Positions 1 to 64,000 of a stretch of 64,000 nucleotides of DNA are shown piece after piece. The first letter of the stretch is position 1. Every line of letters starts with the position of its first letter. Origin of the DNA: Archivesica marissinica (Eukaryota; Mollusca; Bivalvia; Venerida; Vesicomyidae). Position numbers and translations under genes: made by a program. The DNA lies in the NCBI GenBank assembly GCA_014843695.1, contig CM026398.1, forward strand, positions 20,259,594 to 20,323,593, written 5' to 3'. The notes under the pieces are model-generated. The model ran no database searches, was not told the DNA's origin, and saw nothing but the letters and a program-made list of their open reading frames with translations.

Positions 1-50
1 CCTGGATTACCAGTCCAGCGTGTTACCACTGGACTACATATCCGTCTGTA
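1..50 (-). repeat. tRNA-derived SINE family A, head fragment
   Basis: Read on the minus strand this is a tRNA-like head with a promoter A-box region ('tagtccagtggtaacac'). The same head occurs at 22500-22540, 27500-27562 and 34446-34530, so it is a dispersed SINE and not a tRNA gene. The window edge cuts the copy. Confidence 0.6.
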
Positions 51-2150
51 ACCGTAATATATTCTATCGAGCACTATACATATTAGCATATAGAAACATT
101 TAATGGGTGGTCGATAACTGTCCCAGCATAAAACAGAGTTTGTGTCTATACCATTCAATGTAATTTTTTGAGAGAGAAAAACGAGCTGGGAGACAGCTAC
201 CGTCCCATTCATACGCATGCGTGCGTGTCAATGATGGAGTAGCACCGTTTTTTGTGGTGTGGGTACGCTAAAAGTTACACCGTCGTTAAAAACACACAAT
301 TAACGCTAAAGTTGCATACAACAACATTAAAACGTACACACCTTTAATAAGTATACTAGTTGCCACGAAGCTGTACACCAAGTGGCATCGACATGTATCA
401 AGCGGTTTCATAGGAGCATAAAATGATATTCTGATTCAACTGCATGTTGCTTACATAACTTACACAATCTGTTTTCTCTTTCAATACCGCTATACCGACC
501 AAATTCAATCTCTAAGTTGTGAGAAGACAATCTTAATCTAGAAAAATGTTTTCTTAAGTCATCATTGGTAATATTACAATGATAATCTTCAAATACAAAT
601 TATGTTTTATATTTACAATAGTGATCCAATGTTGACATAGTATTAATAGCTTCTCTCCATTCTTGAATATACTGATCTCGGATTATACGCTGTATAATTG
701 GGTACATAAGCTATGTATAGCTTTTGACCGACATCAGTAATAATAGATAATAATGGACATGCAGAATATGTTCAGTTGCTTAACGACACATATAACCTCT
801 TGTTATATTAAATTGTAAGATAAATGACAATATATATACATGTATATTACTATAATTATTTTAAAAGATGTGTTGAAGTTGTTGGTCATAACCTAAGTCC
901 AAAAACTGCCATAAAAGTATTCAGATATAAGACTCTGACAAGGAAAATAAACACAAAGTGTGACCTATTAGAAATACATATACATCTACTTACAAATAAA
1001 ATATCACCCCAAATCAGATTTGGTGGCAACTGATTCAGTTGATCAGCAGTTTAGTTAAACTAAAAAGCTGAAGCATTGGCTAACTTGATAGATCAATGAG
1101 GTACGAAACAAAATTAAATATGTTTGTTTGACTTCAAACAATTTACGGACTCTTCGGCCCAAAACAATTCGCGTAAGACATATATTATTGGCCACACTGC
1201 ATCTTGCACTCTCCTCCAAAGGTTAAATAAATACAACATTGTTGGGAAGTGTTGTGCATGTGGGTAACGAGTAGTGACGATAAATAAAGGCAGATGTGCA
1301 CATTTCAACTTTAACCGTATTATTCATATCGTTATCTGCATTATGTGAAGTGAGGGGTATCACATTCACTGTATCAACAGCTTATCCTAACATACTCATG
1401 TACATGTGTTTGCTTAAAGTTGGCGGCCTATCAGCACGGCGACCTCGAGAAGGAATATGTCTGCAGCACGGTGACCTATGAGGCTGAGTCTGAAATTGGC
1501 GACCTAGCATTATAGGTGCGTCGGATACTTGCTGACATTGGGGCCGCGGACTTTTAGGGCCACGTAGTGTCATGTGTCTGCTAGGGGGTCCGGGGAAATG
1601 TTGAGATGTAGATACTGTAAAAACGATTTTAATGGCTTCTGGACATAAAAACTAAACTTATTTTTATAATACATGTTGCTATTTTATAATATTATTTTTA
1701 ATCCCCGCGCTTTATAATCGATAAAATCGACTGTATTATACATAAATGTATATTCTATAAACAGGTACCCCGGTACATGTTACACACCCTGCGTACAGTG
1801 CGTACAGTGCGCAGGAACCCAGAGTAGATCTTCATAGCCGTCACTTGCAATGTGGCGTATATATTCCACAAGTATAAAATAAAAATACACCCGGCTTGCC
1901 AAACTATTGGGGCCGCGGACATAACTTCCACAAGTATAAAATAAAAAATCCGCCTGCCTGGCCAAAATATTGGGGCCGCGATCGCTGTCCCTGCGGCCCC
2001 TGTTCCGACGCCTATGCATCATTGGGATATTGGCGGAATGGTCATCTAAAGCCCGACTATTCTTTTTATGCTTTATTACTTTTTTAAAAATAATATTTTA
2101 GTGCATTTTTGTTTCATACATTACATTGTAATTATACATACAATGAAATA
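51..2150. other. No gene; AT-rich intergenic DNA with a small duplication
   Basis: No open frame here resembles a known protein. About 1863-1990 holds two diverged copies of a roughly 65-bp unit containing 'acaagtataaaataaaaa' and 'attggggccgcg'. A related GC-rich scrap ('gctgacattggggccgcgg') occurs at 1530-1555 and again near 49010-49040, so it is a dispersed repeat. Confidence 0.5.
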
Positions 2151-2154
2151 CGTG

Positions 2155-2829
2155 TGTAACCCATGTCATATTTATGTTAAAGGGAACTAATTATTGATAT
2201 TTAGTACATGTACATTATAATGTTTCCAAACCCTGCTGCAAGCGTACCACCCAATAGTTTCCCTATATGGCCTAATAAAATCACTGGTCTGAATCATATC
2301 ATAATTATATAGCCTGGTCCCATACTATGTCTTTGTATAATATATACTAGTCTTCACTACTATTGTGTATAAAGTATTATGGGCGAGTGATTGTGAGTGA
2401 CAATCAGGTCAGATGTGTGAATGAGTGAACTAACTCAACTAATTAGGTGCACTTTCCAACTAACTTGTTCAAGACCCTTATCCCACACTCTATCTCTACT
2501 AGTCAAACGGATACGTTGCAAAGCTATCCTGTTTACGTTAATATATACTATACTAGTAACTTTATACATATGTATAATATATGTATCAGCTGATAGCCGG
2601 ACTCTGGTAATGTAATGTTTTATCTTTGATATTTTACATTGTAAAATATTTATTTGAACTGCTGGAATTGGAATTGTGTATTTACTATTTTGTATTGTGA
2701 AATTAAGTAGAATGATTTGTACATAATAATATTATGTATATATTGTATTTTACAGGCTCTTTATATCCATATATACGAACATACGGAAACAACCAGAGTT
2801 TGTCATATCTATAAACTCCCCGGTCTACA
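2155..2829 (+). repeat. 5' LTR of Ty3/Gypsy element
   Basis: It is nearly identical to 10613-11292, begins 'tgtaacccatgtcat' and ends 'ccccggtctaca'. It is 5 bp shorter than its partner because of two small indels, in the 'gtttcccctat' run and near the 'tatactag' motif. Confidence 0.95.
2368..2374 (+). promoter_or_regulatory. TATA-like box in the 5' LTR
   Basis: TATAAAG lies about 215 bp into the LTR and is conserved in the 3' LTR. It is the best TATA-like match in the LTR, but in AT-rich DNA such matches are common, so the promoter role is inferred. Confidence 0.3.
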
Positions 2830-2831
2830 AA

Positions 2832-2843
2832 TGGCTCCCCGTC
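2832..2843 (+). other. Primer binding site, tRNA-Asp type
   Basis: TGGCTCCCCGTC starts 2 nt after the LTR. It is complementary to the CCA-tailed 3' end of animal tRNA-Asp, whose acceptor end reads GACGGGGAG before CCA. The match covers 12 nt and then diverges. Minus-strand DNA synthesis would be primed here. Confidence 0.75.
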
Positions 2844-4470
2844 AAGGAATGATAGAAGAGAGCCAGAGTCGGCAACATGCTTACGGGCCGTAAAACGGAA
2901 TGGGAAAAGTGGAGTCGAAAGGCGCCAGGAGAGAAGGGTATACCCAACATGGATTATTCAAGTGGAAGTGTTTTTTAAACGGGAAAGTGTGTTTTACAAG
3001 TGTGTTTTTTTAAGTGTAAGGTGTAAATATTTAGATGTACAGTGATTAATTAATCTGAAGTGTTAAAACTGTGTATACAGGAATAGTGTTTAAGGATATT
3101 GTCACGTAAGTGTTTTGTATTATGTATTGTCTATATTGTTGTGCTTTTGAAAGGTATCGGTTCGTACCAGTCATTTTGTAAATTTCATCTTAAAAGCATT
3201 TGTATTTCATTAGTCTACTTCATTTACTAGGCTTTTCATACAAGGTGTGTAGTTATTGTTAAAACTGTACATGATCTATTAATTGATAGTCATGGTAAAT
3301 TCATTGACGGTTATTTTTGATTCCACGTATTGTATTCTCGTGTGATTGTGAACCGATATATTTCAAAATTGTATACATGTAATTAGTGTGCTACATTTGT
3401 AAATTCATTTACTATACATTATTTAATTATCATCATTCTGTGAATGTGTCACTAGAGTTTGGTAGTGACCTACTTCTGAAAAATACGGTACCATATTTAT
3501 TCAATTAAGTGTATGTTATTTATACAAATCGGTGTCGACATAGAAGTTCGATTACCTGGTTGTATAAATAGGGTTTCTTTATTCTGTATTACTAACACAC
3601 ATCCCTGCATGTCATTATTCACAAGTTGCACATATTAATTAAACTTATTGTTCCGGCAACATTGAATCGTGAGTAGCAGAACGAAAGGTATGTAAGTGAG
3701 TAGATGTTGTTGTAGTATCGGATAGATCTATATTGTATATTATATTTATGTGATCTGTGTTACCCCATATATTCCTACGCCCCAGTATAATATTACCCAT
3801 ATAACTAGGTTATATATACGCCCTTGCTAAGGCCTGTGGTGGTCATTCTTTTCAGAGGGTAATGTTGTTCCAAATTTCGTGTTTCAGGTATAGATAGATG
3901 CCAGTAGGAGCACCAATTTCTATTTGCCATACAACATATTGTATAATCACTGTTAAAAAAATTTATTTTCAGGATTATATGTATATTGTGTTACAGTCCA
4001 GTAATTGTGTATTCTTTAACAGTCCATTAAATTTTGTGTTGTGTGTATTGTGTTAAAATATAGTCTGTGTTTATTTACAGGTATACAGTATTGATTGTGG
4101 ATAGGTTAAATTCCTGATCTGTTTACATACAATCAGTTTACACCGTTTCATTGTGACCTACTTATTTATTGGTCAGTTCAGCCTTTATATTGAAGGTGTT
4201 ACATTGTATAGACAGTTATAATTAGCTACTGTTGATTCTCAACAGAGTATTAAAGGCCAACCATACATTTGTTTTATAGCATATATAATTCTTGCGTTTG
4301 TAATTTTTTTTGCGAAATATTTTTGCGTTTCAACAATTATTTATCGCGATATTACGTACGGTTGCGACGGTATTTTTGCGCCGTATTCGCGTGTCCACTA
4401 TTGATTTTGTTGCATATTTTTGTGCAACTCTTGTATTTATTGTCCTTATATCCTGGTTATAATTTTTATA
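2844..4470 (+). other. Long untranslated leader of the Gypsy element
   Basis: About 1.6 kb of AT-rich sequence without a coding-like frame lies between the primer site and the gag start. Packaging and dimerisation signals would be expected here, but none can be recognised by eye. Confidence 0.5.
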
Positions 4471-5753
4471 ATGGATACACCAGGAAAGGAGAGCACTCCT
4501 GGAGGATTACCCCCGGGGATGATGGACCAGGTTTATAAACAGTTGAGTGAGCATTTTGACTTGGTTCCAAAGTCGGCTCAAGCACCCCCACCGCCCTTGC
4601 CCTTCACTTCTTTCAGAGGCAGACGGTTTACATTCCAGACAACCTTGCAGATAGTACCCCACCAGTGCAGTCTTTTCTTAATAGACCACCTTCTGGATTT
4701 CCTTTTGTTTCAACCCCCAATGTACTTCCATATCCGACACAGTTTTCATCCAACCCTCCTAAGATACCCAGCTTCTCGGGTGATGAACCTATCAACAAGG
4801 GGGAGGTGCCTTACGTTATATGGAGATATGAAGTCCAATGTATGATGAACAATCCGGAAATATCAGCCACCAACCTGTTGTACACTGTGCGCAGCTCCCT
4901 TCGTGGTTCTGCCCGTATGATGGTGATTCCGCTAGGTCAGGAGTCAACACTTGTCCAGATTATGGATAAGCTAGACTGCATGTTCTCAGATGTATCGACC
5001 AAAGAGGACCTGATGACAGAATTTTTTAATTCCTCTCAGGCAGCGGACGAATCAGTAACATCCTATGCATGCCGCCTAGAAACGTTGTTACAGGCCATCA
5101 TCAATAAGGGTCAGTTACCAGGTGTTGCAATGAATGACATACTTCGTCATAAGTTCTGGACAGGGTTATCCTCGGATATGTTGCGACTACAAACCCGCCA
5201 CAAGTATGATACCCTGGCGGACTACAACCAATTACTTCGAGAAATCCGCAAAGTTGAGAAAGAGATGTTGCGCACTTCGACTTCTTCTAATCTCAACTCT
5301 TCTTCAACTGGTAATGTTCTACAGACAACTCCTTTCTCTAAGAAGGTTTCTGTTAAGAACAATACAGTTACTGCGGACTCAGACGTGCAACAACAGTTTT
5401 CTTTATTGGAAAAGAAAATGCAGTCTCGCTTGGATCAGTTCGATACCAAACTCACTTCCTGTGAGAACATGATAGACCAGAAGATCAACTCCAAGTTCGA
5501 CCAGATTTTACAGAAGCTGGACTCTACCCACAACCAGCAGCAACAACATCAGTCATTCTCTCTACCACCACAACCATTTAGCACCAACAGAGGTCGCGGT
5601 CATAGACCTGGGAGATACAGTGGTGGCAACCAAGCTTCTGGTTATAGTCAGCAGGATTACAATCCGCAAGGATCACACCTGCAGCCGAACTCCGGACCAA
5701 GGTCATTTGGTCGCGGAAGAGGCATTTCCCAATATCGCCAATCGTTAAACTAG
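4471..5753 (+). pseudogene. gag: Gag of Ty3/Gypsy element, one frameshift
   Basis: The likely start is the ATG at 4471 (M-D-T-P-G-K). That frame carries a proline-rich N terminus, then coding continues in another frame that is open from 4560 to the stop TAG at 5751-5753, so one indel lies between 4560 and about 4665. The main body has the motif G-E-V-x-Y-x-x-W-R-Y-E-V and the helical pattern of retrotransposon/PNMA-like capsid proteins. A short coiled-coil-like stretch follows near 5395-5520. The C terminus is glutamine-, glycine- and arginine-rich with repeated RGRG (5589-5730) and has no CCHC zinc knuckle, so RNA binding probably relies on the RG tail. The last codons overlap a -1 frameshift signal. 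Confidence 0.8.
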
Positions 5754-5801
5754 ATACCGTCTCTGTTGAGGGCCAAACAGGGACTGGTGATCAAGTTGCC
5801 C
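5744..5801 (+). promoter_or_regulatory. Candidate -1 ribosomal frameshift signal at the gag/pol junction
   Basis: The heptamer GTTAAAC (5744-5750) is in register with gag (codons TTA, AAC) and is followed directly by the gag stop TAG. After an 8-nt spacer, 5759-5767 pairs with 5776-5784 (9 bp, one G-U). Loop bases 5770-5773 (GGGC) can pair with 5798-5801 (GCCC) to make an H-type pseudoknot. Slipping back one base enters the protease frame, which is open through the junction. GUUAAAC is a known slippery heptamer in arteriviruses. Function here is inferred from sequence geometry. Confidence 0.75.
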
Positions 5802-6730
5802 AAACGAACCCACACCCACCAGAACAACAATTTGCGAACCGTCTTATAGGTTCACCGAATGAACATGATATTGTTATCAACGGCAGTTCTTTTAAAGCCT
5901 TGGTTGATACTGGTAGTCAAGTAACCACTCTTTCTCTTTCTTGTTTCAAGAGACTTTCAGATGTTGTATTACAACCTCTCACCACTCTTGGTCTTGACTT
6001 ATCAATTGCTGATGGTTCACGCATGGGGTACTCAGGTTATTTTGAGTCTACCATCACATTACCGTTTTTATCTGTTTTTAAATTGGATATTCCTGTTATG
6101 GTCATCCCAGACAATAGTTTTAACAGAACGTGTCCCGTCATTGTGGGAACAAACGTTCTTAGAAGGTGTAAGACATTTTTGTCCCCATCTTCAGACAATT
6201 CTACTGTTGACATCCCAGTAGAATGGAAGTCGGCGATGGATAGCCTCGACTCCCGGACCTTCTCAGTAAAAGCGTGCGGTACCAAAACGATTACGGTAGC
6301 ACCATATGAGACAGTTACTATCAATGGGATAGTCCGAAATTTCGACAACAACATCTCATCTGTTGTCACTGAGACACCTGAAACTGTTACAGGTTATACA
6401 GTATGTCCTCGGATTGTTAAAGTCAATCAACAATCCACAGTTAAAGTCCCAGTCAGGATTTGTAATATGACTGCGAAGACTTTATCTTTTAAACCCAAAA
6501 CACAGATTTGTGAAATTTCTGAAGCAACAGTTGTGGATGATCTTTCTACATATATTTGCCAGGATACATTTTCAGATACCTCTCTCGAAGACCTGGGTGT
6601 CAACGTTGACAATACAAATTTGTCTCCGTCTCAAGTTTTGCGGTTTCAACAATCCTGGGTAAATGGAAACATGTATTTTCAAAAGACAGTCAGGACTTGG
6701 GTAAAACAAATCTTGTACAGCACAAGATAG
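5754..6730 (+). pseudogene. Pol: retropepsin protease and linker
   Basis: This is the -1 frame relative to gag, open from the frameshift site. The aspartic protease signature V-D-T-G-S (D-T-G at 5906-5914) is clear, with a flap and second half following (roughly 5990-6170; I-V-G-T-N-V-L). A roughly 170-residue linker then runs towards the reverse transcriptase. The frame stops at 6728-6730, whereas the RT reading frame takes over near 6650. The change has no recognisable slippery motif, so it is a disabling indel. Confidence 0.8.
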
Positions 6731-7542
6731 TGTTAGAGGACAATACACCGTTTAAAGACCCATACAGACGAATCCCTCCAGCCATGTATGAGGAAGTGCG
6801 TCAGCACATAAAGGAAATGTTGGAGGCAGACGTTATTCGAGAGTCTGATAGTCCTTACTCTTCTAACATTGTTTTGATTAGAAAATCCTCCGGTGCACTC
6901 AGGTTTTGTGTGGATTGGCGTCGATTGAACAACAAGACCCGTAAGGGTGCTTTTATGTTACCCAGATTTGACGATACTATTGATGTCCTTTCTTCTGCCA
7001 AATATTTTAGTAAACTTGACCTACATTCAGCTTACTGGCAGGTCGAAGTTGCAGAAGAGGATAAGGCCAAAACAGCTTTTAGTGTCGGAGCACTGGGGTT
7101 TTATGAGTGGAACCGGATGGGTTTCGGACTCACCAATGCACCGGCAGCCTTCCAGCGACTGATGGAAAAATGCATGGGTGATATGCATCTTAGAGAATGT
7201 TTAATTTTCTTAGATGACATCCTTATTTTCTCATCTACATTTGAGGAACACATAGAGAGGATTGAATCCGTCTTTCAACGGTTGGATCAGCATCACTTGA
7301 AGCTTAAACCTTCAAAATGCGAATTCTTCAAGAAATCCGTAACTTACTTGGGTCATGTCGTTTCTGATCAAGGTATTTCTACGGATCCCGGTAAAGTTTC
7401 CGCCGTTAAAGATTGGCCAGCATGTCACGATCTGAAATCTCTGACAATTTCTTGGATTCTCGGGCTACTACAGAAAATTTATAAAGGATTATGCCCAGAT
7501 TGTACAGCCGTTAAACTCTTTATTAGAAGGACATGGTTTTAA
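6655..7542 (+). pseudogene. Pol: reverse transcriptase domain
   Basis: It shows the Ty3/Gypsy RT blocks in order: K-D-P-Y-R-R-I-P, A-L-R-F-C-V-D-W-R-R-L-N, S-K-L-D-L-H-S-A-Y-W-Q, G-L-T-N-A-P-A-A-F-Q and the catalytic F-L-D-D box at 7207-7218, then Y-L-G-H-V-V. Catalytic aspartates are intact. The frame opens before 6655 (W-K-H-V-F-S motif). Near 7442 the true frame changes again, after H-D-L-K-S-L, and the ORF then runs out of frame to a stop at 7540-7542. RNA-templated DNA synthesis would be its role. Confidence 0.9.
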
Positions 7543-8806
7543 CCAGAAAAAATCCAAGAAAAAGACCAAGCAGAAGACCAAGACACCCGTTCCATGGATA
7601 TGGGGTGATGCCCAGCAAGCTGCCTTTGATACAATCAAAGATAAATTAACATCACACCCAATCTTGGCATATGCAGACTATTCCCAACCTTTTATTCTGC
7701 ACACGGATGCATCGTCCCTTGGATTAGGAGCAGTACTATACCAGGTCCAAGACGGGAAGGAGCGTGTTATTGCATACGCATCCCGAAGTTTGAGACCCAG
7801 CGAGAGGAATTATCCCGCCCACAAGATGGAATTTCTAGCCCTTAAGTGGAGTATCACAGATAAATTCCATGACTACTTGTGTGGGAATGACTTTAAGGTG
7901 GTTACTGACAATAATCCCTTAACCTATGTCAAAACCTCTGCAAAGGTTGATGCAACAGGCCACCGTTGGCTAGCAGAATTAGCCAATTACAATTTTTATA
8001 TTGAATACCGTAGTGGCAGCCAAAACGGAGACGCAGATGGTTTATCTCGTCGATACGTATTTCAAGAAGAAATGAAAGCGATTTTTCAAGGTGCTGTAAA
8101 TGCTACACCACTTGTCGACTGTGTATCAGATTCGGCAGTTCCTCATTCGGCCGATGAGGAGATGTTTGAATCTGAACATGTCAACAAGATTGACTGGAAA
8201 GCTGAGCAATTGAATGATTTTACCATTTTAAGGGTGATTGACCTCCTCGAAAGCGGTTTTCTTCCCAGGGGGAGAGGATCCGAGTCAAAAGCTGTACAGC
8301 GTTTTCTCCGAGAATGGAACAGACTTCATCTCGATGAGGGAATTCTGTACAGAACCGCTTTCTTGGACGGCCAGTCAGTTCGTCAACTTGTTTTACCTGA
8401 ATCCCACAGGACTATTGCCTTGAAGGGTATTCATGACGATGCTGGTCACCAGGGCAAGGAAAATACCCTTTGGCTGGCCAGACAACGGTTTTACTGGCCT
8501 GGGTTGGAAGAGAATGTTAACAAGTACATCACCAATTGTAGCTCATGTATTAGACGGAAGATCCCTGTCAAACCTTTCGCCGAGCTTGTACCAATTTTTA
8601 CCTCTAGACCTATGGAGCTAGTGTGCATCGACTTTTTAAAGCTCGAACCTAGCAAAGGTGGTGTGGAAAACATACTGGTTATAGTGGATCACTTCACCAG
8701 ATATGCTCAAGCAGTGTCATGTCGCAACCAGACTGCACAAACCACTGCCAAGGCCTTGTATGACCATTATTTCCGGTTTTATGGTTTTCCCGAGCGACTT
8801 CAGTGA
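7445..8806 (+). pseudogene. Pol: RNase H and N-terminal half of integrase
   Basis: The frame resumes at 7445 with the end of the RT connection domain (F-L-G-F-S-G-Y-Y). RNase H follows, with its acidic residues in H-T-D-A-S (7700-7715), H-K-M-E-F-L-A-L and V-V-T-D-N-N-P. The integrase zinc finger (H-D-D-A-G-H...C-S-S-C, about 8430-8550) and the first catalytic aspartate (V-C-I-D-F) come next. The frame ends at TGA 8804-8806 because of an indel near 8800; integrase continues in the next frame. Confidence 0.88.
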
Positions 8807-10070
8807 CCAAGGTCGAAATTTTCTTAGTAGGACTATACAGGAACTGTGTAAGCTCACGGGCATTCGTAAAAGCCGTACAACGCCGTACCACCCTATGGGT
8901 AATGGTTCAGCAGAACGATTCAACGGCACTCTTCTGCGCATGTTTGATACCTTAGAGGAACACCAAAAGAGCGACTGGAAATCGTATATCGCCCCTCTTG
9001 TTCAGGCATACAATGGTACCAAGAGTGACGCAACCGGTTTTTCGCCACACTATTTAATGTTTGGGTGGCATCCTCGACTTTCTGTCGATGCCTACTTAGG
9101 TACAGATCCACAAGACATTGGTGAATTCACACCTACGACATATGTAGCCAAACTAAAGAACCGGCTAGAATATGCATATAGGGCAGCTGCCAATGAAGCT
9201 GGCAGGCAGGCTGCCAAGAACAAGGACAGGTACGACTGTAAAGTTCGTGAGTCCAAGATAGAAGTTGGAGACCGTGTACTTGTAAAGAAAGTCGGTATCA
9301 AGGGGACACATAAGCTAGCAGACAGATGGGATCGCGACCCCTATGTTGTGCTAGCTATACCGAACCCCGACATACCAGTATTTCGTGTACAACTTGAGAA
9401 TGGCAAAGGACCAATCCGGACGTTGCATAGGAATATGCTCCTGCCATTCAATTGTGTACCCAGAGATACACCGACGGTGGATGTAAGTGTAGAATCTGAG
9501 ATAGGCCCTATCCGCAAGGAGTTGGCCAGAACCAATCTCAAGACACCACCAGTACATGTACCTCACGCAATCCAATCTGATAGTTCCGATTTAGATAGCG
9601 AAGGCGAAAGCGTCAAACTATACAGACCTCCAGCTTTGCGAAAGCATAATCACCCTGGATTGCTGCCTCCGACGATACCTAGGATGGTTCCTGCTACTAC
9701 TGGTAGTCCAACCCATATTCCTAGCCGTATCGTCGAGAACAATCCAGGAGTGCGACACTCAACCAGATCTAACTCTGCGACATCTCAACCCTCTGTACCC
9801 AGTTTACTTGGTACCGGTAGTACGATACCTGACTCTTCACAGATTCATGATATATCTTATAACACCACCTCAGAACCATCAGTACAGAGATCTGTCTCAC
9901 ATTTAGAGTCCATAATAGACCAACCTGTTGTCGTCCCTGCTGGCAATGCCCAAACTCCTGAACCGACCCGTCGTCCGGTGCGCCAAAGGAAGCCACCGGA
10001 CCGGTATGGAGAATGGGTGGTCCCATTGACAGCAGTACCAAACACTGACAAGGTTGTGTACTATGTGTAA
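8790..10070 (+). pseudogene. Pol: integrase catalytic core end and C-terminal domain
   Basis: It contains the second and third integrase acidic positions (S-D-Q-G-R-N-F near 8805 and N-G-S-A-E-R-F near 8900), then a GPY/F-like C-terminal module (V-G-D-R-V-L-V...L-A-D-R-W...P-Y-V-V). A serine/proline-rich tail with P-P-D-R-Y-G-E-W ends at TAA 10068-10070. No chromodomain is evident. The role in the element would be insertion of the cDNA into host DNA. Confidence 0.88.
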
Positions 10071-10598
10071 GACAGTGTCAGATATTGAGTTCTTAATTGT
10101 TTCAAAATATACGGTATTCTGGAATTTTACTGTGTAAGTGCAATGTTTGAATCATTCTATGTCATATATATACAATGCGCGTACATTAGTATTACATTTC
10201 ATTATGTCATTTGAAATGGTTGTTTTTATTTCATAGTAAATGTTCATGTTTGTACAATTTGAAGGTTAATCTTACCTTTACAGGTCTCCACATAGTTGGA
10301 ACAGATTTGTAGCATATGTCCATTATTGTGGACATCTACCTTTAATCCAGCCATATTGAACATACCCATGCACGGTGTAATACTTAACTAATGATCGTTA
10401 CATTAGTATCTTTAATTACATTGTATTGGTTGTTATGTTTTTATTTCAGTTTGTAAAATTATCTCAGCTGACAATGTCGGATGTTGGATAGTAAATGATG
10501 CAGTAAATAAAATTGTTATTATATAGCTTGATTATTTGGATTGATCTACACTATTCATTTAGTTTCAGGTAATTAAAACGTCAGGAGACCTTTTCTCC
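10071..10598 (+). other. 3' untranslated region of the Gypsy element
   Basis: About 530 bp lie between the integrase stop and the polypurine tract. No envelope or accessory ORF is present. Confidence 0.6.
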
Positions 10599-10610
10599 AA
10601 GAGGGGGAAC
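10599..10610 (+). other. Polypurine tract
   Basis: The purine run 'aagagggggaac' ends 2 nt before the 3' LTR. This is the expected position of the plus-strand primer of an LTR retrotransposon. Confidence 0.8.
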
Positions 10611-10612
10611 TA

Positions 10613-11292
10613 TGTAACCCATGTCATATTTATGTTAAAGGGAAATAATTATTGATATTTAGTACATGTACATTATAATATTTCCAAACCCTGCTGCAAG
10701 CGTACCACCCAATAGTTTCCCCTATATGGCCTAATAAAATCACTGGTCTGAATCATATCATAATTATATAGCCTGGTCCCATACTATGTCTTTGTATACT
10801 AATTATATACTAGTCTTCACTAATATTGTGTATAAAGTATTATGGGTGAGTGATTGTGAGTGACGATCAGGTCAGATGTGTGAATGAGTGAACTAACTCA
10901 ACTAATTAGGTGTACTTTGCAACTAACTTGTTCAAGACCCTTATCCCACACTCTATCTCTACTAGTCAAACGGATACGTTGCAAAGCTATCCTGTTTACG
11001 TTAATATCTACTATACTAGTAACTTTATACATATATATAATATATGTATCAGCTGATAGCCGGACTCTGGTAATGTAATGTTTTATCTTTGATATTTTAC
11101 ATTGTAAAATATTTATTTGAACTGCTGGAATTGGAATTGTGTATTTACTATTTTGTATTGTGAAATTAAGTAGAATGATTTGTACATAATAATATTATGT
11201 ATATATTGTATTTTACAGGCTCTTTATATCCATATATACGAACATACGGAAACAACCAGAGTTTGTCATATCTATAAACTCCCCGGTCTACA
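10613..11292 (+). repeat. 3' LTR of Ty3/Gypsy element
   Basis: It pairs with 2155-2829 and is followed by the duplicated target cgtg at 11293-11296. The counted differences between the LTRs are about nine substitutions and two indels, near 1.3 percent. Confidence 0.95.
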
Positions 11293-11296
11293 CGTG

Positions 11297-12199
11297 GAAG
11301 ACAATTAGAAATTAAAATACGATTAACTAGTATTGAGATAGATAGATATATTCTTTATTATCCTCCATTATAGGAGAGCTACAAGTTATGACAACACTAT
11401 AAATTTACAGTCCGGTACATGTAAAACAATTTTCTTACTATCAAAATAAGACAACAGATGTTGTCATTTTCAATAATAGTTTACAACGATACAGGCAACG
11501 AAGACACACTGAAACATTGAACTTAGCATATTGGAAACAACACGCACATATAAATGCGTTTATATTTCAGCACGACCTTCCCTGTTCCCTGTAAGCACAT
11601 TCTCTAAGCTTTGATCGTATTGTCCGTGCAGCCAGAATGTGAACTAAAAGTAATACCACTATACACATGTTCCTTTCATAAAGGAAATCATCTTGAGAAA
11701 AAGAGATATTCAGACATGAAACGACGCCGAATAGACACAAAACATCGAAATCAATCGCTTTCAACAGAGCACTTAATTGGTCAACACAAATGTATTAGCA
11801 TTAAACGAACGATTCGTACTTTCGGCTGCTACTAGTAACTAACGAGTCGTTGTGATTTGGAATAAACTACCAGAATCAATAGTAAACATGGAATCGTTGA
11901 ATAGCTTTAAGATTGATTCCAACCTGGATGCAGGGTGTAAGCGAGTGTGGACAGTTGTCCATACAATTTGTTTAGCTCGATTGCGAAACGACGTTTTACA
12001 ATATTAGATTAATCGCTCTTGTGAAGTTATAATCGCTCTCATGGACAGTTGTTAAACATGTTAAACATTCACCTTTGGGATTATCGTTTTAGCCAGCATC
12101 TTAACGAGATGTCTGTCTTGCACATTTTGCTGAGTATTATGATGGAAGTTGAAAGACGTATTGCATTGCTGTAGATTAGAACTGCTATGTGAAGCACAG
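11297..12199 (+). other. No intact gene; LINE C-terminal scrap
   Basis: Around 11858-11930 one plus-strand frame reads W-N-K-L-P-E-S-I-V then L-N-S-F-K, the typical C-terminal tail of CR1/Jockey-like LINE proteins. The rest carries nothing recognisable. The motif 'tttagctcgattgcgaaac' at 11971-11990 is the tail of SINE family B. Confidence 0.45.
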
Positions 12200-12208
12200 A
12201 CCGCCTGG

Positions 12209-13204
12209 TAGCCTGGGTTCCAGTCTGTCGATTTTTCACTTTTTAACTTCTGGCAAAATGACATAAGAAACTCAATACTTAGAGGTTATTAAACCGCGGA
12301 GATGGGCCATTTGTGGATATTGGCGCACCCTATGGAGATATTGGCCCGAGGGCCCTCGGGCCAATATCGGATAGGTGCGCCAATATCCACAAATGGCCCA
12401 CCGCAGCCGTTTAATAACTTCTTTATTGCATACCTTAACGGCTCCAGGGCCACTATCGGATGCTTCGGCGGCCATGTTTACACAATGTAGTTACTATGTT
12501 GTTGCTACCTGTGACACGTGCTCGTGAATCGTTCTCGGCACGTGCCGGGCCAATATCCGATATTGGCCCGGCAGAGCCGAAAATCGAAATATATTGCCCG
12601 CGTCGACCAGATATTTTGCTTTTCTACCATTAAATGTGTTACTATTGATAGTAACGTATGCAATAATTAGAGGTTATTAAACCGCGGAGGTGGGCCATTT
12701 GTGGATATTGGCGCACCCTATGGCGATATTGAATATGTGCGCCAATATCCACAAATGGCCCACCGCAGCCGTTTAATAACTTCTTTATTGCATACATAGC
12801 CGTATGTTTCTTCTGCTGTTATTTGCTTATTTCGTTCAGCCATTTTACCGTCAAGAGACAACAATCTGTCAGACAACGACTTTAGTGTTGCTTCGGCTGC
12901 CATGTTTACACAATGTAGTTACTATGTTGTTGCTACCTGTGACACGTGCTCGTGATTCGTTCTCGGGGCGTGCCAGGCCAATATGCGATTGGCCCGGCAC
13001 GCGCGGGCCACTATCCGATATTGGCCCGGCAGAGCCGAAAATCGAAATATATTGCCCGCGTCGACCAGATATTTTGCTTTTCTACCATTAAATTTGTTAC
13101 TATTTATAGTAACGTATGCAATAAAGCCCAATTAATAGTCTCGGTGTTAAAATATATTTATTTGACTGACTAGGCAAAATATATCGACGCCTGTTCCCAG
13201 GCTA
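12209..13204. mobile_element. MITE with 9-bp target duplication, split by a nested insertion
   Basis: The ends match the intact 141-bp copy at 34893-35033 (TIR 'tagcctggg...cccaggcta'). The 9-bp duplication accgcctgg flanks it (12200-12208 and 13205-13213). The two halves (12209-12278 and about 13126-13204) are separated by about 850 bp of palindromic repeat DNA. A 9-bp duplication fits Mutator-like elements, but no transposase is present. Confidence 0.8.
12281..13122. repeat. Tandem pair of palindromic elements nested in the MITE
   Basis: About 12283-12425 is a near-perfect palindrome: 'ggttattaaaccgcgg' and 'gccatttgtggatattggcg' reappear as reverse complements in the second arm around the centre 'gagggccctc'. 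A shorter version repeats at 12668-12785. Each palindrome is followed by a block with ends 'ttattgcatac' and 'gtatgcaata' that shares 'acacaatgtagttactatg' with the other. The whole is a diverged tandem duplication of roughly 400 bp. Confidence 0.75.
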
Positions 13205-13213
13205 ACCGCCTGG

Positions 13214-13409
13214 CATCATATTCAGTACATAGAGTATAAACTGTGATAAGGACCGACTTTCTTATTTACGTTTATGTACGAAACCACCAGGGATACAAGG
13301 AACAAACACTCACAGTTCAGAACTAAATTTCGTGGTCTCTAGCCGTTTCACCGGAAACGTCTTCAAGATCAATCGAATAACTTCGGCTTTCTAGGAAGAA
13401 CGTAGCAAA
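13214..13409 (+). other. Presumed promoter and 5' UTR of GPKOW
   Basis: About 200 bp separate the MITE target duplication from the GPKOW start codon. No TATA box or other core element is obvious. The MITE therefore sits almost against the promoter. Confidence 0.35.
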
Positions 13410-13558
13410 ATGGAAGAAACCACAAACAAATCAGTGTCTTTTGGGTTTTCAAAGAAATCCGAGAAGAAAATTGTTTCCAAAAGCAAAATTTCAGATGATA
13501 TTGAAGTCAAAGAAGAAACAGATTTTATCACTTCCCTAGAAGACCAGACAGTGAAGAG
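13410..13558 (+). CDS. GPKOW: GPKOW exon 1
   Basis: The start codon at 13410 is preceded by 'gcaaa', with A at -3. It encodes M-E-E-T-T-N-K-S-V-S-F-G-F, matching the family's S-F-G-F opening. The donor is ag|gtaaca; the exon ends in phase 2. Confidence 0.88.
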
Positions 13559-16500
13559 GTAACAACGAAATATACAAATATGTCATATGTTTTCGCGAAA
13601 TGTTTTCCCTATGTTTTGGTCAGACACCGCTATTGCAATTTCCATAGGCCACCATTATAACACACAGTGTCATTAGATTTCCCCCAAAAATAGTTTGACA
13701 CAAAAGATAGTAGTTTTCAACAGAATGGCCTTTGAGCCACAGGAAAATGTCAAATTTCAATGGGGTTGACCGATTGCGTTTTTTTATATTTCCCACTAAA
13801 GGCACCCACCCCCTACTCTGAAGGTAATTTGGTGGTGAATGTTGCACTGACACCTGCATTTATAATATGCTGTTTATTTGTCACCAAATAGTCTGCAAAT
13901 ATTTTTAAATATTCCAAAATGCAGCTCGTATATTGTATTTTAATATTTAGAAGTCATTTTCAATATTTGTGACAATACCTACTCAGCCAATCAGTTCATG
14001 TATCAATAACTCTTAAGGGCTTCCCTACACTTTTTCAACCAATCCCAGACCACTATATCAATAACACCGTCTGACCTTTTCGGTCAGCAACTGCTATTGG
14101 ATTCTCATATGCCTCCATGTTACCATACAATCACATTATATCCTACACCAGAATAGTTTGCCACTACTAGACTATTTGCAACATACTTAATTTTGAAAAA
14201 CCTGAACATTTTACACTTCATCACTGTTCATGATATTTCAGCTATCCCCAGGCCTGGAGGTTATAAAACTGTTCTCCAATCTCAAAACTCAGTCTCAATT
14301 GTCTGATTGGTTCAGCTGACAGTCACACTCAGAATCAACCAACCAGATCACTTGAGTTTGAGATCTGAGAAAAGTTTTATAACCTCGGGCCTGGCCTTGT
14401 AAAAGGCTTGTTTGAAGTTGATTTGCTGGTGAATGTTCCACTAACACCTTTAACCAAATTGCAATCCAGCTAAAGCCATTGTTATGTACTACTACTACTA
14501 CTCACAACTAACGGTGCAAACAGCATTGCAGCTGATCTGGATCTATGTTGTTTGCACATTCCTGTATGTATGTACCATTAATGTCAAACCCCTTGCAGGG
14601 ACCTAGACATGTTTTCCTGGGAATGCTTAGCCGACTATAGCGGTTAACCAGTACTAGGCAATGTGTGTGAGGTCCCTTCCAATTTATTCAGCATTTTAGG
14701 AATTAACTCTGTCGTCGCCTTGCACGCTAGCGGTGAAAATAACAGTAAAATATGTCGCTTATTTAATTACAACACAATTCTAATGATATTCCATGACATA
14801 TTTACAGAGTTTTCAGCTGCACAATAATGAATTGTCGTCTGCTAAAACTATTTGAACTATTTATAGCCTTTAATGTACCCAGCATGCAAAGAGTTAATGT
14901 CTGTGGATTTCAGTGTAGTTTATACAAATTGATTTTAGCTCGATTGCGAAACAAAGTTATTTCAACTTATATTAATCACTCTCGAGACCTCATTCCTGAT
15001 GGAATCCATCGCCACGAAGGAGGGAGAAGAGGCAATGTGGAATTTAAATGCCTTGCCTAAGGGCACAATCGTAACGGTTCCAGCAGGGCTCGAACTCCGG
15101 ACCTTTCGCACCTGAAGCGAACGCCTATCCACTGCGCTATCACGACTTCCCGGGTGTATTTCAGGGATCATTCTAGAGGGCGATGTGGGCGAAATTGTCG
15201 CCCTAGGGACCCTGACATTGCCCTTTGGGGGCCCCACTTCTCCACACATTTTTTTGTTTGTTGGTTTTTACGATTTTCAAACAAAATTTTGTCTAGTAAG
15301 ATACACTGGCCCATTACAAAGCACTCCTTCTATTCAAATGTTGTATTTAATGGTTGTACTGTGCATTTTAACCCTATTAAGTATATTAAAGAACACCATT
15401 TAAGGAAGCGCTTTCTCACTTCTCCCAAACATTCTGACCTAGAATGAACCCTGGTATTTTTATTTTATACTTGTGGAATGTATACACCACATTGCAATTT
15501 CAGTGTGAAGCCACATGAAGAGAAACAAGAGATAATCATACCTTTGATCAAGACAAACAACTGGAAATCTAACCATATCAATAAACCTCAGACTGATAAG
15601 CCTCCCCCAACTACTGATGGAATTGATTCACAGGCTGTCAGGGAAATTATGCAAGGTATGATTAAGCAGATATTGATTTATTTACATTGTCATTAATTAT
15701 AAGTTAAGTATAGAAATCTGTGAGGGACATATCATATCAGTCCTTATTGAAGCAAAAGCTTGAAGATAACTCAACTATTTAGTTTCTACACATTTATTTT
15801 AGCTCGATTGTTCAATCAACAAAAACAAGTTCTTTCAACTTATATTAATCATATTAATCATTCTCGAGGCCTCATTCCTGATGGAATCCATCACCATGAA
15901 GGAGAGAGAAGAGGCAATGTGAAATTTAAATGCTTGCCTAAGGGTCAACTATTTGAACACTTCCCCCATCGCCAACAGTAAGAATACAAATCAAACAGAT
16001 TGAACAATTGCAAAGGAATGCAGCTTGTTTCGTATTGAACAGACATTTAATTTGATCAAAACCCTGTTATCAGTAAAGGGTTTATTGGCGTAAAAAGACT
16101 ACATTGCAAGATGTATCAAATCTAAGGTGAGAAACTATATAAGCTCTGCTTCCGTTTTAATCCTTTCCTATATACTTACTACTTTGATTGTGTGTACATG
16201 TATTGTTTTGTGAATGTATATAGTGCAATAAATATGTTTAATCCAAATCTAAACACGAGTACATAATGTCAAACATCTGTAGTCATCAAAGATTTGTATT
16301 TTTTCAGATACAGCAAAACATCTTGATAGCTGGCAGACACAAGGAAAGGTGGATCCAAACATTGAGATTCCATTGTTAATGCAAAACCAGGTACCAGAGG
16401 GGTATGAAACAGATGATCGTCTGGATGTTTCCATTAGACCTGATGGGGTAAGTCAATGGAGTACCTGATACCAGAGACGTTTGAAACAGATGCATTTCTG

Positions 16501-19500
16501 GATGTTTCCATTAGACCTGATGGGGTAAGTCAATGGAGAACCTGATACCAGAGGGGTATGAAACAGATGATCGTCTGGATGTTTCCATTAGACCTGATGG
16601 GGTAAGTCAATGGAGTACCTGATACCAGAGACGTTTGAAACAGATGCATTTCTGGATGTTTCCATTAGACCTGATGGGGTAAGTCAATGGAGAACCTGAT
16701 ACCAGAGGGGTATGAAACAGATGCATGTCTGGATGTATCCCTTAGACCTGATGGGGTAAGTCAATGGAGAACCTGATACCAGAGGGGTATGAAACAGATG
16801 ATCGTCTGGATGTTTCCATTAGACCTGATGGGGTAAGTCAATGGAGTACCTGATACCAGAGACGTTTGAAACAGATGCATTTCTGGATGTTTCCATTAGA
16901 CCTGATGGGGTAAGTCAATGGAGAACCTGATACCAGAGGGGTATGAAATAGATGCATGTCTGGATGTATCCCTTAGACCTGATGGGGTAAGTCAATGGAG
17001 AACCTGATACCAGAGGGGTATGAAACAGATGCATGTCTGGATGTTTCCCTTAGACCTGATGGGGTAAGTCAATGGAGAACCTGATACCAGAGATGTTTGA
17101 AACAGATGCATGTCTGGATGTTTCCCTTGGCTTGCATAACTTTTAACACTATGCTGTGTGCTTTATCCATATGCGCTTTGTGTATATTCAGTTCTATGGT
17201 GGATTGTTTAACTTTAGTCCTATGGTGGATTGTTTACCTTTAGTCCTATGCTGGATTGTTTAACTTTAGTATATGCTGGATTGTTTACCTTTAGTCCTAT
17301 GCTGGATTGTTTAACTTTAGTATATGCTGGATTGTTTACCTTTAGTCCTATGCTGGATTGTTTAACTTTAGTATATGCTGGATTGTTTAACTTTAGTCCT
17401 ATGCTGGATTGTTTACCTTTAGTCCTATGCTGGATTGTTTAACTTTAGTCCTATGCTGGATTGTTTACCTTTAGTCCTATGCTGGGTTGTTTAACTTTAG
17501 TCCTATAGTGGATTGTTTAACTTTAGTCCTATGCTGGTTTATGTACCTTTAGCCAGAAGACACAGATTACGATGAGGTACCTATAGATGTATTTGGTGTG
17601 GCTATGCTGAAAGGAATGGGTTGGAAACCTGGTCAAGGCATTGGGAGGAACAATAAGTAAGTACATAGCATTTTTTTAAATAATTAGTTTTAAAAGATAT
17701 TTTTTCTCGAATCCTTTGGTAAATATGAAGAGATGTGTTAAAATAATTTATTTTTGTTTTTTCCAGAGCCATTGCACCGGTAGAAGCAATTTTGCGACCA
17801 AAGGGAATGGGTCTTGGAGCAGATAGAAGGCAGGCACAGAACATAAACTCTACCAAACAGGGAGGTAACTCTAATGATAATGATTCAGGGGAGATAAGCA
17901 TGACAAAAGGAGCCTACTGCCTTATAGAGAATGGTACACACAAAGATCTGTATGCTGTGGTAAGCTTAATTTAAATATAGTTATTTTTATTTGATTGCTA
18001 GACTATCGCCACAAAGAAGAGTCTTTTTTTGAATGCATGTACGAACAGGATACATGTCCCATGTGAGAAAATGCCAACAAGTATTGGAAAGTCCTTAATT
18101 TAATAATTATACGACACGTTTCTTAGAATGAATTATCAGTACAAACTTTGCTGAAACATCAGATGTTTGACTGGATACACAAATAGGTGAACAAAACATG
18201 AGGGAAAAGTCGTTACGGTTATCTACTCATGTGCGAATATTGTTTGCATGTCAATATTCCATATGCATGTACAGTTGTTACGGTTGTCTACTCATGTGCG
18301 AATATTGTTTGCATGTCAATATTCCATATGCATGTACAGTTGTTACGGTTGTCTACTCATGTGCGAATATTGTTTGCATGTCAATATTCCATATACATGT
18401 ACATGTACAGTCGTTACGGTTGTCTACTCATGTGCGAATATTGTTTGCATGTCAATATTCCATATGCATGTACAATCAAACCTGTCTTAAGCAGCCAGCC
18501 AAGGGAATCACAGAAAGTGGCTGCTTAGCACAGGTGGCTGCTTAATAGAGGTCAAATGTATAATAAAACAGCAAATTGGGAATCTGACAACTGGCTGCTT
18601 AATGGAGGTGGCCACTAACACAGGTTTTACTGTACTTAATGGAGGTGACCACTAATACAGGTTGGTTGCTTAATGGAGGTGACCACTAACACAGGTTTTA
18701 CTGTACATCATCATACAGAAACTGTGTCGAGATTCATACATATGGTGTAACTGACTCTTCTTCCCGAGAGTATGTACAAGAAACCCGTGATCAATTTGTT
18801 CAATGTACAAATGTATGTTCATACTGTTTTTTGGTCAAATGGTAATCGCTTCTCACCCATGTAACCCGGGTTCGATCCTTGCACCTGGAAGGATGTGAGA
18901 TGGTATGGTGGTCGCCAGATCGGACAGGTGGGTTTTCTCCGGGTACTCTGGTTTCCTCCCACTCGAATGACCACATTTACGCTTTCATCCGCGCCAATGA
19001 GAGTGATTAATATAAGTTGTTAAAACTTGCTTCGCAATCGTTGTAAAATAAATAAAGTTTTAATTTAAATTAAATAACAAAATAAGGTTTAAATACACAG
19101 TATGACCATTAAGTACAACATTTGAATAGAAGGAGTAGCTTACTGGACGCAATTTTGTATGAAAAGTGTAAAGAAAATTATTTTTTGATCGGGTCTCTCA
19201 GCAGGGGACGTAGTCACGATCCCTAGGGCGACTATTTTTCCCATGCCGCCCTCCAGAATGAGCCCAGCAATATCTTGGGTGTGCAGTACATTCTATGTAA
19301 AGGAATAAGAAGGCTTTGGAATATGTGTGTACACCGAGTTGTATGTTGTGTTTACAGATAGAGGGATTAGATGAGGATAATGCTAGACTTATTGTGAAAT
19401 TGACAGTGAGTAGCAAGGTTGTCACTATCAGTCAGTACAACGTACGACTCATCACCAAACACGAGTACAACAAATACTCTAAGTATATCAGTAAGTGTAT

Positions 19501-22500
19501 AATATCTTGTAATGTACTCTTGTAAAGCTTCTGTGGGGCCTCTGTAGTGTAACGGATACTGTGTCTGCCTTGTAACTGACATGTTGTGAGTTCGAACCCC
19601 GTCAGATCCACGGTCGTAGTGTATTTAGGCAAGACACCTAAAACCACATTGCCTCTTCTCTCAGGAATGAGGTCTCGAGCGTGGTTAATCCTTAACGTTT
19701 TAAAAACTTGTTCAGTCGAGCTAAATAAATATTTACTGTATTTACTGTCTGCATACTGGACAATCATGTATTGATTTATAGCTGTATTTCCTGTCTGTAT
19801 GCTGGACAATCGTGTATTGATCTATAGCTGTATGTACTGTCTGTATGCTGGACACTCATGTATTGATCTATTATGATTATTGATTTATAGCTGTATTTCC
19901 TGTCTGTATGCTGGACAATCGTGTATTGATCTATAGCTGTATTTCCTGTCTGTATGCTGGACAATCATGTTATATTTATGTTTTAAACAGCATTATAGTT
20001 GTATCAAGGCTTCTTTTAAATCGTAGTTTGTCTTACCATTAACGTTATGTACCAATTCAAATAGAAATGTGCATACTTTAAATTTTAATTTACAAATTAT
20101 AAGGATTATTCTTTCAACCAATCAGAATTCTTCCGGGTGTTATTGGGCGTGTGTACATATAATGTATGATATTATCCTGGTGTTATTGGGCGTGTGTACA
20201 TATAATGTATGGTATTATCCTGGTGTTATTGGGCGTGTGTACATATAATGTATGGTATTATCCTGGTGTTATTGGGCGTGTGTACATATAATGTATGGTA
20301 TTATCCTGGTGTTATTGGGCGTGTGTACATATAATGTATGGTATTATCCTGGTGTTATTGGGCGTGTGTACATATAATGTATGGTATTATCCTGGTGTTA
20401 TTGGGCGTGTGTACATATAATGTATGGTATTATCCTGGTGTTATTGGGCGTGTGTACATATAATGTATGGTATTATCCTGGTGTTATTGGGCGTGTGTAC
20501 ATATAATGTATGGTATTATCCTGGTGTTATTGGGCGTGTGTACATATAATGTATGGTATTATCCTGGTGTTATTGGGCGTGTGTACATATAATGTATGGT
20601 ATTATCCTGGTGTTATTGGGCGTGTGTACATATAATGTATGGTATTATCCTGGTGTTATTGGGCGTGTGTACATATAATGTATGATATTATCCGGGTGTT
20701 ATTGGGCGTGTGTACATATAATGTATGATATTATCCGGGTGTTATTGGGCGTGTGTACATATAATGTATGAATATCCGGGTGTTATTGGGCGTGTGTACA
20801 TATATGTATGATATTCCGGGTGTTATTGGGCGTGTGTACATATAATGTATGATATTATATTATCGGGTGTTATTGGGCGTGTGTACATATAATGTATGAT
20901 ATTATCCTGGTGTTATTGGGCGTGTGTACATATAATGTATGATATTATCCTGGTGTTATTGGGCGTGTGTACATATAATGTATGATATTCCTGGTGTTAT
21001 TGGGCGTGTGTACATATAATGTATGATATTATCCTGGTGTTATTGGGCGTGTGTACATATAATGTATGATATTATCCTGGTGTTATTGGGCGTGTGTACA
21101 TATAATGTATGATATTATCCTGGTGTTATTGGGCGTGTGTACATATAATGTATGATATTATCCTGGTGTTATTGGGCGTGTGTACATATAATGTATGATA
21201 TTATCCTGGTGTTATTGGGCGTGTGTACATATAATGTATGATATTATCCTGGTGTTATTGGGCGTGTGTACATATAATGTATGATATTATCCTGGTGTTA
21301 TTGGGCGTGTGTACATATAATGTATGATATTATCCTGGTGTTATTGGGCGTGTGTACATATAATGTATGATATTAACTGTATCGCACTGGATACAAGAAA
21401 AATTAGATGATAAATATATATAATCAACATGTTCGTATCATAGAGCTATACCACTGCAACAAGTGTGTGTGTGTTTACGTTTATTTATCGTCGCTACCGG
21501 TTGCCTATATGAGCGACGCCTCCAAGAGATTAGTCATTTTAGATTTTTGGAGGATAGTGCAATAATACAGACAGAGACCCATTCCAGAGTCTCCTCTTGG
21601 CAGGTTTTGCCGGCAAATTCGGCAAAAACTCCCAATTGTTAGTAAATGTATGAATTGTTATAGCAAATACCTCTTTTTATACTTTGAGACAGTTTTAAAT
21701 TAAGGAATAAATAACTTGAGGTTTCACTAATGCTTGTGTCAATGAGGTTGGTTAGGATCAAATGATTTATAGAGCATAGTCATGATTATAATCAGCTGAT
21801 TATAAATGTAAATTTGCTCTGATTATAACAATTTACATGCACATGTATTATGTTAGTAATCTTAAAGTATAGGCCTAGTCTAGACCTTGTGTATTAGTTT
21901 AATTAATTAAATGCAGGCAGAATGGGAAATATAGATAAAGGTACCCTTCACATTCCACCCTTCATAACAACTAGCAGTCTACTATTATACTGTTATATAT
22001 ATTAGCTGCACATTGACTTCAATGACTTGCACATATAATTATCAGCAGACAGTTTGTCACCAGTGCCAGTGGCATATACCAATTACGGTTGTTAAACAAA
22101 CACTAATAGGACTTCATAGTTCATTTTTATAGGATTCGTTTGCATTGGTTCTGTAACAATAGCTGTTAATAGCCTGTTACACAAACATGAATAGCACTTC
22201 ATTTTTATGATTAAATATGACTTCACCTATCTATAAATCTCTATCATTGATATCCAGTTATCAGTTCTCTCAAAGATTTGAGTGCACATGTTTATTCTAA
22301 TATATATATTCAATAGTATTATTTCTGAATTTACTAATATTTATTAAATTTAAATTTTTAATTAAATTTAAAACCCATGTCCCTGCAAAAACCCAACCCA
22401 GGCTGGTTCTTTTATGTGCACGGTGTACAGCACCGACACAAGACCTCGGTTTAAAGTCCCATCTGAAAGACTGTTAATTTTATTAGGGTCAGACTGGGGA

Positions 22501-25500
22501 TCGAACCTGCGCTCCCTGGATTACCAGGCCAGACTGCAACAATGATTGTCTATCTGTCTGTTATGCACATTGTTTTTCTGTTAGATAAGGGTGCTGCTGA
22601 TAGATACAAAGAAGAAGAGATTAAAAAGGACAAAAAGAACAAAGATCAGGATAGAGAGAAGGAATCACAGAGGGAGAAGAAACACAGAAAGGAAGACGAT
22701 CGATTAACAGATGAAGAAGTCCATAGAGAAAAACATGATAGAAAAAAGGATAAACATAAAGATAGAGAAAAAGACAGATCAAGTAGAAAGAGGAAGCATG
22801 AAGGAGATAGGTATGGCCCTTATGAGTGGATGTATAGAATATGGACAGAGGAGGGAGATAGGTATGGCCCTTATTAGTGTATGTATAGAATATGGACAGA
22901 GGAGGGAGATAGGTATGGCCCTTATTAGTAGATGTATAGAATATGGACAGAGGAAGGAGATAGGTATGGCCCTTATTAATGGATGTATAGAGTATGGACA
23001 GAGGAGAAAAATTATAGAGTGATGGTGATGACCTATGCTCGGCGTAAATCCTACATATAATGACCAGTATAAAATGTTAATTGCACTTGCCGTATAGAGT
23101 GGTGGAACCTATGCTCGGCGTAAATCCCACATATAATGGCCAGTATAAAATGTTAATTGCACTTGCCGTATAGAGTGGTGGAACCTATGCTCGGCGTAAA
23201 TCCCATATATAATGGCCAGTATAAAATGTTAATTGCACTTGCCGTATAGAGTGGTGGAACCTATGCTCGGCGTAAATCCCATATATAATGGCCAGTATAA
23301 AATGTTAATTGCACTTGTCGTATAGAGTGGTGGAACCTATGCTTGGTGTAAATCCAACAGATAATGACCAGTATAAAATGTTAATTGCACTTGCCATATA
23401 GAGTGGTGGAACCTATGCTCGGCGTAAATCCAAAATGACCAGTATAAAATGTTAATTGCACTTGCCGTATAGAGTGGTGGAACCTATGCTCGGCGTAAAT
23501 CCCACATATAATGGCCAGTATAAAATGTTAATTGCACTTGCCGTATATTATTAATTTCTTAAGTGGTGAAAACAACTTTCAAAAACTCTTGTTGACAGTT
23601 TTAGCTTCATCACGTGACCAGTCACATTGCTGCTCAATTCAGCTATCACAACGGCACCAGTTTATATGAGGAATTCAAGACTTCAGGGCACCTATGCACG
23701 TCATACTTGTTATTTTTTTTTATTTATTCACCATAACTTGTTGAATATCTTATTTTGATATAGTAACATCATTGAATAAAAACACTTATTGGTGTTAATC
23801 AGAAATGGTATAGAAACTATTGTTCGGGTTAGGTGTAGATTTTTAAAATTCGGATAGCTACCTGATTGCTCATACACCGTATCAGTTTCAGTGGAAATAT
23901 TCTCCCAATTATTTGCTAGCTTAAGTTCGTCTTCTGGACCAGTCACCTGACAGTTGCATCAGGCTACCGATACACGTAACGGAATGCTATTGAACCATGC
24001 TTCAGCTGTCAGCCTAGAACTATATAAATATTTTAAATACAAATGTAAATGGACAAATACGCCCAGCATAGTAATACGCCGAGCATAGGAATACGCCGAG
24101 CATAGGAACACGCCGAGCATAGGAACACGCCGAGCATAAAAACACACTGAGCATAGAAACACACCGAGCATAGAAACACGCCGAGCATAGAAACACACCG
24201 AGCATAGAAACACGCCGAGCATAGAAACACGCCGAGCATAGAAACACGCCGAGCATAGAAACACGCCGAGCATAGGAACACGCCGAGCATAGAAACACGC
24301 CGAGCATAGAAACACGCCGAGCATAGAAACACGCCGAGCATAGAAACACACCGAGCATAGAAACACGCCGAGCATAGAAACACGCCGAGCATAGGTTCCA
24401 CCACTCTATAAGGCTCTGTTTTCTAATCCTTTTTCTGTATGATTGATATGTGTAATGTATGCATTATCTGTATGCATTCTTTAAACTGTATAACATTGGG
24501 AAATGAAATATGTTTAAACTAAGAGTATGGACAGTTACTCCTATGACATGACAATTTGGTATAGTGTGGAATATTTCACAATGTGAGCCAGTAACTGTGT
24601 GTTTAGGTTACGGGTATATACATAGAGGGTATTATAGGATCAACCAAAGTGGGTATGGGAGCTTATTGATGTGTTTACACCGTAATTGATTGTTTACTTC
24701 CTACTTGATTGTTTACTCCCTTATTGATGTGTTTACACCCTAATTGATGTGTTTACACCCTAATTGATGTGTTTACACCTTAATTGATTGTTTACTTCCT
24801 AATTGATTGTTTACTCCCTAATTGATGTGTTTACTCCGTAATTGATGTGTTTACACATTAATTGATTGTTTACTCACTTATTGATGTGTTTACTCCCTAA
24901 TTGATGTGTTTACACCCTAATTGATTGTTTACTCCCTAATTGATGTGTTTACTCCCTAATTGATGTGTTTACACCCTAATTGATTGTTTACTCACTTATT
25001 GATGTGTTTACTCCCTAATTGATGTGTTTACTCCCTAATTAATTGATGTGTTTACTCCCTAATTGATTGTTTATTCCCTAATTGATGTGTTTACACCCTA
25101 ATTGATTGTTTACTCCCTAATTGATTGTTTATTACCTTCGTCAAGGATGTTATGTTTTTGTCTCCAGTTGTTTGTTAGTTTGTAGGATTACGCCATAATA
25201 TACTGACAGGTTTTCATGAAATGTGATGGAATGGTTGACTTCGAGTAGGTTTTAGAGATGATCCAGTGAAACAATCTACATGTACTATCCTCTATGTATC
25301 TACCATAGTCAGAAAAGTGGGTTGTTATTTTCAGATCTCACACCAAACCATCATCATCAAGTTCACATTCAAATGGAAGCCATAGATCTCAGCCTTCGTT
25401 GTGGGTTCGTCCAAAGTTGCGGGTTCGACTGGTCGATGAACGTTACAAGAAAGGAAAATATTATAACTATAAGGTAGGTGATGTATGACCAGTGATGTTT

Positions 25501-28500
25501 AGCATTATAATCATACCATATAGATCAAGCTGCCAGGGTAAGTCTTATGTCCACCTACACACATTCAACATAAATTATCTTAAAATACAAAGTAGGTGAG
25601 ACTAATTTCGTTATAAAATAAACACGTATGTTTCTTCTTTTTACTACCTCTTATCTCTCCTTCCTGAGGGCCACCTCCGTGGTCGAGTGGTTACGGTCGC
25701 TGACTTGTATACCGCTGTAACCTTTCATCACTGATGGTCACTGGTTCGAGTCCCGCTCAGACCGTGCCTATTTATATGAAAAAGTTTCATACACAGTTTC
25801 TTACGGAAGTTAGTGCACCCAAGTACTGGTTAACCGCTGGAGCCCGCCCAGGAAAGGTGTAGTTCGGTAATCTGCCTGTTGGCGATATTCCCCAGAATGG
25901 TGCTGATGCAGGCGTAAAATTTAAACAAACAACCTGAACATTCCTGTCTGCGGACCAGTGAAAAAGCTAATGTAGACAAACATTCATCGGGGTGTCACCC
26001 CCCCCCCCAATGCAACAATAAATAAATGTTTAAATTGTGGAGTATTTGATAATGATGTATATATTGTGTTTTCAGATTGTCATTGTAGATGTGTTTGACA
26101 CGGACCATTGTGTGTGCAAGACAGATGATGGTAAAGTTTTAGATGGTATGTGTCGAATGATTTATCTTTGTTGGATTGAACAAGTTTGGAAAGTTTGGCT
26201 CTGCATATCTGTCATGGGTAATTTGGTGTTCAGAGCGATATTGCGAGGGGTGAGGAAATAAAAGATGCCCCTTAGGTTGTCAATGATGCCTTCTGTGTAA
26301 ATAAATTAATAAATTATTTGACCCCAATTATCATTAGGTAATTATGCAATAAATTAATATAATGAATTTAAAGTCTGAGGTTATCAAACGTTTTCCATGC
26401 ACAAAGCAGGTGGACGGTATAGAAGTGCTAAGAGTAATTATAGGATAATGGGGTCCAGAGTTCGAGACCTGACAGGACTCGGGACCGTCAAGTTTTCATT
26501 GAGCAAGCGATTCCATTTTGTTTACATTGACACCGGGTTAACACTTCACTGTGAGACCGTGATTTCAGTTGAAAATGCGTGGAACTCATTGTAAAACTGT
26601 GAGACTTGACATGTATGGCTCTGTTGAATCGTAATCAAGATGTTTATTTCACTCGAGTACAAACTGTGTACTGTTTTAGATAGCCATGTCTGATCTGTGG
26701 TAATCAATAAAGGAAGCTGCCATCGGTTATCAGTTACAACAGAAAAGGAAAGCATGACAGCCAGTATAGATGGAAGTATATAATTATGAATGAGGAATTC
26801 TGAGTGACATGTCATATTGATACATGTACATAGTGTTTCCCCCAGACTGAAAAAAGGGCATTTTATTGTTGCGTGTCCTCAAAAGGGCAGAATTGACAAG
26901 GTCGTATTTATGTTATTATGAGTACGAAACATTTTGAGGACGAATCAATTTGCAACCTATTGCGTATTACAATTCAAAATATATTATAGTTTATGACAAT
27001 GGTGAGGTTTCCGAGATAATTATCTAAACAAAAATGTAAGCCAGAAAATTACAACAATAATGCATTTACATTCATTTAAATAGAAACTTACATTTAAAAT
27101 ATAATGGCGGCATAATTAACATCCGTTGGCGGAATTTCCGACCGATGCAAAAATGTGAGTACAGTACTTGTATATATATTACAGATGTATCGCAGTCTAT
27201 GTTGGAGACAATGGTGCCAAAGTCGGACTCATCCCATGTGTATATTGTGTCTGGTAAATATAGAGGACAGGTGAGAGCAGTCTTCGTGTGTGTGTGTTTT
27301 ACGTTATGGGCGACGCCTCCTGAAGAGATTACCGTAGTCATTTTAGATTTAGGAGGATAGTGCAATGATACAGACAAGAGACCCATTCCAGAGTATCCTA
27401 TGATTCTTTTACGTGCACGGTGTAAAGTACCGACACAAGACATTGGTTTAATGTCCCATCTGAAAGACTTAATTTTATTAGGGTCAGATGGGGGATCGAA
27501 CCTGTGATCCCTGGATTACCAGTCAAGCGTGTTATCACTGGACTATAGATCTGTCTGTGAGCAGTCTTCGATGGTTTATTAATAAATTTATACCATTGTT
27601 CTGCTGTAAGTGTTTATGCTGTCTGCGATATAAAGGCAAGAAAACGACACTGTGGCAGATTTCTATATACAGTGAAACCTGTGTTAGCGGTCAGCCGGTC
27701 ACCTCTATTAAGCAGCTAACCTGTATGAAGCAGCCAGTAACCAAACTCTCAGTGTGGCTATTGGTTCAACATTTGGCCACTATTAAGTAGCCACATGTGC
27801 TAAGCAGCTAATTCACTCCCTTGGATTGCCACTTAAAGACTACACGCCTCTAAACTGGAACCCTTTAATCCTGAATTCCATCCAAAACTGTTCTTTGTAA
27901 AAAACAATCTATTAATTGTATTAATTTATGGATGTGGATACTAGACACAATAGCTCATATTCAAGTCATAAACTAACTGTACGTTTTCCATTTCTTTGTG
28001 TCATTTCTTTCGCATATGATACTATAATTAACAAATATTAACCACGAAACTTAATTTTATGTGTTCTTTTTCTACATCAGATCATACATTACAGAAATTG
28101 TTCATCCAACATTGTTTATTTAGTTCGAAGTGACGGGGAGGGCTGTAAATAATGTTATAACTTGTAGCCCACCATTTGCTTTTTTCCCTCGACAAAAAAA
28201 TGTATCGTATACTGCAATCATATAATTACATATTAATCTCTGATTTGCTCTTAGTATTGTATGTATATATGTAATGTATTGTTTGAAAAAATGCAATAAA
28301 ATATTATTAAACTAAAAAGACACATTGCCTGTACCAAGTTTGTGCATTTTTGACAGCATTTTACGGCATGTCTCTTAGGCTGATGTTTGTACCATCCAAC
28401 CAAAGTATATAGGCTGGTGTTTGAACCATCCAACCCAAGTAGGTAGGCTGGTGTTTGTACCATCCAACCTAAGTAGATAGACTGGTGTTTGTACCATCCA

Positions 28501-29276
28501 ACCCAAGTAGATAGGCTGGTGTTTCTACCATCCAACCCAAGTAGATAGGCTGGTGTTTCTACCATCCAACCCAAGTAGATAGGCTGGTGTTTCTACCATC
28601 CAACCCAAGTAGATAGGCTGGTGTTTCTACCATCCAACCCAAGTAGATAGGCTGGTGTTTCTACCATCCAACCCAAGTAGATAGGCTGGTGTTTGAACCA
28701 TCCAACCAAAGTAGATAGGCTGGTGTTTGTACCATCCAACCTAAGTAGATAGGCTGGTGTTTGTACCATCCAACCCAAGTAGATAGGCTGATGTTTCTAC
28801 CATCCAACCCAAGTAGATAGGCTGGTGTTTGAACCATCCAACCCAAGTAGATAGGCTGGTGTTTGTACCATCCAACCAAAGTAGATAGGCTGGTGTTTGA
28901 ACCATCCAACCCAAGTAGGTAGGCTGGTATTTGAACCATCCAACCCAAGTAGATAGGCTGGTGTTTCTACCATCCAACCCAAGTAGATAGGCTGGTGTTT
29001 GAACCATCCAACCCAAGTAGATAGGCTGGTGTTTGTACCATCCAATCAAGTAAATAGGCTGGTGTTTGTTACATTAAATTGCCTAGTAAAGAAATATTTG
29101 AACATGTATTTGTAAAAATATTGCATTAATTTCAGCTGGGACAAGTGCTTGAGAGGGACAAGAAGAGATGCGAGGCTCTGGTGCAGCTTCTCAGTGATAG
29201 AGATAAAGTGCTACAGCTTGACTATGACACAATATGTGAATATGCGGGTGATATAGATGAAGAATTCGATTATTAG
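13410..29276 (+). CDS. GPKOW: GPKOW, G-patch and KOW-motif spliceosomal protein (11 exons)
   Basis: Exons: 13410-13558, 15504-15655, 16308-16447, 17553-17656, 17767-17959, 19358-19490, 22585-22810, 25335-25473, 26076-26145, 27185-27270, 29136-29276. All junctions are GT-AG with consistent phases, giving 1533 nt or 510 aa (human GPKOW is about 476). Domain order matches the family: S-V-K-P...I-P-L-I motif, G-patch (about 158-205), KOW1 (about 228-262), a charged linker, the W-V-R-P-K-L-R-V-R motif, and KOW2 (about 453-485). GPKOW is the animal Spp2 counterpart: its G-patch binds the helicase DHX16/Prp2 and activates it in the spliceosome, in the nucleus. The only unusual points are the long K/R/E/D-rich linker and the minisatellite-filled introns. 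Confidence 0.93.
14248..14395. repeat. Palindromic foldback repeat
   Basis: The arms 'ccaggcctggaggttataaa' and 'ttataacctcgggcctgg' are inverted copies around a roughly 100-bp partly paired centre. It looks like a small foldback MITE. Confidence 0.6.
14585..14690 (-). repeat. SINE family C, tail fragment
   Basis: It matches the reverse complement of the SINE at 35640-35830, including 'ggtccctgcaaggggttt'-type and 'actggttaaccgct' segments. Confidence 0.5.
14933..15150 (-). repeat. tRNA-derived SINE family B
   Basis: On the minus strand a tRNA-like head ('agcgcagtggataggcg', then 'ggagttcgagccctgctgg') is followed by a body with 'aggcaaggcatttaaattcc' and a tail 'tttgtttcgcaatcgagct'. Relatives lie at 15800-15945, 18838-19055, 19540-19730 and 38488-38695. 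Confidence 0.7.
15504..15655 (+). CDS. GPKOW: GPKOW exon 2
   Basis: The acceptor is aatttcag|tgtgaag and the donor gcaag|gtatg. It encodes S-V-K-P-H-E-E-K...I-I-I-P-L-I-K, the conserved N-terminal motif of the family, and ends with A-V-R-E-I-M-Q. Confidence 0.9.
15656..16307 (+). other. GPKOW intron 2 with SINE and LINE scraps
   Basis: A headless SINE B lies at 15800-15945 (minus). At 15975-16040 a plus frame reads I-K-Q-I-E-Q-L-Q-R-N-A-A, the C-terminal RT-tail motif of CR1/Jockey-like LINEs. The segment to 16250 looks like a LINE 3' end. Confidence 0.5.
16308..16447 (+). CDS. GPKOW: GPKOW exon 3
   Basis: The acceptor is ttttcag|atacag and the donor gatggg|gtaagtc. It encodes D-T-A-K-H-L-D-S-W to S-I-R-P-D-G and contains the V-D-P-N-I-E-I-P-L-L motif. 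Its last roughly 60 bases are the first unit of the minisatellite that follows. Confidence 0.9.
16448..17130 (+). repeat. 77-bp minisatellite copying the GPKOW exon 3 end and 5' splice site
   Basis: Units of exactly 77 bp place the donor 'ggg|gtaagtc' at 16448, 16525, 16602, 16679, 16756, 16833, 16910, 16987 and 17064. Each unit repeats about 58 bp of exon 3 plus about 19 bp of intron. Since 77 is not a multiple of 3 and a TGA follows soon after the first donor, use of later donors would truncate the protein. Confidence 0.92.
17185..17552 (+). repeat. 26-bp-type minisatellite ending in the GPKOW exon 4 acceptor
   Basis: Units of the form 'tcctatgctggattgtttac' plus 'ctttag' (some shortened) run up to exon 4. 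The last unit ends '...gtacctttag', which is the 3' splice site of exon 4. Several units carry the same pyrimidine-AG end. Confidence 0.88.
17553..17656 (+). CDS. GPKOW: GPKOW exon 4 (first half of the G-patch)
   Basis: It encodes P-E-D-T-D-Y-D-E-V-P-I then V-F-G-V-A-M-L-K-G-M-G-W-K-P-G-Q-G-I-G-R, the glycine-spaced core of the G-patch (residues about 158-182). The donor is aa|gtaagt. Confidence 0.92.
17767..17959 (+). CDS. GPKOW: GPKOW exon 5 (end of the G-patch, start of KOW1)
   Basis: The acceptor is ttttccag|agcc. It encodes L-R-P-K-G-M-G-L-G-A-D, the G-patch end, then a polar spacer and G-A-Y-C-L-I-E-N-G-T-H-K-D-L-Y-A-V, the start of KOW1. The donor gtg|gtaagc is in phase 0. Confidence 0.92.
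18207..18477 (+). repeat. 65-bp minisatellite, 4 units
   Basis: The unit contains 'ctactcatgtgcgaatattg' and 'ccatatgcatgtaca'. Four near-identical copies give long overlapping ORFs that are an artefact of the repeat. Confidence 0.88.
18473..18703. mobile_element. Mariner-type MITE (TA flanks), copy 1
   Basis: The ends are 'caatcaaacctgtcttaagc' and 'acacaggttttactg', flanked by TA. The body has an internal duplication of 'ggctgcttaatggaggt'. Relatives lie at 27670, 35328, 57254 and 60360. Confidence 0.65.
18838..19055 (+). repeat. tRNA-derived SINE family B
   Basis: It has a B-box-like 'gggttcgatccttgcacc', a body with 'tctccgggtactctggtttc', and the tail 'cttgcttcgcaatcg' followed by 'aataaataaag'. 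Confidence 0.65.
19358..19490 (+). CDS. GPKOW: GPKOW exon 6 (KOW1)
   Basis: The acceptor is tttacag|atagag. It encodes I-E-G-L-D-E-D-N-A-R-L-I-V-K-L, matching the family's E-G-L-D-P-D-N motif, then V-V-T-I-S-Q-Y-N-V-R-L-I. The donor is atca|gtaagt, phase 1. Confidence 0.92.
19540..19730 (+). repeat. tRNA-derived SINE, family B tail
   Basis: The head 'ctctgtagtgtaacggatac' and 'gagttcgaaccccgtcagat' is tRNA-like. The body and tail share 'cattgcctcttctctcagga' and 'cagtcgagctaaata' with family B. Confidence 0.65.
19738..19970 (+). repeat. 46-bp minisatellite, about 5 units
   Basis: The unit includes 'atagctgtatttcctgtctg' and 'tatgctggacaatcg'. Units vary slightly in length. Confidence 0.8.
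20136..21376 (+). repeat. 43-bp minisatellite, about 29 units
   Basis: The unit is 'ggtgttattgggcgtgtgta' followed by 'catataatgtatggtattat' and 'cct'. Two subfamilies (tatggtatt, then tatgatatt) are segregated along the array, showing block-wise homogenisation. Unit length is near constant except around 20760-20860 and 20985. Confidence 0.95.
21467..22540 (-). repeat. SINE family A interrupted by about 800 bp
   Basis: The SINE tail (21467-21597: 'gtcgctaccggttgcc', 'cattccagagtctcctct') and head (about 22405-22540: 'ggttcttttatgtgcacggt', 'gatcgaacctgcgctccctg') are parts of one minus-strand SINE. Between them lies an unrelated AT-rich insertion, about 21598-22404, in which no coding region is visible. 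Confidence 0.65.
22585..22810 (+). CDS. GPKOW: GPKOW exon 7 (charged linker)
   Basis: The acceptor is ctgttag|ataagg and the donor gatag|gtatgg. It encodes about 75 residues dominated by K, R, E and D (K-D-K-K-N-K-D-Q-D-R-E-K), probably disordered and nuclear-localising. It separates KOW1 from the conserved W-V-R-P motif. Confidence 0.85.
22797..23010 (+). repeat. 51-bp minisatellite copying the GPKOW exon 7 donor, 4 units
   Basis: 'ggagatag|gtatggccc' recurs with donors at 22811, 22862, 22913 and 22964, exactly 51 bp apart. The first extra unit is open in frame (17 codons), so donor 2 would insert Y-G-P-Y-E-W-M-Y-R-I-W-T-E-E-G-D-R. Later units contain TAG. Confidence 0.92.
23025..23560 (+). 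repeat. About 74-bp minisatellite, 7 units
   Basis: The unit contains 'gtggtggaacctatgctcgg' and 'ataaaatgttaattgcactt'. It shares the junction 'gtggaacctatgctcggcgt' with the 17-bp array at 24058-24400 in the opposite orientation. Confidence 0.9.
24058..24400 (-). repeat. 17-bp minisatellite, about 20 units, inverted relative to 23025-23560
   Basis: The plus-strand unit is 'cgccgagcatagaaaca'. The array ends at 'cgagcataggttccaccact', the reverse complement of part of the 74-bp unit upstream. All three minus frames stay open through it (M-L-G-V-F-L-C-S-A repeats), but only because of the periodicity. Confidence 0.9.
24665..25135 (+). repeat. 21-bp-type minisatellite
   Basis: Units are 'ctaattgatgtgtttactcc' with variants ending 'acacc' or shortened to 'attgattgtttactcc'. 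It lies about 200 bp before GPKOW exon 8. Confidence 0.88.
25335..25473 (+). CDS. GPKOW: GPKOW exon 8 (W-V-R-P-K-L-R-V-R motif)
   Basis: The acceptor is ttttcag|atctca. A serine-rich stretch is followed by L-W-V-R-P-K-L-R-V-R-L-V-D-E-R-Y-K-K-G-K-Y-Y, a conserved block of GPKOW. The donor aag|gtaggt is in phase 0. Confidence 0.92.
25474..26075 (+). other. GPKOW intron 8 with SINE C
   Basis: A SINE fills 25668-25940. A C-homopolymer lies at 25999-26008. Confidence 0.55.
25668..25940 (+). repeat. tRNA-derived SINE family C
   Basis: The tRNA-like head ('ggtcgagtggttacggtcgc', 'ggttcgagtcccgctcagac') is followed by 'tactggttaaccgctggagc'. A minus-strand relative lies at 37978-38165 and a second relative at 35640-35830. 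Confidence 0.7.
26076..26145 (+). CDS. GPKOW: GPKOW exon 9
   Basis: The acceptor is ttttcag|attgtc and the donor gatg|gtatgt. It encodes I-V-I-V-D-V-F-D-T-D-H-C-V-C-K-T-D-D-G, matching the family's V-L-S-P-D-T-C-V-C-R-T-D-E-G region. Confidence 0.92.
26146..27184 (+). other. GPKOW intron 9
   Basis: About 1 kb of AT-rich sequence. A short tRNA-like scrap with 'gagttcgagacctgacagga' occurs near 26457-26477. Nothing else is recognisable. Confidence 0.45.
27185..27270 (+). CDS. GPKOW: GPKOW exon 10 (start of KOW2)
   Basis: The acceptor is attacag|atgtat. It encodes D-V-S-Q-S-M-L-E-T-M-V-P-K then V-Y-I-V-S-G-K-Y-R-G-Q, the beginning of the second KOW motif. The donor is cag|gtgaga. Confidence 0.92.
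27295..27562 (-). repeat. tRNA-derived SINE family A, near full length
   Basis: On the minus strand it has the head 'gtccagtgataacacgcttg', a B box 'ggttcgatcccccatctgac', 'cgtgcacgtaaaagaatc' and a tail with 'ggaggcgtcgcccataacgt'. It lies in GPKOW intron 10. Confidence 0.75.
27670..27840. mobile_element. Mariner-type MITE, copy 2 (one end degraded)
   Basis: It begins 'cagtgaaacctgtgttagcg' after TA and carries the family's 'aagcagccagtaacc' body. The far terminus is not intact. Confidence 0.5.
28383..29060 (+). repeat. 34-bp minisatellite, about 20 units
   Basis: The unit is 'gtagataggctggtgtttct' followed by 'accatccaacccaa'. The array ends about 70 bp before the last GPKOW exon. Overlapping minus-strand ORFs (T-P-A-Y-L-L-G-L-D-G repeats) are by-products of the repeat. 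Confidence 0.93.
29136..29276 (+). CDS. GPKOW: GPKOW exon 11 (KOW2 and C terminus)
   Basis: The acceptor is aatttcag|ctggga. It encodes L-G-Q-V-L-E-R-D-K-K-R, finishing KOW2, and a C terminus ending A-G-D-I-D-E-E-F-D-Y. The stop TAG is at 29274-29276. Confidence 0.93.
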   Translation: MGQVLERDKKRCEALVQLLSDRDKVLQLDYDTICEYAGDIDEEFDY

Positions 29277-29277
29277 C

Positions 29278-29283
29278 AATAAA
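29278..29283 (+). terminator. Polyadenylation hexamer AATAAA, 1 base after the GPKOW stop
   Basis: AATAAA begins two bases past the stop codon. If used, the 3' UTR would be only about 20-40 nt and transcription would end before the 25-bp satellite. Later hexamers exist beyond the satellite, near 32627. Confidence 0.45.
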
Positions 29284-29304
29284 TGTACACAGGATCAACA
29301 GGAA

Positions 29305-32300
29305 ATGGGATAAAGATAAGATCGGATATTAGGTACGGAGATAAGATTGGATATTAGGTACAGAGCTAGCATCGGATGTTAGGTACAGAGATAGCATCGG
29401 ATATTAGGTACAGAGATAGCATCGGATGTTAGGTACGGAGATAGCATCGGATGTTATGTATGGAGATAGCATCAGATGTTAGGTACAGAGATAGCATCAG
29501 ATGTTAGGTACAGAGATAACATCGGATGTTAGGTACAGAGATAACATCGGATGTTAGGTACAGAGATAGCATTGGATGTTTGGTACAGTTATAACATTGG
29601 ATGTTTGGTACAGTTATAGCATTGGATGTTAGGTACAGTTATAGCATTGGATGTTAGGTACAGTTATAGCATTGGATGTTTGGTACAGTTATAGCATTGG
29701 ATGTTAGGTACAGTTATAGCATTGGATGTTAGGTACAGTTATAGCATTGGATGTTAGGTACAGTTATAGCATTGGATGTTAGGTACAGTTTTAGCATTGG
29801 ATGTTAGGTACAGTTATAGCATTGGATGTTAGGTACAGTTATAGCATTGGATGTTAGGTACAGTTATAGCATTGGATGTTAGGTACAGTTATAGCATTGG
29901 ATGTTAGGTACAGTTATAGCATTGGATGTTAGGTACAGTTATAGCATTGGATGTTAGGTACAGTTATAGCATTGGATGTTAGGTACAGTTATAGCATTGG
30001 ATGTTAGGTACAGTTATTGCATTGGATGTTAGGTACAGTTATTGCATTGGATGTTAGGTACAGTTATAGCATTGGATGTTAGGTACAGTTATAGCATTGG
30101 ATGTTAGGTACAGTTATAGCATTGGATGTTAGGTACAGAGATAGCATTGGATGTTTGGTACAGTTATAGCATTGGATGTTAGGTACAGAGATAGCATTGG
30201 ATGTTTGGTACAGTTATAGCATTGGATGTTTGGTACAGTTATAGCATTGGATGTTTGGTACAGTTATAGCATTGGATGTTAGGTACAGTTATAGCATTGG
30301 ATGTTAGGTACAGTTATAGCATGGATGTTAGGTACAGAGCTAGCATTGGATGTTAGGTACAGTTATAGCATTGGATGTTAGGTACAGTTATAGCATTGGA
30401 TGTTAGGTACAGTTATAGCATTGGATGTTAGGTACAGTTATAGCATTGGATGTTAGGTACAGTTATAGCATTGGATGTTAGGTACAGTTATAGCATTGGA
30501 TGTTAGGTACAGAGATAGCATTGGATGTTAGGTACAGAGATAGCATTGGATGTTAGGTACAGTTATAGCATTGGATGTTTGGTACAGTTATAGCATTGGA
30601 TGTTAGGTACAGAGAGAGAACATTGGATGTTTGTACTGGTACAGAGCTAGCATTGGATGTTAGGTACAGAGATAGCATTGTATGTTAGGTACAGTTATAG
30701 CATTGGATGTTAGGTACAGAGATAGCATTGTATGTTAGGTACAGAGATAGCATTGGATGTTAGGTACAGAGATATCATTGGATGTTAGGTACAGTTATAG
30801 CATTGGATGTTAGGTACAGTTATAGCATTGGATGTTAGGTACAGTTATAGCATTGGATGTTGGGTACAGAGATAGCATTGGATGTTAGGTACAGTTATAG
30901 CATTGGATGTTAGGTACAGAGATAGCATTGGATGTTAGGTACAGTTATAGCATTGGATGTTAGGTACAGTTATAGCATTGGATGTTAGGTACAGTTATAG
31001 CATTGGATGTTAGGTACAGAGATAGCATTGGATGTTAGGTACAGTTATAGCATTGGATGTTAGGTACAGAGATAGCATTGGATGTTAGGTACAGAGAGAG
31101 AACATTGGATGTTTGTACTGGTACAGAGCTAGCATTGGATGTTAGATACAGAGATAGCCTTGTATGTTAGGTACAGAGATAGCATTGGATGTTAGGTACA
31201 GAGATAGCATTGGATGTTAGGTACAGAGATAGCATTGGATGTTAGATACAGAGATAGCCTTGTATGTTATAGCCTTGGATGTTAGGTACATAGATAACAT
31301 TGGATGTTAGGTACAGAGATAGCATTGGATGTTAGGTACAGAGATAGCATTGTATGTTAGGTACAGTTATAGCATTGGATGTTAGGTACAGTTATAGCAT
31401 TGGATGTTAGGTACAGAGATAGCATTGGATGTTAGGTACAGAGAGAGAACATTGGATGTTTGTACTGGTACAGAGCTAGCATTGGATGTTAGATACAGAG
31501 ATAGCCTTGTATGTTAGGTACAGAGATAACATCGGATGTTAGGTACAGAGATAACATTGGATGTTAGAGCCTTGTATGTTAGGTACAGAGATAGCATTGG
31601 ATGTTAGGTACAGAGATAGCATTGGATGTTAGGTACACATAGAGAACATTGGATGTTAGGTACAGAGATAGCATTGGATGTTAGGTACAGAGATAACATG
31701 GGTGTTAGGTACAGAGATAGCATTGGATGTTAGGTACAGAGATAGCATGGGTGTTGGGTACAGAGATAGCATGGGTGTTGGGTACAGAGATAGCATGGGT
31801 GTTAGGGACAGATATAGCATGGGTGTTAGGTACAGAGATAAGATCAGATGTTGGGTACAGAGATAAGATCAGATGTTAGGTACAGAGATAGCATTGGATG
31901 TTAGGTACAGATATAGCATGGGTGTTAGGTACATAGATAAAATCAGATGTTGGGTACAGAGATAGCATTGGATGTTAGATACAGAGATAGCATGGATGTT
32001 AGGTACGGAGATAACATTGGATGTTAGGTACAGAGATAACATTGGATGTTAGGTACAGAGATAACATTGGATGTTAGGTACAGAGATAACATTGGATGTT
32101 AGGTACAGAGATAACATTGGATGTTAGGTACAGAGATAGCATTGGATGTTAGGTACAGAGATAGCATGGATGTTAGGTACAGAGATAACATTGGATGTTA
32201 GGTACAGAGATAACATTGGATGTTAGGTACAGAGATAGCATGGATGTTAGGTACAGATATAGCATGGATGTTAGGTACAGAGAGAAGATCAGATGTTAGG

Positions 32301-32330
32301 TACAGAGATAGCATTGGATGCTGCAGTTGG
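29305..32330 (+). repeat. 25-bp satellite, about 120 units (3 kb)
   Basis: The unit is 'ggatgttaggtacagttata' plus 'gcatt'. Subtypes (acagttata, acagagata, and a variant with 'gtttgtactggtacagagct') form blocks and higher-order repeats, for example near 30610, 31095 and 31440. It starts within 30 bp of the GPKOW stop. Confidence 0.95.
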
Positions 32331-32779
32331 ATTAGGATTACCATGGGGGAATTTAAATCAAGATATACATGTAATTACATCTTCTTGCAATGTCGCGATT
32401 CTGATTGGCTGAGCCAATGTATTTGCAGTTCATATCCCAATGAATTATTCTATTCTCTCAGTATCCAAGGTGATTGTTACAAATTTATAGTCTGTTATAA
32501 CACCATATGAACATGTAAAGCGTAAAAGATTCTCTACTGTGTGGAAATGTTGACAAATTAAAAAGGCAACATGTTTTGTAATTTTTTAAATATTAGTTGT
32601 TTGTATAACATGTATTTCACAAGCGTAATAAATAGAACTCTGTGACAAGCATTATCTCCCTTACATGAGTGTTTTTTATATTTACTTACACCATAAAGGA
32701 TCATTTGTAGAGACAAATTCAGTATTTATGAAATCCATTTAAGTTAGAAAGGTTTCATTCAGTGCAATACCACAAAACC

Positions 32780-33043
32780 ATAGGCACAAGACACAAATCT
32801 TTTTTTCCCCTATGGTCATATAGTAAGTAATGTTTACTGAAGGCAACCATCGGAAAATAAAACATGCATGCAGAAACATCGACGAGAAACTAGGTAAAAT
32901 CGACCGGATCACTGATATGTCCTTGTGGTCCCGACCAGAAGACCTTTCAACAAATACTTTTTATTTGATGGAGATCGGTCAAATAACTATTAAACATTAC
33001 TTACTATATGACCATAGGGCAAAAAAAAGATTTGTGCCTATGC
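32780..33043. mobile_element. MITE with roughly 50-bp terminal inverted repeats
   Basis: 'cataggcacaagacacaaat' (32782) and 'atttgtgcctatgctt' (33030), with 'cctatggtcatatagtaagt' and its reverse complement, form long inverted ends around a roughly 150-bp unique centre. One end recurs alone at 57128-57180. Confidence 0.65.
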
Positions 33044-33530
33044 TTAAAACCGGAACTACTGTAAATAGAAAATCCCTTCAAACTTGACGAGTTTCCTGGT
33101 ACTGATATATTACCTTCTTTGGTCATTTTAAACAAAACATATGTATATGTGTATACCAATAACCTCTCTTCCTAATACTGGACAATCTGTGTTTTGCAAA
33201 TTACCCCCCACCCACGAAAATCAAACGGCCAGAGGCAAAATTACTGCTCCATACAACTTATCGTCTTGCCCCTACATTTAGCACATTTCTGTCTGCCCAA
33301 ATCAAAAACAAAATGCTGGTGGGTTTTACATTACACACGCAAGGGTGATAACAAAGGCAAAATAAACACTAATAGATATAACGTCTGTGTGTCCGTCTGT
33401 GGCCAGGATATGTCTGTGTTGATTCCTTCCGGATTTTAAGGGTTAACCCCGCTGTTAGGAACAAGGTTATTGTTTTTGGCTGCGTATGTGTCTGTCTGCG
33501 GACAGGATAAATCAAAATAATTGGTGATGG
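33044..33530. other. No gene seen
   Basis: The stretch has no protein-like frame and no repeat recognised elsewhere in the window. Confidence 0.4.
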
Positions 33531-34640
33531 ATTTTGATGAATCTTCGTGAATATATAGAGGGTTGATCTAGGAGAAAGTCATATGATTTCGGGAGAAATC
33601 TGTAACTGCGTGTGATCAAGCATGTGTGTCCATTCTCATAGACTTCAATCAGTAATTGATAGTAAATGATTTATGCTTGTAATACAAAGACATATAGAAC
33701 ACCTGTATAAAACCTTGTATTACCTTTCTAATAAGCCATACTCCGGGACCATGAGGTTGAGTAATCCAGGTTCGATCCCCCGTCTGACCATAATAATATT
33801 AAGTCTTTCAGATGGAACTTTAAACCAAGGCCACGTGTCGGTGCTGTGCACGTAAAAGAATCCGAGGAGACTCTGGAATGGATCTTTGTCTGTATCGTTG
33901 ATATAGGAGGAAGTCGTATGATTTCGGGAGAAATCTGTAATGGCGTGTGATCAAGAATGTGTGTCCATTCTCATAGACTTCTATAGTAAATGATTTATGC
34001 TTGTAATACAAAGACATATAGAACACCTGTATGAAACCTTGTAATACCTTTCTAATAAGCCATACTTCGGGACCATGAGGTTGACAGACGGATCTGTAGT
34101 CCAGTGGTAATCCAGGTTCGATCCACCGTCTGACCATAATAAAATTAAGTCTTTCAGATGGGACTTTAAACCAAGGTCTCGTGTCGGTGCTGTACACCGT
34201 GCACGTAAAAGAACCAGAGGAGACTCTGGAATGGGTCTTTGTCTGTATCGTTGATATAGGAGGAAGTCATATGATTTCGGGAGAAATCTGTAACTGCGTG
34301 TGATCAAGCATGTGTGTCCATTCTCATAGACTTCAATCAGGAATTGATAGTAAATGATTCATGCTTGTAATACAAAGACATATAGAACACCTGTATAAAA
34401 CCTTGTATTACCTTTCTAATAAGCCATACTTCGGGACCATGAGGTTGACAGACGGATCTGTAGTCCAGTGGTTAACACACTGGACTGGTAATCCAGGGAT
34501 TGCAGGTTCGATCCCCCGTCTGACCATAATAATAAAAGGTACTGTGCACGTAAAAGAACCAGGAGACTGGAATGGATCTGTATCATTGCACTATTCTCCA
34601 AAAATCTACTAATCTCTTCAGGAGGCGTCGCTCATATTGA
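33530..34640 (+). repeat. Three tandem copies of a roughly 365-bp unit carrying SINE A
   Basis: The segment 'gtcatatgatttcgggagaa' to 'accatgaggttga' is repeated from about 33575, 33910 and 34265. Each copy carries a plus-strand SINE A head of different completeness (33735-33905, 34080-34262, 34446-34636). The third has the fullest head, including 'gttaacacactggactggta', so copies 1 and 2 are deletion variants. Confidence 0.85.
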
Positions 34641-34883
34641 TGCAATGAAGGACTACGAGTTCAGTAAATACATATTTAATAGAAAATGTACAAAATAATC
34701 ATTTTAACAAATAATGATAATAAATAAATTGATGATGACGGAGCTTATTTAACCTTGCCTCCGGCGAACCATGTGGGCAAACGAATAAATAAATTGAAAA
34801 GAAATGATGCCATTTGATAGTAACACTTGCCATGACGCTATCAGTTGGTACAACAATACATCTGAAGTTTCTACCACCCACTC
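34641..34883. other. No gene seen
   Basis: Short AT-rich spacer with no recognisable feature. Confidence 0.4.
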
Positions 34884-34892
34884 GTGGGACCT

Positions 34893-35033
34893 TAGCCTGG
34901 GTTCCAGTCGGTCGATTTTTAACCTCTGGCAAAATGATATCATCAGAAACTCAATACGGCCCAATTAATAGTTTTGGTGTTAAAACATATTTATTTGACT
35001 GACCAGGCATTATCGACGCCTGTTCCCAGGCTA
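34893..35033. mobile_element. Intact 141-bp MITE with 9-bp target duplication
   Basis: The ends are 'tagcctgggttcc' and 'tgttcccaggcta'. It is flanked by gtgggacct at 34884-34892 and 35034-35042. It is the reference copy for the split element at 12209-13204. The duplication length suggests Mutator-like mobilisation. Confidence 0.88.
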
Positions 35034-35042
35034 GTGGGACCT

Positions 35043-35327
35043 AATTAATGTTCCTATCAAAGTAAATTTATTGAAAATTACATAACAGGAACAAAAATGG
35101 GAGTTGGGGTGCAAATTTATCTTATTTAAAAGTAGTCTCAATTTTGTTATTTTTCCCATCGGATGACATCGTGATTTTTCATGTTGCATCATTTTGCATT
35201 TTGACGTTTGGTAAGATTGCAAATACTTACTGCATATTGAGTTACTGCTTACTGGGACTAGAGAGCAATAGGGGAGTAAAGTCTGCAAGAGCTGCCTCAC
35301 ATATCCAGGGAGATGTGTTTTAATATA
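35043..35327. other. No gene seen
   Basis: AT-rich spacer between MITEs. Confidence 0.4.
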
Positions 35328-35510
35328 CAGTCAAACCTGTGTTAGTGGTCACCTCTATTAAGCAGCCACCCTGTAATATTATAAGAAGCCGCTTTCCAGA
35401 TTCACAATATGTTGTTTTATAATACATGTCCTCTATTAAGCAGTCACCTGTACTCAAGCAGCCACTTTCTGAGAATTGACTTGGCTGCGTGCTTTAGACA
35501 GACTTGACTG
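35328..35510. mobile_element. Mariner-type MITE, copy 3
   Basis: The ends 'cagtcaaacctgtgttagtg' and 'gcagccacttt...agacttgactg' are flanked by TA. Internal blocks 'ctctattaagcagtcacctg' match the other copies. Confidence 0.7.
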
Positions 35511-35639
35511 TATAGAATATAGATTATCTTTGGCCGAGTCGAGAAATTGATTCCTTGTTTACCGTAAGCTTCTTCCTATATTAGGCTCAGGGAGAAATGT
35601 TTTCATATAGAATATGGCTAGAATATATAGAGCATCAGT

Positions 35640-35830
35640 TAGTTAGTCCGTGGTCCAGTGGTAGAGCGTCGGATTTGGAATCGAACGGTCCCGGGTTCGA
35701 TACTCGGTCAGGCCACTTATGTAGTATCATTGAGCAAGGCACCTCACACACATTTCTTAGTACTGGTTAACCACTTAGGTCGGATAAGCCTGCCCAGGAA
35801 AACATGTCTAGGTCCCCGCAAGGGGTTTGA
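35640..35830 (+). repeat. tRNA-derived SINE family C relative
   Basis: A tRNA-like head ('ggtccagtggtagagcgtcg', 'cgggttcgatactcggtcag') is fused to 'tactggttaaccacttaggt' and 'aggtccccgcaaggggttt'. Confidence 0.65.
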
Positions 35831-36317
35831 CATTAATGGAACATATATACATACATACATAACACACTTCTGTGCATAGCGTAAATATCTTCCTCGATAC
35901 TATTTAGTATTACAGCCGTTCTAACACTGTATTCAATGCCAGTAACACGTAATATGAAACGTAATATTTCAACAACAAAATGTTAAAACTGTGATACAAA
36001 CATGAACTGGTTTTGACTTTGAAAATGGGTGGTACAAATTATGTCTATTCCACAAATATATAAGATATATACATGTAAATATATTAGTATGTATACAATT
36101 ACAAAATAAAATCTTGCTATAATGTTACGCATCAGTCATACAGCAATGCAAGCACACCATATTATAATTCTTGTATACGCGTACTGTCAAATGAAACAAA
36201 TTTGATATGTTACAAGGATGTTCATGAAGTTGTCGACTGTTTACAATTGTTGTGCTGGTACTACCAGTACTTGTACTTACATTATACATCATAGATACTC
36301 GTGTACAAATAAACAGG
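35831..36317. other. No gene seen; short (catacata) run
   Basis: A short microsatellite-like 'tatacatacatacataa' sits at 35846-35863. The remainder is unremarkable. Confidence 0.4.
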
Positions 36318-36540
36318 GGCTTCGGTGCCCCCGAGTGCTTACGATCAATGACTTCTAATCACTTGCTGCCCCTAACCGCTGTAGGCTTGAACCCCACTTG
36401 GGATGTTGAATTATTTATCCGGGTGCTGACCGTGCCTGGAATATGCTAGACGGGTCACCCGGTGTCTTCCTCCACCAATAATAGCTGTAGTTGCCATAGG
36501 ACCTACGCTGTTAGTGCAACGTTAAATCCCAAAAACACAC
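36318..36540 (+). repeat. SINE-like repeat family D
   Basis: The head resembles a degraded tRNA ('gtaggcttgaaccccacttg') followed by 'tgtcttcctccaccaataat' and 'gttagtgcaacgttaaatcc', a typical SINE body and tail. A related copy may lie at 44695-44985. Confidence 0.5.
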
Positions 36541-36689
36541 AAATAAACAAACGTTCACGTACCAAATGAAAATACCCGTTTGGTCTTTGTGTCCCTGTGT
36601 TGGTCCGTACTAACAATTTCCATATATTACATTACTGTAAATATTAAATGTACTCATTTATTCCTCAAGCTTTCTGGCCTTTAAATGGT

Positions 36690-37980
36690 ACATGTGTTGC
36701 CAATTATTATATTCCAATGTTATGCTGAATGGTATGAACCAGATAATACTGTAATGGACTATGTGAAATACTTTGTACTTTTGTATGCTGACGATACTGT
36801 CATCGTCTCAGAATCTGCTACCGATCTGCAAAATGCATTATTGACATAAAAACAATAATTATATCGTATTGGTCTAACTTGCTTTCACCGGATACACGTA
36901 CATTGTAAATTACACAGGTTTGGAAAATGTTAAAAATATCTTATTTCACTGTGGTCTTAATGCAGTCTGGGAAACTCACAAAGTGGCTGAAATGCAGTCA
37001 ATCAGAAAGTATCTGGCCTATTTGTAAATGCACAGTCAATCAGAAAGTATCTGGACTATTTGTAAATGCACAGTCAATCAGAAAGTATCTGGCCTATTTG
37101 TAAATGCACAGTCAATCAGAAAGTATCTGGACTATTTGTAAATGCACAGTCAATCAGAAAGTATCTGGCCTATTTGTAAATGCACAGTCAATCAGAAAGT
37201 ATCTGGACTATTTGTAAATGCACAGTCAATCAGAAAGTATCTGGCCTATTTGTAAATGCAGTCAATCAGAAAGTATCTGGCCTATTTGTAAATGCACAGT
37301 CAATCAGAAAGTATCTGGACTATTTGTAAATGCACAGTCAATCAGAAAGTATCTGGCCTATTTGTAAATGCACAGTCAATCAGAAAGTATCTGGACTATT
37401 TGTAAATGCACAGTCAATCAGAAAGTATCTGGACTATTTGTAAATGCACAGTCAATCAGAAAGTATCTGGACTATTTGTAAATGCACAGTCAATCAGAAA
37501 GTATCTGGCCTATTTGTAAATGCAGTCAATCAGAAAGTATCTGGCCTATTTGTAAATGCAGTCAATCAGAAAGTATCTGGCCTATTTGTAAACGAATGGT
37601 TCTCAAGCATTCAACATTCTAGGAACTATAGATTATTTAAACACAATTTTGAGTTTAGAAAACTACTTAATATATTCACTTCCTAAATATTTTAAATATA
37701 CTGTTAAATTTAGTACTAGAAATCATAGATAGTATTATCATTTGAAGTAGGAAATTGAAACAGAATCCCCTTAAATCTATGTATTTGCCCAAAATATAAC
37801 TACGGATTAGGAAACAAACTTCAGTATTTATTAGAATGTAGTTTCTTATTATATAAAAGAAAAAGATTGATCAACGATAGATTCTTAGGAAACCAAATAT
37901 TATGAGCAACTTCTGAATGTTAAAACTAATAATATGACTGAATACAGAATAGTTGGTGAATTAATTTTTTTATTTAAGGT
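36690..37980 (+). pseudogene. LINE reverse transcriptase remnant with an internal minisatellite
   Basis: 36770-36848 encodes F-V-L-L-Y-A-D-D-T-V-I-V-S-E-S-A, the RT palm motif Y-A-D-D of non-LTR retrotransposons, ended by a stop. After the minisatellite (36985-37595) the C-terminal part resumes with N-Y-R-L-F-K-H-N-F-E-F and, near 37800-37860, a cysteine-bearing L-Q-Y-L-L-E-C-S-F-L-L-Y-K-R-K-R. Frames are broken. The array seems to have grown inside the element. Confidence 0.65.
36985..37595 (+). repeat. 38-bp minisatellite, about 16 units
   Basis: The unit is 'cagtcaatcagaaagtatct' plus 'ggactatttgtaaatgca', with 36-bp variants lacking 'ca'. Units alternate between ggactatt and ggcctatt, indicating a 76-bp higher-order unit. 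Confidence 0.93.
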
Positions 37981-38165
37981 CGCTACCGGTTTCCCATTTG
38001 AGCGACGGGCAGTTTACCTAACAACACCTTTCCTGGGACGGCTCCAGCGGTTAACCAGTACTTGGGTGCACCAACCTCCATAAGAAACTGCCAACTTTTT
38101 CATATAAATGAGACACGGTCTGAGCGGGGCTCAAACCCGTGACCATCAGAGGCAGTCTGGTGAAT
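37978..38165 (-). repeat. tRNA-derived SINE family C
   Basis: It is the inverse of 25668-25860: 'ctccagcggttaaccagtac' and the head 'gagcggggctcaaacccgtg'. The 5' part has been altered. Confidence 0.65.
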
Positions 38166-38487
38166 TCATCACAGAAATATGTCTGTTTTAGCAATACTGT
38201 ATTATTATATTTGACGGTGATGCTCGCATACATTTGTTTGTTGATGGACATTTCATAAGAAAATAACTTTGTGTAACCTCGTTTATATGCATTTAATGTT
38301 TAACATTGTCCTAATGTTGATATGTCTTAATTGAAATATATTGTAATGTAATTGGTCCGCTTACATCTTTTGTCGCTCAAAATGAAGAAAATAGAATAAC
38401 TATGTGTGATTAATAAATGGTCATAACTACACGTTTAATAAGTACATCTGTATGTCAATAAAGAGATGAAACTTAGTGCATACAAAT
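38166..38487. other. No gene seen
   Basis: AT-rich spacer without recognisable features. Confidence 0.4.
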
Positions 38488-38695
38488 TTATTTTAGCTTG
38501 ATTGCGAAACAAGTGCTTACAACTTATATTAATCACACTCGAGACTTCATTCCCGATGGAATGCATCGCCACGAGGGAGAGAGACGAGGCAACATGGAAT
38601 TTAAATGCCTTGCCTAAGGGCATAATCGTAACGGCTCAAGCTGGGCTCAGACTCCCGGCCTTTCGCACCTGAAGCGAACGCGCTATCACGATGAT
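38488..38695 (-). repeat. tRNA-derived SINE family B
   Basis: It closely matches 14933-15150, including 'cctttcgcacctgaagcgaa' and 'tttaaatgccttgcctaagg'. Confidence 0.72.
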
Positions 38696-38964
38696 ACTTC
38701 TTAAGAGTGGAGTAGAGTAACAATGCACTGTTTGTATCGCGTAAATAGATAAAATAGCGTCCCTCATCATCCATCAACAGTTTGACATTACGTTGTTAAT
38801 ATGTTTGTTCAATAATTATATCAATAAACCGAATAAAGGGTTAGTTTAATTATTATCATTAATGCACTGTTTTTATCAGATAATCAGAAAATTAGTGCCC
38901 ATTTTTGGACAAGCCTCCTCATGCGAAATACTTAACAAAATACTTGAAATTAATGAAAACATAC

Positions 38965-39390
38965 GATCCCATTAATACATTGTAAATCTAGTCAAGAATA
39001 AAATGCTCATTTCCAAGTACTCGAGTATCAAAATTGGTACCGAAAACATATCATCCCATTAATACATTGTAAATCTAGTAAAGAATTAAATGCTCATTTC
39101 CAAGTACTCGAGTATCAAAATTGGTACCGAAGACATATCATCCCATTAATACATTGTAAATCTAGTCAAGAATTAAATGCTCATTTCCAAGTACTCGAGT
39201 ATCAAAATTGATACCGAAAACATATGATCCCATTAATACATTGTAAATCTATTCAAGAATTAATGCTCATTTCCGAGTACTCGAGTATCAAAATTGATAC
39301 CGAAAACATATGATCCCATTAATACATTGTAAATCTATTCAAGAATTAATGCTCATTTCCGAGTATCAAAATTGATACCCGATGACATCC
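38965..39390 (+). repeat. About 87-bp minisatellite, 5 units
   Basis: The unit includes 'cccattaatacattgtaaat' and 'aagtactcgagtatcaaaat'. It lies just downstream of the SAMD9-like gene's 3' end. Confidence 0.88.
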
Positions 39391-39663
39391 CTTACTTCTT
39401 TCCATCATACATACTACCAGAATCTGTACTTGTATTTCTTCCTCTCATCAACACTATTTATACTGCATTTCCATGCAATCAAAACTTGTATATGTCTTTC
39501 TATCACTTATACTATATGGCTTTCTATCACTTATACTATCAGTTTGTATGGCCACTACCTATACATATAATCATTAGTTGTATTTCTTTCTATTATGTAT
39601 AATTACAGGCAGTTTGAACTACTACTACCTATTAATACAACCATTACTGCTGATTTTACACTT
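39391..39663. other. 3' flank of the SAMD9-like gene
   Basis: About 270 bp between the 87-bp array and the stop codon, with short repeats of 'tttctatcacttatactat'. It may contain the 3' UTR of the minus-strand gene. Confidence 0.4.
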
Positions 39664-39668
39664 TTATT
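39663..39668 (-). terminator. AATAAA overlapping the stop codon of the SAMD9-like gene
   Basis: Read on the minus strand the end is GAA-TAA-AAG, so the stop TAA lies inside AATAAA. If this hexamer is used the 3' UTR is only about 10-30 nt. Other candidates further downstream cannot be ruled out. Confidence 0.4.
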
Positions 39669-42600
39669 CATAAAACACATCTTCTGGTTCAAGGGCATGT
39701 GTGTCGATATACTCTTCCGCTTTGACCTCATTAAGTTGGTCTTTATGTATCATTTCTTCACATGCTGTGCACGGCATCGACTCGTCGACACTCCTGAATT
39801 CCACTGTTGCACTACATGACGAGCACCCATGTCTCTTCAACAATTTTACATTGAATGCTTCATACCCATGCTCTACACTGAAAGCAAGGTTGAACTCGAC
39901 TCTTTGACCTGCATAACGTGGTCCTTCTAGATGGACTAGTTTCGGAATGTAAAACATGTGAACAGCTGAATCAACGTTTAGTTCAATCTCGATGAGACCA
40001 GCATACATTCTGCTATTTGGATGGCATATGGTGCCTTTGCATACCGCCAAATCCATAAGACCTCTACCAGCCTCTTTGTTTTCATTTAATCCAATACGTC
40101 GGGTTGCCGTCTGTAGAATTTTTATGCCATCTTCAGAGGTACCTAGCCATTCCCGTGGATATTTTGGACGTATAATTAAGCCATTCTTTCTACGCAGCTC
40201 TGCTTTCAGACTAAAGGCCCTTAAGAGACACTCAGTTTTTCCAGGTTTTGATTCTATGCAAAAGCCGAGAAGGCTGTTCAGGACAAACAAGTAGTATGTA
40301 GACATCGGCGACCGAACAAGATGATGCCAGTTTTGGACATGCATCAGTACTTCCTCGATTGGATATGTCTTTCTACAAATGTCTTGTCGAATGGCGAACA
40401 TCCATTCCCGATAATCATACTCTATTTCTTTCTTCCCCAGTTTCTCACCAACGCCAGTACTGTGTATCTCCTGGAACATGTGTTCGTACAAATCTATGAT
40501 TGCATTAAATGCGCCTTCATCATGAACACTCTCAATGCTTAGAAGTTGCGCACCATGTTGGAGTTTTAATGACGTTATTTGTAATCGGATTTTGCCAATC
40601 TCGTCGTCGGCTAACAATGATTCTTCAGGCAATACCTGCTTCTTGAATAAGGTGTTGTACCATTTTACTAGCTTCTTCAACGAATGTTGGTCTTCAGTTT
40701 CCAAATGGACATCCATGTAACATTCAAGAATCAGTCTCTCTATCTTTTGAATGCTGATCTCAACGAAGATTTTACTGTCGTCATCGGCTGAAGAATCGAG
40801 GAATTCTTTGAAGATCATACCTGTTTCAGCCGTTGCTTTGAACTGCCTCACAATGTAGTCACAAATCTGTAGTCGTACTTCTATCTCGCTAGTGAAGGCA
40901 TGTGTGAAAATGTCGCATACATATGGAGTCATTTCTCTACTCTTTGTGAAATACTCACTTGCCATTTCTGCAGTTTCCACTAAATCTCTTAGTTTCTCAT
41001 TGAATAATAGTTCTGTAGTCGTGTGGTCATGTTTCAATTTTCCAGTCAAAGAACTAATTCTGCGTTTCTTGACAACACCATACATGTGGTATATATGCAT
41101 GAGCGTTGATTTCATTGAGTCGTCAAGCTCATTCTCTTGTTTACCTTTGTTCTTTTTCTCACACAGTTTTATCGCAGTTCTAAAACAAGATTCTGCTTTT
41201 TTCTCATCATCAGGTCCACAAAATGCATGGAAACGCCCGACATGTGCGTGGTAATTCGGATCATCTGGAAATGAACTTGATAATTTTTCAAGTAACTGCA
41301 GTCTTTCTGTAAATAATGGTTTGCTGGCAGGTACATCAAGTAATAGTTGAGACAGTTGTTGCTTCTTTCTAATGTCATGTTCCACATCTTCGCCTCTGTC
41401 CCGTTCATCTCTATGTATAAATGTCTTTGTCAATATATGTTGCAGAGTGCGACAATGGACACTGTGCTTTGTATTCTTGTTGCTGCAATATTCGATAAGC
41501 CCTTTGCAAAATGGTGCCAGGTTTCTACAAGCATTTGCACTAAGAGAGTCAGTTCGGGGTTTTAAATGTGTCTTTATATTCCTAGACAGTACTTGCTCGA
41601 GAATTTCTTTTGCAATCTCGTAATGACAAATCCTCACTGTATTCTTCCTTTTGTTCTGTGTATCGTGTACCACAAATTCTGTTATTGGATATTGGAAATC
41701 TTCATTTAATGTCATAGTATAATCCGACGGTTTGTGGAACAATGGAGCAAAGAACTGGCATGGGACTGACGTCTGTCCGTAGAAATACACGAGGGATAGG
41801 TAACCTAAGCATTGTTGCCACGGCAATAACTCTGCAGTTGGATTCTTTTCTAACTGTAAGTATCCTTTAACATAGGAAACAAGACCCCTGAATTCATGGT
41901 GATAGACCGTCATTCCAAACTCGTACATGTAGTGGAGTGTCTTTTTCTTCTTTACGTCGTCTCTCATTTTGTTGAGTCTTTTTTGCTTCGTGCTACTACA
42001 CCTTTCTCCGAATTTTGTTGCTAACATATTTGCCTCGTTTGCAGATACCAGTCCAGACAAGTAGACCCTGTCCATCTGAAGTTTCTCACCAAGCTTCTGC
42101 ATGTTCCACGGAAATCGTTTCACGTGGATTATTATAGTATGTTTCAAAGTGTTACAAAGATACTTGACTTTTGTGTCATCTTCGCCATCGATAAGCAACA
42201 GTACAGGTAGCTGTGTCTTCTCGTATAAAAACGATACTTTTCTTTCGAGGTCCTGTGATTTCAGAAACGTTCCAGCTCTTGCATGAGCACATGGAATGCG
42301 CTTATGGAATTTCCACAAAGCTCTTTGGGCTAATGTTGTGCCACCTGAACCGGGAGCATGAGCAATTGTAACAACTGATGCTTTGTAGTTCTCAATGTTT
42401 CTCTGTATATTTTCTTCTAATTTTTTCAACCCATCTCTTTCTATATCAATACTGTCGCCTTCATTGTTGTATCTAGCAAACCAGTGTAATGTACCACCTT
42501 TGTAAAATTTCATAATTTCCTCATCAAAGTCTTTCTCATCTGTTGAGCACTTTTTGTATGGATTTCGCAAATACAGAATTTCAAGATCTTCCCTCAGCCA

Positions 42601-44468
42601 CACTGCATCCTTCTCTGGAATGATTGGTGAAAGACATGTATTTGCTGTTGGTAGTTCATACTGGAAAACGTTACACTTTTCTTCAAAAATGTGATTGCCT
42701 ATGCCGAGACAAAGCTGGCTAAGATCGAGCTTGCACACATGTATACTGCCAGAGTATTCATGACATAATGCTTTGAACTGTATAAGTCCTACTTCGGTGG
42801 CTGGTTCTTCATTTATGCACAGTATAATTCTTGGGCTGTGCGTAACAATTTCCACAAGTCTATCCAAATATTTCTTGATAAATGGTACCAACTGTTCTTT
42901 TTTTGGCCACAGAACAACGACTGTAAAAACAGCATAATCTTCTGCAAATTCTGCCAATTGATCACAGTTGTTCACCAGACCAGATTTTGTCATTTTGAAC
43001 CAGCTCTGGGGTGACTCAATGAGTCCATCAGTACTATCCGTTCTTGATCCAGATATTTCACGGCGCCCACGAAGAAAGCACCAATATGTCCCATCTTCCG
43101 TTGGATAAGGTGGATCATCTCTCCAAGTTCCTATGCGAAGATGGCGTCTTTTCTCAAGCGGATTTTGCACAGCGTTGAACAAACCATCAGAACAACTGTA
43201 AACATCAAAGTCATATACAGCTATCCAATCTACGAGTGAAAGATTTGCCAAGTTGAGCTGTTTATTTGAAACGTCTCCAGACAACAAGATGAAACTCCCC
43301 TTTTTGAAACCATTAACATAATCCCAAAAGTCTGTAAAGTCCTTACCTATTTCCAGCATGTTTACACCTGATACTGGTTCCGTATGTGGTTCATTGCGTT
43401 TGTGTTCTGTATATTTGTCATTTGTATAATCACTGTTGCTGTCTTTGTCATTTACCTGAATGGACACGCTGTCCCACATAGGCTCAGCTGGTGCCATAAC
43501 AGTCTGTATAGTTCCTAAGAACCATTGGTATATAGAACCGATAGTTAAATCAGTAGGGGGACAAACAACATTGCATGAACCTCTCCTGTACCACAATTCA
43601 TTTTCTTTCAACAAAACATCGGCCTTTTCACATGCTCTTTTAACAATACTTGGTTGCCCATTACCACAACTAGAAGCAATTTCTATCAGACCAAACATTT
43701 TTAAATCGTACTCAATAACTGAATAGTTATATGTTGGTCTCATTGTAAATAAGTCAGTCCTAAACAGTCTATCTGGTTCGTATAGAGCTACATCAAAATC
43801 TTTTTTTGCACCGTTTAGCTGCAATACCCCTTCGACCTTCTCCACTCCGATGACAATGTGTGATTTTGTTCTCTGTGGTGTGTTCCACATGCATACGATG
43901 TCTTGCATGCATTTCTCAGGATTATCAGCATATACCACATGGCCAGAAACAAACATTAGATCTCTATCTTCTTGTTTAGCTACAAGATCTTTAAATTTCT
44001 TTATGATTGCATTTTCTTCCACATGATCAGATACAATTTCCCTAGCGAGAGGCTTATGAATTTTGTCTTTAGGTTTATTAGGTTTCGTTTGTTTCTTTGT
44101 CACTTCATTCCAATCCTCTTCATCATCTGAACTATTTGAAGAAATTGATGATTTTCCAGACATTTCGCCATTTTCAATGGACAATTCGAGTCTATTGGCA
44201 TGAGATTCATGTTCTTTCTCTCTAACTAACGCGACGTAAAGCGTTTTCCTTTCTTGGCGAACATGAAAGTCACAGTTGTGCAACAAGATGAAATCTTTCA
44301 GTGTCATGCCACATAATTCTTCAAAAGGTTTTGCATCACCTTTCTGTAGTATTTCTTTGACATGTTCTTTCAATTCTTTTATCTGCATTGGTTTCTTTCT
44401 GCCTTTGAGAACATTTTTTAGCACAAGAAGACCCGTATCAGTTTTGTCTTTGGTGTGTTTTATTTGTT
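39664..44468 (-). CDS. SAMD9-like main exon (AlbA-like, SIR2-like, NTPase, TPR-like, OB-like, Zn-ribbon-like)
   Basis: A single uninterrupted frame of about 1600 codons. Using residues counted from the in-frame ATG at 44478: about 165-330 AlbA/Schlafen-like (V-S-G-H-V-V-Y, S-H-I-V-I-G-V); about 380-640 SIR2-like; about 695-715 G-T-L-H-W then P-loop A-P-G-S-G-G-T-T-L-A; Walker B L-P-V-L-L-L-I-D-G-E-D-D near 755; a long helical/TPR-like region about 1030-1400; OB-like about 1490-1540 (V-E-F-N-L-A-F-S); C-S-S-C and C-T-A-C about 1549-1571. The P-loop, Walker B and OB patterns match SAMD9. That ATG is preceded directly by an in-frame TGA and followed by 'atttcag', so it is more likely an acceptor than a start. 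Confidence 0.88.
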
Positions 44469-46602
44469 CTGAAATCATTCACGATTTGTATTATTATAGT
44501 AATTTGTGACTTATAATGTATATACATTTATAGATACAGGCATATTACGGTATATACTGTAGCTGAAACCTCGGTACTAAATGCACATGAAACTAAAAAT
44601 GAAGTTTCTATCTTTTATGCTTTCCAATGAAAATATAGTTGTTCAGTGAAAGATAAACAACTATCACTGTAATGAAATAGTGAGTGAGTAGTTTGTTATT
44701 TGAAGTGGCCGAGTAGTTACGACTGTTATCAAATTACTGGCCCCTCACCATCGTATGTTCGAATCCCACTGGGGTGACCGTGTCAACTTCTTTCATGTGA
44801 GAAAGGTATCCAGCTGTATGCGGCAGATCGGTGGTTCTATCTGGGCACCTGAAATAACACAGTACGTGATGAATGCCCTGCCATAGCCAAATAGGTTACA
44901 CCCAGACTGGAAATAGTGACTACGATGGACAGACAGACACACAGACAGTGCAAAAACTATATGCCTCCCTTTGGGGGCATAAAAACAAATAAAGCAAAAA
45001 GTACCTGTTATTTGTATAAAATTATAGACCGTGCACTTTATTGGTATATAATGGTTTCATAGGTGTGTGTGTGTGTGTTTTACGTTTTTTTATCGTCGCT
45101 ACCGGTTGCCCATATGAGCGATGCCTCCTGAAGAGATTAGTCATTTTAGATTTTTGGAGGATATTGAAATGATACAGACAGAGACCCATTCCAGAGTCTC
45201 CTCTGGTTCTTTTACGTGCACGGTGTACAACACCAACACGAGACCTCGGTTTAACGTCCCATCTGAAAGACTTAATTTTTATGGTCCAACGCGGGATCAA
45301 ACCTGCAGTTTCATAGGTTATTGGACAATTGTTATTTTTACTGTTACTCAACATGTACTTGTTTTCAACAATATACTATGCCTAATATTTGTAGAACCCT
45401 TAAAAGGGACACGTCAATGTGCTCAACACTGAAGTATCTGAAACAACAGTTTCATGGACCACATTTCAAATTATATGGCATTAAATTTTGTACTACCTAG
45501 CCACATATTGAAATTTATAATTACCTCTGGTGCTTTTGCTAGGTTCAACATTATTGGTGACTGTGTTAGTCTGACCAACTTGTACCACGTTACAATTCAG
45601 AATGTTGACCACCTTCTCTGCACCTACAGCAACTGAAAACATGAATTGCATGTATACATGTACGTTATTTAAATGTATTTGATGCATTTGAAGAACGAAC
45701 CTTGTCATGTCATAACATTCTTTTCTTTCGAACCTTGTCATGTCATAACATTCTTTTCTTTCGAACCTCGTCATGTCATAACATTCTTCTTTTTTTTCGA
45801 ACCTTGTCATGTCATAACATTCTTTTCTTTTTTTCAGTGCAAAATATATTGATAGATATAGAATTTCTACTTATCAAAAACACTGCAATATGTGATTTTG
45901 TCCACACTTTTGAGTAACCCCACATAAATACCTGATTAACTACCATATAGCCATGCAGTGTACATACCTGATTAACTACCATATAGCCATGCAGTGTACA
46001 TACCTGATTAACTACCATATAGCCATGCAGTGTACATACCTGATTAACTACCATATAGCCACACAGTGTACAACTGATTAACTACCATATAGCCACACAG
46101 TGTACATACATACCTGATTAACTACCATATAGCCACACAATGTACATACCTGATTAACTACCATATAGCCACACAGTGTACATACCTGATTAACTACCAT
46201 ATAGCCACACAGTGTACAACTGATTAACTACCATATAGCCACACAGTGTACATACCTGATTAACTACCATATAGCCACGCAGTGTACATACCTGATTAAC
46301 TACCATATAGCCACACAGTGTACAACTGATTAACTACCATATAGCCACACAGTGTACATACCTGATTAACTACCATATAGCCATGCAGTGTACATACCTG
46401 ATTAACTACCATATAGCCATGCAGTGTACAACTGATTAACTACCACATAGCCACACAGTGTACATACATACCTGATCGAGATGTTTTACCAGCAGACTTT
46501 CTTTGGCGTTTCTTTGGCATTGTCTATCTGGTCCACAATGTCTACATGTATAGTCTATAGAATCCTTGTCTTGCATATATGATAATGTAGTGTTTGTAGA
46601 CT
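39664..46602 (-). CDS. RHIM-tagged SAMD9/SAMD9L-like STAND NTPase, predicted 3 coding exons
   Basis: Model on the minus strand: start exon 46520-46472 (with 5' UTR back to an acceptor at 46602), RHIM exon 45632-45525, main exon 44468-39664. Both introns are GT-AG and phase 1 and join without a stop, giving 4962 nt (1653 aa). The order is a basic N terminus (M-P-K-K-R-Q-R-K), a RHIM-type core V-Q-V-G-Q-T-N (residues 33-39), a possible winged-helix/LOTUS-like segment, then the SAMD9-family series: AlbA-like, SIR2-like, P-loop NTPase, helical repeats, OB-like, and a CxxC...CxxC tail. Human SAMD9 and SAMD9L (about 1590 aa) are interferon-linked antiviral and growth-restricting factors that cleave tRNA and repress translation. 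RHIM motifs build amyloid signalling complexes (RIPK1, RIPK3, TRIF, ZBP1, fly Imd). A cytosolic immune sensor is inferred. The splice model needs transcript support. Confidence 0.78.
44695..44985 (+). repeat. SINE-like repeat, tRNA-derived head
   Basis: The head 'gtggccgagtagttacgact' and 'atgttcgaatcccactgggg' is tRNA-like. It ends with 'ctatatgcctccctttgggg', a common invertebrate SINE/LINE tail. Confidence 0.6.
45065..45312 (-). repeat. tRNA-derived SINE family A
   Basis: It matches 27295-27562: 'gtcgctaccggttgcccata', 'cattccagagtctcctctgg', 'cttttacgtgcacggtgtac'. Confidence 0.75.
45525..45632 (-). CDS. SAMD9-like exon 2, RHIM-type motif
   Basis: 108 nt, acceptor gttttcag|TTGCTG and donor ACCAGAG|gtaatt, phase 1 at both ends. 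It encodes V-A-V-G-A-E-K-V-V-N-I-L-N-C-N-V-V then Q-V-G-Q-T-N-T-V-T-N-N. The RHIM consensus is [IV]-Q-[IVLC]-G-x-x-N; the residues here are V-Q-V-G-Q-T-N, with asparagine-rich flanks as in other RHIMs. Being symmetric in phase, the exon could be skipped without changing frame. Confidence 0.75.
45693..45836 (+). repeat. 33-bp minisatellite, 4 units
   Basis: The unit is 'cgaaccttgtcatgtcataa' plus 'cattcttttcttt'. It sits about 60 bp upstream of the RHIM exon in the sense of that gene. Confidence 0.88.
45935..46470 (-). repeat. 36-bp minisatellite carrying a 5' splice site copy, about 15 units
   Basis: On the minus strand most units contain 'ttaatcag|gtatgtacac', a close copy of the real donor 'gatcag|gtatgtatgtac' at 46471. 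The array starts directly at the exon 1 donor. Shortened units with 'aatcagttgtac' have lost the GT. Confidence 0.88.
46472..46602 (-). CDS. SAMD9-like start exon (5' UTR plus 16 codons)
   Basis: The acceptor is atttacag|AGTCTA at 46603-46604 and the donor GATCAG|gtatgt. In the frame required by the RHIM exon there are two stops, then ATG at 46520 (context gacaATGcc, A at -3) and M-P-K-K-R-Q-R-K-S-A-G-K-T-S-R-S. The basic cluster resembles a nuclear localisation signal. The acceptor implies a further upstream noncoding exon. Confidence 0.65.
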
Positions 46603-47795
46603 CTGTAAATACAAAACGTAAGGGCTATGGTAGAATTTACTCTATATTGTCCGACAATGAATACGTGAAAGATTAAACACTATAACTCTTTCACCATGCT
46701 TGTTTTTTAAATTTATTATTAGATTTTGACCCAACTACGATAATTAGAAATAGAAATTTGCAGTTAACTTTTTGTTCCTTGAAACGAGCGTTCTGATTGG
46801 ATTATTAGAATGTTTGATTTTATATGAAGACTAATCATAATCCAATCAGAACGCTCGTTTCAACGCGAACTGCGCAGCTTGAGAAATTTTCAAAACAAAT
46901 TGAAAAATTCTCCGAAATCTCTTTTTGACGTACATTTTTGCCGAATAAACCTACACGTTAGTGGAAACACATTTTATTGATAATGTTATTCACTGTTAAA
47001 ACTCTCCCGTCGAAGATTTTATTTGTTGCTGACAGAACCCGTGTCCTAGTATGGAAATGTGACCTGCTATGGCCAATGTCTGTGGCAATTGTTTGCAAAG
47101 TATACATGCATGCAGCTTAAAGTTGTGTTTTATTTGAAGAACAATATAAAGACTCGGGATAGGCGTTATATTTGGACAGATTTGTACAAAATTGTTTCAG
47201 ATAGGGCAATTTTACTGATCGATGCGAAATCTGACATCCCACAGAGTAGAATCCCTGTACTTAAATATATATACTAGTACCCCCAAACGTGCCGAATCCT
47301 TGTGTCAGGTCCATGTGTTGTCACAGAGGTTCTCCAACTGATATACATGGTTGTGTAAACCTAATTATTCTCCGATATATCTAATACCTTTACATAAAAA
47401 CAATTTCGATCTGTTATTTCGAGGTTTGAAAAATGCGTTACATTTATTTTTAAATGCGTCAAAATGTGTTAACATTTTTCAAAATGTGTCACATTATTCG
47501 ACAGACGCTTGGGGTCTGGACAAATGTTTGCAGGTTCAAAACCACAACACTAAAAACACTTAAAAAACATTAAGAACACTACGATACACACTATACATAA
47601 AATGTGTTTACGACATTCCAAGCAAGTTTAAAAATGACACCGCTATTTATAACATGTGTCTAGACCACAAACGTCTGTGCATTTTTCAAGTCTAAATATT
47701 TGGACTACGCTAATCCATAATCGTTTTACCCATTGTCCCTAAGTGTGTATTACCCCGTTACAAATATACAAATATTATACATAGTATGGTACTAA
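46603..47795 (-). other. Presumed 5' intron and flank of the SAMD9-like gene
   Basis: It includes a foldback repeat (46779-46864) and a half palindrome shared with 55630-55726 (47215-47300). No coding region is recognised. Confidence 0.4.
46779..46864. repeat. Foldback repeat, 86 bp
   Basis: 'ttgaaacgagcgttctgatt' and 'aatcagaacgctcgtttcaa' are perfect inverted ends around a short AT-rich loop. Confidence 0.75.
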
Positions 47796-47796
47796 C

Positions 47797-47960
47797 CTCT
47801 TTGAGACACAGGAACAGTGGATGTTTGCGAACTTTCCGAAATCAACTTTCTGTTTAAATTTCTGGGTTTTTCCCTGTGCCGTGGTATGATAATTTAACCT
47901 TGTAACATTTTGCATTATTTTTTTATATGCGGGTGGTAAAGTCCCTCGACGTAACATCCA
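47797..47960 (-). other. Possible 5' noncoding exon of the SAMD9-like gene
   Basis: A donor-like CAAAGAG|gttagt ends a less repetitive segment on the minus strand, upstream of the acceptor at 46602. Only the position and donor support this. Confidence 0.25.
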
Positions 47961-48259
47961 CTTTTGACAATACTAGTAGTATAGGCTGCTATCGAAATTA
48001 CATAAAATGAAAATGCAGTAATGTCGAATAATTTATATTGAAATGTGTCTATTCCAAAAGAAACCAAACAAACAAATTGTCACTCCACTGCCATCATTAA
48101 TCATTTATGGGTTAATACGTGCTTGTGGGGTTTCCGTTATCGAGTAACATTTCAAGGACACGTTGCCATTGGACAGGATTTTTGTAAACATAAATGTTAT
48201 AACCGACTTACAACCACGTGACTTGTTATATGAGATACCCGTATGGCAAATCTATGCTC
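47961..48259. other. No gene seen
   Basis: AT-rich spacer; nothing recognised. Confidence 0.4.
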
Positions 48260-48508
48260 AATTCGCAGGTTCGCAGGTTCGACCCCCCGTCTGACCCTAA
48301 TAAAATTAACATTCTTTGAGATGGGACTTTAAACCGAGGTCTCGTGTCAGTGCTTTACATCGTGCACGTAAAAGAACCAGAAGAGACTCTGGAATGGGTC
48401 TCTGTCTGTATTATTGCACTATCCTCCAAAAATCTAAAATGACTAATCTCTCCAGGAGGCGTCGCTCATATGGGCAACCGGTAGCGACGATAAATAAACG
48501 TAAAACGC
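48260..48508 (+). repeat. tRNA-derived SINE family A
   Basis: Plus-strand copy with 'aggttcgaccccccgtctga', 'catcgtgcacgtaaaagaac' and the tail 'gcaaccggtagcgacgataa'. Confidence 0.78.
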
Positions 48509-48589
48509 ACATTATGCTCAGCCAAACCCATTGATGACGGACACTGGACGCTATGAGGTATATTATCCCATATCCGTCCGTGCGTCCGG

Positions 48590-48665
48590 CGTGTGTGCGG
48601 TGCGCGTGTGTGTGTCCGTGTGTGTGTCCGTGTGTGTGTGTCCGTGTGTGTGCGCGTGTGTGTCC
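48590..48665 (+). repeat. GT/CCGT-rich microsatellite
   Basis: Irregular runs of 'gtgtgtgtccgtgtgtgt'. The minus-strand histidine-rich ORF across it is an artefact. Confidence 0.8.
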
Positions 48666-50204
48666 TGAAGCCTTTATTAGATTAGAATGTTCAGAATTAA
48701 AATTACAATAACAATCGAAACCAAACATATACAATATAAAAAAGCAGAATGTGTGCGTACTGCACACATTGTCAATATAAAGTTAATCCAGCACCTCCAA
48801 GAGTAGTCCTATATATATGGCCTCTACATAAAAAAAATCGTCTACTGTTATTTTGAAAAATGCCTGCATAGTAAAATGTAACATTTGTCAAGTCTAAATA
48901 GTTGGACTACTCCAAGAGTTGCAGATAAGGAACTACCACCCTCGATTCTTCGCATCTTCAGCCCTATGGTGGGATATCCTTATCTGCACCTCGGCGTCGG
49001 AAGCCAGCTGACATCGGGGCAGCGGATTTTGAGGGCCACAAAGTTAGTCCTATAAATAGGTATTTAGGCTCTTGTCACAATAGTCCTATATCCCGGCGTG
49101 AAGAGTTTTCGCCCAGAACAGGTTTTCGCCCAACTGTGGAAATAGCAAGTCGTGAGAGATCACGCAATATTTCACGCTCCAGTTACCGGAATTATAAATA
49201 AACATACCTTGTGCACTTCCAATCTATTTCTAACTGATCATAATATATCAGACAAGGTAAATTAGCGGTGAAAACTTTAAACCTACCACAGTTTTCACTA
49301 ATTTCACTATATCCGTTTTATGTCACCATATAAATATCATTTCTTAAAGAAATTGGCAATTTTTTCTCCAAAATGACATATGCATCGTCTGCCATGCCAA
49401 TATATTTACGAATAAAAATGTCATTATAGTCTCACTGCTCCGTGTTTATGAGTTATGTCCGTTATTACACACAAGGGGTCCTTATTCATAATTTCGATTT
49501 TTCACCTTCAGGTCCACGGGTTGTCACATAGGTTCTCCAACTGATATATATGGTTGTGTAAACCTAGTTTTTCTTTGTTGGGCACCGTGTGATGTGTTCG
49601 ATGGATGGGTCCATTTACGGTTCTGCATTTAGTCAGAGTAATTAGGAGGGATGACGACTTCTTATGCCCCGTGTGTTTGACCTAGTTAAATTAAATGTTA
49701 GTGTTTTAGATACAGTATATAGACAAAATGCTGTCCAACAAATGAATTTTGAGTGAAAATGATAAATTAAGCCTCTTATTAAAGTAAGTCTTCCTTAGTT
49801 TATTGTTTTGTTAAAAAAGAACTGTTGCTTACATACTAATGGTGGCGCTGTAGACAATTTACACAGTTAGGCGAAAACCAGTGACGTCATTCCGGATTTC
49901 TGAAAATGAGGTGCCGCCATTTTGTGACCTTTTCTCATAATGTAAACAATCGGTTTTCTTTGAGATTTTTGTGAATGAAAGGTAAAATATTGTTTATTCG
50001 ACGACATAAATTGTTTGCAGTGTATGCACATTCTAAACCTATGGGAGTCTGTTATGTACTACGTCGTCGAAAACCAGTAACACCGGGATATATAAGACCT
50101 CTACATAAAAAAAAATTCCTGTTATTTTTGAAAAATGCCTGTATAGTAAAATGTCACATTTTTCAAGTGTAAATATTTGGACTAGTCCTGCTCTAGTCAT
50201 TCTT
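48666..50204. other. No gene; dispersed MITE-like copies
   Basis: A roughly 110-bp repeat with 'tttgaaaaatgcctgcatag' and 'taaatagttggacta' occurs at 48800-48912 and 50085-50186. Inverted or partial copies lie at 54507-54607 and 58970-59042. A 'gttctccaactgatatatat' block at 49510-49565 recurs near 47325. Confidence 0.5.
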
Positions 50205-50420
50205 CACGAACCGAGTTGAACCATTTCTAGGTGGTTGATGTGTGTAGAGTAGGATGGCCAATTTGTTGTTGAAATCACTATATATTGCTGGACGGACATG
50301 TCTTGTAGGCAGTGGCGTTGGCCTGTGGAAGACTGGTTCTTACGTTTCTGCGGAGGAAGGCCATGGTCTAATTTGCCTGTTTTGCGATGTTGTTGATGTG
50401 GTTGTTCCATGATAGGTCAT
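50205..50420 (-). pseudogene. LINE C-terminal RT-tail fragment
   Basis: A minus frame reads W-N-N-H-I-N-N-I-A-K-Q-A-N, a stop, then F-L-R-R-N-V-R-T...A-N-A-T-A-Y-K-T-C. This is the region after the RT palm in CR1/Jockey-type LINEs. The in-frame stop shows it is dead. Confidence 0.6.
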
Positions 50421-50910
50421 TTGGAGTATTGGCTATATATAGGCCTACTCAATGGCGACCAATTTCCACTTGGATTTCACACGACTTCTTTATAGAGTGT
50501 ATCCACGCAACTTTGCTGTTTTTGTCTTTGCGAAAGATGTTTGTCCCTCCCAATAACAGAGCTGTCAAGGGTGCATCGAGTGTCGGAGTGAGATATGGGG
50601 TTCGAAGAGGCAGCCGCTCCTTCGTCAGGGGTCTGTGGGAAGCTGGAGACACTCTATGGCTCATTTCCGTCATATTTGGTGTCAAAATGGCTTACATAAA
50701 ATGCTACTTTAGCTTCTAATGAAGGACACTTTACACCAAGAAAATCTTATCAAGCAATAGCATTTTATGGTAAAGAAAGCTTGCAAATAACGTTTTATAA
50801 TTGAATCTTATATTTTTTATTAAATTGACTTTCAAGTCAGGCGCAAACCTTTATTTATAATAAATCTCCGATGTAATTTGCAAGCATTTGTCACCAGCTT
50901 GAACAATATC
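50421..50910. other. No gene seen
   Basis: The 110-codon plus ORF at 50387-50719 has no recognisable similarity and overlaps the LINE fragment. It is probably fortuitous. Confidence 0.4.
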
Positions 50911-50911
50911 A

Positions 50912-51050
50912 GCGTGGTCTAGTGGTTACCACATCAAGCTAGTAATCGGCTGATTACAATTTCGGCACAAATTCAAACCGGGAAGACCATTTATCCACAT
51001 TGCTAAGAACTAAGTCTTGTAGAAATTGCTTCACAGTCGAGCTTAAATGA
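50912..51050 (+). repeat. SINE fragment with tRNA-like head
   Basis: 'gcgtggtctagtggttacca' followed by the family B-like end 'cttcacagtcgagcttaaat'. Confidence 0.55.
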
Positions 51051-51451
51051 ATTTATATTCATACCAAGCTAAATCACCAAACTGGAACTACAGTACATGT
51101 ATATAAAATGTAGTTAACATAGTGTTTTAACATAGTGAACGTTTATTAAACTCAATTCGCTGCAATTAGCATATAAAACAATCATCAATGAGAGTGAATA
51201 TTTCCCGTTTGTTTTAAATGGTTCATGCCTACTGCCTAGATATAAAACTATTATTTACACCATGTGTATAGATACTAGATACTATCACATCATGTCAGTC
51301 TACAGTGTATAGTCAATACCCGTCACAGTCACTGATGCTCTTTATTGTACTCCCATGTAACCTTTTTGGATTTGTCGACCAAAGTCTTTGAAGGTTCATA
51401 CTTATGAGATGGTTCTTTGTTGTTTAGCTTTACTTTCAAAATTGATGACAG

Positions 51452-52801
51452 TTAACCATCTGTGCTCAAGGAAGCTCTAAAATCAGTCTTGTTTTTCCGC
51501 ACCATGCTAAAAACACGTTCCTCTTCAGCATTGCTGTGCGTAATGATAAGTAGAACCTGCGCAACTTTGAATAGTAATGGTAATTTGCCCTTAATGTACA
51601 TAGACCACACAACATCCATTCGAAGGAACCGTTGCTGTGTTCCATCGGCCATCTGATCAGACAGATGCTTCTTTCTCAACATAATCAGGGAGATCAGGAA
51701 GTAGCTGATACTCCTTGAATTGCTCAGTAAATATATCCATTTATCCGTTGTTCAACTAGTATAAATTATACTAACAAATCTTAGTATCGTGGAAAAGGTC
51801 TGAAATTATAATGACCTTGTTTTAGCAAACGTATAAATCTAACTACAAAAACAATCCACGCGATAACTAACTAATAACAGATAAATAAATTCATTGTTGT
51901 TTAAAAGTCAGGGTCGGGAAACCTACCAGAACCACAGTTAATTTAAACAGCTACATTTCAAGATGTGAACATCACTGTTCCACTATCTGCTCACAAGTGA
52001 CCCGTTAATTGTGTAGTACAAAAAATGTTACACACTACACAAGAAGTGTGCAACTTCAACCCAGCCAATCTGACAACTCCTGCTTATCAATGCATATCAT
52101 TGTACCCATACTTGGAGATTATGTCTTTGTATTGTCTGTGTTTACAATTTAGTGACCACTATTATATAATAGTTTTATTGATTGGATTGAACATGTTGTT
52201 ACTCTTATATTAAGAAATTATTGATTGATTATATTTATTTTGACCTGGAAAAACTACTTTTGACATGGGTTACATCCATCTCACGATCTGAAAAATGTAG
52301 TAGTCGGGGAAACCTCTCTACAAAGTACAGTACGTTCGCAAACGAGACGTCCAGTCGCTGCTCAAAGTCTACACATTTAGCATGCCCGAGCAACAGATCA
52401 TTGTATGGAAATGTTTTGACAACATATTTGGCAGTCTCGGTGTAAAATTCAAGTGCTGCTTCTAGAAATTTCGATTTCTGAGCTGGTGCAATATCACCTT
52501 CATTTTCAAGTTTATTCAATGTTTGCCTTGTTGTGAAACCAATTTGTATGTCATCAAGACTAAGTAAGTTGTCAGAATTTGTAATGTCAACTTCAAGAGG
52601 AGACACTGCCTCCTTCAATGGCCTAACTTTGACAAACTTGATCAATAGTTTACGCAGGAAAGACTGCATTTCCGCGTCAAGCAGATGCGTTCTAGGCTCT
52701 TCCGTCTGCAAAAAGAGGCTAAATGCCACAAACTGTTGCAAAACAAACTGGTAAAAGAGCAGATTTATTTCAGTCATATGGTCCTGAAAAGAACTAGCCA
52801 T
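51452..52801 (-). pseudogene. hAT-transposase-like C-terminal region, broken
   Basis: The segment 52801-52235 (188 codons) and the segment 51740-51452 together resemble the C-terminal part of hAT-family transposase-derived proteins. The second part has the dimerisation signature S-N-A-E-E-E-R-V-F-S-M-V-R-K-N-K-T-D-F-R. About 480 bp of AT-rich DNA without a matching frame separates them, and the 51.7-kb part contains a stop, so the gene is broken. The N-terminal zinc finger and catalytic core are absent. No target duplication was found. Confidence 0.6.
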
Positions 52802-54329
52802 GCCATCTAGGTTGTTTGTCCTAACCCGACACTACATAGCTTTTTAAGGGCTGGTACATTTCCAGTGTACGGGTTACAGCGCTTTCTAAACTCAGTCGGC
52901 GGGTGCGGGACTCGGCAGTTTTCGGGAGCCAATCATAAGTGATTATTAACGAACGGAGAGTTCCGACATCGGTTCCGAGTAGTTACTAGTGTTCAGCGCG
53001 ACGATCAGTTTCAAATATAGCCTTGAGACATTCTAAAAATAGCAATTTGGGAAACCTAATGTGTTGCGATTTTAAAATAGCACGGCTATTAGTGTAGGTA
53101 AATCGTTTTTTAGAAAAAGCGTGACAATATTAAAGATACGCGTGAGAGCGTGATTTGAGGTCTAAAAGCGTGAGTCAGACTTGACATATAATAACAAGTT
53201 GGTACAACGCATGTATCAGACATATATTTAGCACTGAAATAAAGCGGTCAACTAATCTATACTCAGTATAATACTGCTTGAGTGGTGGACAATGACAACT
53301 TATATAATATCGTAATCGTTAAGCTGAGTTTTCCTATCTGTGATTTACATTGTGCACATAAAAGAACCAGATGAGTATTTGCAATGGGACTCATGATTGT
53401 ATCATTGCGTTGAACATCACAATAATACTCGAAGAATACTATGGCATGTGTTAACATTGTTTCTTTCCAATGAATAAACAACTCGGTACACAAAATGAAA
53501 ACAACAATTTATTGCTCCCAAAGAGGCTGTAAAACTCTCACAGTAAAGCATGCAATTCATGAAACAACGTTACAGCGATAAGTGATACAGAGATGCACGA
53601 TACAAGTGGATTAGAGTAAAACTGTAATGAGAGACATTGGTCAGTTACTGCCCCCTGAATATTCTTTAGGAGGATAAGTCTTCATAATTCGTTTCCTCTG
53701 TTTTTATCGTTGTTTCCTTTGCACAACATTCTATGAATTTTCATCCACTTTCTCATCTTATAATTATTAAATTAGTAAATCTCGACAGATGTCCTACAGT
53801 ATCTACAATGGATATTTCACTGTCAAATATTGTCAACAGTAAGAAAGGAGTCCAACTAAAAGGATCAATATACATTTCTGGATAAATCAAACTTTATCTG
53901 TCAAGGGAGGTAATAGAAATTCCAGCAATGTCTCTCATTACAGTCGAACTAAATTGTAACAATGTATCTCAACCTGTTGCTATTTCATACACATATTTAA
54001 ACATTAAAACACACCTTAATATTTCTTTCATTCCATTTTATCACATAAAAATAGTCTTAACAAATTATTTTTTTAAAACCGGTTTTAATTCGATTTTTTA
54101 AAGTTATATTGCTGTTCAAACAAACAAACTTGTAATGTAAAAGTAAAGTATGTTTGTTTATTATAGTGTCACCCCTATTTAAAGGACCAGCCATTTCTGA
54201 CTTATTAGACACCGCTTTTTATGAACATCAGTACTTCCTGAATCCTATGCTTGTATGCCAGGCGCCAGGCTGGTAGGCAATCGGTAACCATTATTTAACT
54301 AACTGGCGGCTCATCAACCGGCCATATCA
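52802..54329. other. No gene seen
   Basis: A SINE A-like scrap ('cattgtgcacataaaagaac') sits at 53348-53367. The rest carries no protein-like frame. Confidence 0.4.
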
Positions 54330-54400
54330 GAAAGAACCCCTGACGAGATTCGAACCTTCGACCTCCCACTTCGTAGGCGGACGCCTTAACCATATGTAAT
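54330..54400 (-). repeat. tRNA-Arg(ACG)-like SINE head or pseudogene
   Basis: On the minus strand 'ggttaaggcgtccgcctacg' and 'gaaggttcgaatctcgtcag' give D, anticodon (loop ctacgaa) and T arms. The 5' acceptor strand does not pair with the 3' end, so it is not a functional tRNA gene. Confidence 0.5.
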
Positions 54401-55454
54401 GTATGCGAGCTTCAGAATTTTTAATAAAATGTGTTAACAGTGATGTACACACATTAATTACATTGCTATTAATTATAATTTATTACAGAGAAATGTAGTT
54501 GTGACGATAGTCCAACTATTTAGACTTGAAAAATGTGACATGTTACTATCCAGGCATTTTTCAAAATAACAGGGGAAAACATGTATGTAGAGGTCTTATA
54601 TATATATGACTATTGTGACGAGAGCCTAAAGACAATAGACTATGCTAGTAAATCTGAGTATATATTTTTCAACAGCATTCAAATACCGTAACTTTTTTTA
54701 AAAGGGATAGAATTCCATACTGCAATACTTGAGAGCAAAATCGGTTTTATAACAAATACAATTGATTATTGTATGATAGCAACATTTTGGGAGTGTCACA
54801 TTGAACAGGAATATAACTTTTAAAGCAGCATTACATCGTATGATATAAAAGATATTTGAACAATTCAATGTTTACGTATGAGTAGCAATGCTGCTACACA
54901 TTCTAACATTATACTTTGTATGCTTATGTTCATTTGGTAAACAGTGTTTTTTGCGATAAAACAAACTCGAAACCGAAAGTAGGACTTTCCGAGTCGATCG
55001 GTCACGCACTTGTTTACAACCGGAACGCATCGTCCGCACTTGCTTGCATTCGGAATGCATCGTCCCCATTTGTCCCATGTAGTCTGTTTTAATATGTTGA
55101 TCAAGTCTTTAGGGACATTTCTACATCCCCTCGAGGGGTTCGACATTAGAGGAAGATAGATAGATAGTATTTCATGTTCAAAATATATACGTTGTTTTCT
55201 ACATCCTCTGTTGTTTCACGCATGCGCACTGTGCGTGTTTATATTTCGTGTGTTGATAAACAAATTCGCGTATACGACTGTTTAAATTTATTGGAATTTT
55301 ATCGTTTCTGAGCGACTATTTCGATTTTTGTAAACACACACACATTATTATTTATATTTTACCCAAAACATCCTTTATTACGATGTAATGCTGCTTTAAA
55401 GGTAGCTGTACGGAGGGATAAAAATCGAAATAAATAGAAATGATTGGCATTTCA
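54401..55454. other. No gene seen; dispersed repeat at 54507-54607
   Basis: The inverted copy of the 110-bp repeat is the only recognisable element. Confidence 0.4.
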
Positions 55455-55461
55455 GTATATG

Positions 55462-55610
55462 CACAGGAACTTGAAATGTTACCCATAAGCCACCAAAGGT
55501 CTGGTACCTCTATCCTAGGACTCCCCCATCTTTTTTTAATAGAGGAGGGTGTCATAGGATAGAGGTACGAGACCGTTGGTGGCTTATGGATAACATTTCA
55601 AGTTCCTATG
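55462..55610. mobile_element. Foldback MITE with 7-bp target duplication
   Basis: The inverted arms 'cacaggaacttgaaatgtta' and 'taacatttcaagttcctatg' extend over most of the 149 bp. The flanks gtatatg (55455-55461 and 55611-55617) are duplicated. A second copy lies at 58442-58723. Confidence 0.85.
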
Positions 55611-55629
55611 GTATATGCACTGGGCATGA

Positions 55630-55726
55630 ACACAGGGATTCGGCACGTTTGGGGGTACTAGTATATATATTAAGTACTTAAATATATATACTAGTAGGCT
55701 ACCCCCAAACGTGCCGAATCCCTGTG
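55630..55726. mobile_element. Palindromic MITE with 8-bp target duplication (hAT-like)
   Basis: The ends 'cacagggattcggcacgttt' and 'aaacgtgccgaatccctgtg' are perfect inverted repeats. The flanks ggcatgaa (55622-55629 and 55727-55734) are duplicated. An 8-bp duplication fits hAT transposons. A half copy lies at 47215-47300. Confidence 0.88.
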
Positions 55727-55734
55727 GGCATGAA

Positions 55735-55988
55735 TCAATCACCGGAGACATCCCCTAATATTTGGAGACAAAAAAGAAGTTGTAGTACATCATAGAATTT
55801 CATTAAATGTTCACATAATTTTGTTCATATTTCCAATAAAGCTGAATAGGTTTCCAAGATTTTTTCAAATACTTACTGGAACACCTTTAACTGTATTTCA
55901 TTTCGTATATATTAACTTGAAATCACAAAATAGATATCCATTTGTAATGTATTAACAAACAACTAACTAGTGTTAATTGTGTACGATT
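55735..55988. other. No gene seen; 3' flank of the RIB43A-like exon
   Basis: AT-rich spacer. Confidence 0.4.
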
Positions 55989-56228
55989 TTATTTATCTTG
56001 TAGATGTGTTGAATTGCATGTAATAGGATTTGTGTAGACCTCCTTATCCAAGAAATCTTGATGTGAATTCTGTTCCAGTGCAAGACGGCGGTTCTCATCT
56101 GCCATATTTCTGTTAAGGTCCTCTCTTTTACGATCCGCTTCCCGCTCCAGTAGCATGGCAGCACGTGCATTTGCTAGACGTTGTCTATCGTGTTCCAAAT
56201 CACGTAATGTCTGCTCTTGAGCAAGTCA
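55989..56228 (-). pseudogene. RIB43A-like (RIBC) terminal exon, frame damaged
   Basis: Minus-strand coding: H-D-R-Q-R-L-A-N-A-R-A-A-M-L-L-E-R-E-A-D then S-H-Q-D-F-L-D-K-E-V-Y-T-N-P. RIB43A proteins are coiled-coil ciliary microtubule-lumen proteins that end with D-K-E-V-Y-T-N-P, a short acidic/aromatic stretch and Q-F-N-T-x-x-R. Here Q-F-N-T-S-T-R is present but in another frame, and the intervening codons are missing. The acceptor tgtttcag is followed by an in-frame TGA in the phase set by the upstream exon. Both defects suggest a pseudogene. AATAAA lies at the end. Confidence 0.6.
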
Positions 56229-56412
56229 CTGAAACAGAAAGTTGGTAATTATGTGAATCAATGTATTAAAGAAACACAGAAACCAGATATATGTACAAAT
56301 GAATGTACACCTATTCATAAAAGTATATTTTTAAAAAGGTTCCCATAGCAACAGCTTTATTTAATACATGCTCGACTTTAACTCAGGCTATTAAGCTAAC
56401 ACGTATGGGCAC

Positions 56413-57012
56413 ACTAAATGAATAACACACTAAATGAATAACACACTAAATGAATAACACACTAAATGAATAACACACTAAATGAATAACACACTAAATG
56501 AATAACACACTAAATGAATAACACACTAAATGAATAGCACACTAAATGAATAACACACTAAATACTAAATGAATAACACACTAAATGAATAACACACTAA
56601 ATGAATAGCACACTAAATGAATAACACACTAAATGAATAGCACACTAAATGAATAACACACTAAATACTAAATGAATAACACACTAAATGAATAACACAC
56701 TAAATGAATAATGCACTAAATGAATAACACACTAAATACTAAATGAATAACACACTAAATACTAAATGAATAACACACTAAATGAATACCACACTAAATG
56801 AATAACACACTAAATGAATAACACACTAAATACTAAATGAATACCACACTAAATGAATAACACACTAAATGAATACCACACTAAATGAATAACACACTAA
56901 ATGAATAACACACTAAATGAATAGTACACTAAATGAATAGTACACTAAATGAATAACACACTAAATGAATAACACACTAAATGAATAACACACTAAATGA
57001 ATAACACACTAA
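56413..57012 (+). repeat. 16-bp minisatellite
   Basis: The unit is 'aaatgaataacacact', with variants (atagcac, ataccac) and occasional 'aaatact' duplications. It lies in the intron between the two RIB43A-like exons. Confidence 0.93.
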
Positions 57013-57127
57013 TGCACATGTTACAACAATTGGCTGGTAAACCTGGTCTCCGACACTGAATGTTGTACAATTTAACCCTTGCATCTGAGACATGTGCAAC
57101 TCGGCATTCAATAGACTGTATTACACA

Positions 57128-57180
57128 GACACAAGACACGAATTATTGTTTTTGCCCTATGGTCATATAGTAAGTAATGG
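57128..57180. repeat. Single end of the 32780-33043 MITE
   Basis: 'gccctatggtcatatagtaa' and the neighbouring 'acaagacacgaat' match one terminal repeat of that element. Confidence 0.5.
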
Positions 57181-57253
57181 AAACATTAGATATAATATAG
57201 ATCGTTAGGTGAGCAACCAATGTTGATACTATTTACATATGATATACTATGTA

Positions 57254-57430
57254 CAGTCAAACCTGTGTTAGTGGTCACCTCCATTAAGCAGCCAACCTGT
57301 ATTAAGCAGCCAGTTTCCAGATTCTCAAAATGTTGTTTTGTTATACATTTGACCTCTATTAAGCAGTCAACTGTGCTAAACATCCATTTCTGTAATTCCC
57401 TCGGCTGGCTGCTTAAGACAGGTTTGACTG
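57254..57430. mobile_element. Mariner-type MITE, copy 4
   Basis: The ends 'cagtcaaacctgtgttagtg' and 'cttaagacaggtttgactg' are flanked by TA on both sides. This is one of the most intact copies. Confidence 0.8.
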
Positions 57431-57540
57431 TATTCAGAGATTGTTCGTATATTTTCATGATTGATATGGACACAACACAATCAAGTACTGAAGTAGGATG
57501 TACTAGAAATGGCTGATAAATATATAATTGCAGAACTTAC

Positions 57541-57600
57541 CTCTTGCTCTAATCTCTGTTTATCCTGCTGTTTGCGTATATCCTCCAGTATATACTTGGC
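57541..57600 (-). pseudogene. RIB43A-like penultimate exon (partial)
   Basis: The donor GAG|gtaagt follows K-Y-I-L-E-D-I-R-K-Q-Q-D-K-Q-R-L-E-Q-E, a heptad-rich coiled coil consistent with RIB43A. The upstream edge runs into a LINE fragment, so the acceptor is unclear. Confidence 0.4.
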
Positions 57601-57639
57601 ATGGGTGGGTGAGTGGGCATTGAGGCTGCACTTTTTGAC

Positions 57640-57800
57640 AATTGTTTGAGACTTAGAGGGTTAGGACGAGAACAGACGGATTCAAACTGTCGATTCAGAA
57701 TATTGGCTTTTAACATTGGGTCAGAATGGAATTGACCATTACTACTGAGTGTGGCTATTTCCATGTAATCGGCTACTTCGTCATACTTCAACGTTCACTA
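57640..57800 (-). pseudogene. LINE fragment (endonuclease/RT linker)
   Basis: A minus frame reads N-G-Q-F-H-S-D-P-M-L-K-A-N-I-L-N-R-Q-F-E, like the linker before the RT domain of Jockey/CR1-type LINEs. Confidence 0.45.
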
Positions 57801-58434
57801 CTATCTCTAACTTCTATTTCTACACGTTCATAGATGATAAAAATCGCACATATATACAACATGACTGATATATGTGCCATGTATAAATACATTTCCCTTA
57901 ATCGAATTATTTCTAATTTTATATATACCCATCCACGCACTTGCAAAATCAATAACCAACTGATATGATAGATCCATCAAAAGTGGAAATATTATATAAC
58001 TGATCTGCAAATGGTGCACTTGGATAAAAGCACAACGTGATATTTGTTATTGATTTGCTTGTTCAAGTCTCAAACTTAATGGGTAAGCCACCCAACTGAA
58101 TAATGACATCAACCACGCGTTTTGACCCTAACCCAACCCTAACCCTGGGCGGAGCAAGTAATGAAGGCGTTCTTTATGCGTGGTTGATACTATATTCTGA
58201 TCGGCTGGTTGAGATAAAAAATTTACGAACTTAATGCCTATGTCATTGTTCTATTTTTGTAAGTAAATGTATATGTTTAAATGCAGGATTAGTGTGGTAT
58301 GTGTTACGGATCTATCCAGTTTCAGTTATGTTCATGTTCTCAGGAAGCAGATTTGCAACAACACTATTTGCTGACCACCTATCTTTGAAATTGTTAGACC
58401 GACTTAAATTATTGAAGATGACGACATGTTCAAT
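57801..58434. other. No gene; hairpin with telomere-like repeats at 58084-58212
   Basis: 'atcaaccacgcg' and 'gcgtggttgat' are inverted around 'ccctaacccaaccctaaccc', a short (CCCTAA)-type run. Confidence 0.5.
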
Positions 58435-58441
58435 GTACAAT

Positions 58442-58723
58442 CACAGGAACTTGAAATGTTATCATTAAGCCACCAAAGGTCTCGTGCCTCTATCCTAGGA
58501 CACCCCCTCTATTCTTTTTTTAATAGAGGGGGTGTCCTAGGATAGAGGTACGAGACCTTTGGTGGCTTAGTTTAAACATATTTTATTTCCCAATATTAAA
58601 TACATATTGAACAATGCATACACCACGCATAATCAGAATACAGAAACAGGATTAGAATGGAAGACAGAGTCTTATATAATTCTTCTCCTGGTGGCTTAAT
58701 GATAACATTTCAAGTTCCTGTGG
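58442..58723. mobile_element. Foldback MITE with 7-bp target duplication, carrying a nested insertion
   Basis: It is the same family as 55462-55610, flanked by gtacaat (58435-58441 and 58724-58730). Its right arm is split by 121 bp (58570-58690), itself flanked by the 9-bp duplication ggtggctta (58561-58569 and 58691-58699). Confidence 0.85.
58570..58690 (-). mobile_element. Short insertion with 9-bp target duplication, LINE/SINE 3' end-like
   Basis: On the minus strand it ends 'gggaaataaaatatgtttaaac' after 'tgtatgcattgttcaatatg', resembling a 5'-truncated LINE 3' end. The 9-bp duplication supports target-primed insertion. Confidence 0.55.
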
Positions 58724-58730
58724 TACAATA

Positions 58731-59621
58731 TATAATTCCCAGTCTTTATAATTATGCTACAATTGAATGTGATCTACCGGCGGAATCTCATGAAGAGTTA
58801 AATTGTATGCCAATGGTCACCCGATACCATACCGCCGAACAAATATTTCGGAGTGGAGCATACTCCCGGACGCCCAGTAGAATGGTGCATAGTCCATGCT
58901 TAGGCCTAGATACGCGCCTCGGTGAGGTCAGGGTGTACAGTGACGTATATATCTATGTAATCGATAGGCCTCTTACATAATTTGTTATTTCGAAAAATGC
59001 CTGGATAGTAAAATGTCTTAAATGTCTTAATAGTTGGACTATGTAATCGGCTGCTTGTGTTATAGAGAGTGTTATCTTCTATTTATGAGAGTTATCACCT
59101 GAGTGTTGGGTTTTTCCAAAATGTTTATTGTTAGAACGATCTGCTGATTATTGATTATGACCGCCCGGGTGCTCGCTCGCAGTGTATAATATGGAGCTAG
59201 TAATGAATGTAAATTAGTTCCCCCAGGTGTAATTAGGACTGCACTTAAGACATAATTTTAACTGAACTGTGTTCAAATGAACTTCGATTTACTAACGAGC
59301 ACTGTGCTACACGTACTGCTATCGTGTTCAAAACAGAAAGTTGGAACACCCTAAAACACGTAACGACAGAATTAGAGCCAGCTCATTACCGGAAGCCACA
59401 CTTATTGGTGAGTCAATACTTTTTAATATACATTCTTCGGGGGCCGGGCATATCCAGCAATTTAAGCTGGAGATTGATTATTTTAGCATTAGTTCATATC
59501 CATGTCCACATTGTTTCACAGGCACCCGGCGCATACCCTGGACCCCCATGGACCCATCCGGGCATACCCTGGACCCAAATACAACCCCAAATAGTCATAA
59601 TACATTGTAACATCAATCAAG
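58731..59621. other. No gene seen
   Basis: The 110-bp dispersed repeat ends at 58970-59042. A short duplication of 'gcataccctggaccc' occurs at 59531-59575. ORFs here show no known family. Confidence 0.4.
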
Positions 59622-59720
59622 TATCATTTCTAGTTCCAAAAACCCATTTGTGAAATTTTTTTTTATATAAGATTGTCAAAAAATTGTTTTCACAAATGGG
59701 TTTTTGGAACTAGAAATGAT
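59622..59720. repeat. Foldback repeat, about 40-bp arms
   Basis: 'atcatttctagttccaaaaa' and 'tttttggaactagaaatgat' are perfect inverted ends around a T-rich centre. Confidence 0.82.
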
Positions 59721-60359
59721 GAAGTGAATGTTCCTCGCATAACACTAGTCTATTGTCACTTGTTTAGATATGAGTTCGATTGTTCCTGGACGTTTATAAG
59801 TTCCAATAACACTAATTAAATGATATTTACTTTTCAAAGTTCAATATTTATGACAGTAACCGATGAATGATGTTACCATCACACATATGGAACAACCCTT
59901 CCACCCAACAAACCAGGCAGATTTAGGAGGGTACATAATGACAATAACCCCAGATAAAACCATTCCAGAGAATACACACATCAGTCTTCCCTAATAATTA
60001 TGGGTAACCGACGAATGACAAACTGGCCAACTTTGATATCATGATACTCTGATAATAGACATCCCTGTTGCACATCAGTAAAGTTAATAAATAAATCAAC
60101 TTTAACAAGATAGTATGATTGATGTTGCTAATCATTACAACATCAACGCAACGTGGCCAACCTTTGCCTCTTCAGAAACCATGTTTTACTGCATGATGTT
60201 TTCTTGTTTTGCATTAAACTTTCTTCTTACCAAAATACAATGAATCTGCTAATCTCAGAGGAGCACACGACAATGACCAGAGGGAAAATGACTTAAAATA
60301 TTGTGAAATATCAATGTGCCATTCGTGGCCAACACATATTCTTCAATAATTATAATATA
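59721..60359. other. No gene seen
   Basis: AT-rich spacer. Confidence 0.4.
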
Positions 60360-60544
60360 CAGTCAATCCTGTCTTAAGCAGCCAGCCAAGGGAACCATAG
60401 AAAGTGGCTGCTTAGCACAGGTGGCTGCTTAATAGAGGTCAAATGTATAATAAAACAACATAATATTTATTGGGAATCTGCTAACTGGCTGCTTAATACA
60501 GGTTGGCTGCTTAATAGAGGTGACCACTAACACAGGTTTGACTG
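60360..60544. mobile_element. Mariner-type MITE, copy 5
   Basis: The ends 'cagtcaatcctgtcttaagc' and 'ctaacacaggtttgactg' are flanked by TA. Confidence 0.8.
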
Positions 60545-60868
60545 TAGTGTGAATATTATTGTCAATAAAATTGATCGTGTATGGACTGTTTTAAAATGTT
60601 CGATTTATTAAATTACTTTTTTTTATATTAATATTTTTTATTTTCCTTTTCATGTCATTACCAGAACAAATTACACACATATATACATACATACACATAC
60701 ATGCACGTATTAAACATTTCAGTTAGTGATTAAGAATAATATGTCATGAAAGGTCACAAAGAATAAGATGTTTTTTTATAGACTGTTTGACTGTAGTGTG
60801 AATATTATTGTCAATAAAATTGATAGTGTATGGACTGTTTTAAAATGTTCGAGCTATTAAATTACTTT
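60538..60868 (+). repeat. Direct repeat pair
   Basis: 'gactgtagtgtgaatattat' through 'aaaatgttcga.ttattaaattac' occurs at 60540-60620 and again at 60788-60868. The first copy includes the MITE 3' end, so the duplication happened after MITE insertion. Confidence 0.7.
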
Positions 60869-61560
60869 GTAAATTTTTGTAACGGGGAATAATTAAATAC
60901 TTGTACCAGATGTTGCTGACCATTACCAGGACCAGGAACTGACTAATGAAATTAGCGTTTGTCGATACTGAACAAGTGAAACTTGGATATAAATGTCACG
61001 GCACTCGAAATAAGTATTTCAAACTCGGAAGATTTCAGGTACATGTAGTTGACTATTATAAACTTGATCTACAACATAACAGTGTAATACATACATCGTT
61101 GCTATTTAGCATATCTCAACATTAATACAAAGTTATTGAAGCAGAACTGTAGTTTATCTATACAAGTTGATCGAGGCTACACTGTTGAATGAAACATATA
61201 GCCATGCTTATACCAAAATACAAATATTGTACATATACTTATATGTATTTCGGGAAAATAAAACTGGTGAGACGGCGAACATAGCCCCCACCTTAGTACA
61301 TATGCCACCGCTCCATCAATAAGTAGGACTTGGTTGCTATATTTTTAAATACGTTGTAATCATAAAATAAATGAAGAAACGTGCATTTTTAAATATATGG
61401 TCTTTAGTGTATGTAACGGCAGCACGCATTTGGCCGCTATCGCAAACTCCAATGCACTGGGCGCAACAACAACCACGGTTTGCACTACAGGTGTACTTTA
61501 TTTACTCTATTTACTGGGTCGTGATACCACAACCAAGTATTATCTATATCAAAACTCTTT
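60869..61560. other. No gene seen
   Basis: AT-rich spacer with fortuitous short ORFs. Confidence 0.4.
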
Positions 61561-61564
61561 GGAG

Positions 61565-62113
61565 CTATCCCAATGCCCGAAATAGCGCAGTCGTGGCATT
61601 CTTTATCTTTATCTGCTGAACCCGGGTTGCAACAAAAACATGAACACGTCGAGCCTCATTTGACAGGTACCCAAGTACTACCTTACTGTCAGTCCAATAA
61701 ACATGATAGAGATTATCATAATCAAGTTCTTGATCCAGTACAGATAACAAAGCAGAGTAAGTTCAAGTCGAGGAATCGTAATAGGTTTCAATGGGATTTG
61801 CCTATCAATAGTGAGCAATGAACCTGGCCTGCTTCGTTGACAAAACGAAGGTAAGAACACTGACCATAGCCAGTGGTACTCGCATCAGAAAAATGGTGTA
61901 CATCGGCGACCTCTACCTTTCCGAAAATGGCGGGCTTCACACATCTCTGTATATTTAGTGATGCGAGACCAGAAAGTTACGCCATTGGGACCACTTCGCA
62001 CGTAGATGTTCTGGCAATGGGTCATCCCAATCAGCACGGTCAGCACACATTTGCTGCAGAATTTGTTTGCCGATTAAAACTACAGGGGCTATGAATCCAA
62101 GCAGATCATACAT
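61565..62113 (-). pseudogene. BEL/Pao connection and RNase H region, 3' truncated
   Basis: It contains H-F-S-D-A-S-like and P-I-T-I-P-R-L-E-L-T motifs (about 61780-61960), then V-Y-W-T-D-S-K-V-V-L-G-Y-L and R-V-Q-Q-I. Homology stops near 61620, before integrase. Confidence 0.7.
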
Positions 62114-63212
62114 TTAATAAACCGTTGACAACATTCCACGCCTAGTCAGAGGTCGATCCTTTAAAGTGATTCTGAATTGGAAGGTATCAGACTCGAGACA
62201 CCAATGGATTCCCAATGTTCTCTCAATTGGGAGTTTGTCCGAGACGATGTCAACATCTTTGAGGTCTTTGGCTCTGTCCTCATGTTGCATATGTGCAATA
62301 ACGTCCTTTACGTTAGACACAAACTTGTGTTGCCTAATCCCGGCTTTACCACACAGAGCCTTACCGTGGTCAACTAAACGTACAGCTTCCTTAACACTAG
62401 GAACATACTTCAAACTATGATGTGGAATATACATACTTGCCCATTCTCTCATGGATCCAACTCAGAAACTCGTTCTGCATGTCCGTGATTCAAAAGTTCC
62501 TGCATGAACTCACAGTATTGTCGGCGGAATGTTTCTTCTCTTTCTAATCTTCTTTGCAAAGATTTGAGTCTACTTAAAGCCGCAGACTTGTTATTCGGAA
62601 GACACGGTTCTTTGTCTTTGAAAGGCAATGGCAATGCCCATCTTGAAAATGTATACCCTCAGACAATGTGGCAAGAAACCGTTTATCCTGCTGTGATATG
62701 TATGCGCGATCAACACCTATATCAATGAAATCACGTTCCATTATTCCCAGGACATCACTAGCTATCACTTCCTTCACTTTAGTTCTCAATGAAAACAGAT
62801 CAGGGGCTGGTTGAGAGCTAGTATCACATTTGAGTGAGTCAATCACTTCACGGGCAAGAATCCGACACCGAGGATCAATCACTCAGACAATACTCCATCC
62901 AAGATCGGTTCTCTGACCATATGGTCCATCACCACTAGACGCAATTACCTCGCGAGGAACAAGGGCACGTGGACAATTGTACACAATGAGCAAACCAATT
63001 TCGCAATCACGCAATGGTATCAGATGCTCCGCAATAGGTTCCAAATGCGGCCAAACTGTAGCCGTATCTGGTGTAGGAATATGTGAACGATTCGCTGGCA
63101 TGAGATTCCTCGTATACGCATCTGGAAGACAGATATTGACCTCACTATCGAACCCACGCACCATCAGACCTTTAATTTTACGACTTGATACGATTGTATT
63201 TTCTGAATGCAT
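62114..63212 (-). pseudogene. BEL/Pao RT flanks with the active site deleted
   Basis: Successive frames encode the linker, the pre-RT region (F-L-A-T-L-S-E-G-I-H, R-Q-Y-C-E-F-M), then Y-I-P-H-H-S-L-K-Y fused to a post-palm block ending L-T-R-R-G-M-L-S-T. The Y-V-D-D box and surrounding RT core that normally lie between are not present. Confidence 0.7.
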
Positions 63213-63440
63213 TGTGGAGACAACTTAACATCTGCTCCTGTTATGCCAAGAGCATCACACATGTCTTCAAGAATGAACGTAGTGTCGGACTGTGTGTCCA
63301 ACAATGCATAAACTAGTTTTTCGCTATCTGGATTGTCACAATGGGAAACATACACTGGTGCAATTGTAGCGCATTTACTTGCTATGCTTCCGTTGCCAAG
63401 AGATACTGCTTCAGTACGGCTAGCATGTACACCGTGTGGT
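63164..63440 (-). pseudogene. BEL/Pao aspartic protease
   Basis: A-L-L-D-T-Q-S-D-T-T-F-I-L-E is the BEL-type protease active site (D-T-Q-S-D in place of D-T-G-S). The frame breaks at about 63200 and the domain continues in another frame. Confidence 0.7.
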
Positions 63441-63692
63441 AATTGGTAATTTGACTGTCTTACAGTCGAGATCTTCGTGTTTTCTTTTGTTTTCTGCCGA
63501 TTGTGGAGACGTCCGTATATCATCATGCAACGAAGTTGGGTGAAATTTCGAACAGATCTTACATTTCTTCCTCTGTTTACACCATCTGGAAATATGATTA
63601 CATTGAAGGCACACAAAACAAAAACGTGTGTCCTTTGCAAATGATTTCCTTTCGCTCAGAGGTTTATTTAAAAATAACGTACAGTTATCCAA
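63420..63692 (-). pseudogene. BEL/Pao Gag zinc-binding C terminus
   Basis: The open frame carries C-F-V-C-L-Q-C-N-H-I-S-R-W-C and C-K-I-C-S-K-F-H-P-T-S-L-H, the paired knuckle pattern usual in BEL/Pao Gag proteins. Confidence 0.72.
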
Positions 63693-64000
63693 ATCATGAG
63701 ATCTCTCATAGAGTAAGCAGAAAGACTTGCGTGTATTTTCAGGGTTATCTTTATTCTCAATAGTCCCAGACAGGAAAGCACGGTATTCCTATTTTCTTGC
63801 ATACGCCTAGGTCTTTGCAACCTTTGATCCTCGACAAAGGGCTTTAAAGACTGGAGAGAAGTGACTGGATCACACGCAATCTTTGCCTCCTTTGTGACAA
63901 CGTGTATAAACTCTTTGAATGGAGGAAAATACTTCCTTTCGTCCTTCCTTTGCGAAGCAATTCTGTCCCATCTTAAAATTATTCAATCTAGGAGCCTTGT

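Follow-up and report, generated by a model that had tools for sequence, protein, structure and literature searches.

Assembly of immune signaling complexes through the RHIM is known from several animal proteins. Its core tetrad is given as (V/I)-Q-(V/I/L/C)-G (PMC9444067), and a RHIM or RHIM-like motif is described as serving immune assembly in TRIF, ZBP1 and fly Imd (PMC7885112, PMC9444067). In fungi, PNT1 is reported to combine an N-terminal RHIM-like PP motif with NB-ARC and TPR; this PP motif is reported to activate HELLP, and PP and RHIM prions to cross-seed partly (PMC7885112). The SAMD9 family is recognized by a GGT/S variant of the P-loop, its N-terminal SAM domain is unneeded outside vertebrates, and the N-termini of the family are swappable, homotypic modules (SAM, CARD, Death, Pyrin, FIIND) (PMC5445408). 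Human SAMD9 carries a tRNase-SA domain for which E184, E196, E218 and D241 are given as putative catalytic residues and K198 as a residue that binds nucleic acid, and the triggers of SAMD9 are described as unknown (PMC13245274).

The gene described here lies in a 64-kb stretch of DNA on contig C13 of the bivalve Archivesica marissinica (the whole analyzed stretch is referred to as the window), whose genome was surveyed over 1.54 Gb. Its three exons are predicted to encode a SAMD9-family protein of 1653 residues that has VNILNCNVVQVGQTNTVT as its N-terminal motif.

Structure of the SAMD9-like gene

The gene is encoded on the minus strand of the window. Exon 1 (46520-46472) begins with an ATG, encodes the basic N-terminus MPKKRQRKSAGKTSRS and ends at the donor CAG/GTATGT. 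Exon 2 (45632-45525, 108 nt, phase 1-1), bounded by the acceptor TTTTCAG and the donor GAG/GTAATT, contains the RHIM-type motif, with the core NCNVVQVGQTNTV at 45597-45559. Exon 3 (44468-39664), the SAMD9-like body, follows the acceptor ATTTCAG and is an open frame that closes with the stop TAA; the ATG at 44478 is intronic, 10 nt 5' of this exon. Joined in phase 1, the three exons yield 1654 codons with the last codon as the sole stop, and the splice consensus and single terminal stop bear out the preliminary description, which had proposed three exons joined in this phase in a stop-free frame.

The three-exon model is supported by homologous N-termini in Mercenaria mercenaria: those of the gene models LOC123528446 and LOC128547990 (MAKKRNRKS.../MTRKRTRKS... 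EKVINIKNCHTVQIGQTN) correspond to exons 1 and 2, and the bodies of these two models are 68-69% identical to the window protein. The basic start is common to the Mercenaria models and to the first-exon candidate of a paralog on contig C4, likewise basic, which reads MPAKKNKRRQKR followed by gtaatt. The earlier claim that the RHIM-type exon forms the N-terminus of the SAMD9-like gene thus finds matching N-termini in the Mercenaria models and like exons at both paralogs, and a chimeric gene model was rejected in view of the relatives and paralogs that bear the motif.

Intron 1 holds a 36-bp minisatellite of 15 copies (window 45928-46467) that starts at intron nucleotide 5; the sequence of the 5' splice site (CAGGTATGTA) recurs in many of its units, so that they form a series of potential decoy donors. 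Elsewhere in the window, frames at 4560-10070 (plus strand) look by eye like those of a Gypsy-type retroelement, with gag-like, protease/RT-like and RNase H/integrase-like parts, and fragments at 62114-63982 (minus) resemble, likewise by eye, a BEL/Pao-type retroelement. Transposase-like fragments, also recognized by eye, lie at 51452-52831 (minus); one contains DDIQIGFTT, a RHIM-like tetrad that is probably a chance occurrence. A tRNA match at 34454-34526 (plus), scoring 32 bits against a gathering score of 29, is possibly a tRNA-derived repeat.

The exon 2 peptide

The VQVG of exon 2 satisfies the RHIM core tetrad, and the spaced asparagine fits as well. In a phmmer search of 177,635 distinct PDB sequences, the 23-residue window peptide matched only RIPK3 RHIM chains (three of three matches, with weak E-values of 0.26-0.29), aligning as VVNILNCNVVQVGQTNTVT over LVNIYNCSGVQVGDNNYLT. 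A flanking control peptide had no match in the PDB; when searched singly, neither paralog's peptide had one, nor did that of L008, another RHIM-type locus of this genome. Because their rows were chosen by the motif, the following profile and column results are partly circular: a profile of 12 family N-termini gave four PDB matches, all to RIPK3 (E 0.016-0.53); a profile of nine, which omits the window protein and its two closest relatives, gave five, two to RIPK1 and three to RIPK3 (E 0.37-0.78); mean pairwise identity among the 12 sequences is 71% in the core columns and 17% in the flanks; and Q and N are present in 11 of the 12 rows and G in all 12.

RHIM profiles had been proposed earlier as a check on the exon 2 peptide. 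Pfam RHIM (PF12721) matched the window motif at 13.2-15.5 bits according to the stretch given, under its curated gathering cut-off of 20 bits, which is a detection threshold and no biological definition. At E<=1 the same profile found three of the 12 family N-termini (best E 0.0022), and in whole-protein scans it found one of five relatives (P0002, 12.9 bits). On these sequence comparisons, we conclude that exon 2 carries a RHIM-type motif of the RIPK3 kind and is a putative amyloid former.

A chance origin of the motif was rejected on shuffle tests of the window and three upstream stretches. The pattern [VI]Q[VI]G..N occurs once when all six frames of the window are read, with no second instance in the 64 kb, and on average 0.19 times in a dinucleotide shuffle (100 shuffles); [VILC]Q[VIL]G..N, if an N is required a short way ahead of it, also occurs once, against 0.08 per shuffle (100 shuffles). 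The looser pattern [VILC]Q[VIL]G..N was observed once in the upstream 2.5 kb that adjoins the big exon, and 4 of 400 shuffles produced it; each paralog also has one observed instance upstream, for which the shuffle counts were 6 and 9 of 400.

Paralogs and bivalve relatives

Three SAMD9-like loci were found in the genome: the window gene, a neighbor on C13 about 26 kb off in divergent orientation (48% identical to the window gene), and the gene on C4 (33% identical). Both paralogs have an upstream RHIM-type exon on the gene strand with clean splice sites and phase 1-1, at C13:20328304-20328408 (FKNCQIGNNNTQV) for the neighbor and at C4:7097646-7097777 (SSHNVQIGDGNTIVN) for the C4 gene. A Mercenaria relative of the latter, LOC128558571, which likewise has a basic start, reads MPSKKNKRKQRR ... 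NVQVGHGNVI. An alignment-based protein search returned five proteins, of which only P0057, the neighbor paralog, was new.

The closest named relatives come from the clam Mercenaria, followed at greater distance by Dreissena and Mya. Among eight NCBI-named bivalve gene models, the core is canonical in four (P0002, P0004, P0014 and P0059) and degenerate in three: VVIGHSN in Mya, which is without the Q, and IQYGTHN in Sinanodonta and IQQGAHN in Potamilus, the two freshwater mussels, with QYG and QQG. The remaining model, a shorter one from Saccostrea, has no motif. The core of the Dreissena gene model is canonical, and in records P0011 (LQIGKKN) and P0013 (VQIGEGH) the motif stands in one frame with the body. 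Overall, the motif or a degenerate form is present in 9 of the 29 bivalve-type records (P0001-P0021, P0057-P0064) and absent from 20, a count to be read with the fact that the motif-less P0001, P0057 and P0058 match, as single frames, genes of the A. marissinica genome itself, the motif lying in the upstream exon, and that other motif-less single-frame records may be cut likewise and miss their upstream exon.

The N-terminal motif was thus sought among other mollusc SAMD9-like genes and found in Mercenaria, in Dreissena and at both paralogs. From the Mercenaria N-termini, the paralog exons and the Dreissena core, the RHIM is read as an N-terminal module common to a bivalve SAMD9 subfamily and not as a chance splice.

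The SAMD9-type body and its tRNase-like domain

The SAMD9-family identity claimed in the preliminary description was confirmed by PDB matches to SAMD9, a GGT P-loop, a predicted tRNase/AlbA-like fold and a SAMD9-like C-terminal half. As a single sequence, the exon 3 frame matched SAMD9 in the PDB with an E-value of 1.9e-9, and positions 360-809 of profile A1, built from 11 relatives, matched SAMD9 chains over the SIR2-NTPase region (E 2.5e-23). Along the minus strand, a predicted model places a LOTUS-type winged helix at 44218..44466 (about frame residues 5-87) and a SAMD9 tRNase/AlbA-like domain at 43504..44004 (about residues 159-325), so that the LOTUS-type domain sits between the RHIM and the tRNase-like domain. 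LOTUS-type domains are associated with RNA binding. These are followed by a Walker A variant, HAPGSGGTT (42334..42360), in which glycine replaces the usual lysine, and a Walker B-like LLLIDGEDD (42175..42201). The model of the C-terminal helical-repeat and beta region (39838..41328) superposes on human SAMD9 1057-1589; the alignment reaches SAMD9 residue 1589, with the C-terminal beta part, where the family has an OB-fold, taken together with the helical repeats. Two features by which SAMD9 members are known, the AlbA/tRNase-SA fold and a TPR-like helical array after the NTPase, are predicted by the model. The P-loop pattern H.PG.GG[TS], which reads HAPGSGGT in the window protein, recurs in all 29 further proteins listed, P0022 included, and Pfam scans of the window protein gave no match to a SAM domain.

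On a reading of their sequences, the C4-type gene and its Mercenaria relative P0059 keep the RHIM and seemingly lack the LOTUS- and AlbA-like parts, a layout that looks as if RHIM and NTPase were a minimal unit; the freshwater-mussel relatives P0063 and P0064 look as if they had kept the LOTUS-like part.

By count along fish sequences, E196 and K198 of human SAMD9 form an E-[FY]-K motif; of the 39 SAMD9-like proteins of vertebrate type, 34 have it as CHE[FY]K. Over the equivalent stretch of bivalve-type proteins, E/D-[FY]-K was found in none of the 19 (of 29) that have the anchor motif, the 10 others having been left out of the count; the corresponding strand of the window protein reads LMFV, and the relative P0022 has DFK at this site. 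A profile comparison between bivalve-type and fish AlbA regions was weak (probability 1.2-1.6%), with the other catalytic residues ambiguous, and the statement on the active site is for this reason based on a MAFFT alignment, in which P0022 serves as the bridge, and on the lack of E/D-[FY]-K in that stretch. Since the E-x-K motif is missing, the tRNase output of the bivalve-type proteins is probably altered or lost.

Other RHIM-type genes in the genome

A scan of the genome with Pfam RHIM gave 19 matches, three of them over the cut-off (L008-L010), and 15 were retrieved as loci; the scan overlooks the SAMD9-like RHIM exons, as these are absent from its 19 matches. The RHIM-type exon of L008, the best match (C13:13095054-13095107, minus strand; RVVNIVGCKVVQIGKGNKV), closely resembles the window motif and scored 21.4 bits in the genome scan and 19.4 bits in its 127-residue frame. 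Good splice sites would allow this exon-like frame to be joined in phase 1 to an upstream frame of 718 residues (C13:13098204-13096051, minus strand) that looks TIR-like by eye; searches of Pfam, NCBIfam and the PDB gave no support for a TIR in it. Together they form a candidate TIR-like-RHIM gene on C13, a possible partner of the SAMD9-like protein, and if the TIR reading is right the L008 gene would be TRIF-like in layout. TRIF-like TIRs are described as probably gnathostome-restricted (PMC7075850). A CARD-RHIM protein akin to bivalve sequences, BiIV1_006R, is reported from a cockle iridovirus, and bivalve CARD-RHIM proteins are implied by that account (PMC12452177).

Several further loci were rejected as RHIM genes: L009, L010, L012 and L017-L019, which share GIQ[VI]GDHNH, and L013, a near variant, were taken as a dispersed repeat because of their recurrence. 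This repeat swells the counts of the genome-wide RHIM scan. L015, L016, L020 and L022 are short frames, and no partner gene was recognized on reading the frames of L021, which lies in repeat-rich DNA.

A model for signaling and the alternatives

The RIPK3-like motif and its recurrence in bivalve genes suggest a sensor that signals via amyloid-like assemblies. We propose, with moderate confidence, that this bivalve protein is a STAND receptor of the SAMD9 family, with nucleation by the N-terminal RHIM and recruitment of adaptors as its output, perhaps in place of tRNA cleavage. The resting receptor would be closed and would open in response to a viral or damage signal at its C-terminal half or its nucleic-acid-binding-like domains. 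Oligomerization of the opened receptor would gather the RHIMs, which, once clustered, could nucleate a RIPK3-type cross-beta filament. Such a filament may recruit RHIM proteins, either the product of the candidate TIR-like-RHIM gene, which is likewise on C13, or CARD-RHIM adaptors such as those implied for bivalves, and these would lead to cell death or inflammatory signaling. Given the loss of the E-x-K motif, RHIM recruitment may have supplanted tRNA cleavage as the main output. More tentatively, a bivalve RHIM network can be envisaged in which tRNase-dead SAMD9-type receptors act through RIPK3-like RHIMs on TIR and CARD RHIM adaptors. The interpretation first offered, a SAMD9-type protein coupled to RHIM assembly and possibly to necroptosis-like signaling, holds as to the family, the RHIM-type N-terminus and its recurrence, while amyloid assembly and necroptosis-like signaling are unsupported so far; the subfamily-wide spread of the module, the LOTUS-type domain and the missing E-x-K motif go beyond it.

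Two alternatives concern the motif itself. Exons 1 and 2 might be part of another transcript: the exon junctions in A. marissinica are predicted from genomic sequence, and record P0001 begins at the intronic ATG at 44478. However, the motif is fused to the body in the Mercenaria and Dreissena models and in the contiguous frames of P0011 and P0013, and a RHIM-type exon is present at all three SAMD9-like loci found in the genome, so that a gene-model artefact is very nearly discounted. If the exon is real, VQVG might still be a short beta-prone motif in unrelated use that converged on the RHIM, as the brevity of the motif, the sub-threshold Pfam scores and the lack of RIPK matches for the single paralog peptides would allow. 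The likeness to RIPK3 nevertheless exceeds the tetrad (VNI-NC--VQVG--N--T), and the Q, N and G are kept across the rows while the flanks have diverged, which makes convergence clearly improbable.

The other alternatives accept the RHIM and differ on what it does. It may serve self-assembly only, in place of the vertebrate SAM, with the nucleic-acid-binding domains blocking translation and no adaptor involved; SAM domains of the family polymerize (PMC5445408), the tRNase-like fold is retained in the model, and the LOTUS-type domain would suggest RNA binding. Against this stand the missing E-x-K (19 of 19), the C4 gene and P0059, which keep the RHIM seemingly without LOTUS- or AlbA-like parts, and at least one other RHIM-type exon in the genome, and we regard self-assembly as the sole function as rather unlikely. 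Viral RHIM proteins are described as inhibiting host death pathways (PMC9444067), and the cores are degenerate in Mya and the freshwater mussels; the clam protein could likewise be a regulatory decoy that caps or sequesters the RHIM filaments of others. That role is highly improbable given the canonical core in four of the eight named models and in the A. marissinica genome, and given the fusion of the motif to a STAND module, which would be typical of activators.

Comparison with known systems

With SAMD9/SAMD9L the clam protein has in common the tRNase/AlbA fold, as predicted, the SIR2-NTPase region, the GGT-type P-loop and the C-terminal half; it differs in that no SAM was detected, the N-terminus is a RHIM plus a LOTUS-type domain, and the E-x-K tRNase motif is missing. 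Its VNI-NC--VQVG--N--T aligns with human RIPK3, but unlike RIPK3 and RIPK1 the clam protein has no detected kinase domain, its RHIM is N-terminal, and its Pfam score is sub-threshold. TRIF, ZBP1 and fly Imd are not known to be STAND receptors. BiIV1_006R and the bivalve CARD-RHIM proteins show a RHIM-type motif in this group of animals too; they are CARD proteins, and no SAMD9 module is mentioned for them (PMC12452177). Among the matches listed from the open-licence PMC literature there was no RHIM-SAMD9 protein, which does not establish absence from print, and nothing on a RHIM with a LOTUS domain or a RHIM with NACHT in cnidaria; one paper that names both SAMD9 and the RHIM draws no link between them.

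A RHIM at the N-terminus would directly connect SAMD9-type receptors with RIPK3 amyloid signaling, and the clam protein may be a sensor in which adaptor recruitment has taken over from an enzymatic output, the cleavage of tRNA. The presence of a RIPK3-like RHIM in bivalves bears on the age of RHIM immunity; if the proposed network is true, RHIM signaling would long predate vertebrate necroptosis and extend well beyond it, and the amyloid NLR signalosomes of fungi would have an animal counterpart in the bivalve network. No adjacent effector gene with a matching motif was found in the 64-kb window and the 6.7 kb towards the neighbor paralog. The parallel to the fungal amyloid NLRs is closest in PNT1/HELLP, which, as described, has in common with the clam protein an N-terminal RHIM-like motif, a STAND NTPase and TPR, the NTPase being NB-ARC in PNT1 and SAMD9-type in the clam. 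By this analogy, PNT1 would be the nearest working analogue of the mechanism proposed here.
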